Virus record (IMG/VR): IMGVR_UViG_3300034375_010109
Coordinates: 1 to 40,828 of that record
From: a virus
Direction: 5' to 3' (one strand)
Length of the DNA: 40,828 nt
Part shown: positions 1 to 40,828 of the stretch, one piece after another
Layout of the letters: every line of letters starts with the position of its first letter
How positions within the stretch are numbered: the stretch's first letter is position 1
Position numbers and translations under genes: made by a program
Notes under the pieces: model-generated
The model's input: only the letters and a program-made list of their open reading frames with translations
The model's database searches: none
Told to the model about the DNA's origin: nothing

Positions 1-47
1 TATGGACACCCTTTGATAATTCTATCCAAAATAAAATCTTGTATCAT
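1..47 (-). CDS. Partial gene, N-terminus only, unidentified
   Basis: The first 15 codons of a minus-strand gene run off the left edge of the window (reading MIQDFILDRIIKGCP). It starts 15 bases after the stop of the 144-aa gene and would be the next gene of the same unit. The fragment is too short to assign. In T4 the gene after 16 is the large terminase gene 17, but these residues do not resemble the cyanophage gp17 N-terminus as I recall it, so I do not make that call. Confidence 0.45.
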   Translation of the reverse strand, partial: MIQDFILDRIIKGCP

Positions 48-62
48 AATATAATCACCACT

Positions 63-488
63 TTAAGTTTCTTCCGATTGAGATAGTTGAGTCAGTATCC
101 AACCAGTCGTATTATCTTGTTGATATACAGTTTCATCCCAGTAATAAAAGTAACCAGAATCCTCCTGTTCTTGAGTCAATTCTGGTTGTGCAATAGGTGC
201 TTCCCAATCAGCAGTTGTTGAGTTTAATGTCCAAGAATTATATGGTTTTGGGGGAACAAAGGCATCTAGAGTTTCATCATATGTATTACCAATTCCAGCA
301 TAACGAAATCTAGAATTACCGTTATATGATGTTTGCTTCCAGTTGGTATCATTCCCAAAAAGACCTTTTAGGAATGAAATTCCAATTTGTTCCACCTCTT
401 CTCCATCACTATTTGAGGTATCATTATTGTCTACAACAATGACTCTTAGAACTTCATTATTTTCATTCAATTCAGCAAAATGTGCCAT
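63..488 (-). CDS. Conserved cyanophage protein of unknown function, fibre region
   Basis: The protein is about 141 aa. It opens MAHFAELNENNEVLRVIVVD and contains GNDTNWKQTSYN, RYAGIGNTYDETLDAF and PPKPYNSW. From memory this pattern recurs in many marine cyanophages, often near tail fibre genes, but its role is not known. I start it at 488 rather than at the in-frame ATG at 497, because relatives begin with MAHFA. A perfect T4-type late promoter (TATAAATA, 514-521) lies 26 bases upstream of that ATG. The protein is acidic and rich in Trp, Tyr and Asn, with no signal peptide or membrane segment. A structural or fibre-accessory role is inferred from position only. Confidence 0.75.
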   Translation of the reverse strand: MAHFAELNENNEVLRVIVVDNNDTSNSDGEEVEQIGISFLKGLFGNDTNWKQTSYNGNSRFRYAGIGNTYDETLDAFVPPKPYNSWTLNSTTADWEAPIAQPELTQEQEDSGYFYYWDETVYQQDNTTGWILTQLSQSEET

Positions 489-513
489 AAGTATCAAGTG
501 AAATAATTTTTTT

Positions 514-521
514 TATTTATA
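514..521 (-). promoter_or_regulatory. T4-type late promoter for the 144-aa conserved gene
   Basis: The minus strand reads TATAAATA, the exact T4 late promoter consensus, 26 bases upstream of the ATG at 488. It sits in the short gap after the glycine-rich adhesin gene. Confidence 0.7.
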
Positions 522-530
522 TCCATCATG

Positions 531-2519
531 TCATACTGCTCGTCTCAATATAACGATTCCAGATCCACCTGATGCACCATTAGTCAAATTACTAGCACCT
601 CCACCACCGCCAGTATTTGCATCCCCACTACCACCGCTGTTCGGTGTACCCACACCACCAGGAGATGCTGAAGGAGGATCAGAACCTGCCCCTCCACCAC
701 CAGCACCCCCGGGCCCGCCAGAACCCGGACTGTAAGGCCCTGCGGCAGCACCACCACCACCACCAGCAAACCATCTGCCAGGTGTTGGTCCTGGTGTTCC
801 ATATGATGGTGGAATAGTCCAACCAGGTGCTACAGCTCCTACACCACCGGTTCCACCAGTAGTGGCAGAACCATTAGCCCCAGTTCCACCAGCACCACCA
901 CCACCACCACCTCTAAATCTGCCATCGGGGTAAACTTCATAACCTAAACTGGCAGGATTTCCTTGTGGAGGACTAACTGGAGGATCATTACCCAATCCTC
1001 GTTTTGAAGGTGCAGTAGGTGAAGGAGAATGATTAGAACCTCCACCACTACCACCAGGACTACCTCCAGTTGGTGGATTAACATATGGAGGAGAAGATCC
1101 ATGACCTTGACCACCTCCACCTCCGGCAGATGTATTTCCCGAAAATGAACTTGACGAACCAGGAGTTCCACCACAAGTTGGAGTTGGATTGGGAACACCA
1201 CCAGCACCACCAGCACCGACAGTCACGGGAGTAGAACTTGGTGAATTTACAACGACGGGTACTATTCTATAACCTCCTGCTCCACCACCACCAGCAGCCC
1301 TTGTATCTTTGTTGCCCGGATCCAAAAAGGAATTAGTTCCTCCACCACCTCCACCAGCGATTATAAGGCATTCAAATGTCACAGGTGCACTTGTAACAGT
1401 TATAGTGCCTGTGGATGTGAAAATGTGATATTTGTACCCATCACCAGGAGTGAATTCAGTACCTCCACTCGAATTTCCTGTAGGTGAAGGACTGGGAGTA
1501 CCACCTGTGTTGGAGTATCGAAAAATAAAAAATCCAGAACCACCATTTCCGCCACTACCATTTCTAGTTCCGGCGCCTCCACCGCCACCACCAGAATTTG
1601 TTGCTGCATTGGCACCAGATGAGCCAGCAGATCCCCCACCACCTACAGGACTTGCATTTCCTCCATCAGCACCACCACCACCACCAGAATATCCTCCTGG
1701 TCTTATTGAAGGTATGGGAGTGAAGGTGGATGGAGCGACAAGACCTGCTCCACCGTTTCCTGCCGAAGCTGGTGGTGGTGGACCGGGGTTGCCGCCGAAT
1801 GCTGCTCCGCCACCACCACCAGCTTCATCGGGTTGATAATCACCACCAGGATTTCCCTGAGGTCCTCCAGTTCCACCGGGTTGTGGGACAGGGAACGAGG
1901 GGCCCTGTCCACCGCCACCACCAGAACCTAATGGAGCTGGATCACCATACTGAATTGTACTACTTGGTGGAGGAAAATATTGTGGGTTTCCAGCACCACC
2001 ACCGCCACCATATCCAGCAGTGATTGAAAACGCGGGAACAGTAGTATCGGATCCAGGGCTTCCTTTGTTAACGGAGTTATAAGAAGGATTTGTACCACCG
2101 GCACCACCTCCACCAATAGTTACTGTAGTACTAACTGGTCCTGTGATGGGAGTGGATCCTGTTAAAAAACCACCAGCTCCTCCTCCACCACCATCTCTTG
2201 GATCATAACCTGCAGAACCACCGCCAGCACCACCGCCAATTGCCATATACTCAATAGTTCCACTAGCACAATCACCAGTAAGAGGACCTGTAGATGTAAA
2301 AACATGATATTTGTATCCATCTCCAGGAGTAAACTCTGTACCACCTGTAAGATTCAACTCTTTTGCCGTACCCCTCAAGTCATCCATACTAATGGTTCCC
2401 GTAGGAATACTAGCAAGTGCCCTTACATCAGCATCATTGAGTGTAATTGTAGTGGTAGATGGATTACAAAGCTCAGTATTTACCTGAGACATTGAAATTG
2501 TTCCAGTAGGTAATACCAT
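531..2519 (-). CDS. Glycine-rich tail fibre/adhesin protein with two tandem polyglycine modules
   Basis: The 662-aa protein has a short fibre-like N-terminus (residues 1-50, PTGTISMSQVNTEL and LNDADVRALASIPTGTISM) and then two glycine-rich modules. Each opens with nearly the same block (GGTEFTPGDGYKYH, near residues 59 and 350) and is followed by long runs of G, P and S (GGGGGAGG types). The modules close with GGSGFFIFRYS and GGSGIVILRRA. Polyglycine-rich domains of this kind form the receptor-binding tips of some T-even-like phages (the gp38 adhesin type), so host-surface binding is a reasonable inference. The gene follows the DUF7936-like gene by 4 bases and has a good ribosome binding site (GGAGG, 2529-2533). 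The long plus-strand frames across it are shadows of its GGN codons. Confidence 0.8.
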   Translation of the reverse strand: MVLPTGTISMSQVNTELCNPSTTTITLNDADVRALASIPTGTISMDDLRGTAKELNLTGGTEFTPGDGYKYHVFTSTGPLTGDCASGTIEYMAIGGGAGGGSAGYDPRDGGGGGAGGFLTGSTPITGPVSTTVTIGGGGAGGTNPSYNSVNKGSPGSDTTVPAFSITAGYGGGGGAGNPQYFPPPSSTIQYGDPAPLGSGGGGGQGPSFPVPQPGGTGGPQGNPGGDYQPDEAGGGGGAAFGGNPGPPPPASAGNGGAGLVAPSTFTPIPSIRPGGYSGGGGGADGGNASPVGGGGSAGSSGANAATNSGGGGGGAGTRNGSGGNGGSGFFIFRYSNTGGTPSPSPTGNSSGGTEFTPGDGYKYHIFTSTGTITVTSAPVTFECLIIAGGGGGGTNSFLDPGNKDTRAAGGGGAGGYRIVPVVVNSPSSTPVTVGAGGAGGVPNPTPTCGGTPGSSSSFSGNTSAGGGGGQGHGSSPPYVNPPTGGSPGGSGGGSNHSPSPTAPSKRGLGNDPPVSPPQGNPASLGYEVYPDGRFRGGGGGGAGGTGANGSATTGGTGGVGAVAPGWTIPPSYGTPGPTPGRWFAGGGGGAAAGPYSPGSGGPGGAGGGGAGSDPPSASPGGVGTPNSGGSGDANTGGGGGASNLTNGASGGSGIVILRRAV

Positions 2520-2523
2520 TTAT

Positions 2524-2856
2524 TTACACCTCCCAAGGAAAATTTCCACTGACTACTTTAACTTCATTGTTTTTACATGTTTGCATATTTTCTAAAATAG
2601 AATTATTCACTTGATTTTGATCTGTGACTAACTCTATCCAGTCAATTATATCTTTTTTTGTGAGTTCTTTATATTGAATAAATGTTGTATTGTTATCTAC
2701 CTGATCAATATTGAACTGAGTAAAGATTTTATAAGATCCCTTATATCCTTCTTCATCGTAACCTATTTTTTCCCAAACCACTCCAACAACTACATCATGA
2801 ATTTTATTGATAGTTTTTTTCGTCAAAGATATAATTTTCCAATCGTATACTATCAT
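2524..2856 (-). CDS. Small conserved protein, DUF7936-like, fibre-associated
   Basis: This 110-aa protein has the pattern [11 protein letters not shown], then [21 protein letters not shown], then [12 protein letters not shown], ending FPWEV. I recall this arrangement from a small family common beside tail fibre genes in cyanophages (named DUF7936 in recent releases). Its start overlaps the stop of the collagen-like fibre gene (ATGA), so translation is probably coupled. A fibre assembly or accessory role is inferred from position only. Confidence 0.7.
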
Positions 2857-5800
2857 GATTTTTCTGAAGAGTTATTATCAATGCCATTAATTTCTTCAAG
2901 TCTATTTATACGTTTTTGTTGTTCTTTAATGGCCTCAATCAGTAGAGCAGTTATGTTACCGTAAGCGACTGACTTGGTATCATTATCAATATTATGAATA
3001 ACGACTTCTGGAAAAACCTTTTCAAGTTCCTGTGCAATAACACCAGCATAACGAATATTCTTTTCATCATCGGTTCTGGCAAAAGTAATACCACGAATAG
3101 ACATCACTTTACCAAGAGCACCTTCAATAAGTCTAATATCCTTTTTCAATCTCCCATCAGAATATGCAGTAACATTACCAGAAAGTGTGAGAGAGTTTGT
3201 TGATGCGTTATATTCCATTCCAGCATCAACTAATGGAGTTTGATCTCCAGCAGTAGAAGCTCCAACCAAGACTGGATATGTTGTGGTGTCTGAAGTAGTA
3301 GAGACATTAACAACATTGGAGGGGCCAGCAGGACCTGTTGGACCTGTAGGACCAGTGCCACCAGTAGTACCTTGAGGACCTGTAGGACCAGTACCACCAT
3401 CAGTTCCTTGAGGACCAGTTGCACCAGCAGTTCCAGTGGTTCCTTGAGGACCTGTTGGACCAGTATCACCAGTGGTTCCCTGAGGTCCTGTAGGACCAGT
3501 GGGACCGGTGCTTGGTGAAACCCAATGCCAACCACCAGAACCATCAGCAGCAATAATAGATGATGCCGCACCTACTTGGTCGTTCTTATCGTAAATGCCA
3601 CCATTCAGTTTAGTATCACCTAGAACCTCAAAGTCACCGGAGAAGTTGATCGTGCCATCAGACTTAATCCTCATCCGCTCCGTCGGGGTGCTCGCCCCAT
3701 CCGCCGTGGTACTGAAGACAAGACGGCCTGGATAGTCACCACTTGAGCTTGGAGCATCACCTTCTGCGGCAATCTGAGCAAAGACTCCGCTGGCATTGTC
3801 TGCAAAATTGATAATACCGATGGATGATCCGTTGCCTATGGAGGCCCCTGCTGCTTGGCCTCGCTGTAGATATAGATAAGACGGACCTGTTGTTGAGGAA
3901 CTGCTGCCTTGTGCAAAAATTGTACCTGTGGCAGAAGTAGAATCCGTGCCAACTAAGAGCCGGCCCGCGCTGTCGAGGCGGGCACGTTCGGTGCCAGCAG
4001 CGGCGGACCCTGTATGAAATGCAATGCCATGTAAAGCAGAATAGTGGATAAGTCCTGACGTAGACGTTTCGTGCCAGACGCCACCTAGGTGAGTTCCCTC
4101 TTGCAAATACCGTGTGGCGTAAAAATTTCCGCCCGTATTAACAGTTGAATTGAGGCCAATTCCGTATCTGCTCGCAGCCGATGCGTTTATGGTTAGTGTC
4201 GATACAGAATCAGTGCTACCTTCTCCAATAAGCAACTGAGCGCCAGAAGCTCCGACGTGTAAGTTAGCTCCAGGACTCTCCGTGCCAATCCCTACACGTT
4301 GTGAGTTATCAATATGCAGCGCATTAACAAGTGTGTTACTAGGTCCGGCTGTGCCGATATTCAAGAAACCGCCATTGACACTGGCGCGACGATCTTGAGC
4401 TTCAATTCGAGCGCGAATCTCTTGATTAAATCCTCGAAAGTCGATATACGTGCTAGCAGGAGACGCACTAGAACCCAAAGTTGAGGTACGAAGCCGAATT
4501 GTTGGCGATGAACCACCTTCTACATGAAGCAGATCTTGTGGGCTACTAGTCCCCACACTCAGGTTGCCTGCAAACGTGCCGCTGCCGTCTGATGCGTTAA
4601 GAGTGATTTGGTCGGTACCGAACGTCAGGTTACCTTCCTTGTTGTCGTCAACATCAGACCTCACGAACTGAGTACTATTAAGTCCCTGCAAAGTATCTGC
4701 ATCGGTAGTTGTTAGTCCACCAGGACCTTGAATACCTTGGATACCTTGGGCACCGTCTTCACCAACACCTGCAATACCCTGGGTTCCCTGAATACCTTGA
4801 ATACCCTGAATACCTTGAATTCCCTGAATACCCTGAATACCTTGAATTCCCTGAATACCCTGGATACCTTGAGTTCCCTGAACACCTTGGATACCTAAAG
4901 TACCCTGAATACCCTGAATTCCTTGAATTCCTTGAATGCCCTGTATTCCTTGAGTACCTTGGATACCTTGAGTACCAGTTGATCCAATACCACCCTGGAT
5001 ACCTTGAATTCCCTGAATACCTTGTGTTCCTTGAGAAGCTTGAATACCCTGAATTCCTTGAATACCCTGAATACCCTGAATACCCTGAATTCCTTGAATT
5101 CCTTGAATGCCCTGTATTCCTTGAGTACCTTGGATACCTTGAGTACCAGTTGATCCAATACCACCCTGGATACCTTGAATTCCCTGAATACCTTGTGTTC
5201 CTTGAGAAGCTTGAATACCCTGAATTCCTTGAATACCCTGAATACCTTGAGCACCAGTTGATCCAATACCACCCTGGATACCCTGTATCCCTTGAATTCC
5301 TTGAGATCCATCAAGACCTTGAATACCCTGAAGACCTTGAAGACCTATTGTTCCCTGAATTCCTTGTGAACCAGTATCACCCTGATCACCAGTTCTAGCA
5401 AATGTAATTCTTAATTCCTCACCATTGGTAAAAGAAGTTACACTTCCAGAAACATAAGAACAATTTACTCCAAAATATCCAGTGTTATCTGTAAGTGAAG
5501 TAATTGAATAAAGAACAAAAGAGGATGAATCAGTTTCTTTAGATATTCTGAAATGACCTTTAATAGTTGATGTTGAATCATCAATGGTCTGTAAGAAATT
5601 GGTTATATCAGTTCCATTATTATCTTCATCGTCGATGAATAATTCGGTGGCTAAAGTTAGATTTGCATTATTGAGTTTTAAATCACCGGAGCCTGGATCA
5701 CTATCATTAGTATCATTATCAAAGTTATATTCAAAAGTAGCTCCACCAAAATCACCAGTGGTTCCTTGAGTTCCTGTTGTACCCTGAATACCTTGTATGC

Positions 5801-8033
5801 CTTGTATACCTTGAGAAGCTTGAGTTCCTTGAATACCCTGAATACCTTGTATTCCCTGAATTCCCTGAATTCCTTGGATACCCTGAATTCCTTGTGTTCC
5901 TTGAACACCTTGAATACCCTGGATACCTTGAGCACCAGTTGATCCAATACCACCTTGTATTCCTTGAATACCCTGGATACCTTGAATACCTTGAATTCCC
6001 TGAATACCTTGAGCACCAGTTGATCCAATACCACCCTGTATTCCTTGAATACCTTGAATGCCCTGGATACCTTGGATGCCCTGTATTCCTTGAGTACCTT
6101 GGATACCCTGAACACCTTGAATACCCTGAATACCTTGTGTTCCTTGAGAAGCTTGAATTCCCTGAATACCCTGGACACCTTGGATACCCTGGATGCCTTG
6201 AGTACCTTGAATTCCAGTATTTCCATAAGTTCCTTGTGGACCGGCAGGACCAGTGTCACCAGTTATCCCCACATTACCTTGTATACCTTGGATACCCTGT
6301 ATTCCCTGAATTCCTTGAATACCTTGAGTACCAGTTGATCCTGTAGGACCAGTGTCACCTGTATTTCCATAAGTTCCTTGTGAACCGGCAGGACCAGTAT
6401 TTCCACTATTTCCTTGAGTGCCCTGAGTTCCTTGAATACCCTGGATACCTTGAATTCCCTGAATACCTTGTGTTCCTTGAGAAGCTTGAATACCCTGAAT
6501 TCCTTGAATACCCTGAATACCTTGAGCACCAGTTGATCCAATACCACCTTGTATTCCTTGAATACCTTGAATACCCTGGATACCTTGAGCACCAGTTGAT
6601 CCAATGCCACCCTGGACACCTTGGATACCCTGGATGCCTTGGATGCCTTGGATACCTTGAGCACCAGTTGATCCAATACCACCCTGGACGCCTTGAATAC
6701 CTTGAATTCCCTGGATACCTTGAGCACCAGTTGATCCAATACCACCCTGTATTCCTTGAATACCTTGAATGCCCTGGATACCTTGGATGCCCTGTATTCC
6801 TTGAATACCCTGAATACCCTGAATTCCCTGGATACCCTGAATTCCCTGGATACCTTGAGCACCAGTTGATCCAATACCACCTTGTATTCCTTGAATACCT
6901 TGAATTCCCTGAGGGCCCTGAAGACCATTATTACCTTGAATACCGAAAGAACCTTGAATACCCTGAATTCCCTGAGGGCCCTGAAGACCATTATTACCTT
7001 GAATTCCTAAATTACCTTGAATACCCTGAATTCCCTGAGGGCCCTGAAGACCATTATTACCTTGAATACCGAAAGAACCTTGAATACCCTGAATACCTTG
7101 AGTACCAGTTGATCCAATACCACCCTGTATTCCTTGAATACCTTGAATACCTTGAGTTCCTTGAATACCTTGTATTCCTTGAGTTCCTTGAGTTCCTTGA
7201 ACACTGATACCCTGAGTTCCTTGAACACTAATACCCTGAATACCTTGAGTACCAGTTGATCCAATACCACCCTGTATTCCTTGAATACCTTGAATACCTT
7301 GAGTTCCTTGAATACCTTGTATTCCTTGAGTTCCTTGAGTTCCTTGAGTTCCCTGAACACTGATACCCTGAGTTCCTTGAACACTAATACCCTGAATACC
7401 TTGAGTTCCTTGAATACCTTGTATTCCTTGAGTTCCTTGAACACTGATACCCTGAGTTCCTTGAACACTAATACCCTGAATACCTTGAGTTCCTTGAATA
7501 CCCTGGAGGCCTTGTATTCCTTGAGTTCCTTGAACACTGATACCCTGAGTTCCTTGAACACTAATACCCTGAATACCTTGAGTTCCTTGAGAAGCTTGAG
7601 TACCCTGTATTCCCTGAGTACCTTGGATACCTTGAATACCTTGGATTCCTTGAGTTCCTTGAATACCCTGGAGGCCTTGTATTCCTTGAGTTCCTTGAAC
7701 ACTGATACCCTGAGTTCCTTGAACACTAATACCCTGAATACCTTGAGTTCCTTGAGAAGCTTGAGTACCCTGTATTCCCTGAGTACCTTGGATACCTTGA
7801 ATACCTTGGATTCCTTGAGTTCCTTGAATACCCTGGATACCCTGAATTCCCTGAGCAACAAAGGCACCATCAGTACCCTGAAGTCCAAAGTCACCTTGGA
7901 TACCTTGAATTCCTTGGATTCCTTGAATACCCTGAACACCAGCCGATGAAACAGAAATATCGTAATTTGTATTTTCCTTAGCAGAAACTCTATAGGTTTC
8001 TCCGCCGTTATAATTTACGTTATATTCTGACAT
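2853..8033 (-). CDS. Giant collagen-like tail fibre with C-terminal S74 intramolecular chaperone
   Basis: The 1726-aa fibre has a non-repetitive N-terminus (about 1-35). A long collagen-like GXQ region follows (about 36-763, mostly GIQ and GTQ triplets), then a beta-rich island (about 763-880, [12 protein letters not shown] onward) and a second GIQ region (about 880-1105). A head-fibre-like region (about 1106-1507) contains repeated VGIGTESP and NLSVGTSSP motifs. A short GPTGPQG stretch (about 1508-1570) precedes the S74 peptidase/chaperone domain (about 1622-1726). The S74 Ser-Lys pair fits S1625 and K1630 in SDGRLKKDI, with the same spacing as the endosialidase chaperone, so autocleavage just before S1625 after trimerisation is expected. 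The triplets contain almost no proline. The start overlaps nothing and lies 2 bases after the 111-aa gene. Host binding is inferred. Confidence 0.9.
3640..4700 (-). other. GC-richer segment inside the fibre gene, probable mosaic insertion
   Basis: By eye, this part of the fibre gene (residues about 1110-1465) is clearly richer in G and C than the collagen-like DNA before it and the structural genes elsewhere. Codons such as GCG, GCC, CGG and CCG cluster here. It encodes a VGIGTESP-type beta-rich region found in many marine phage fibres. It most likely came by recombination from a phage with higher GC content. Confidence 0.5.
4720..7930 (-). repeat. Coding GIQ/GTQ triplet repeats with larger nested repeats
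   Basis: Most of this stretch is built from 9-base units encoding Gly-Ile-Gln or Gly-Thr-Gln, broken by a unique island at about 5395-5745. Larger blocks are copied too. The block with [17 protein letters not shown] (twice) and GLQGIQ appears twice near 7500-7840. The [13 protein letters not shown] block recurs many times. Plus-strand open frames here (rich in YLEYPE or NTLNTLSS) are reading shadows of the repeat. Confidence 0.85.
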
Positions 8034-8035
8034 TA

Positions 8036-8371
8036 TTATTCAGAGACAGTTGGATTTACTATAGCCATCCCCTGAATAACTTTTGAAATAGTGCTAGAAG
8101 GAGATGTAATTGTAATGTCATAATAATTTCTACCTTCAGTCAAATCAGTTGTTGAAGTACTTCCCATAGAAATTGTAATCTTTCCTGTAGTTGAAGCTAT
8201 ACCTACAGAAAAACTACTAGAAGTCGTTGAAGTTGGATATTTTCTAATCTTTGATGTTGCGGTATATCCACTCAAATCCAAAACACTACCATCTGAATTC
8301 GAAATCGTATATGTGGCAGTAAAGTTAGTACCACTATCAATCGATATATTTACCGTTGGTACTGCCGACAT
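8036..8371 (-). CDS. Small beta-rich virion-type protein of unknown function
   Basis: The 111-aa protein is rich in Ser, Thr and Ile with an Ig-like strand pattern ([20 protein letters not shown] and [13 protein letters not shown]). A gene of this kind is commonly found between the small terminase and fibre genes in marine T4-like phages. It resembles the short N-terminal domains of phage baseplate upper proteins, but I cannot name a family. It ends 2 bases before the fibre ATG, so it is probably cotranscribed with the fibre. A late-promoter-like GATAAATA (394-401 of the 8 kb block) lies 23 bases upstream. Confidence 0.65.
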
Positions 8372-8393
8372 AACCCACCAATCCTACTCTATG

Positions 8394-8401
8394 TATTTAT
8401 C
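8394..8401 (-). promoter_or_regulatory. T4-type late promoter upstream of the fibre operon
   Basis: The minus strand reads GATAAATA, 7 of 8 matches to TATAAATA, 23 bases before the ATG of the 111-aa gene and overlapping the stop of gene 16. It would start a late unit covering the fibre genes. Confidence 0.55.
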
Positions 8402-8825
8402 AGTTTTCTATATCTATATTCTTTTTTAAAAGTTTTTGAAGTTCTGCAGTTGATCCAACAAAGAGAGCATTTGTAACGTTAGTTGGACCTTTTGTCTCTT
8501 CTTCCTTATTGACATCTTTAAGTTTTTTCTGTAAATCCATCAGTTTATCAGTAGCATCTGAAACACTTTTAATTAACTGACCGGCAACTTCATAAGCACG
8601 AGGCATTTCACTCTCCTGTGCTAACTCAAGTATTCCATTAATAGCCTCTTGACCTTTCTCAATCAGAGAATATAGATTACCCCTAGTATATTCATAATCT
8701 TTTCGAATATCTTCAACAGAAGAAGAAATATTTTCTATTTCACTCTCAATCCTTTTCTTTTCGGGTACAATAGGAGTAACATCAACATCAAATGTTTCAT
8801 CTAATTTTTCAAACTTATCTTTCAT
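8400..8825 (-). CDS. 16: Terminase small subunit gp16
   Basis: The 141-aa protein matches the T4 gp16 pattern. The central segment has DYEYTRGNLYSLIEKGQEAI, then ESEMPRAYEVAGQLIKSVSD and TDKLMDLQKKLKDV, and ends with NALFVGSTAELQKLL. These align by eye with T4 gp16 (DYGVVRRNMH, SPRHMEVFATLM, FLGSPSELMEEI). gp16 recognises phage DNA and regulates the gp17 packaging motor at the portal. The middle should form the antiparallel coiled-coil oligomerisation core. It lies directly after gp15, as in T4. The large subunit gene does not follow immediately; fibre genes intervene. Confidence 0.88.
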   Translation of the reverse strand: MKDKFEKLDETFDVDVTPIVPEKKRIESEIENISSSVEDIRKDYEYTRGNLYSLIEKGQEAINGILELAQESEMPRAYEVAGQLIKSVSDATDKLMDLQKKLKDVNKEEETKGPTNVTNALFVGSTAELQKLLKKNIDIEN

Positions 8826-8838
8826 AACTCATCTCCTA

Positions 8839-9843
8839 TCAAAAAATATCACCATTAAATCCAAAATCATCTCCGAATTGAATTAGGTCATTATCTTCAG
8901 AAGTAATACTATAAATCTTAGATCCAAGAACATGATTCTGCAATGTTGTATTATCTTGAGCTCTCTTAACTACAAGTTTATTACCAGTAATTGACTCCAC
9001 ATACATTTCCTCTTCACCAATGTAAATGTAAGTGTTTGCTGTAACAGAACTCGAATCTTCAACCTCAAAGACAGTATCGATAACATTTAAGTTTTGTGAC
9101 AAGAGTGTTACAACACTTCCATTGTAATCTTTTGTAGCTCTTGGTGTAACCTGATAAGTAAGATCTCTTGTAGCGTTTGGATCATTTGGACCACTTCCAG
9201 CCACATAACCAACAGTAACCTTTTTGATGATCTGATCCGTAACATCACTGATGGGACCGAACAGATAAGTTTTTGCAGTAAAGTTTAAAGTATAAATTAA
9301 TGCCCTTCTAGTATCAAAATTACCCTCATAATCATCAGTCATATCAATAGAATCCAATTGAATTGGAATATCTCTTTTTTCTTTTAAATCACCAAGAAAA
9401 TTGATTGAGAGATTATATGCCGGTTGAAAGTATGGTAAAATCTGCTCAGTAATTTGAAGCATATCATCATTCAATTTTGTCATGATAGACAAAGTAAATG
9501 ACATATTGTAAGGAACGGGAACATAACTCCTCTTAATATTATCCCCGTCAGGTGTTTGATTAATAATTGTTTGAGTTTGAGTAGACTTACGAGTTGGATC
9601 ATACTGCAAGTTTACAAATTCAAATGACATTCTTGGTAAAGTCATTTGAGTTGGCTTATTCAAATTAGCCTCTTGTTCCATTCTTGCAAGAAACTTCTGA
9701 GTAGGTCCATAAGCCAGAGGAACTTTAATGACACTTACCGTATCATCGTCAGAGTTTTTATGTTTGACTTCAATACCATTAAACAAAGTACCAAATCCAA
9801 TAATTACGGATCTGAAAATCTCGTTGTAAAAATACTCAAACAT
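8839..9843 (-). CDS. 15: Tail sheath stabilizer and completion protein gp15
   Basis: The 334-aa protein starts MFEYFYNEIFRSVIIGFGTLF and contains KVPLAYGPTQKFLARM, LPRMSFEFVNLQYDP and MLQITEQILPYFQPAYNLSI. These correspond closely to T4 gp15 (MFGYFYN, PITYASKEHF, LPRINLHLVDFSY, DDMFQIVEQILPYFQPHFN). gp15 caps the tube and sheath and joins tail to head. It is longer than T4 gp15 (about 270 aa). The extra C-terminal part (about 254-304) carries a module with IYIGEEEMYVES and KRAQDNTTLQNH that recurs in other virion proteins here. A weak late-type TTAAATA lies about 25 bases upstream (9868-9874). Confidence 0.9.
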   Translation of the reverse strand: MFEYFYNEIFRSVIIGFGTLFNGIEVKHKNSDDDTVSVIKVPLAYGPTQKFLARMEQEANLNKPTQMTLPRMSFEFVNLQYDPTRKSTQTQTIINQTPDGDNIKRSYVPVPYNMSFTLSIMTKLNDDMLQITEQILPYFQPAYNLSINFLGDLKEKRDIPIQLDSIDMTDDYEGNFDTRRALIYTLNFTAKTYLFGPISDVTDQIIKKVTVGYVAGSGPNDPNATRDLTYQVTPRATKDYNGSVVTLLSQNLNVIDTVFEVEDSSSVTANTYIYIGEEEMYVESITGNKLVVKRAQDNTTLQNHVLGSKIYSITSEDNDLIQFGDDFGFNGDIF

Positions 9844-9885
9844 TATCTTACTGTATTAGTCTGTTACTATTTAACAACTTTTAAT

Positions 9886-11280
9886 CTATGGCATTCCAAA
9901 TGGATTAGTTTCAGAGAAATCTAATATCGCATCAGCTTCTGTTTCTATAGTATCATTATCGGCAAAAGGTGTTACCAGATCATCAGTGTCTACAGTTCCG
10001 ATTAGATATGTAGCACTGGAATCTTGCCCAACAATCAATTCACCACTGACAAACTGTCCGTCAACTATAGAAATTTCTAATTTCTTAGTTGATGTAGTCC
10101 ATTTCTTCACTCTAGCCGTGACACCAGAAGTTTGTCCTGTAACAATTTCGTTAAAGGCAAATGTACCAATTCCGATTGTACTTGAAGATCCAACTGGACC
10201 GGAAATTGTAATGGTTGGAGCAGTAGAATAACCAACTCCACTATCAGTAATATAAATTGCCGTAACAATACCAGCAGAACTAATTGTTGATATACCTTGA
10301 GCAGCAGTTCCAGATCCACCTGGTGAACTGAATGTGACAGTTGGAGCAGAGGTATATCCAGAACCACCACTTGTCACTGTTACAACTCCAACAGATCCCG
10401 TTGTTATTCCAGCAGTAGCAGCAGCACCAACTCCTCCACCACCTTGAATAGTAACCCAAGGAGCAACAGTATATCCACAACCAGCATTAATTAGGTTGAT
10501 AGCTTGTATTTTGCCACCATTTTGACCATTACAATTTACATAGTTGGTCGTAATAGAAGCTATTCCAACAGCTGTAATTCCTCCAGATGGTGCTGAAGAA
10601 ATACCAATTGTTGGTTGAGAAGTGTAAGAACCTCCCATGTTTTTAATATAAATTTTTCTAACTGCACCAGAAGCACAGTAGGAAGCTGTAGCAGAAGCTG
10701 TAACTCCAGATCCTATCAGTGTCAAAGTTTGAATATAACCAATCTGTGAAATATCGTCATCAATTTCATCAATACCAGTATCAAGAACTTCATCTTCATA
10801 TCTAAAGAGTTCACATCTCAATTGATAAACATAATTTTTGTTTAATTGGTAAAAAGGTTGTTCGTGTTCTACATACTTGATTTCAAATATCCTATCACCA
10901 AGAGGAAAATATATCAAATCACCTTCTTTTGGTCTCGCAGTTAATTCGATATTAGGTTGATCTCTAATTAATGGAGCAATATAATTTTCATATCTTTCTC
11001 TCGAAATAATTAATGTCAGATCATCTAAATTCTGAATACCAAATTTTGATAAAATAGTTCCTTGACCACCATATCCTTCATAGTTATCAACATAAGCTTC
11101 AATTGGATATGCATCATTAAACTGTGACTGAATGACTTCTTTTATTACAGTATTTTTAGTCACATAAGTACGAGGAAGGTAAAAAATCTCAACACCATAC
11201 ATTTTCAACTGTTCGTTGACTAGATCCTGTATGAGGCTTTGTTCTGTTTTACTTCCGTTGAGAAAAAATGGATTTAACAT
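9886..11280 (-). CDS. 14: Neck protein gp14, enlarged by glycine-rich repeat modules
   Basis: The 464-aa protein has the gp14 N-terminal pattern (MLNPFFLNGSKTEQSLIQDL, MYGVEIFYLPRTYV, RPKEGDLIYFPLGDRIFEIK, QLNKNYVYQLRCELFRYEDE) and a gp14-type end (ADNDTIETEADAILDFSETN, PFGMP). T4 gp14 is about 256 aa, so roughly 200 residues are inserted between about 180 and 400. The insert contains several GSGYTSAPTVTF-like units and a GQTSGVTARVKKW unit. gp14 sits with gp13 below the portal and forms the head-tail connector. The gene ends where gp15 follows after 42 bases and starts one base after the gp13 stop region. Confidence 0.9.
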   Translation of the reverse strand: MLNPFFLNGSKTEQSLIQDLVNEQLKMYGVEIFYLPRTYVTKNTVIKEVIQSQFNDAYPIEAYVDNYEGYGGQGTILSKFGIQNLDDLTLIISRERYENYIAPLIRDQPNIELTARPKEGDLIYFPLGDRIFEIKYVEHEQPFYQLNKNYVYQLRCELFRYEDEVLDTGIDEIDDDISQIGYIQTLTLIGSGVTASATASYCASGAVRKIYIKNMGGSYTSQPTIGISSAPSGGITAVGIASITTNYVNCNGQNGGKIQAINLINAGCGYTVAPWVTIQGGGGVGAAATAGITTGSVGVVTVTSGGSGYTSAPTVTFSSPGGSGTAAQGISTISSAGIVTAIYITDSGVGYSTAPTITISGPVGSSSTIGIGTFAFNEIVTGQTSGVTARVKKWTTSTKKLEISIVDGQFVSGELIVGQDSSATYLIGTVDTDDLVTPFADNDTIETEADAILDFSETNPFGMP

Positions 11281-11281
11281 A

Positions 11282-12127
11282 TCATCCGATCATATCTAAG
11301 GGTGGTAACTCATAAGTATTACTCATTTTTTCTTTAATTCTATCAAGTTCCAACTGAGCATCATCATAAAGTTGTCTTCCATTAAACTCAATACCACCTG
11401 GAAGTTTCACACCTTGGAACTTGATTAAATTTTGACCCCATTGTCTTTTAATCAATGCGGTCAAATAAGGTTTCAAGAAAGAATCATTCCAAACTCTTGA
11501 ATAATCACTTGGATCCATCGATCTCCAACAATCAATGATCAAATATTGACCAGCTCTTAAATTACTCCAGTCAACATCCAAATACATTCTGTCTTGTCTT
11601 TGATTAAATCTAATCTGTTTATGTGTATTGAGAAGAAAATTCATGGTCTCAAGATATGACATAGCCATAGAATAACTCAACAAATCAGTAGTTCCCCAGT
11701 AATAAATATCATTCAAAAATAACTGATACTTAAAACTAAACATATTTGATGAGCTTACAGATTGAGCATCATCATACTGAAATACTTTATTGATTCCTAT
11801 AATATCTGGAGGAACTTGAAGATAATTACTATTTTCATAGTATGAAAAAGTAGTAGCAGTACCAACTATTGTTGTAGTAGCTGTTTCAGTTGTTATCCCA
11901 GTTCCAGTAGTAGGACGAGCTTTTCCTCTATCAATATCAGCCTGTGTAACTTTATATTTCAAATATGTCTGAATGACACCATCAAAGTGTCTTTCTTGAA
12001 AGTATTGGACAGCATCATCAACTAAATCCTGAATCTGTTCATCAGCAACATTAATTTCAAGAACAGGAGCTCCTAACTGCCTTAAACAATAATCAATTAA
12101 TTCTTGTCGTGTAGAAGGCTGTGCCAT
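11282..12127 (-). CDS. 13: Neck protein gp13
   Basis: The 281-aa protein opens with RQELIDYCLRQLGAPVLEIN and VADEQIQDLVDDAVQYFQER, followed by YLQVPPDIIGINKVF and MAMSYLETMNFLL. It continues with DWSNLRAGQYLIIDCWRSMD and ends near LELDRIKEKM. This is the gp13 family, the dodecameric connector between portal and gp14/gp15. T4 gp13 is about 309 aa, so the length fits. It heads the gp13-gp14-gp15-gp16 block in T4 order and has its own late promoter (CATAAATA at 12150-12157). Confidence 0.9.
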   Translation of the reverse strand: MAQPSTRQELIDYCLRQLGAPVLEINVADEQIQDLVDDAVQYFQERHFDGVIQTYLKYKVTQADIDRGKARPTTGTGITTETATTTIVGTATTFSYYENSNYLQVPPDIIGINKVFQYDDAQSVSSSNMFSFKYQLFLNDIYYWGTTDLLSYSMAMSYLETMNFLLNTHKQIRFNQRQDRMYLDVDWSNLRAGQYLIIDCWRSMDPSDYSRVWNDSFLKPYLTALIKRQWGQNLIKFQGVKLPGGIEFNGRQLYDDAQLELDRIKEKMSNTYELPPLDMIG

Positions 12128-12149
12128 TTATAATAATTACTTTTTTATC

Positions 12150-12157
12150 TATTTATG
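12150..12157 (-). promoter_or_regulatory. T4-type late promoter for the gp13-gp16 block
   Basis: The minus strand reads CATAAATA, 23 bases upstream of the gp13 ATG. It sits back to back with an opposite-strand sigma70-type promoter at 12163-12191. Confidence 0.6.
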
Positions 12158-12162
12158 AATAC

Positions 12163-12191
12163 TTGACAAGAAGTAGTAATGTCAGTAGAAT
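12163..12191 (+). promoter_or_regulatory. Sigma70-type promoter facing antisense into the late cluster
   Basis: The plus strand reads TTGACA (12163-12168), a 17-base spacer, then TAGAAT (12186-12191). The core (CTTGACA and AGTAGAAT) is the same as in the promoters near 38.9 and 39.3 kb. Downstream there is no plus-strand gene; transcription would run antisense through the coiled-coil gene and the DUF4815-type gene. Confidence 0.6.
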
Positions 12192-12218
12192 ACCTTTGTT
12201 GGGGTTAAAGAGAAAGCT

Positions 12219-12452
12219 TTAGGTATCTTTAAGAGCTTTAAGAAGCAGGTCTTTAATATCGTTAAGATCACTCCTAACATCAGTTAATTGATTTTCTAAA
12301 TTATCAATTCTTTCTTTATCAGAAAGAAGCTTCTTTCTATTTTCAATATAAGCTGAGTATTCAATATCATTTTTATTAAGAATAGCTCCAGTCTCTTCAT
12401 CTCTGAAGAGACCTTTACTATCTTTTACTGGTATAAGTCTTTTATTATGCAT
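12219..12452 (-). CDS. Small coiled-coil virion-type protein of unknown function
   Basis: The 77-aa protein has a conserved basic/acidic N-terminus (NKRLIPVKDSKGLFRDEETG, AILNKNDIEY) and a heptad-patterned C-terminal half (ERIDNLENQLTDVRSDLNDI, KDLLLKAL) predicted to be a coiled coil. Small proteins of this form sit between the large baseplate gene and gene 13 in cyanophages. Its start overlaps the DUF4815 gene end by 8 bases, so translation is coupled. The position matches that of the coiled-coil whisker gene wac in T4, but the protein is far too short to call it fibritin. Confidence 0.7.
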   Translation of the reverse strand: MHNKRLIPVKDSKGLFRDEETGAILNKNDIEYSAYIENRKKLLSDKERIDNLENQLTDVRSDLNDIKDLLLKALKDT

Positions 12453-15400
12453 AAGATATAACTCTCAAGTTTTTGATCATTGGAGGGAAAGCTTGATTAG
12501 TAGAAGTACCAATCAGTTTAATTCTTAAAGAATTGAATGATGTTAATCGATCTACACTAAACTTATATTCCTTATATTGAGATCTCATTGAAAATGGAAT
12601 TAAACTATCTACTTTAGAGACTTCAACATTAGTTGTTCCATCATTTAAATTGGTATTAGTGACAGCTCCATTAGGTTCTAAATTATCATATCCAGGAAAT
12701 GGAGTGAAGATAGTATCAAGAACATCATCTTTTGGATCTAATGCGTAGAAAGCTCTAACATCAGCTTGATTGTGTATGTAAGCATCTATATAAAGTTCTA
12801 TAGATGTTCCTGGGTTTCCAAGTCGAATATTTTTAGTTACATAATAAAAACTATTCTTGTCACTTCTTACACCTTTAACATCAAAGTCATTAATATAATC
12901 AGTAGTTGCTTGATTAACCCTATTAGTTGTAAATACTATAGAAGAATTATTCAAATCAACTATTGGTGTAATTCTTGAATCCTCAGTTGATAAATTAAAG
13001 TTTGTTGTAAATGATTTATTTTGTGGGAACTCTGTCAAGAAAGTAGTCTCATTGATTTTAGATGCAATAATTCTTGGAGAATCGAACATAGTAACCTTAT
13101 TAATACTCATCGGTTCAGTTCCCTTATCGACAAATGAAATTTCACTACCAGAAACACTAGTACCACTAACTGTTCTGGAAGTAGCACTAATTGATGTTCC
13201 AGTTGGTGTGATTGTATTAATATTTGGTTTAATCTTTTCAAATTGAATATTATATGTAGATTTTCCATTAACACCACCACCTTCAAATTTTTCATTGAAG
13301 TGAAGATCTGGGAAATCTGAAGAGCTTGATCTATCAGTTCCATTTTCAGACATGTCAATTTTTACATGATATGAATCGAGAGTTATTGGATCACTAATAG
13401 TAACTTCATTTAACTCATGAGTTTTATTAATTCTTCTTAGAGATACTCCATTTAATTCATACTTATAAACTAAATCATTATTACTGTAAGAACCAACTAA
13501 AGTACTATCAATTCCTCTAGTAATTCCGGTCAAAGTATTTCCATCTGTTCCGGTATAAGAAATAATTTCACTACCAATTTTTACATAACCTGGATTTGTT
13601 GAAGCAACACTCACATTTTCAAATTCGGTGAAATCTGAAGAATCAGTAACCGAAATTGAAGAAGTGTTTGTTATTCCATATGGTGCCGTTAGTGGTGTTG
13701 GATCAGTATCTCCAGTAATATCACTTAATGTTACAAGATTTGTTTCGGAATGCATTCCATGATTTCTACAGAAAATTTTGAGATGTAATCCATCAGTATC
13801 AACTCTGATTGGTGAAACAGGTGCAATACCATTTCCAAAACTTGCTTCATAGTTTAATGTTGTTGTAATACCACTACTATTCACATAAGTTAATGTATTA
13901 CTAGCAAGTGTTCCAAATTCACCTTGAACATTGGTAATGATTAATTCATTTTCTCCATAAATTTCAGAAATTGATAATCTAATACCAGTTCCAAGAGTCA
14001 ATGTTCCAAGAGAAGTTGGAGTTACAACATCACCAACTCTATAACCAACACCACCATTTACGATAGTTGCAGAAGAAACACTTCCATTATTAACAGTTAC
14101 ATTAGCAGTAGCATTAATACCATTACCCGTAACCGTTGTGAGTGAAACATTATTAAACACGAAACTTCCTGAAGAAGGTGTATAACCAACACCGGCATTT
14201 GTGACTGTTAGTGATGATGTTGCGGAACCAGCAAATCCAACAAAGTCTCCAGTAGCATCAGTTCCAGTTTGTGTTACGGTATTTCCAGCTTCCAAGTTAC
14301 TTAAATCACTGTTTACTACTGTTGTCCCAAGTCCAACTCTGATTGTATATGGATCAGTGGTTACTGAATCTCTTCCAATAAATTCAAGGTCCTTACTCAA
14401 ATCCGGATTGAACAGTTGTACATTTCCATTAGAAACGAAATCACATCTGAAAAGTTCAAACTTCATATCCTCATACTGACTTGGTGTCCATGTAGAAGCA
14501 TTTTGTGACTTAAACAGTGATCCAAGAAGTGGTTGAGTAGATACCAGAGTTTGAGATGATTCTGGTTGATTGATAGTAGAAACTTCAATTTCACCAAGTC
14601 TAGAGATCCAAACTGTATAACCGGGAGAATTTGCTAACAATACGATTGCGTATTCTCTTCCTGGTTCCAAATAAACTGGGGATTCAAATGTGAACTTTGT
14701 AGCAACACTACCATCTGATGACGTTGTAATTTCTTGAGGATTTTTTACTACTCTTGAATATGCTAAAATCTTTTTGGATGGAACTCCCAATTCCATCTCT
14801 CTAATATCAAAAGCTACTGGAATATTATCTGTTGGAACTGATTCAAAGAATACATCACAAGAAGAAACAAAAACTCCAGTTTCATCATCAATGGTAAATG
14901 ATTGTGCTAAAGGATCGAAAAATCTTCCAGTGAGACCTGGATCCCCTGGTACTATTTCTCCAGGAGTACCAGGAATAGTTTCAAAAATCGGGATTTGTTC
15001 CCTAATAACATTTCTGGTGGAAAGTGTTACTTCTTGAGTCGTGTCAAGATCTCCTTGGGAGTAGAAAATTTCCTCAGCAGCTGTTGTATATGAAGATGTT
15101 CCTTCAACTTTACTGTTGATTGGGCTACTAGTGAGCCTCATTTTATTTCTACCTGTGGAAAATACTGGGAATGATGTATTTCTAGAATCAGGTACTCTAT
15201 AACAACCGATTAAGGAACCAACTTCATCAGTTACAAGTCTGAGATTAGATACTGTTGCGATAGCACCACTTGTCTCACCCTGTAATGTCATTCCATTCAT
15301 AAGATATCCCGAATATTCTGGGAATCCTTCATCAGCCAAACTGAATGTATCTACGTTGAGAATCGAAGATGTTTCCGAATAATTTGCCGGAATAGTATTA

Positions 15401-18400
15401 TTTCTATCATATGGATTATTTACATATACATCATCTGGATTATTATAAGGTCCTGATTTGTGATTTGATGAGGCTACTCTAAATGTCATCTCTGGAAGAC
15501 CAAATCCAGCTCCAGGAACAATTTGTATTGCTGCTGTTGTATTACTACGAACGGTCTCTCCGACTTGGAATGTACCAGAAACCATTTGAATTTCAATTAA
15601 TTTGTTTATACAGAATCTTGATACATCAACTTCATCAAAGAAAGGATAAACTCTTGTATAAGGTTTCATCCTTTTTGCAGTGAACTCAATATTACGAGTT
15701 CTCATATTTGCAATAATTTCACGTTTAACAATTCTATTTCCAAGAGATTCTGTTGTTACTTCACCTTCGGTAATTACTTCTTCGAAACCAACTTGAACTG
15801 TACGATCAGGTGTAGGTTCTACTACGATTTCATCTATAGTAGTTCCAACTTCAACCATAAAATTGTTTGGAACATCACCAGGACCCCACCAAGCTCGACC
15901 ATGTATAGCTTCAAACTCTTCTGGAGTTCCTTGTCTCCATGTGGTAGTTTCTGTGTCTACCACATCTCTTCGACTTACGGCATCGAAAGCTAAATCTTCC
16001 AATGTGGGAGTTCCTGCAAATGGTACTTCACCATTATCATTTATTACTGTTGGAAGTGCACCAATTCTTGGAGCATCTTCAAGATTGACATCCACTTCGA
16101 CATTAATTGGTTCTATATCTGTAGTAATAATTCCACCTTCAACATTTCTTGGTTCAATAGTTATGGTATCAATCCAAACGTCAACCGTAGGTTCAAAAGA
16201 CAATTGTCCTTGATAGAAAGTGACTAAAAATGGAGTGACAGATTCAGCTCTTGTTGCAAATGGTTGATTTAACCAAGAAACTTCTGAATAGTCAAGAGAA
16301 ATTACCTGATTAGTTCTTCTAATACCATCACCTATGATTGTAGAAAATCTGGTGTCATCATTTGAATTTCCTTCCGTAGCGAGATTCAAATTGATTGCAG
16401 TCGTATAGTGTGAAGGTCTCAATATGTGATTAGATTTATCAATAGCATTTTTAACACCGACTCTAGGATCTTGAATATCTCTAGAATGAAAATTATCAAC
16501 AGCTATACCTGATTTAAAACGATTTAATCCATTTTCATCAGGAGTAAACTGATTAATCGTTTTTTGTTCTAAAATATTAAGAGAAGTGTAGTATTCGAGA
16601 TTATTAATTCTCCTTTCCAGTTTTGAGATATCCTGCATTTGATATCTCTTATGGTTGATAAATGAGATTCTAGCATTTGAAACCCTGTGAAGATATGCTG
16701 GAAGAAATACATTAGCGATTTCCATTGCCCCATTTTCGATCACTGGAAGAGTGGGAATATCTGATGGAATTCCTTGTTTGACTACAAACTCACCTTTTTT
16801 GTTAATTAAAATTCTATCATATCTTGGAAGATAATAAGAATAATCTACTGTGATTGATTCGTCCGAAGCTAAAATATCTTTAGAACTATGTTGACCACCA
16901 GTAAATGATCTTCCGAAAAATTCAAATGGAGATCTAGTATTTTCAGCTACAGTAAAGTCGGATGTACGAAGTCTAGCATCAACAATATCTGAACATCTAA
17001 TTCCAGATTTGGTTGATCCAATTTCTGTTGAGTAATCAAAATTATCGTATGAGTTTACAGTTGTGATATCACCAGTATCTGAAGAATCATATGAAGCTGA
17101 TTCATAATATACAATAATTTTTTTAGTCGGTGATATTACATCTTTATTTCTAATAATTTTAGAATAATCATAGTATGTCTCTTTTTGACCACGATCCAAA
17201 GTGAATCTAGAGGTTATATTATTACTTCCAATACTTAAGTCAGATACTACTGCGGTCACTCCCGAAGAGGTGAATGTTACAACTTCACCATTTTGGAAAG
17301 TATTTTGATTTTCATATATGAAATTGATAGAACTATCACTTTTCCTAAAAATATACTTAGCTAAAGCCCCACTAGTGCTTCCAACAATTTGTTCGGAGAT
17401 TATGAGGTCATTGGTTGTAGATGTAGAACCACTCATCAAAGAGGTTGTCATATTTGGTGATTCTGGATCACTAGTTGTTTTTGATTCAAATACTCCAAAA
17501 ACTCTAACGACATCAGGAACATTTAAAGAGATTTTTGAGTCTTGAACTCTAGTACCAAAAGCATAGTTTCCATAAGTAAGACCATCATTTAATGTTGTTG
17601 CACCAACACCAGAATTTGATTGAGAAGATTTGTTTATAACAATGGATTTTGATGTATTATTTACTTTTACCTTTTCAAATATTTTATCTTTTCTGATAGT
17701 AGTGACTAATTGAGCAGCACCACTTCCTGATAATCCATTAACGGTGAGATTCGTACTTCCAGAACCAAATGTTAATTTAGATGATGATAATATTTCTGTA
17801 GTGCCATCATCAAGGATTAGTGTATATCTTTTTTGAGTGTACGGAAGGAAAACTTCATTTTCATTCGCGGTTATAGTTGCCGTAGAACCATCTGTTATAG
17901 TTACATCATATGGTCTTCTTATGATTAACGTAGCATCATTCAAAGATACATTAGAAATATTTTGTTTTGGGAATGAACTATAAAGGGTGTTGTTTGAGGA
18001 GGTGTTTCCACTTGGAGATGTTTGTTGGAAGGTAGTTCCTAACAGTGAAAGATCATTAACTTCGATTGCAGTAGATGGTAATGCACCATCCACAAAACCA
18101 GAAACCGTAGTTATTCCTGAAATTGTTATTTGTGTCTGTGACACACTCTCTACTTTTGCAAAAGATTGGAAGTCTAAAGAAGCTCTTTGATATCCTAAAA
18201 GATTACCAGTTTCTACGACTCCAAGAAAGTCTGCATTTGGTGCTGTTACTGTGGAAATTCCACCACTAGCAGCTGTAATTGATGCATTTCCAAATGTCAA
18301 TCTTGTGGAGGGTATGAAATTGGCACTAAACGTTTGACCTGATCCAACAATGCCATGCATTGATTGAAAATCAGATATTTTATAATTAGTAACTTCTCTG

Positions 18401-20004
18401 GTTGATCTAGAATTATCTTCTACACCATTAAATAAAAGTCTCTCACCCTCAATAAATTCTCCCTCAACATCATATGCTGTGATTGCTGTTCCAACAACAG
18501 CATGTCTTAAATATCCAGTAGCTCCACTGGTTCTACCCTCAATATATGTTGGTATTGTAAGTGAAACTGATTCATTTACAGTAATATTTGAATACTTGCT
18601 AATATCCCACAAAGAAATATTCCACTTATTTAATGCTGGATAAGTAGAATCATATGAACCAGATTTTAAATTGAAATCATAAAGTCTAGCGATACCAATT
18701 TCTTTACCAGCAGCGACTGTATAAGAAGTTCCAACTCTATCATCTCTCATACTAATAGTATAAGATGTATTAATTCCTACTGATGGACAACCATTCACAC
18801 TATTAACGACAAAAGATGGTCCAAACCCAAAATTTATTCCCTGATCTTCTAAAGTTCTAGTTGTTCTTGGTTTTTCAAAATCAATTAAAGTGGGAGATAT
18901 TGTTTCAACTTCAAACCCTTTTACATAAGCTTTTCCAGGTGAAATTTTATAGATTCCAATATCATTTGAAGGAACATTTCCTGAAGGAGTTAATTGATTT
19001 GCGTTAAATAAACCTCTGTTACTAAAACCATTGTTTAAACTATCAACAACTTTAGTTACAAATTCTTTTACATAATAATTACCAGATTCATCAAAAGTTC
19101 TTCTAGCAAATTCTTCGGCAATAATATTGTATTCTGTATTAGTTACTATATCTCTTAGAACTCCATTTTTTACTTCCGCTAACTGAACAAAATTCTGATC
19201 ATTATAGTCATCGGATGATTTTTTTGAAAGTGTTGCAGTAATTTTTAATCTATCTGCACCTGGAGCCGTATAATTATTAAATCCTTTTGCATTATCATTT
19301 AGAGATTCATCAACATCAGAAGAAATAATTTGTTCGACTATATTAAAACCAATTCTATAACTTGGATTATTATTATATTGATCCAAAATTAAAGTTTGGC
19401 TAGAAATATTTACAAAATATCCCCTTAAAAAATAAATACCATCATTAATAAACATCGCTGAACCAACAGCTGAAGCATCTTGTGAGATGGCTTTAGCAAA
19501 ACCCTCACCAGCTGAAATAAAAGTTGTAGCGTAATTAATACTTTCGTTAGTTAAAAGAACTTCATTATCTAAAAATGTTGAGGAAGATAAATCTGTAGAG
19601 CTACTATCGATATAATCAATGTATAATGTACAGTTTCCTCTCTCGGATTGAGAACTGGTGATATATTTTACTACTCTTGCTGTTATACCTGAAGTTGCAC
19701 CAGTAATCGTTTTACCAATCAATTGATCTAGATATAATGTAACCGGAATTCCAAGATAGTCTGAATCAATTTGAATGGCATAAAAGTTTTTCTGGTAAGA
19801 AAGTCCACCAGGAATTACCATGGCACCTTCTTTGAAAAGGTGATCTCCAACACTTTCTACTTGATTTTGAAGAATAGATTGAAGTGTCGTTAATTCTCTA
19901 GCCTGAACCGGAAAACCTGGCTTAAATAGAACCTTATAATAGTCGTTTTCTGAGTCAAAATCGTCAAAATAAGGAGCGACATTGAGATTAGTTTCCTGTG
20001 GCAT
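12445..20004 (-). CDS. Large DUF4815-type baseplate/tail structural protein
   Basis: The 2519-aa protein opens with PYFDDFDSENDYYKVLFKPG and FPVQARELTTLQSILQNQVE, the start of the DUF4815 family of large cyanophage virion proteins. The middle has QMQDISKLERRINNLEYYTS and long beta-rich parts. The C-terminal half carries repeated modules: GVGYTPSSGSF, GVGYRVGDVVT, KIGSEIISYTGT with GITRGID (about 2118-2168), and GATSGITARVVKY near the N-terminus. It lies between gp8 and gp13, where T4 has genes 9-12, so a role at the baseplate rim or as a fibre anchor is inferred. It starts 6 bases after gp8. There is no sign of a frameshift over 7.5 kb. Confidence 0.82.
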   Translation of the reverse strand: MPQETNLNVAPYFDDFDSENDYYKVLFKPGFPVQARELTTLQSILQNQVESVGDHLFKEGAMVIPGGLSYQKNFYAIQIDSDYLGIPVTLYLDQLIGKTITGATSGITARVVKYITSSQSERGNCTLYIDYIDSSSTDLSSSTFLDNEVLLTNESINYATTFISAGEGFAKAISQDASAVGSAMFINDGIYFLRGYFVNISSQTLILDQYNNNPSYRIGFNIVEQIISSDVDESLNDNAKGFNNYTAPGADRLKITATLSKKSSDDYNDQNFVQLAEVKNGVLRDIVTNTEYNIIAEEFARRTFDESGNYYVKEFVTKVVDSLNNGFSNRGLFNANQLTPSGNVPSNDIGIYKISPGKAYVKGFEVETISPTLIDFEKPRTTRTLEDQGINFGFGPSFVVNSVNGCPSVGINTSYTISMRDDRVGTSYTVAAGKEIGIARLYDFNLKSGSYDSTYPALNKWNISLWDISKYSNITVNESVSLTIPTYIEGRTSGATGYLRHAVVGTAITAYDVEGEFIEGERLLFNGVEDNSRSTREVTNYKISDFQSMHGIVGSGQTFSANFIPSTRLTFGNASITAASGGISTVTAPNADFLGVVETGNLLGYQRASLDFQSFAKVESVSQTQITISGITTVSGFVDGALPSTAIEVNDLSLLGTTFQQTSPSGNTSSNNTLYSSFPKQNISNVSLNDATLIIRRPYDVTITDGSTATITANENEVFLPYTQKRYTLILDDGTTEILSSSKLTFGSGSTNLTVNGLSGSGAAQLVTTIRKDKIFEKVKVNNTSKSIVINKSSQSNSGVGATTLNDGLTYGNYAFGTRVQDSKISLNVPDVVRVFGVFESKTTSDPESPNMTTSLMSGSTSTTNDLIISEQIVGSTSGALAKYIFRKSDSSINFIYENQNTFQNGEVVTFTSSGVTAVVSDLSIGSNNITSRFTLDRGQKETYYDYSKIIRNKDVISPTKKIIVYYESASYDSSDTGDITTVNSYDNFDYSTEIGSTKSGIRCSDIVDARLRTSDFTVAENTRSPFEFFGRSFTGGQHSSKDILASDESITVDYSYYLPRYDRILINKKGEFVVKQGIPSDIPTLPVIENGAMEIANVFLPAYLHRVSNARISFINHKRYQMQDISKLERRINNLEYYTSLNILEQKTINQFTPDENGLNRFKSGIAVDNFHSRDIQDPRVGVKNAIDKSNHILRPSHYTTAINLNLATEGNSNDDTRFSTIIGDGIRRTNQVISLDYSEVSWLNQPFATRAESVTPFLVTFYQGQLSFEPTVDVWIDTITIEPRNVEGGIITTDIEPINVEVDVNLEDAPRIGALPTVINDNGEVPFAGTPTLEDLAFDAVSRRDVVDTETTTWRQGTPEEFEAIHGRAWWGPGDVPNNFMVEVGTTIDEIVVEPTPDRTVQVGFEEVITEGEVTTESLGNRIVKREIIANMRTRNIEFTAKRMKPYTRVYPFFDEVDVSRFCINKLIEIQMVSGTFQVGETVRSNTTAAIQIVPGAGFGLPEMTFRVASSNHKSGPYNNPDDVYVNNPYDRNNTIPANYSETSSILNVDTFSLADEGFPEYSGYLMNGMTLQGETSGAIATVSNLRLVTDEVGSLIGCYRVPDSRNTSFPVFSTGRNKMRLTSSPINSKVEGTSSYTTAAEEIFYSQGDLDTTQEVTLSTRNVIREQIPIFETIPGTPGEIVPGDPGLTGRFFDPLAQSFTIDDETGVFVSSCDVFFESVPTDNIPVAFDIREMELGVPSKKILAYSRVVKNPQEITTSSDGSVATKFTFESPVYLEPGREYAIVLLANSPGYTVWISRLGEIEVSTINQPESSQTLVSTQPLLGSLFKSQNASTWTPSQYEDMKFELFRCDFVSNGNVQLFNPDLSKDLEFIGRDSVTTDPYTIRVGLGTTVVNSDLSNLEAGNTVTQTGTDATGDFVGFAGSATSSLTVTNAGVGYTPSSGSFVFNNVSLTTVTGNGINATANVTVNNGSVSSATIVNGGVGYRVGDVVTPTSLGTLTLGTGIRLSISEIYGENELIITNVQGEFGTLASNTLTYVNSSGITTTLNYEASFGNGIAPVSPIRVDTDGLHLKIFCRNHGMHSETNLVTLSDITGDTDPTPLTAPYGITNTSSISVTDSSDFTEFENVSVASTNPGYVKIGSEIISYTGTDGNTLTGITRGIDSTLVGSYSNNDLVYKYELNGVSLRRINKTHELNEVTISDPITLDSYHVKIDMSENGTDRSSSSDFPDLHFNEKFEGGGVNGKSTYNIQFEKIKPNINTITPTGTSISATSRTVSGTSVSGSEISFVDKGTEPMSINKVTMFDSPRIIASKINETTFLTEFPQNKSFTTNFNLSTEDSRITPIVDLNNSSIVFTTNRVNQATTDYINDFDVKGVRSDKNSFYYVTKNIRLGNPGTSIELYIDAYIHNQADVRAFYALDPKDDVLDTIFTPFPGYDNLEPNGAVTNTNLNDGTTNVEVSKVDSLIPFSMRSQYKEYKFSVDRLTSFNSLRIKLIGTSTNQAFPPMIKNLRVISYA

Positions 20005-20010
20005 AATTCT

Positions 20011-21567
20011 TTAGAATTGTAAAATTATTTTTACGTCTTCTTTTTGAGAAGATGATCTTGTTACGGAAGGTCTGTTATCAACATAAATGATATTTCCAGA
20101 ATATTTTTTGGATTCTGGTTGTGCAACACCCCTTACAAAATTTTGACCCAAGTAGTAGGTCCTATTATTTATTACTGTAGATATACCTGTAAAAGAAGTA
20201 CTAATTGAAAGGTTTGTACTTCCACCAACAATTACTACAGTTCCGCCAGAACTTGGTGATGGTGTAAATCTAAGAGCTTCAAATCCATATGTAGGACTTG
20301 AATTTTTTGTTCCATCAGAATTGAATCCAACATTTGTTCTGTCTTGCCAATACTTTAATACTCCCGTAACAGAATCATATGAAACAACTCTTCCAACAGC
20401 TGTAGAACCAAGACCAACTGTTTGTCTAATTTCTGAATCTGCTGTAAATGTTGCAGAACTATAACCAGCTCCTGTCAATCTGATTGCATATGTGGCACTT
20501 GCTTTATCAGTTGTCAAAATTGATGTAGAATTATAAGCCTGTGGATTTTCTACTAATCCAACTCTAGCAAATTGATTTCCAGTAATAAAATCTGGATTGT
20601 CAGTATCATTCTCAAATCTAGAGTAAGTTAAAACATTATAAGCACCTAATTCTCTATAAATGTCATTACCATGTCCTCCAGGTGGGGGAATAATTACGTC
20701 AAATACTGGTGAAGTCGTTCCAGTAGGAACATTTCCAGATTTTAAATCTACAGTACCATATGTGTATCCACTACCACCTTTAGAAATGGTGATTGATTCT
20801 ACTTTAGAATCATTGTTAATGACAATCGTAGCAGTTGCTCCACTTCCGTCACCTTTGATCGGAACACCGGTATAAGTTATATTTGGTGATCCTAATCCAA
20901 CTCCACGATTTCTGATAGTAACTACTTTAAGTTGCCCACTACTTGAAGCGTTATTTCTTACCGCAGTATTTTCAGAACTAGTTTCCCAATTAGTTGGTAC
21001 AGGAATATAATTTGTAGAGTCAAATTTAATAGCTTGACTTGGTTTGATAGTATAAAGATACTTCCAAATGTATCCATCACCACTACTACCAGCTTCTCTT
21101 GGTTCTAAATCAGTAAAAGTTGGTTCATCAAGAGAAGGCCCACCATTAAAATTATTTTCTGGAGAAGCATTATTATAGAGACAGATGTAAACTCTATAAT
21201 CACTATTCATTACATAAAAATTAGAATCATAGATGTCAAATGATGATGATGGTAGAGATGGATTATCTCTTGTTATATCATTTCTCCACATATCATAAGT
21301 GGTTCCAGATTGCCAGGTGATTTTTCTGACAACCTGACTAATGTCACTAGAGTTGACCTTTTTTAAGGCCAACATTGTGTCCCAATAATCATTAGATTGA
21401 TCTAAACTATCTTTTGGAGATGGAGGATTTTCATCCCAATCTGATTGATAGTCAGATGCGTTTGGCAATCCAATAAAAGTATAATAAGAATTGGAAGTAG
21501 ATTGAACCCCACTAACAAAGTTTTTCGCATTTAATATACGAAGTTGATCAGTGATTATAGCTGCCAT
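20011..21567 (-). CDS. 8: Baseplate wedge protein gp8
   Basis: The 518-aa protein starts with AAIITDQLRILNAKNFVSGV and SYYTFIGLPNASDYQSDWDE. It continues with DTMLALKKVNSSDISQVVRK, YRVYICLYNN and SGDGYIWKYLYTIKPSQAIK. This is the gp8 pattern of T4-like phages, a dimer in the baseplate wedge next to gp7 and gp10. T4 gp8 is 334 aa. The extra C-terminal length includes GGSGYTYGTVDL and GAGYSSATF units also seen in its neighbours. A late promoter (AATAAATA, 21586-21593) lies 19 bases upstream. Confidence 0.9.
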   Translation of the reverse strand: MAAIITDQLRILNAKNFVSGVQSTSNSYYTFIGLPNASDYQSDWDENPPSPKDSLDQSNDYWDTMLALKKVNSSDISQVVRKITWQSGTTYDMWRNDITRDNPSLPSSSFDIYDSNFYVMNSDYRVYICLYNNASPENNFNGGPSLDEPTFTDLEPREAGSSGDGYIWKYLYTIKPSQAIKFDSTNYIPVPTNWETSSENTAVRNNASSSGQLKVVTIRNRGVGLGSPNITYTGVPIKGDGSGATATIVINNDSKVESITISKGGSGYTYGTVDLKSGNVPTGTTSPVFDVIIPPPGGHGNDIYRELGAYNVLTYSRFENDTDNPDFITGNQFARVGLVENPQAYNSTSILTTDKASATYAIRLTGAGYSSATFTADSEIRQTVGLGSTAVGRVVSYDSVTGVLKYWQDRTNVGFNSDGTKNSSPTYGFEALRFTPSPSSGGTVVIVGGSTNLSISTSFTGISTVINNRTYYLGQNFVRGVAQPESKKYSGNIIYVDNRPSVTRSSSQKEDVKIILQF

Positions 21568-21585
21568 TTTTACAAATGTTTTTTC

Positions 21586-21593
21586 TATTTATT
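21586..21593 (-). promoter_or_regulatory. T4-type late promoter for gp8
   Basis: The minus strand reads AATAAATA, 19 bases before the gp8 ATG and in the 30-base gap after the giant gene. Confidence 0.55.
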
Positions 21594-21597
21594 AGAC

Positions 21598-24500
21598 TCA
21601 AATATAGTTTTCATATTTTAATGAATTTGATCTCGAAATAATAGATGATGTTGAAATTCCAGAATAACCATCATTACCATGGAAATTGAAAGATCCACTT
21701 GTCAATTCTGAGTTAAACTCAATTTTACCCCAACTAAATTGTCCAAAATTTCTGGAAGAACTAATACCACCTTCATATACATTGAAAGTATTGGAATTTC
21801 TGGTATATGAGGGAGAATCAAACGATGATAAGACAGAACTGAACTGACTTTCATCTATCGAATTTACATTTGTAAACACCCTCACTACTGATGTAGTTCC
21901 AATGCCAATTACATCAACTTCAAGTTGATAACTATCAGAAACCTGATAAACACAATCGAGGAAAGATGTGGTCATTCCAATATTTGATCCATCGGTTCTT
22001 TGTGAAGTAAAATCACCAATAGAAATATTAGTTCCAAATAATGTAAAGTAATCTCCAGTAGAAATACCACTCACTGTAATACCAGTTCCAACATAATCAT
22101 TATCTCTCATGAAGGAATCGGTTGGAATATAAAAATCAACTATAATTTTATTTTGAGAACTAATCGTAGTAGTTCCAAAGCCAACTAAGACACCATAGTC
22201 ACCTTGATAAGAAGAAACACCAATTTCTCTTACTCTAACTGTATTTTCTTCTGAAATTAGTACTGGTGGTAAATTGGTGGAAGTATATCCAGTACCTGGA
22301 CTTGTAATAGTGAATCCAGTAACAGTTCCTCCAACAGAAATTATAGAAGTTGCCGTGGCTCTAGATTCGGTTCCAAGTCCAATTGGATTACCAATAGTAA
22401 CTGATGGTGCAGATGTGTATCCAGAACCAGCATTTACAATATTTATTGAAGTGATTGTTCCAGCTGAAGAGACAGTAACAGTGGCCGAAGCTCCAACAGT
22501 GATATCTTGTGAAGTGATATCTATCTTATCCTGAAAAGTCTTTATTAAGGCTTCATTTTGTGAATTGAATAATGGCCTAACACTATCCACATAAGCTAAT
22601 GTAGATCCGATACCAACAGATTGAATGATGAAAGAAGATGGATATATTAGAGGTTCATAATGTTCCCTATCTTTTCCGATTTTTATACCATCAATTACTT
22701 TATCTACAGTTTGTCTACACCAAGTAACTGGTCTTGATAAAGTTGCATCTGTAGTTATTCCTGGGCCAAAATAAGGATTTGTCTTAACTGTATCTACAGT
22801 TTGTATATCAGTTACAATCCTATCGTCTTGGTCTAAACCAGGACTTTGACCTTTGTTTGGATCATTATCAATATTTAAAGAATCACCAACTTTTACAGTA
22901 TCTAAAACTTCTCTAAAAATAACATCAACATCATCACCACTTCCTTTATAGAATAAAATCTTAGAAGTATCACCTTGAGTTGGTGGTTCATCAAATTCTA
23001 TAATACTACTTCCCTTCATATTGTAAGAAAGTGATGGTTTTTGAAGAATGTCATTTATAAAAATCAATAAATTTTGTTCAATATCAATCTTCGAACCTTT
23101 GGATGATGCAATTGAAAATAGTTCACCATCTTTTCTTAGTTTGAATGATTTTCTTGTCCCATCAAAAAGTTCATCGATGTTATCTAGAACATCAAGAACA
23201 CCAATACTCCAACCATTGAAACTATCATTATATATTCTATCGATTGTTAATTGAAACTCACTAAATGTTTTACTAGTATCTGTAGGAATTCCTGTTGTCC
23301 CACCAATAGGAACAGTTAATATTTCACCATTTCCAAATCCATATCCAGGATCTTGAAGAGTAAAACTAATTACACTAGAACCCTGACCAACTGTTATATT
23401 GACAGTTGCACTTAACCCTGATCCAACTGCAGAAACAGAACTATACTGAAGTGGAATATCATCATATCTTAGTGGTTCATCAAAAACAACCAATGGTGGA
23501 TTAGTTGATGTATAACCACTTCCAGGATTAGTAATCGCAACACTAACAATGTTTCCCCCACTAATTGAAGCAGTTCCAATAAATTCTATGTTAGGAATTC
23601 CTGAACTGTATGTTTGAACTCCAACATTGACTATTGTTTGAATTCCTACTCTGTAACCAGATCCACTATTTCCAATACTAATTGAAGAAATAGTTCCGGA
23701 AGTTGAAACAACAGCTGTTCCTCCAGCTGCGACTAAAGGTTGATAACCAAATCCTTCAGTAGAAGCGAGAGAGATAATTGAACCACCCAATGGAAGACTA
23801 GTTCTATTTGGATCATATCCTTCTGGGACACTATTAGATCCAGTAAATGTTATAGTTGTGATTCCACTTCCCTCCTGAAGATCATAATCACCATCTTGTG
23901 GAAGATTAGAAATTCTTTTAGGTTGTTGGAATATACCATTAACTAGTATAATTGAATTCCAAGTAGATATTCCTGATACATTAGATTCATCAGATTTTAA
24001 TGTAAAAGAACTCTGAACACCAGTAAATTCTTCAGATATATCATCAAAAACATAATTATCAGAATAAGTGTGTTCCGAACTATTTTCAATGCCAGATCTT
24101 AAGAAAGTTCTTCCTTGGAAAGTTGAATTAGTAGTTATACCTGTCCAATCAACTTCGTCAGGTCCAAGAAATGAAGTACTTAATGGAACCTGACCATATG
24201 GAGCTTGTGAAAAATTCAGTGTGTTTCTAGTAATATTATAATTTCCAATAATTTTGGTAACTAGTGAATTTGTATTATGGCTTGCAATAACCGTACCCAT
24301 CCATGCCCTTCTTACGTCAATATTATTTTCACCACCAATACCAACATCAGTAACATAAACAATTTCATCATCAATTTGAAGAAGATCACTAGAACTAATC
24401 GAAGTAACACCAGATATTTCAAATCTAGTATCAAAAACAATATTTTCATTTAGGAGTGCTGTTACTCCAGAAGAAACAATAGGTGATTGAATCATATTAT

Positions 24501-27500
24501 CAATCGCAATCAAAGCTTTAGAATTTTGATTGGTGGAAGTAAATCTGTGAACAGTACCAACTCCAACTGAAGTAAAATCAAATGTTACTGGGACAGATGC
24601 CAGTGCATCTTCAGCCGAACCTGCAAGTCTTATTCTCACATCAGAATCTTTCACAACATAAACTGTTGATGGGAGTTTATCTGTAACTCCAACACCTGGC
24701 ACATTTGTAGAAGCTATTGAAATTGGGCTAGCGTTAGGGTTTAATCCATTAACGACAGCTTGATAATCAATTTTTTCTCCAGTAACAAAGAAGTGTTCAG
24801 TGATGATTATTTGATTGTCAACTAAATCAACAAATTCTGTACTTGACCCGTCAATTTCTCTTTCAAAAATATTAATACCTTCATGTGTAATATCGAATGA
24901 TGTTTTTAGATCAAGAAGAGAACCTGTATAAGTCCCGTCATTACAAATAATTGACTCATTGTTCAAATCAATTTCATCAGGTCTAGCATTATCGTCAAAA
25001 ATTTGTATAGGAATTTCAAATGTCCTGACTTGAACTGCCGTACTTGGATTGGGGGTAAAATCAATACTAACATAATTGCCAGTAGAACTTATACCTATAG
25101 TTCCAATTGATCCACCAGATTGAACATTTCCATATTCAACAAAAGTTTGAATATTGGATGAATTTAAAACAAGAACCTCAAATGTTTCATACTGACTATT
25201 AGTAGTGTCTTCGACGGTTATAATATTATATGATGTATTGTAGAATCTTTGATCATAAGAAGCTATGCCTACAGCTGATGGTGAACCAGAAGAAGGAATA
25301 GATTTATAATTTGTTATTAAATCAGCAACACTTAAACGAATACTTCCAATACCAGTAGAGTTGTCGGATATTGAAACAATTGATGCATTTGCTGTCAATG
25401 CGACACCAACACTTGGTGTAAAGTCTATCTTAATATTTCCACCATCAATATAAGAATAGAAAGTTCCAAATCCAGAAGTTCCATTTGTAACAATAGATCC
25501 ATACTCTAGTTCATAGACATTAGTTCCATCATGAATAATACTCAGTTCTGTTCCATAATGTTCTTGAGAAGTATCTTCCAGATCTACAAGTATTTTTGCA
25601 GATCTATAAGTTGAAGAAATTGATACGATTGTAGTAGTTGTAGCTGCCGCAACATTAGTTTGAGAAGAACTTATATGAACAATATCTCCAATGTCCGTAC
25701 TTCCAACACCAACAACACCATTTACACTACTAAATGAAACTGTAGATAATTCATAATTATTGTATTCTGATTTAATTGGATAGAAAGTTAAATTCCATTC
25801 CCCATCCGGATTATCAGTTGGAACAAGATATTCAAAAGATCCTAATTCTGTTATTGTATCAAGATTTGCATATTCTTGCAGATAAGCGGTATTGTCTTTT
25901 TGTATCAAAGAAACAATCGAGGCTTGTCTTTCATCGATATAAACCGAATCTTTTGCAAAAGTAATTATTTTATTATATGTATATGATAGTGGGAATTTTG
26001 AAACAGAAGTAAATTGTGTTGGCCTGATGTTACTATTGAACAGATAACTAATGTCATCAATATAAAGAACTCTGTTCCCTATAGACTCATAAAAATCTAC
26101 TAAGAATTTATTATTGAAATTTATTTCTTTGGATATCAAAATGCCATCATTGTCTATAACTGTCTCAGTAACTTCGTCAAAATCATAAACACAATTGAGA
26201 TTAGCTTCTCCAACAATATCAACAGTTAGTTCTAAATTACTATCTTCTGGTAAGACGACTGATGGACGACTATCATCTTCAATACTTATTACTTGAAGAT
26301 CGGAGAACTTCTCAAATCCAGCTGTATGATCAAGTGAACTTACTGGATCATTCCAAGTATCGTAAGGTATTTTTGATTTAAGGGAGTATGAGAATTTTTG
26401 ATAGTATTCATTATTTGGTATTCTTTGTAAGTTATTATTTAAGAATCCATAAATTTGTTCCCAACCATTGATAAATGTAGCACCAGCACCAACAATAATT
26501 TCCGAGTCAAATTCAATTTGTTTTTTAATTGAAGCTTTTGATTTGGATGTTAATCCTTGAATTATTTCACCATCTAAAAATTCATCGGAGGAAGAAACAA
26601 ATAAGTATTCAGATGTAGAATTCCATCTTTGTACAATCCCAACTTTTGACCCGGATACTACTGTCTCACCGACTAACAATTCACTTGTCTTAAGGATAGG
26701 ATTGAATATAGGGAATTGATTTTCTGGAATTATTTTACCGTAAGAATTTATCAAATCCATAGATCCTGGAGTTTCACTACTGGTGATTAATCCTTCAAGA
26801 CTGTAATCCACATACGCACCAGATCCACCAAGAGCTGTATTGACTCCAGTAAGACTAAAGAGTTTATAATTATATTTTTGAGAATCATAACCCCTTCCAG
26901 TAGAACCAAGACCGACATTTACTCCTTCAATTAAAACCTTTGACCCAATTGCAAATGGGAAAGTGTCAGAAGCTCCAAAAACTTCATCCAAATAAACACG
27001 AACATTTTTAGTTGAAGATGTATATGATATTGAGGAAATTCCCACACCATTACTATTATTTGTTGGAATGATCCTTGGAGTTGTGTTATAAATTCCAAAA
27101 GTATTCTGTAAAATTGTTACCTGAGTATCTCCTAAGTTATAAATTAAGTCAATATCCTTAACAACCTCGTTTGTAAATCCATCAAGAACTACCAATTTTG
27201 GAGCAACTAGATAGTTTTGACCACCAGAAGTAATACCAATACTTTCAAAGGAAGAGAAAGGATCTATATTTAAAATTTCTGGTAAATTGGCAGTTAGTCT
27301 TATCGTATTATCTGTCGGATAACTAAATCCAATTTCATTGAACTTGTATCCAGTAATTTTTCCAATGTTTTCACTGAAAGCTTCTAAAATTACACCAGTT
27401 CCACTATCACTTGATACTGTTGATATTCCTGGCAAAATTTCATAAGAACTTCCACCATTTAAAACATCTACCCTCTCTACAGAACCTAGAGCTGATGAGG

Positions 27501-30500
27501 AATTTGTGTTATAAGATGATGAAGAATTTGAAGAATCATATGTAGTAACTTTGGGTGATGAAGTTATATTATAAGTAAATGTTGTTGATCCAACACTGGT
27601 AATTGAATATGATCCACTATATGGTGATTCGATAAGATTAATTTGATTAAATCCATTAACAGTATTATCAACGACAGATTTTTTAGAATTTGGTAAAAAT
27701 TCCAGATTTAATTGACCGAATTTATAGTATAAAATAGATGGAACAACATCACTTACAAATAAAGTTAAGTTTGCGTCAGAATCTATACCTGGTCTACCAT
27801 TTCTCTTTACCTCAAATGTAGATGTTTCTGGTAAAGAAAGAAATTCGTTTAGGAAATTTTTATCACTATACAAATTCAGATTAAATGCTGAATATAAATT
27901 AGAATTATTGGTAAATGCTAAAGAAGAGTCCGATAAATCAAACTTTAAAGTGTTGTTTTTACTTACATTTATACTTGGATTTACTTTTGAAAGTGTTCCA
28001 CTTCCAGCACTAGTGATATTGACAAACTCTGGTGATTGAGATGTCAAATCACTGTGATTTCTAACCAATCTAACTTCCGTTTCATCGTAAGTAATTACAT
28101 AATACATTTCCTCATTAATCAAACCTCCAGATGGTGATGAGGAAGTATGTATTACTCTATCTCCAGTCTTGAAGTCACCAGAAGAAAATTGAATAGTATT
28201 TTTTGTAATGTCAACATCACTAGAGGTGAATGATTTTGGATCAAATACTATTCTTCTATTATAATCATCATACTTCACTTGAATAGTAACAACATCTTTT
28301 GGTTTCACATTGATATTAATTTTATCCCTTACAGTCAAAGAATGTGATGATGCTGTAGATACAGTAACAACATTTTTATCAACTTTACCACTCAAAACGT
28401 TGTTGAGATTTGTTTTAAAACTATGAGTACTTCCAGTTCCAACACTTGTGAAATAGAGAAGTGCACTGTCTGTTCCTAAACCAACATAAGATCCTGTAGT
28501 ACCTATTCCAATTTTATTAGAACTTATACCAATATGATTATCAGTAATGTTAGCAACAAATAAATTTGGATAATATGTGAGATCTCTATATGAATCAGTA
28601 CCATTCCAAACTTGAATAGAAGTTCCACCGTTTGAAGAATAAGTAATAGGATCATTTAATTTTAATCCATGGTTTGGATAATAAATTCTTTGTGGAGATA
28701 CAAAAACTTGTGTAATTCCAGCACCTGGATTAGAAAATGTAATCGTATTGCCAACACCTGTTCCAAGTGTTGTTCCAATTCCAACAGATTCTGAAGGATC
28801 AAAATAAAGTTCTCTATTAACCTTAAAGATTCTAGTAGTTTTTATTGAACCTACATTTACAGTAAATTTTGAACTATCTTCGTAAATTTTTGTAGATCTA
28901 GTGTGTGCAGATCCAACTGTAGATTCCTGCTCTCTCAATACACGGAATCTTGAATTTAACTTATCAATATTCAATACTTTTACTTTTTCTGTACCAATTC
29001 CAAGAATATCATTTTCTCTCACAATTGGATAATCAAAAGACCCAGATACATTGATATAAGTAACTATTCCAGTAGATGTTGCTGATTGAATTCCTGATGT
29101 TAAAGTCCAAGTAGACGTATTGATACCTATAACATAAGAACCATCAAATCCTTTATAATAACTAGAAAGACCAACAATTTGAACTACATCATTACTTGAT
29201 AAGTTATGGGGAGTTGTAGTAAAACCTGTGAATAAATTTGATATTGGTAAAAATTCAACATCACTATTAGTCTCTGTATTGAGACTTATCGTATCAATTA
29301 CCTTACCACCAATCCTAGAAACTTTAGCTGTTGCATCAAATCCACCAGTGTTTTCATTATTAAAAACAACTTCATCTCCAGTTTTGTAGTTATCTCCACC
29401 AGTAACTATTCCTACACTTTGAACTTCACCTCTAAGTGATGAAGTTACTTCAATTGTTTGCTTTTTGATTGAATCTGAATCAAAAATGTAATCATATCTG
29501 CTATTATTTCTCCTTATATGGTACGGTAAAATATATCTTAACCAAGTATTAGTTTGTAGACTGTAATCAGTTTGATTGGATGCACTTCTGAAATTGAAAT
29601 TATTTGGAATCGATTTGTACGTATTACCAATTAAATATGGAAAAACTGGTCTTCTATGATCAATGAATGGCCCATCACTGTCTATATTTTCATTTATAGT
29701 TGTGAAATAAGCATAAACTCCATTTGGATAATCTGGTGTTACACAATATCTTCCATTATTTTCATCTAAATCACCATTTCCAACATATTTGAAATCTTCA
29801 ACAAAGAATCCTGAATTGAAATTAGGTCTATCTAATTTCATTGATTGATTTACATATCCAGATTTCATTCTACGAATTGATCCAGTACCATCCTTATTCG
29901 AGAAACCATATGGGCCATAAATTGGATTTCCATCATATGCCCAACCTATAATTGGGGAATGGTATCTACTATCAACTTCAGTCCCATCAAAAATCAAATC
30001 AGGAGTACCATAAACGGTATTATCCTCATCATTTCCAGATATCGAATAAGTACTTTTCCTTAAAGGTCTTGGAGCATATAAATGTGAATATTGAAGACTC
30101 TCATCACTTATATTTTCAGAAATAAATCCATCATCAGTTCCAATGTTATCAAAATTTCTTTCAAATAAATTAACCGTCCAAATTTTGATATCAACATCAG
30201 TTTTTGCACCTGATCCTGCAGGAGTTATGATGATAGAAGTTTTATCTCTCACATATCCAGCACCACCTTTGATAACTTTTACTTCGGTTATTTCCCCATT
30301 CGAAATGATTGGGGTTAATACTGCATTCTTACCAGTTCCACTTACTATAGTAAGATTTGGTGATGAATTATATCCTCTTCCAGAGTTAGTAACTTCAACT
30401 TTTGTTATCTGTCCATTCTTTATGATTGGAACTAGTTGTGCATTCTCTCCACTAAAAAATGTAATATCTGGTTGTCTATTGAAATTGATAATCTCGGAAG

Positions 30501-33500
30501 AACCATACTTACTTCCACCACTTTCTAAACTTATTGAATCTAAAGAACCTCTGAAAATTGGTTGAACCTTACAAGAAAAATCTTGGCCTGAAGAAGTCGA
30601 TACACCAATTATACCATCAATAGTTACCGTTATTGGTTCGTAATTGAATGAACCATTACCATCAGAAGTTAAATTTTTGAAGATATTATTGTTATAATAA
30701 TAATCAGCAATAGTTGATCCTGACCCAATTTCTGTCAATGAGAACTTATCATTGTCAACCTTCACAACATAATAATTTTTATTTTCAGATATTCCTGAAA
30801 TAGGTGATGATCCAGCAGTATATCTAACAATATCTTTAGACGAATAACCATGATTAGGTATTAAAATCTGATTCAATGATGTACTAATACCAGATGTTGG
30901 TATAATTCTTTCTTTATTTTCATAACCATATCCAGAATTTGTAACTACAATATCAGATACTACTTGTTTCTTTTCGGATGATTTGAATATCTGTGTGCCA
31001 GTTCCATAAGATGTTAAAGATATTGTATTAATTCCAGAAATTGAATCACTTTGATTTTTGTAGAGTTTTATAGTTTTGTCATCGACAATACCAACATGAT
31101 AAAAAGATCCTGTTGAAATACCACCAACAGATGTTTGTGAATTTGTCAGATAAACAATTTTTTCATAATCTCTGAATTTATGGAATGTTGAAAATCCAAT
31201 TGTATTATTTGTCAGATTTACATCTGAAGAAGTAGATTGTGAATTGAAGAAAACTTCATTATCTACAGAAATTAAATTAACTTCTGCAGAAGCATCTCTT
31301 CCATTACCCCCATTTATCTTTACAATAGGAGTATTGACATAATCAAATCCAGGATCAATTATTTCAATTCTTTCTAATTGTCCAGATACTGAACACTTAC
31401 CAGTAGCTCCAGTTCCAACCTCATCATTAATAATCAAACTGGGTGGATTAATTACATCATATCCACTTCCAGGTGAAGAAATCGTAATTTCTTCAACTTC
31501 ACCATAGTATACTACATCGGAAGATTTGTAGTTTAAAATTTCAACACCGTTGATTAAAATTCCGGTATATCCTGGTTTAGTTTTATAAGTAGTTTCAATA
31601 TTTGAAGGATTAGTTATTTCTCTATAAATTGGTTGTGACAGAACATTTTTATTATAGAATTCATAATATATAATTTGATTGTCCTTGACAGTACCATTTA
31701 AAGTTATAAATTTGTCTGCAAACAAATTTCCTCTACTTCTAGCAAGTTTGAAATTATCACCATCGACTCTACTAACATAATATACACCTTCATCAATATC
31801 TTCAAATCCACTTACAGATTCGGTTATAGTCTGTACACCATCAACATCAGTCGATATGGTTTCAATAATAGTTGGTTGATAGTAAATAACATCACCGGTA
31901 TAAAAACCATGATTTAGTAAATTTAAAGTTTGTGTGGAAGTATAAGTTCCACTAAATTTAATTTTTTTATCATATGGATTAGTAATTATATTGTCATAAT
32001 TGGGAATGGAATTACTAGATACTAAAATGTCACCAGAAGAATTCACATATGTATTTTGAACATTGGCAAAATATTGTTTCAGTATAGGATATTTGGTTGA
32101 ATTGCCCTTTAATATTTGATTTTCTATTGTATAAGTATCATTCAAATTTAAATTTGCAGAGATTTTAGCAACAAAAGAATTTGAAGAATTGATACGCAGT
32201 ACATATCCAATAGTTGATACAGTTTTAGTGGAATTTTGAATTAAAAAATTATATCCCGGTTTTAATTCAATATCATCATATGTTTTTATTACATATTTTT
32301 CTTCACTCAAATCAATTTGATCAACATTCTTAACATCAAATTTTGATTTGACATTATAACTCCAATTTTTTAACTTTTCATTAGTTTTAGTATATCCAAA
32401 ATTCTTTACACTAATAAGATCACCTTTTTTATAAGAGTGAGATTTTGATAATTGCAAATCCTTTAGAGTCGATGTAATTCTCACCCTAATTTCTCTACTT
32501 CTATCAAATCCAACAAAAGCGTAAGAATAATCATTCAATTCGATATCACTTTTCGAACTGATTCTATTTCTTACACCAGTAACATTTAAAAATTGAGTAA
32601 TATTTTTTCCACTATATGATAGGAGTAGATCATTATTATCAATGTCCTTAACTGTAAGAGAACCGGACTCTGGAAATGATGAGGTTGAATCTACGTCAAT
32701 AGTAGTAGAATTTATACTTACATCATTCAGTATTTTTGTAATTGGATTTGGAGAAAATTCACTATAAATTGTTCCATCAACATCGATATCTCTTTGATAT
32801 CCATAGTCAATACTTATCTTATAATAATCTCCTTCACTATAATTAATTTTTTCTACATCGGATACAGATCCTCTAGCTCCTGTAGTATTTTGATATAGAG
32901 TTAAGTTCTTAAGTTCGAGTGGATTTCCTCGAACTGCCTTCACAACAAAATCTTGAGTGACTCGATAGTCTGCATCTGATGGTCTAAAAAGATATTCACT
33001 TGGGTGTATGACTTCTACATCCTCTCCATACAAAGCACCAAAAAGAATTTTAAAGGATCTATCAGTTCCCTTAGTTTTGTAAAAACTGTCAACATTATAG
33101 ATAAAATTCTTCTGATTTAAATTAGAGGCTAAAGATCTATCCTGAAATCCTGGTGTGATCTGATTTTTCAGTTTTTTAAGAAATTCCTGTAGAAAAATAA
33201 CGTTCAAATTATAAATTATAGCACCCGATTTATGAGATGTAATTGAAGAATTACTAAAAACTAACTCATCTGGTGTATTCGATTTTTGATAAGAGGTTAC
33301 TCCACTAAAACCTCTTACACAACCTTCAAATGTAGTATCAGTTTTAGTTTCATAAAAAATTATTTCATCATCAATTTTAATCAATCCATTAGTGTCTACA
33401 AATCCTTCAGTAAAGTTACTATCCAAAGAACATGTAATAGTTGTTCCTATGATAGAAAGATCGGCACCAAGAACTGTAGAGTTCTTAAGATTTGTGAGTT

Positions 33501-33675
33501 CTTCAACTTTTACATATTGATCAATATTTTGAATTAAATCAAGAGTTCCACTTTGAACTTCTTGGGAAAGATAATACTGCTCAAGAAAATCTACAAGAAG
33601 AGGAAAATCTTCTCGTACATATCTTGGAAGTTGACTAGCGACAATATTTTGGAACTTTACTCTATCTACTGCCAT
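21598..33675 (-). CDS. Giant baseplate-associated structural protein at the gp7 position, with YHYH-like domain
   Basis: At 4025 aa this is the largest gene in the window. The N-terminus is of the conserved cyanophage kind (VASQLPRYVREDFPLLVDFL, then SFYKTKGTDRSFKILFGALY and HPSEYLFRPSDADYRV). A YHYH-like domain lies near 1235-1345 (IIGWAYDGNPIYGPYG, then YCVTPDYPNGVYAYFTT, with the name-giving YHYH replaced by YAYF). The remainder is beta-rich and repetitive, with many SGYGYEN or GSGYTSTNPPLV type units and two DDEI-type modules (98-130 and about 3095-3130). It lies between gp6 and gp8, where T4 has gp7 (1032 aa). I infer a gp7-like wedge role plus long peripheral extensions, but see no clear gp7 signature. 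It starts 12 bases after gp6, and the frame is intact over 12 kb. Confidence 0.8.
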   Translation of the reverse strand: MAVDRVKFQNIVASQLPRYVREDFPLLVDFLEQYYLSQEVQSGTLDLIQNIDQYVKVEELTNLKNSTVLGADLSIIGTTITCSLDSNFTEGFVDTNGLIKIDDEIIFYETKTDTTFEGCVRGFSGVTSYQKSNTPDELVFSNSSITSHKSGAIIYNLNVIFLQEFLKKLKNQITPGFQDRSLASNLNQKNFIYNVDSFYKTKGTDRSFKILFGALYGEDVEVIHPSEYLFRPSDADYRVTQDFVVKAVRGNPLELKNLTLYQNTTGARGSVSDVEKINYSEGDYYKISIDYGYQRDIDVDGTIYSEFSPNPITKILNDVSINSTTIDVDSTSSFPESGSLTVKDIDNNDLLLSYSGKNITQFLNVTGVRNRISSKSDIELNDYSYAFVGFDRSREIRVRITSTLKDLQLSKSHSYKKGDLISVKNFGYTKTNEKLKNWSYNVKSKFDVKNVDQIDLSEEKYVIKTYDDIELKPGYNFLIQNSTKTVSTIGYVLRINSSNSFVAKISANLNLNDTYTIENQILKGNSTKYPILKQYFANVQNTYVNSSGDILVSSNSIPNYDNIITNPYDKKIKFSGTYTSTQTLNLLNHGFYTGDVIYYQPTIIETISTDVDGVQTITESVSGFEDIDEGVYYVSRVDGDNFKLARSRGNLFADKFITLNGTVKDNQIIYYEFYNKNVLSQPIYREITNPSNIETTYKTKPGYTGILINGVEILNYKSSDVVYYGEVEEITISSPGSGYDVINPPSLIINDEVGTGATGKCSVSGQLERIEIIDPGFDYVNTPIVKINGGNGRDASAEVNLISVDNEVFFNSQSTSSDVNLTNNTIGFSTFHKFRDYEKIVYLTNSQTSVGGISTGSFYHVGIVDDKTIKLYKNQSDSISGINTISLTSYGTGTQIFKSSEKKQVVSDIVVTNSGYGYENKERIIPTSGISTSLNQILIPNHGYSSKDIVRYTAGSSPISGISENKNYYVVKVDNDKFSLTEIGSGSTIADYYYNNNIFKNLTSDGNGSFNYEPITVTIDGIIGVSTSSGQDFSCKVQPIFRGSLDSISLESGGSKYGSSEIINFNRQPDITFFSGENAQLVPIIKNGQITKVEVTNSGRGYNSSPNLTIVSGTGKNAVLTPIISNGEITEVKVIKGGAGYVRDKTSIIITPAGSGAKTDVDIKIWTVNLFERNFDNIGTDDGFISENISDESLQYSHLYAPRPLRKSTYSISGNDEDNTVYGTPDLIFDGTEVDSRYHSPIIGWAYDGNPIYGPYGFSNKDGTGSIRRMKSGYVNQSMKLDRPNFNSGFFVEDFKYVGNGDLDENNGRYCVTPDYPNGVYAYFTTINENIDSDGPFIDHRRPVFPYLIGNTYKSIPNNFNFRSASNQTDYSLQTNTWLRYILPYHIRRNNSRYDYIFDSDSIKKQTIEVTSSLRGEVQSVGIVTGGDNYKTGDEVVFNNENTGGFDATAKVSRIGGKVIDTISLNTETNSDVEFLPISNLFTGFTTTPHNLSSNDVVQIVGLSSYYKGFDGSYVIGINTSTWTLTSGIQSATSTGIVTYINVSGSFDYPIVRENDILGIGTEKVKVLNIDKLNSRFRVLREQESTVGSAHTRSTKIYEDSSKFTVNVGSIKTTRIFKVNRELYFDPSESVGIGTTLGTGVGNTITFSNPGAGITQVFVSPQRIYYPNHGLKLNDPITYSSNGGTSIQVWNGTDSYRDLTYYPNLFVANITDNHIGISSNKIGIGTTGSYVGLGTDSALLYFTSVGTGSTHSFKTNLNNVLSGKVDKNVVTVSTASSHSLTVRDKININVKPKDVVTIQVKYDDYNRRIVFDPKSFTSSDVDITKNTIQFSSGDFKTGDRVIHTSSSPSGGLINEEMYYVITYDETEVRLVRNHSDLTSQSPEFVNITSAGSGTLSKVNPSINVSKNNTLKFDLSDSSLAFTNNSNLYSAFNLNLYSDKNFLNEFLSLPETSTFEVKRNGRPGIDSDANLTLFVSDVVPSILYYKFGQLNLEFLPNSKKSVVDNTVNGFNQINLIESPYSGSYSITSVGSTTFTYNITSSPKVTTYDSSNSSSSYNTNSSSALGSVERVDVLNGGSSYEILPGISTVSSDSGTGVILEAFSENIGKITGYKFNEIGFSYPTDNTIRLTANLPEILNIDPFSSFESIGITSGGQNYLVAPKLVVLDGFTNEVVKDIDLIYNLGDTQVTILQNTFGIYNTTPRIIPTNNSNGVGISSISYTSSTKNVRVYLDEVFGASDTFPFAIGSKVLIEGVNVGLGSTGRGYDSQKYNYKLFSLTGVNTALGGSGAYVDYSLEGLITSSETPGSMDLINSYGKIIPENQFPIFNPILKTSELLVGETVVSGSKVGIVQRWNSTSEYLFVSSSDEFLDGEIIQGLTSKSKASIKKQIEFDSEIIVGAGATFINGWEQIYGFLNNNLQRIPNNEYYQKFSYSLKSKIPYDTWNDPVSSLDHTAGFEKFSDLQVISIEDDSRPSVVLPEDSNLELTVDIVGEANLNCVYDFDEVTETVIDNDGILISKEINFNNKFLVDFYESIGNRVLYIDDISYLFNSNIRPTQFTSVSKFPLSYTYNKIITFAKDSVYIDERQASIVSLIQKDNTAYLQEYANLDTITELGSFEYLVPTDNPDGEWNLTFYPIKSEYNNYELSTVSFSSVNGVVGVGSTDIGDIVHISSSQTNVAAATTTTIVSISSTYRSAKILVDLEDTSQEHYGTELSIIHDGTNVYELEYGSIVTNGTSGFGTFYSYIDGGNIKIDFTPSVGVALTANASIVSISDNSTGIGSIRLSVADLITNYKSIPSSGSPSAVGIASYDQRFYNTSYNIITVEDTTNSQYETFEVLVLNSSNIQTFVEYGNVQSGGSIGTIGISSTGNYVSIDFTPNPSTAVQVRTFEIPIQIFDDNARPDEIDLNNESIICNDGTYTGSLLDLKTSFDITHEGINIFEREIDGSSTEFVDLVDNQIIITEHFFVTGEKIDYQAVVNGLNPNASPISIASTNVPGVGVTDKLPSTVYVVKDSDVRIRLAGSAEDALASVPVTFDFTSVGVGTVHRFTSTNQNSKALIAIDNMIQSPIVSSGVTALLNENIVFDTRFEISGVTSISSSDLLQIDDEIVYVTDVGIGGENNIDVRRAWMGTVIASHNTNSLVTKIIGNYNITRNTLNFSQAPYGQVPLSTSFLGPDEVDWTGITTNSTFQGRTFLRSGIENSSEHTYSDNYVFDDISEEFTGVQSSFTLKSDESNVSGISTWNSIILVNGIFQQPKRISNLPQDGDYDLQEGSGITTITFTGSNSVPEGYDPNRTSLPLGGSIISLASTEGFGYQPLVAAGGTAVVSTSGTISSISIGNSGSGYRVGIQTIVNVGVQTYSSGIPNIEFIGTASISGGNIVSVAITNPGSGYTSTNPPLVVFDEPLRYDDIPLQYSSVSAVGSGLSATVNITVGQGSSVISFTLQDPGYGFGNGEILTVPIGGTTGIPTDTSKTFSEFQLTIDRIYNDSFNGWSIGVLDVLDNIDELFDGTRKSFKLRKDGELFSIASSKGSKIDIEQNLLIFINDILQKPSLSYNMKGSSIIEFDEPPTQGDTSKILFYKGSGDDVDVIFREVLDTVKVGDSLNIDNDPNKGQSPGLDQDDRIVTDIQTVDTVKTNPYFGPGITTDATLSRPVTWCRQTVDKVIDGIKIGKDREHYEPLIYPSSFIIQSVGIGSTLAYVDSVRPLFNSQNEALIKTFQDKIDITSQDITVGASATVTVSSAGTITSINIVNAGSGYTSAPSVTIGNPIGLGTESRATATSIISVGGTVTGFTITSPGTGYTSTNLPPVLISEENTVRVREIGVSSYQGDYGVLVGFGTTTISSQNKIIVDFYIPTDSFMRDNDYVGTGITVSGISTGDYFTLFGTNISIGDFTSQRTDGSNIGMTTSFLDCVYQVSDSYQLEVDVIGIGTTSVVRVFTNVNSIDESQFSSVLSSFDSPSYTRNSNTFNVYEGGISSSRNFGQFSWGKIEFNSELTSGSFNFHGNDGYSGISTSSIISRSNSLKYENYI

Positions 33676-33687
33676 TTCTAATATATC

Positions 33688-35763
33688 TTAATAAGTGGAG
33701 GTTGTTGAACCATTATTACTACTATTTACCATACTTGTAGAAGAGGAAGTTGAAGTACTGGTAGTGGTAGATACTGAAGAGGTGGACGTTGAAGTGGTAG
33801 ATGTCGAAGTGAATACTGGTGTTCCACGAACTAAACTTCCATTAGAATAACTAGAACTCACTTTGTAATTTGTACCCGAAATATCATCTCCAGATGCAAT
33901 TTGATCTGGAATCATAGTAACCGAAACAGAACTTAAATCGAGTTGTAGATATAAATCTTGTAGACCAATAACATCATTTGAATATGGAGTTGCAGATATC
34001 TCAACTAGTGGAATATCTTTGTTAACTTTTGTTGATAATATTTTTATAGGGTTAAGTTTAATCTCTCCCTTTATGTAATCGATTATACCAATATTCCTTT
34101 TCACAATTACTGGTTCTGTTGGTGAATTCAATTTAAATAAGAAAATAGTTCCAGTTTCCAAGTCACTGTTTGGAACATCACCAAGATAAACTGTTCCAGA
34201 AATTCCACTCACGGTAAATCCAGATGATTTGATATTATATCCAATAACATTACCATCGTAAGTAGAGGAATGTCCATGATTTTTGATATGAAATCTATTA
34301 CCAAAACAAATCTCATATTCAGCAAACTGATTTAAAAAAGCTGTCATATCTCTTCTCATATTGATAGTTGTAATATTTGATGTAATTGATTCATTACTAT
34401 TATCAATAATATTGAGATATTTACTGTACTTGAATCTAGCTCCAAACTTATTAAGATCTGATGAGTTGGAATAATTTGTAATGTTTTGGACAATAGTATC
34501 TTTTACATATGATGAAGATGGTGCAAGATTCGTATTATAATAAACGTTGGAATTTGATTCTATGTAAAGGTATTTCAGATCAATAATTTCTGGGACAATT
34601 CCAGCTACGGTATATTTTCTGAGTTCTGAGAGTATATTACTTTTTATAGTTGAGGATAGATATACACCATTATATGGTTTAATACTAATAAAAACTTTCC
34701 CGTATAAAGGTGGTGTAAGTTCTTCTCCACCAAAGGCAGACACAGATTCAGATTCTGGATAAATTTTAGGAATCAATGCTTCATAATCGGAAGAAGTAAC
34801 TGCTCTATTTTGAGATGCGTAAATTCTAGGAGCGTATTTTTTAATTGATTCGACACTTTCAATAGACTTGCCACCAAATGATTGATGATTTGTAGCAATT
34901 AATGAAACTCCCGATGTAATGGAGTTTCCACTATTATCTCTAAGTGTTCCTGAAAATGTGAAATTGGTTATATTGTTTGCATTTTCACCACTAGAAACGA
35001 TATAACTGACTTCAACAAAATTTGGTTCCTGTAGTTTCTTTCCAAATATACCGTCACCAAATAACAACTCATACCTTTCACTATCAATTTCTTCTAAAAA
35101 GTAAATCGGTGAATTGGGCCCAATTTCATAAAGATTATCATACTGTAAAAACTTCTCTGAAGTTCCAACATCTATAGCACTTTGAGAAGTTTTTACAATA
35201 ACTCTAATCAGAGAAGTGTCACATCCACTATTTGGTATAATAAATTTTTGATTTGGAGTTCTTGAATTTACGGTGTAAGTATTTTTAATGTATGTTCCTT
35301 CGTAGATATCAATATTGGTGAAGTTAGCAGTTCCAGTGGAGTCTACAGGAACTGTAATATCATCAGGAATTGAGAATATATAACTTTCATTACCAAAAGC
35401 ACGACTTGAAATAAATGCCGTTCCAGCTTTTAATGTAACTGTGACAGCTGTTGTATTTGATGCATCAACACTAAAAGATATATTTGCTACAGCTGATTTT
35501 CTTGATCTTGGAAGATATCCTATATTACGAGCTAGTGAAACTACATTTTCTCTTAAAGTTGCACTATCAATAAACACCTCATTTGTCACCATGTTGGCGT
35601 TGTATGAGGTTATGTAAGTATTATATGCAAGAGTATCGATAATCGTTGAAAGATTAGATCCCTCAAAGTCATAATCTGTAAAATTGGAATTTGATCGAAG
35701 ATAACTCTTGATAGAGTCTCTAATCTGATCAAAGTCTAGATTGCTAAAATTAACTAAAGGCAT
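33688..35763 (-). CDS. 6: Baseplate wedge protein gp6
   Basis: The 691-aa protein opens with FSNLDFDQIRDSIKSYLRSN, FTDYDFEGSNLSTIIDTLAY and DSATLRENVVSLARNIGYLP, the classic gp6/baseplate J-like N-terminus. Further in are YELLFGDGIFGKKLQEPNFV and APRIYASQNRAVTSSDYEAL, also typical. gp6 dimers form the inner ring of the baseplate wedge with gp7 and gp53. The length is close to T4 gp6 (660 aa). The last 45 residues are almost only Ser and Thr (STSTTSTSTSSVSTTTSTST type), an unusual low-complexity tail. Its ATG abuts the gp25 stop codon exactly (TAAATG). Confidence 0.93.
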   Translation of the reverse strand: MPLVNFSNLDFDQIRDSIKSYLRSNSNFTDYDFEGSNLSTIIDTLAYNTYITSYNANMVTNEVFIDSATLRENVVSLARNIGYLPRSRKSAVANISFSVDASNTTAVTVTLKAGTAFISSRAFGNESYIFSIPDDITVPVDSTGTANFTNIDIYEGTYIKNTYTVNSRTPNQKFIIPNSGCDTSLIRVIVKTSQSAIDVGTSEKFLQYDNLYEIGPNSPIYFLEEIDSERYELLFGDGIFGKKLQEPNFVEVSYIVSSGENANNITNFTFSGTLRDNSGNSITSGVSLIATNHQSFGGKSIESVESIKKYAPRIYASQNRAVTSSDYEALIPKIYPESESVSAFGGEELTPPLYGKVFISIKPYNGVYLSSTIKSNILSELRKYTVAGIVPEIIDLKYLYIESNSNVYYNTNLAPSSSYVKDTIVQNITNYSNSSDLNKFGARFKYSKYLNIIDNSNESITSNITTINMRRDMTAFLNQFAEYEICFGNRFHIKNHGHSSTYDGNVIGYNIKSSGFTVSGISGTVYLGDVPNSDLETGTIFLFKLNSPTEPVIVKRNIGIIDYIKGEIKLNPIKILSTKVNKDIPLVEISATPYSNDVIGLQDLYLQLDLSSVSVTMIPDQIASGDDISGTNYKVSSSYSNGSLVRGTPVFTSTSTTSTSTSSVSTTTSTSTSSSTSMVNSSNNGSTTSTY
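33690..33830 (-). repeat. Low-complexity Ser/Thr tail at the end of gp6
   Basis: The C-terminal ~45 codons of gene 6 are degenerate repeats of Thr and Ser codons. The encoded tail would be disordered and may be variable by slippage. Confidence 0.6.
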
Positions 35764-36165
35764 TTACCTAGTGGGTTCCAAGATGAATGTGAGTTGTTGA
35801 ACTGGTATATCAATACCTACAATGAAGTATTTTATAGTCACATTAAACTCATAGCTATCAAAGTCTGGTTCTACTATGACTTCATTCAATTTAACCCGAG
35901 GTTCATATTGATTGATTGTATTTTCAATTTCACTTCGAATTGAAGTGGCAGTTAATTTATCAAAATTCTCAAATAATAATTCAGATACTCTTGAACCAAC
36001 TGTGGGTTGGAAAGGTTTATCACCGGGTTGTGTAAATACAAGATTACGAACTGATCTTGCAATGGCGTTAGCGTTTTTCAGTGAAATCAGATCAGAGTTG
36101 ATTGGGCTGATCTGAAAAGTAGCACTGATGTCTTTAAAACCTTTACTGACACGTTCAAGAGGCAC
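35764..36165 (-). CDS. 25: Baseplate wedge protein gp25 (gp25/W-like fold)
   Basis: The 133-aa protein contains DISATFQISPINSDLISLKN, ARSVRNLVFTQPGDKPFQPT and VGSRVSELLFENFD, the gp25 family hallmark. T4 gp25 is 132 aa. gp25 joins two gp6 subunits and the sheath at the baseplate inner ring, and the family is shared with other contractile machines. It is the first gene of the baseplate operon, with a late promoter 25 bases upstream. In T4 gene 25 lies in another cluster, so the direct 25-6 link is a cyanophage-type arrangement. Confidence 0.93.
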   Translation of the reverse strand: MPLERVSKGFKDISATFQISPINSDLISLKNANAIARSVRNLVFTQPGDKPFQPTVGSRVSELLFENFDKLTATSIRSEIENTINQYEPRVKLNEVIVEPDFDSYEFNVTIKYFIVGIDIPVQQLTFILEPTR

Positions 36166-36189
36166 TGACTAGTTGCAACAAACCTGATT

Positions 36190-36197
36190 TATTTATT
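36190..36197 (-). promoter_or_regulatory. T4-type late promoter for the baseplate operon
   Basis: The minus strand reads AATAAATA, 25 bases upstream of the gp25 ATG, in the 35-base gap after the 53-aa gene. Confidence 0.6.
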
Positions 36198-36200
36198 ACA

Positions 36201-36362
36201 CTAAAATTCAGTTATGACTATTTGTTCAGAATTACAAGTACACTTATGATCAGGACTAGAACAATCGTCTGACAAAAAAAGCCCATCTTCATTAAGTTGA
36301 GATTTTTTTCTTTTTGGTGTTCGATCATCATTACTAATCTCCCTAAGAAATTCTTTTTCCAT
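36201..36362 (-). CDS. Small Cys-containing protein of unknown function
   Basis: The 53-aa protein starts MEKEFLREISNDDRTPKRKK and has an acidic middle and a Cys/His group (DDCSSPDHKCTCNSEQ) that could bind metal. I place the start at 36362, not at the ATG 21 bases upstream, because AGGAGA (36366-36371) sits at ideal distance. It lies just after a terminator and before the gp25 late promoter. I recall similar small proteins beside gp25 in cyanophages; the function is unknown. Confidence 0.65.
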   Translation of the reverse strand: MEKEFLREISNDDRTPKRKKSQLNEDGLFLSDDCSSPDHKCTCNSEQIVITEF

Positions 36363-36410
36363 AAGTCTCCTAATGATAATCACTATGCTTTATGTATAAG
36401 GTCTAGCAAT

Positions 36411-36435
36411 AAAAAACCAGGTTAAAAACCTGGTT
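36411..36435 (-). terminator. Intrinsic terminator after the 48-aa basic gene
   Basis: A perfect 9-bp stem (AACCAGGTT with AACCTGGTT, 36415-36423 and 36427-36435) has a 3-base loop and, on the minus strand, is followed by TTTTATT. It lies 11 bases after the stop of the 48-aa gene and would end the glycosyltransferase unit. Confidence 0.85.
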
Positions 36436-36445
36436 GAAATATAAC

Positions 36446-36592
36446 TTATCGTCCTTGACCCCTATAACGCTTTGGTTTTCCATTTCGACTAGATGCTGCA
36501 TACTTTGTATGTTTGCCAGATCCTTGACGAGTTTTCTTTGGTTGAGGCTCAATAAATGCCGAACCCATCAGAGATTTTTTGAATTTTGCCAT
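36446..36592 (-). CDS. Tiny basic conserved cyanophage protein (48 aa)
   Basis: The protein reads MAKFKKSLMGSAFIEPQPKK at the start and ends SSRNGKPKRYRGQGR. It is very basic (Lys/Arg rich), soluble and probably disordered. I recall almost the same short protein in many marine T4-like cyanophages, so it is a real gene despite its size. It follows the 38-aa gene by 8 bases and is closed by a strong terminator. Nucleic-acid binding or head-internal packaging are possible but unproven. Confidence 0.75.
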   Translation of the reverse strand: MAKFKKSLMGSAFIEPQPKKTRQGSGKHTKYAASSRNGKPKRYRGQGR

Positions 36593-36600
36593 AATTAATT

Positions 36601-36717
36601 TTACTTTCGACGTTTTCTAGAAGTTGATTTTTGAGAAGAGGTTCGAGATCCTCCTTTTCTTTTTCTTTTGTCTCCCGAACCCCAACTCACTTTTGATTTT
36701 TTTCTTTTACCGAACAT
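36601..36717 (-). CDS. Tiny basic protein (38 aa)
   Basis: The protein starts MFGKRKKSKVSWGSGDKRKR and ends STSRKRRK, with nearly half its residues Lys or Arg. Its ATG overlaps the glycosyltransferase stop (TAATG), so translation is coupled, which argues that it is real. The function is unknown; a nucleic-acid-binding role is a guess from charge alone. Confidence 0.6.
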   Translation of the reverse strand: MFGKRKKSKVSWGSGDKRKRKGGSRTSSQKSTSRKRRK

Positions 36718-37526
36718 TAGATAACTCTCGTCTTTTCATGTCCCACACGAATACGTGGGTCACACCAGATTTCATAACCAGCCTCAATTGCATCGAGACA
36801 GAATGAAACATCTTCACCACACATATCCTGAACAGCTCCAGATTCAAAGACTTGCATCTTGGGAGCAAACCAAGGATACTTCATCTTCTCATTCTCAAAG
36901 ACACCTTTACGAATCATAACCCAACCAAAACCAGTATAGTCTACCATAAAGGGTTTCTTACGTTTGGTAATACCATCAACCATTTCATGATTCATGACTC
37001 CACCATTGTTACGGAAGTCATCTTCATCCAACCAATGTGCAACGGATGTAGTACGTCCATCTTCTGTACTATACCATCCAGCACTAATTGGATTATCAGC
37101 TCCTTCAATTTCATTACCATCTTCATCAATTGCTTCAGCTGGAAGTGAAAGATCACACAATTGCCAAAACTTATTACTGTCAAAGATGATATCACTATCA
37201 ATCCAAAGTTGGTAATCATAATGAAGCTTACCATCCCAAGGAATTTGATCAGGCCCTCGAAGAACATTTGCTCCAAGAACTTTACAACGAGCAAAATTAA
37301 CCATAGAAGAATAATCTTGGCTAATTTGAATACTCATTCCATTTTGTACAAGATCAAAACAAAGTTGTACAAAATTTTTCAAAAACATATATGATACACC
37401 ACGTCCAGGAAGACAGAATACAATTGCCTTTCCTTTCATTCGTTGTTTGATTGCATCATAATCCCAAAGTTCAGTTTTTTCTTGTTTCTTTGGTGCTGAT
37501 GCTTTTACGGTAAATCCTTTAGCCAT
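36717..37526 (-). CDS. Glycosyltransferase, GT-A fold type
   Basis: The 269-aa protein has FCLPGRGVSYMFLKNFVQLC, then YDYQLWIDSDIIFDSNKFWQ with the metal-binding DxD (DSD near residues 109-112). It ends with a GT2-type motif, CGEDVSFCLDAIEAGYEIWC, DPRIRVGH (about 234-262). It should transfer a sugar from a nucleotide donor to an unknown acceptor. It sits next to the baseplate operon and forms one unit with two tiny basic genes. A weak late-type CTAAATA (37567-37573) lies about 40 bases upstream. Virion or host surface glycan modification is plausible. Confidence 0.8.
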   Translation of the reverse strand: MAKGFTVKASAPKKQEKTELWDYDAIKQRMKGKAIVFCLPGRGVSYMFLKNFVQLCFDLVQNGMSIQISQDYSSMVNFARCKVLGANVLRGPDQIPWDGKLHYDYQLWIDSDIIFDSNKFWQLCDLSLPAEAIDEDGNEIEGADNPISAGWYSTEDGRTTSVAHWLDEDDFRNNGGVMNHEMVDGITKRKKPFMVDYTGFGWVMIRKGVFENEKMKYPWFAPKMQVFESGAVQDMCGEDVSFCLDAIEAGYEIWCDPRIRVGHEKTRVI

Positions 37527-37580
37527 GAATTAGAGTCACTCCATTTCAGATTTCATTATACTTGGATATTTAGTCTTTGT

Positions 37581-37742
37581 CTAGTAACTTGCCTCTTGAT
37601 ATTGTGGAATCTCCACAACTTCATACGTTACATGATTTGATACATGATTGTAATATTCAAAAAGACCTATGAAACTCTCTTCATTGAGATTATGTGATAC
37701 ACATTCATTATTTACATAGATGTGATATCTTAATTCTTTCAT
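37581..37742 (-). CDS. Small conserved protein (53 aa), unknown
   Basis: The protein starts MKELRYHIYVNNECVSHNLN and ends VEIPQYQEASY. I recall small cyanophage proteins with the same YRYHIYVNNECV opening. There is no membrane segment or known motif. It lies between the DruA-like gene (37 bases after its stop) and the glycosyltransferase gene. Confidence 0.65.
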   Translation of the reverse strand: MKELRYHIYVNNECVSHNLNEESFIGLFEYYNHVSNHVTYEVVEIPQYQEASY

Positions 37743-37778
37743 ATAATTTTCTTAAGACTCTTGATTATATAGTTTACA

Positions 37779-38903
37779 TTAACGGATCATATCAATTGAT
37801 TTTTGAGATGTCCATGTCTCAATTTCAGTTCTCAATCGACCTTCTTTTTTCAATTTCTCATATCGTTTTGTGGCCTTTTTACGCCAATACTCAATGAGAT
37901 TATTTAATTCAAACTTATGATAGTTTTCAGGATTTGGAATCAATTTATCTTCTTTACCTATAATAACTTCTTTTGAATTCATAAATCCATAATTACAACT
38001 AAAAGTTCTTTTTCGTTCTGTCAGATTTTTTGCATAATCAATTGTTTTCATAAAGTCTTCCTTTTCATCAGGAAACTCCTTGAGACTCTTTTTCACTTCA
38101 GATACCCATTTAGTTTGCATCTTTCTCTTACGAGATGATGCAGTCAATGGGACAAGATGTTTGTTGTGATTTCGAACCTTGAAATAATCACATAACTCAT
38201 CATAGAGTTCGCCCTGAATTAAGGGTACTAAATCACTTACACTGAGACCAATGTATTTGATATAAGGTTTTAACCCATCATACTGTGATGATGATTTACT
38301 ACTTCCATAGAGAGATGTGGTCTCAAAAAAGGCTAGATCAGTATCATACTTTTCATCAAACTGTCTCTTCATCTCATGTGAGCAACAGAGTAACGAGAGC
38401 AACTTGCCACCGAGATAATTGTACCCAAATGGTTGTGTCGGAACAATATTAAATCCCATCACCATTCTATGATTTAAGTTCTTTAGATCTACAACTTCAC
38501 CTAATAGATCATTACGTGGTTTTGAATAAGTGGTCGGTGAACCCATTCGGATCATTCCGACATACTTTCCTGTATTCGTCTCTTCAATTAACCACCTTAA
38601 CTTTCTTCCTGGAATACTTCTCTCAATCTGATTACTTCCAGTGAGCTCAAGAAGATTACTAAAAAGTAAATGATATTTTTCTTTTCCCTGTTCCATTGTA
38701 TCAATACTATGAATCTTGAAGTTCATATCTTCAGGGCTCATGTCAAAATTATCAAAGACATAATCATTATCACTAAACAATGAATTCTCAAAGTTTCGAT
38801 ACTTCAGACATTCTAATTGATAATCAGAAATACTTTCAAATTTGAGATAATATTCTTTAAACTTCTTTGCAACATATCTTGCATCATCTGGTGATAAAAT
38901 CAT
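37779..38903 (-). CDS. DUF4338/DruA-like protein
   Basis: The 374-aa protein has the family pattern PGRKLRWLIEETNTGKYVGM (about 98-118), then MVMGFNIVPTQPFGYNYLGG and KLLSLLCC, then AFFETTSLYGSSKSSSQYDG (about 189-208) and YIKYIGLS. This matches my memory of DUF4338, found in DruA of the Druantia defence system, in transposon-linked bacterial genes and in some phages. The biochemical activity is not established. The C-terminus is basic and helical. A perfect TTGACA-N17-TAGAAT promoter lies 30 bases upstream, so it is probably expressed early from host polymerase, unlike the late genes downstream. Being a lone homologue, it need not act in defence. Confidence 0.65.
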   Translation of the reverse strand: MILSPDDARYVAKKFKEYYLKFESISDYQLECLKYRNFENSLFSDNDYVFDNFDMSPEDMNFKIHSIDTMEQGKEKYHLLFSNLLELTGSNQIERSIPGRKLRWLIEETNTGKYVGMIRMGSPTTYSKPRNDLLGEVVDLKNLNHRMVMGFNIVPTQPFGYNYLGGKLLSLLCCSHEMKRQFDEKYDTDLAFFETTSLYGSSKSSSQYDGLKPYIKYIGLSVSDLVPLIQGELYDELCDYFKVRNHNKHLVPLTASSRKRKMQTKWVSEVKKSLKEFPDEKEDFMKTIDYAKNLTERKRTFSCNYGFMNSKEVIIGKEDKLIPNPENYHKFELNNLIEYWRKKATKRYEKLKKEGRLRTEIETWTSQKSIDMIR

Positions 38904-38932
38904 CCTCTGATAAACACTCCAATCATCACTTC

Positions 38933-38961
38933 ATTCTACTTAGATTTATCTCTCCTGTCAA
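38933..38961 (-). promoter_or_regulatory. Sigma70-type promoter for the DruA-like gene
   Basis: The minus strand reads TTGACA (38956-38961), 17 bases, TAGAAT (38933-38938), 30 bases upstream of the ATG. It shares GGTTCTTGACA and AGTAGAATGA with the promoter at 39303-39331. Confidence 0.75.
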
Positions 38962-38992
38962 GAACCATTTTTCTGCGGGGGGTCTTGAGACG

Positions 38993-39017
38993 AAAAAATT
39001 TCTGGGAGAATTTTTTT
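38993..39017. terminator. Strong AT-rich hairpin, terminator-like in both directions
   Basis: AAAAAATTTCT (38993-39003) pairs with AGAATTTTTT (39007-39016) around a GGG loop with one bulge. Runs of T on both strands make it a candidate bidirectional terminator. On the minus strand it would end the non-coding transcript from the 39303-39331 promoter. Confidence 0.5.
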
Positions 39018-39138
39018 ATTGGGCGGAAAATAACACGCGGTTTTTGTCACCTCTGTAGGTTAGGGAAGTTAGCGATTTTTATTCGGGGGGGTCATATATT
39101 ATAACCCTTTCAGACCCCACTCAGAACCCCTACAGGCC

Positions 39139-39234
39139 ATTATACCTTATACCCTTATACCATTATACCCTTATACCTTATACCATTATACCCTTATACC
39201 ATTATACCCTTATACCATTATACCCTTATACTTA
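39139..39234. repeat. Tandem array of 16-bp units (ATTATACCCTTATACC)
   Basis: About six near-perfect 16-bp units, some truncated, are read as GGTATAAGGGTATAAT on the minus strand, so each whole unit carries a TATAAT. No reading frame runs through it. It could be an iteron-like binding array, a promoter decoy or slippage-prone filler. Confidence 0.85.
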
Positions 39235-39302
39235 TATCACGTTACACGATCCACGGGGTTACACACAAACCCCCATAAGCCTGTCGATTTGATTATACTG
39301 TC

Positions 39303-39331
39303 ATTCTACTATAAGGGGAGGAAAGTGTCAA
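39303..39331 (-). promoter_or_regulatory. Sigma70-type promoter heading a non-coding stretch
   Basis: The minus strand reads TTGACA (39326-39331), 17 bases, TAGAAT (39303-39308). The next gene is about 400 bases downstream and has its own promoter. Confidence 0.75.
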
Positions 39332-39348
39332 GAACCCTCCCCCCTTAT
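39311..39348. repeat. Inverted repeat spanning the -35 region
   Basis: ATAAGGGGAGG (39311-39321) pairs with CCTCCCCCCTTAT (39336-39348), 11 bp with a 2-base bulge, flanking the TTGACA box. It may be an operator, or a terminator stem for the 44-aa gene that ends 8 bases upstream of it. Confidence 0.6.
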
Positions 39349-39355
39349 GTGTATA

Positions 39356-39490
39356 TCAGAACTCCAATTCCTCCAGAGTAGGCTCATTCACCTGACTCAT
39401 ATCTTCAGAGACAATAGCTTCAAGAATGTCAAGGATTTCGTTGCCAGTGTTACCCTTACGAAGCAGAGAGATCATGATAGACTTGGACAT
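39356..39490 (-). CDS. Small conserved protein (44 aa), cyanobacterial/cyanophage type
   Basis: The protein starts MSKSIMISLLRKGNTGNEIL and ends NEPTLEELEF. It is acidic and helical and resembles short proteins seen in marine Synechococcus and their phages (ISLLRQGNTG-type). The function is unknown. Its upstream region shares an element with the 38-aa gene before it, suggesting parallel regulation. Confidence 0.65.
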   Translation of the reverse strand: MSKSIMISLLRKGNTGNEILDILEAIVSEDMSQVNEPTLEELEF

Positions 39491-39498
39491 AATAAAAA

Positions 39499-39526
39499 GA
39501 GAAAAGTGTTAGGAACTGTTGATGAG
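39499..39526 (-). promoter_or_regulatory. Repeated upstream element, copy 1
   Basis: Forward strand GAGAAAAGTGTT with AACTGTT and TGAG; it closely matches 39687-39714. Each copy lies 8-9 bases upstream of a small gene's ATG. Confidence 0.45.
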
Positions 39527-39561
39527 TTTAATGACATCATCAGGTCAAGATGTAAGTGTGA

Positions 39562-39678
39562 TCAGATCATCGATTTACGTTTCCGACGTGTAGCTGAAGG
39601 AAGAACCTTAACTGTTACTTTCTTGCCACTTGCCTGAATCTCATCAATGGACTGTAAGAGTTGTTGATAGGAAGTCAT
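39562..39678 (-). CDS. Tiny basic protein (38 aa)
   Basis: The protein starts MTSYQQLLQSIDEIQASGKK and ends LPSATRRKRKSMI. It has a helical N-half and a strongly basic C-terminus. I recognise no family. A promoter-like TTGACA (39721-39726) with a weak -10 lies just upstream. It is kept as a gene because of its similar setting to the 44-aa gene. Confidence 0.5.
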   Translation of the reverse strand: MTSYQQLLQSIDEIQASGKKVTVKVLPSATRRKRKSMI

Positions 39679-39686
39679 GAAATAAG

Positions 39687-39714
39687 GAGAAAAAGTGTGA
39701 TTAACTGTTCTGAG
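39687..39714 (-). promoter_or_regulatory. Repeated upstream element, copy 2
   Basis: Forward strand GAGAAAAAGTGT with AACTGTT and CTGAG, matching 39499-39526. It overlaps a possible promoter whose -35 is TTGACA at 39721-39726 and whose -10 (TAATCA) is weak. Confidence 0.45.
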
Positions 39715-39726
39715 AGTAAGTGTCAA

Positions 39727-39993
39727 TCAAAGGTCTTCCATCATTTCATTCAGTTCACAGATGTTCAGATTCTCATCATTCCACTTCACACCATCGGGCG
39801 TTTCTTTGCTGCCACAATCATACAAAAGAGTGACCAATTGTTGATAGTTTTCACACTGCTTTGCTTCGTTATACAAACCCTCGTCATTTTGAATCCAAAG
39901 GGCTACATTCCAAGTGGCGAAATTACTGAATCCATTGTAGCTGGTGTCGGTGAGATTGGTTTGGAAAGTGGTTGTCATTTGAGTGTTGTTCAT
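39727..39993 (-). CDS. Small protein with NGFSNFATWNVALW motif
   Basis: The 88-aa protein carries YNGFSNFATWNVALWIQNDE, a motif I recall from short proteins of cyanobacteria, cyanophages and related plasmids (DUF7249-like). The rest is acidic, ending NEMMEDL. The function is unknown. The first ATG (39993) directly follows TATAGT of the upstream element; if that is a -10 box, the start is more likely the second ATG (codon 6, 39978), giving 83 aa. Confidence 0.7.
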   Translation of the reverse strand: MNNTQMTTTFQTNLTDTSYNGFSNFATWNVALWIQNDEGLYNEAKQCENYQQLVTLLYDCGSKETPDGVKWNDENLNICELNEMMEDL

Positions 39994-40029
39994 ACTATAG
40001 GGGAACTTTAGAGGTTACTAACTTTAATT
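39994..40029 (-). promoter_or_regulatory. 36-bp repeated upstream element, copy 1
   Basis: It matches 40275-40310 at 34 of 36 positions. Read on the minus strand it begins AATTAAAGTTAGTAACCTC and ends TATAGT, a possible -10 without a good -35. Confidence 0.65.
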
Positions 40030-40038
40030 AAAGAGGAA

Positions 40039-40254
40039 TCAATCCTCTTCAGGATAAGCATCTCCCACAATATCCATCAGTTCATGAACACCTTTATAGG
40101 AAGTGTAGAAGAACTGTTGACGATCATTGCACCACAGTTGATAAGCATCACATCCCATTTTATAGTCTGAGATGTTATAAGTGTGAGTGCCATCACTTAC
40201 AACCTTTCCGAACATTTTGCGGACTTGGTTGTAATCAATTTCAGGGGTTTTCAT
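40039..40254 (-). CDS. Small protein (71 aa), unknown
   Basis: The protein starts MKTPEIDYNQVRKMFGKVVS and ends GDAYPEED. It has several aromatics (YQLWCNDRQQFFYTSYKG) and no recognised family. The 36-bp element upstream ends 20 bases before the ATG, consistent with a promoter and short leader. No Shine-Dalgarno site is visible. Confidence 0.6.
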   Translation of the reverse strand: MKTPEIDYNQVRKMFGKVVSDGTHTYNISDYKMGCDAYQLWCNDRQQFFYTSYKGVHELMDIVGDAYPEED

Positions 40255-40274
40255 GGTCGATTGGTAACTCTTAC

Positions 40275-40310
40275 ACTATAAGGGAACTTTGGAGGTTACT
40301 AACTTTAATT
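40275..40310 (-). promoter_or_regulatory. 36-bp repeated upstream element, copy 2
   Basis: Second copy of the element at 39994-40029 (two differences), ending TATAGT on the minus strand, 20 bases before the ATG of the 71-aa gene. Confidence 0.65.
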
Positions 40311-40324
40311 CAAAATGAGTTTGT

Positions 40325-40332
40325 TATAAATA
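40325..40332 (+). promoter_or_regulatory. Perfect T4-type late promoter on the plus strand
   Basis: TATAAATA read on the plus strand, facing a region with no gene and a terminator about 160-200 bases downstream. Confidence 0.5.
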
Positions 40333-40338
40333 GTTGAG

Positions 40339-40530
40339 TTATTTGTTCCACCGTCAGAAACAAACTCCATCGGGCAACAACAGAACTCTAGCAGTGTGAG
40401 TGTAAGACCTATTCAGGATAAGGTTTCATTATTGACACTTAGGATCGACTAGGATCGACAAATAGCAGACAACTGAATACAAAAGGGTGGCCAAGGAGTT
40501 ATAAAAAACTCACCCTTAATTGGTTTTTTT
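40339..40530 (+). ncRNA. Candidate late non-coding RNA
   Basis: The stretch lies between a plus-strand TATAAATA and an intrinsic terminator and has no gene. A GAGTT...AACTC-type hairpin can form near its 5' end (40336-40370). It shares TTCAGGATAAG with the plus strand of the 71-aa gene's 3' end, so the RNA could pair with that mRNA over 11 bases. This is inference only. Confidence 0.3.
40483..40530 (+). terminator. Intrinsic terminator on the plus strand
   Basis: AAGGGTG (40483-40489) pairs with CACCCTT (40511-40517) and an inner AGTT with AACT; alternatively CCAA pairs with TTGG just before seven T residues (40524-40530). Confidence 0.55.
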
Positions 40531-40610
40531 AGTGCTTAGAATCATAAGAAATCTGTGTGTCTTTATGATACTTTGAGAGGGAGGATTGTGAGGATTTCAG
40601 AGTCTGGGGG

Positions 40611-40639
40611 TTGACAAATCGTTCTCCTTATGGTAGAAC
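40611..40639 (+). promoter_or_regulatory. Sigma70-type promoter facing the tandem array
   Basis: TTGACA (40611-40616), 17 bases, TAGAAC (40634-40639) on the plus strand; the expected transcript starts at about 40646, the first base of the repeats. Confidence 0.6.
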
Positions 40640-40645
40640 ATCTTA

Positions 40646-40788
40646 GATAACAAGACCTGGAAGATTAACAAGGCCTCGAAGGTTTATAAGATAACAAGGC
40701 CTCGAAGGTTTATAAGATAACAAGGCCTCGAAGGTTTATAAGATAACAAGACCTGGAAGATTAACAAGACCTGGAAGATTAACAAGAT
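40646..40788 (+). repeat. Tandem array of two alternating unit types
   Basis: The array is one copy of an ACAAGACCTGGAAGATTA type unit, three copies of a 26-bp unit with ACAAGGCCTCGAAGGTTTAT, then two more copies of the first type. Each 26-bp unit has stops, and its length is not a multiple of 3, so no frame survives on either strand. Confidence 0.85.
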
Positions 40789-40828
40789 ATTAAGTGTTAT
40801 TTAGTACACTTCTTTATATTTAATTTCA

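What the first reader, a model, noticed from the sequence alone, without database searches (positions are those of the whole stretch)
38990..39340. Gene-less transcription unit with a TATAAT-rich tandem array
A minus-strand promoter (39303-39331) is followed by about 300 bases with no gene, a 16-bp tandem array and a strong hairpin (38993-39017). The next gene then has its own promoter. This has the form of a stand-alone non-coding RNA, or of a replication or protein-binding site. The minus-strand repeats contain many TATAAT boxes and could also titrate sigma factor.
Basis: partly seen in the sequence, partly recalled or inferred. Interest (0 to 1): 0.6.

Follow-up and report, generated by a model that had tools for sequence, protein, structure and literature searches.

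The report
Conserved non-coding element of marine cyanophages
The gene-free stretch holds a short DNA element that nearly all sampled T4-like viruses of marine cyanobacteria carry once, in the same place, without it having been annotated; it may be where the virus starts copying its DNA, while the eye-catching tandem repeat beside it is a variable local expansion.

Summary
The window is a fragment of a T4-like cyanophage (Kyanoviridae). The 'strong hairpin' is weak (-2.1 kcal/mol). The array is not conserved: near-identical relatives have about 12, 8 and 2 units. About 70 bp downstream lies something better: a core (39045-39072, minus; CTAACTTCCCTAACCTACAGAGGTGACA) preceded by an AT block, found once per genome, intergenic, sense strand, 1.6-5 kb upstream of gp25-gp6-gp7. 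Present in 10 of 10 genomes chosen by similarity (9 carry the 15-mer within 2 mismatches; DSL-LC03 is divergent), in 7 of 7 genomes chosen blindly by gp25 (one weak), divergent in S-PM2, and in more than 100 metagenomic viral contigs. No Rfam match, no conserved RNA structure, the transcript folds worse than shuffles, no terminator enriched. A sigma70-like promoter 80-100 bp upstream is enriched threefold. The adjacent gene varies, so it looks like a cis-acting DNA site. Leading, unproven reading: a transcription-coupled T4-type replication origin (about 0.4). Rivals: late-block promoter or leader, packaging site, sRNA. GC skew gives no support.

The parts
39356..39490 (-). 44-aa ORF that ends upstream of the gene-less stretch
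   Evidence: Read from the sequence; the DNA of this ORF matches annotated hypothetical genes of S-B05, RN05-S, RB11-B and S-B43.
39303..39331 (-). sigma70-type promoter match TTGACA-17-TAGAAT, in front of the array
   Evidence: 11 of 12 positions; conserved in close relatives L005 and L006.
39140..39231 (-). Variable tandem array, 8-bp units TATAAGGG/TATAATGG, C-free on this strand
   Evidence: about 12 units here, about 8 in L005, 2 in L006; base composition.
39085..39135 (-). G-rich then C-rich stretch (GGGGTC...GACCCCCCC) that can fold; matches the GC-rich block found upstream of the AT block in relatives
   Evidence: Fold -14.4 kcal/mol; duplex-stability peak at -40..-20 across 87 loci.
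39075..39083 (-). AT block (AATAAAAAT; consensus TATATAAAAA in relatives)
   Evidence: A at 92-97% in core offsets -15..-12 of 101 loci; stability trough at -20..0.
39045..39072 (-). Conserved core CTAACTTCCCTAACCTACAGAGGTGACA
   Evidence: single copy per genome.
38993..39019 (-).
   Evidence: fold only -2.1 kcal/mol.
38933..38961 (-). Separate sigma70-type promoter match in front of the 374-aa ORF
   Evidence: in L006 a stretch of foreign DNA of about 0.75 kb lies between this promoter and the element.
37779..38903 (-). 374-aa ORF, phrog_19197, unknown function; next gene downstream
33688..36165 (-). gp25 and gp6 baseplate wedge genes; anchor for the element's conserved position
   Evidence: PHROG matches 261 and 219.

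Best explanation
SHOWN: the locus holds a short cis-acting non-coding element that is conserved across Kyanoviridae, single-copy, sense-oriented and positioned between the tiny-gene (hyperplastic) region and the gp25-gp6-gp7 baseplate block. Its layout is: sigma70-like promoter, a GC-rich block (in many lineages GT-rich and A-poor, or as here a C-free repeat array), an AT block (TATATAAAAA), 6-8 variable bases, the core ACTACCCTAACCTACARAGGT, a short ATAT stretch and an A-tract. INFERRED: it is a T4-type replication origin. Host RNA polymerase would start a gene-less transcript at the upstream promoter; the RNA would be held or processed at the AT/core segment and prime leading-strand synthesis, with the core acting as a binding, processing or entry site. 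In this lineage the repeat array has expanded by slippage between promoter and core and need not be functional.
For: Universal and unbiased presence: all 7 genomes picked only by their gp25 have it, intergenic and in sense (ACG-2014f is weak, E 0.18), and S-PM2 has a divergent copy in the matching gap. Single copy per genome. Not tied to one adjacent gene. DNA-like rather than RNA-like conservation: no conserved helix, transcript folds worse than shuffles, no Rfam match. Promoter-like sites enriched with the -10 at -100..-80 (34 of 100 loci against 9.9 in shuffles). Stability peak then AT trough. Minimal T4 oriF/oriG are about 100 bp of promoter plus A+T-rich unwinding element, and oriE relies on an early promoter (PMC3016281). 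T4 oriE is annotated 1.7 kb upstream of gene 6, a similar neighbourhood. A single theta origin has been predicted for Syn9 (PMC2984593), location not given there.
Against: No GC-skew switch at the element in six complete genomes. Sense-strand R-loop-initiating G clusters are not a conserved feature (3 of 87; antisense 10 of 87). The A-poor GT-rich stretch is extreme in S-SM2, P-SSM2 and Bellamy but not in Syn19, P-SSM7 or ACG-2014a. T4 oriE runs in the opposite direction, and T4 origins share no sequence motif, unlike this. The promoter is detected in only about a third of loci. In this window the promoter match lies about 240 bp from the core. No replication data were available.
Confidence: 0.4

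Rival explanations
1. Promoter and 5' leader that drives or gates the structural (late) gene block: the AT block would be a -10-like element, the six variable bases a spacer, and the conserved core the start of the transcript, acting on RNA polymerase or translation of the downstream block.
For: Always in sense and upstream of gp25-gp6-gp7. The longest downstream ORF is in sense in 94 of 98 loci, often with a Shine-Dalgarno and ATG 60-120 nt after the core. Conservation restarts about 6 nt after the AT block, the spacing expected for a T4-type late promoter.
Against: No T4 late promoter TATAAATA within 60 bp of the core in 87 loci. The directly downstream gene differs between lineages, and reverse-strand genes stand between the element and gp25 in DSL-LC02 and DSL-LC03. 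A separate promoter match precedes the next gene in the window.
Confidence: 0.27
2. DNA packaging start or other physical-end site: terminase or a nick acts near the element and marks genome ends.
For: The RN05-S record begins 23 nt into the element and the S-SZBM1 record ends 55 nt before the core; S-PRM1, WH25-B and S-M1 records also end within about 600 bp of it. Metagenomic contigs end 10 to 20 times more often per kb in the 2 kb upstream than in the 3 kb downstream.
Against: The ends are spread over about 1 kb and both sides, not at one point. Assembly breaks in a hypervariable, slippage-prone or GC-rich stretch explain them as well. The contig asymmetry fits strain variation in the hyperplastic region. 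S-SZBM1 was reported as circularly permuted (PMC9146016).
Confidence: 0.13
3. Small regulatory RNA with an unstructured conserved seed (CCUAACCUACA) that base-pairs with host or phage mRNAs.
For: Upstream promoter enrichment and an ultraconserved C/A-rich, unstructured block.
Against: No terminator enrichment downstream (5 of 98 against 4.0 in shuffles), no conserved structure, fold worse than shuffles, and in many loci a gene start follows directly.
Confidence: 0.13
4. Sigma-factor titration or function of the TATAAT array itself, or nothing but slippage-prone spacer.
For: The array carries many TATAAT/TATAAG boxes; L005 units read TGGTATAAT, like extended -10 elements.
Against: The array falls from about 12 to about 8 to 2 units in near-identical relatives, and the exact 32-mer of this array is in no other viral contig of the collection.
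Confidence: 0.03

Closest known systems
Bacteriophage T4 oriF/oriG (R-loop origins)
   Same: About 100-bp unit of a promoter followed by an A+T-rich unwinding element, no dedicated gene (PMC3016281).
   Different: T4 uses MotA middle promoters, which cyanophages lack (PMC2984593); T4 origins share no common motif, whereas this element has a strongly conserved core; no replication evidence here.
Bacteriophage T4 oriE
   Same: Depends on an early promoter, contains short direct repeats (12-nt iterons), lies 1.7 kb upstream of gene 6; the cyanophage element lies upstream of gp25-gp6.
   Different: oriE lies inside gene 5 and points the other way; the window's 8-bp repeats are not conserved across cyanophages; no detectable sequence similarity.
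T4-type late promoter (TATAAATA / NATAAATA)
   Same: AT-rich -10-like block with about 6 nt before conserved sequence resumes.
   Different: The consensus is (TATA)TAAAAA, not TATAAATA (0 of 87), and a conserved 20-nt core follows.
PeSL cassettes of T4-type phages (early promoter plus stem-loop; named from memory)
   Same: Promoter plus hairpin in an intergenic gap of the hyperplastic region.
   Different: This element is single-copy and lacks a terminator stem-loop.

Membership tests
T4-type replication origin | Drives replication start (nascent DNA peak, autonomous plasmid replication in infected cells) | not testable with these tools
   No read-depth or functional data are available here.
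T4-type replication origin | Promoter that supplies the primer RNA | tested here: inconclusive
   Promoter-like sites at -100..-80 in 34 of 100 loci against 9.9 in shuffles; not detected in the rest.
T4-type replication origin | A+T-rich unwinding element downstream of the promoter | tested here: met
   Mean duplex stability falls to -1.18 at -20..0 and about -1.2 at +20..+80 after a peak of -1.55.
T4-type replication origin | R-loop potential (sense-strand G clusters; an auxiliary criterion, not required by T4 work) | tested here: not met
   3 of 87 loci in sense, 10 of 87 in antisense; present in the window itself at 39105-39130.
T4-type replication origin | Nucleotide-skew shift at the origin (typical, not universal) | tested here: not met
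   No switch in Syn19, S-SM2, P-SSM7, ACG-2014a, P-SSM2 or Bellamy.
T4 oriE | Evenly spaced iterons conserved in relatives | tested here: not met
   The array is limited to this lineage and varies from 2 to 12 units.
T4-type late promoter | TATAAATA octamer | tested here: not met
   0 of 87 loci within 60 bp of the core.
Known RNA families (Rfam 15) | Match at gathering score | tested here: not met
   0 matches in the window; only a chance-level hit with lax thresholds.
Structured or sRNA-type RNA | Conserved helices and a terminator | tested here: not met
   Alifold finds only a 4-bp stem in near-invariant columns; z = +2.6; terminators 5 of 98 against 4.0.
NtcA-binding site | GTA-N8-TAC | tested here: not met
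   0 of 87 loci at the core.

The most novel reading that the evidence does not exclude
The core is the single, family-wide replication origin of T4-like cyanophages: a motif-defined origin, unlike T4's several motif-less origins, and therefore a new initiation mode in a T4-like phage family.
Probability: 0.25. Interest if true: 0.85.

Novelty: new variant of a known kind. Interest (0 to 1): 0.58.

Why it matters
T4-like cyanophages are among the most abundant viruses in the sea, and no origin of replication or family-wide non-coding site came up in the literature searched here beyond a theta-origin prediction for Syn9. A single-copy, near-universal non-coding element gives a precise target for origin mapping, for transcription studies and for engineering cyanophage in the laboratory, and a marker for the boundary between the early tiny-gene region and the structural block.

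Tried and rejected
Rfam at gathering and lax thresholds: nothing. RNA consensus structure on 112 loci: none. Exact search for the array in viral contigs: none. GC-skew mapping of six complete genomes: uninformative, cumulative skew simply rises because nearly all genes lie on one strand. R-loop G-cluster scan: not enriched in sense. NtcA box and TATAAATA late promoter: absent. T4, Pelagibacter phage HTVC008M: no copy of the core found. Genome contigs: three hits, two in archaeal MAG bins that look like cyanophage contamination and one a chance match. Literature search for the motif and for cyanophage origins: no description found in the open library; Weigele 2007 and Doron 2016 are not held. 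Protein-coding reading of the core: rejected because it is annotated as a gene only in a few records, and conservation does not follow a reading frame (judged by eye, not tested).

Full report
What the window is. The 40.8-kb window is a viral fragment from IMG/VR. Minus-strand genes match T4-type baseplate and neck families (gp25 at 35764-36165, gp6 at 33688-35763, others) and the nearest records are Synechococcus phages of the Kyanoviridae.

Check of the observation. Between the 44-aa ORF ending at 39356 and the 374-aa ORF starting at 38903 there are about 450 bp without a gene. The promoter match at 39331-39303 and the one at 38961-38933 are there. The array at 39140-39231 is real; its unit is 8 bp. 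The hairpin at 38993-39017 is an A/T palindrome of -2.1 kcal/mol, and no terminator-like site was found.

The array is not the conserved part. Three close relatives with an identical neighbouring protein (L004, L005, L006) keep the flanks. Aligned from the promoter to the core, the window has about 12 units, L005 about 8 and L006 only 2; L004 is cut off inside the array. The 32-bp double unit of the window occurs in no other viral contig. On the minus strand the array is free of C. This is what replication slippage gives; a function of the array as such, including sigma-factor titration, has no support.

A family-wide element next to it. About 70 bp downstream of the array, blastn picked up a 39-bp match to an unannotated gap of phage S-SM2. 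The same block is in S-B05. An exact 16-mer from it (CCTAACCTACARAGGT) hit 120 viral stretches before the scan stopped at its limit. Aligned without gaps, 101 loci show AAAA at -15..-12 (92-97%), ACTAC at -5..-1 (74-90%), then CCTAACCTACARAGGT (fixed by the search), then a C at +18 (99%), a G at +24 (97%) and ATAT at +33..+36 (83-97%). Two versions occur, ACAGAGGTGACA and ACAAAGGTTCCC. Consensus queries hit 295 and 330 phage records, essentially all cyanophages, with one place per record; 434 Synechococcus or Cyanophage records have a gp25 match.

Unbiased test. To avoid choosing genomes by the motif, I took seven Kyanoviridae genomes from an even spread of gp25 matches and fetched DNA around gp25 only. 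A profile of the core found it in all seven on the sense strand; by the annotation tables all seven places are intergenic and upstream of gp25. Six keep CTAACCTACA exactly and ACG-2014f is weak (E 0.18; GCAACCTACAAACG). The T4 stretch tested had none. S-PM2, called anomalous among cyanophages, has a divergent copy (CCTAAGCTATAAACG) in the gap 1.7 kb before gp25. DSL-LC03 has a similar divergent form. In ten complete genomes searched with up to 3 mismatches the element is the only good match in nine; DSL-LC03's divergent copy lies outside that limit. Syn9 has it at 53505. HTVC008M and T4 have none at up to 2 mismatches. One search aligns 18 representatives.

Position. It always sits at the end of the region of tiny hypothetical genes and 1.6-5 kb before gp25 in the annotated genomes viewed, in the same direction. 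The gene directly after it differs between lineages, and reverse-strand genes stand between element and gp25 in DSL-LC02 and DSL-LC03. In L006 about 0.75 kb of other DNA separates element and 374-aa gene. So it is not the private leader of one gene.

Nature of the element. RNA consensus folding of 112 loci gives nothing but a 4-bp stem in near-invariant columns. The 311-nt transcript from the window's promoter folds less stably than every one of 100 shuffles (z = +2.6). Terminator-like sites are not enriched (5 of 98 against 4.0). There is no Rfam match. Promoter-like sites are enriched with their -10 at -100..-80 (34 of 100 against 9.9). Base composition changes from G/T-rich and A-poor (-60..-20) to A-rich, which is extreme in S-SM2, P-SSM2 and Bellamy but absent in Syn19, P-SSM7 and ACG-2014a. 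Duplex stability peaks at -40..-20 and falls at -20..0 and +20..+80. Direct repeats are more frequent than in shuffles around the element, mean 6.2 pairs against 0.8 at -200..-60, although a few loci dominate and other offsets are also above shuffles.

Mechanism. The evidence points to a DNA-level cis-acting site with transcription nearby. T4 origins oriF and oriG are about 100 bp of promoter plus A+T-rich unwinding element, and oriE relies on an early promoter and carries iterons (PMC3016281); oriE is annotated 1.7 kb upstream of gene 6. Cyanophages lack motA and asiA, have sigma70-like early promoters, and Syn9 was predicted to use a single theta origin (PMC2984593). A transcription-coupled origin explains universality, single copy, lack of a fixed partner gene and the promoter/AT layout. 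Against it: no GC-skew switch, no conserved sense-strand G clusters, opposite direction to oriE, promoter found in only a third of loci. I give it 0.4. A late-block promoter or leader is next (0.27): the spacing from AT block to conserved sequence is like that of a T4 late promoter, but the TATAAATA octamer is absent.

An unexplained hint. Two deposited genomes are cut inside the element or next to it: RN05-S starts 23 nt into it and S-SZBM1 ends 55 nt before the core. S-PRM1, WH25-B and S-M1 are cut within about 600 bp. By my hand count of roughly 24 listed records with unconventional starts this is far above chance, but the count was made after seeing the pattern, WH25-B and S-M1 are relatives, and authors choose starts. 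Metagenomic contigs end at 0.3-0.5 per kb in the 2 kb upstream but about 0.02-0.04 per kb in most of the 3 kb downstream; contig length filters and strain variation in the upstream region can contribute. A packaging site, a recombination boundary or assembly trouble could each explain it.

Verdict. The array is ordinary; the core beside it is a family-wide, unannotated element with an open function.

Noticed in passing
window 40661-40787: A second tandem array: 26-bp AAGATAACAAGGCCTCGAAGGTTTAT x3.8 followed by 18-bp AAGATTAACAAGACCTGG x2.7 at the end of the window.
   Followed up: no
window 37779-38903: The 374-aa protein (phrog_19197) lies beside clamp-loader or DNA polymerase genes in many isolate cyanophages and in HTVC008M, but here it stands between the element and the baseplate block: a relocated gene.
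   Followed up: partly
L215 (RN05-S 1-23); L214 (S-SZBM1 end): Deposited genome records begin or end inside or next to the conserved element.
   Followed up: partly
118 IMG/VR contigs around the element: Contig ends are 10-20 times denser per kb upstream of the element than downstream.
   Followed up: partly
L132, L134 (contigs in MAGs titled Woesearchaeota and Euryarchaeota): Contigs binned as archaeal carry the cyanophage element; probably viral contamination of the bins.
   Followed up: no
window 3330-7940: Long 9-bp-period repeats (collagen-like coding repeats) in a 1726-aa tail-region gene.
   Followed up: no
L006:4184-4928: A stretch unlike the window, holding an open frame, lies between element and 374-aa gene in an otherwise near-identical relative.
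   Followed up: no
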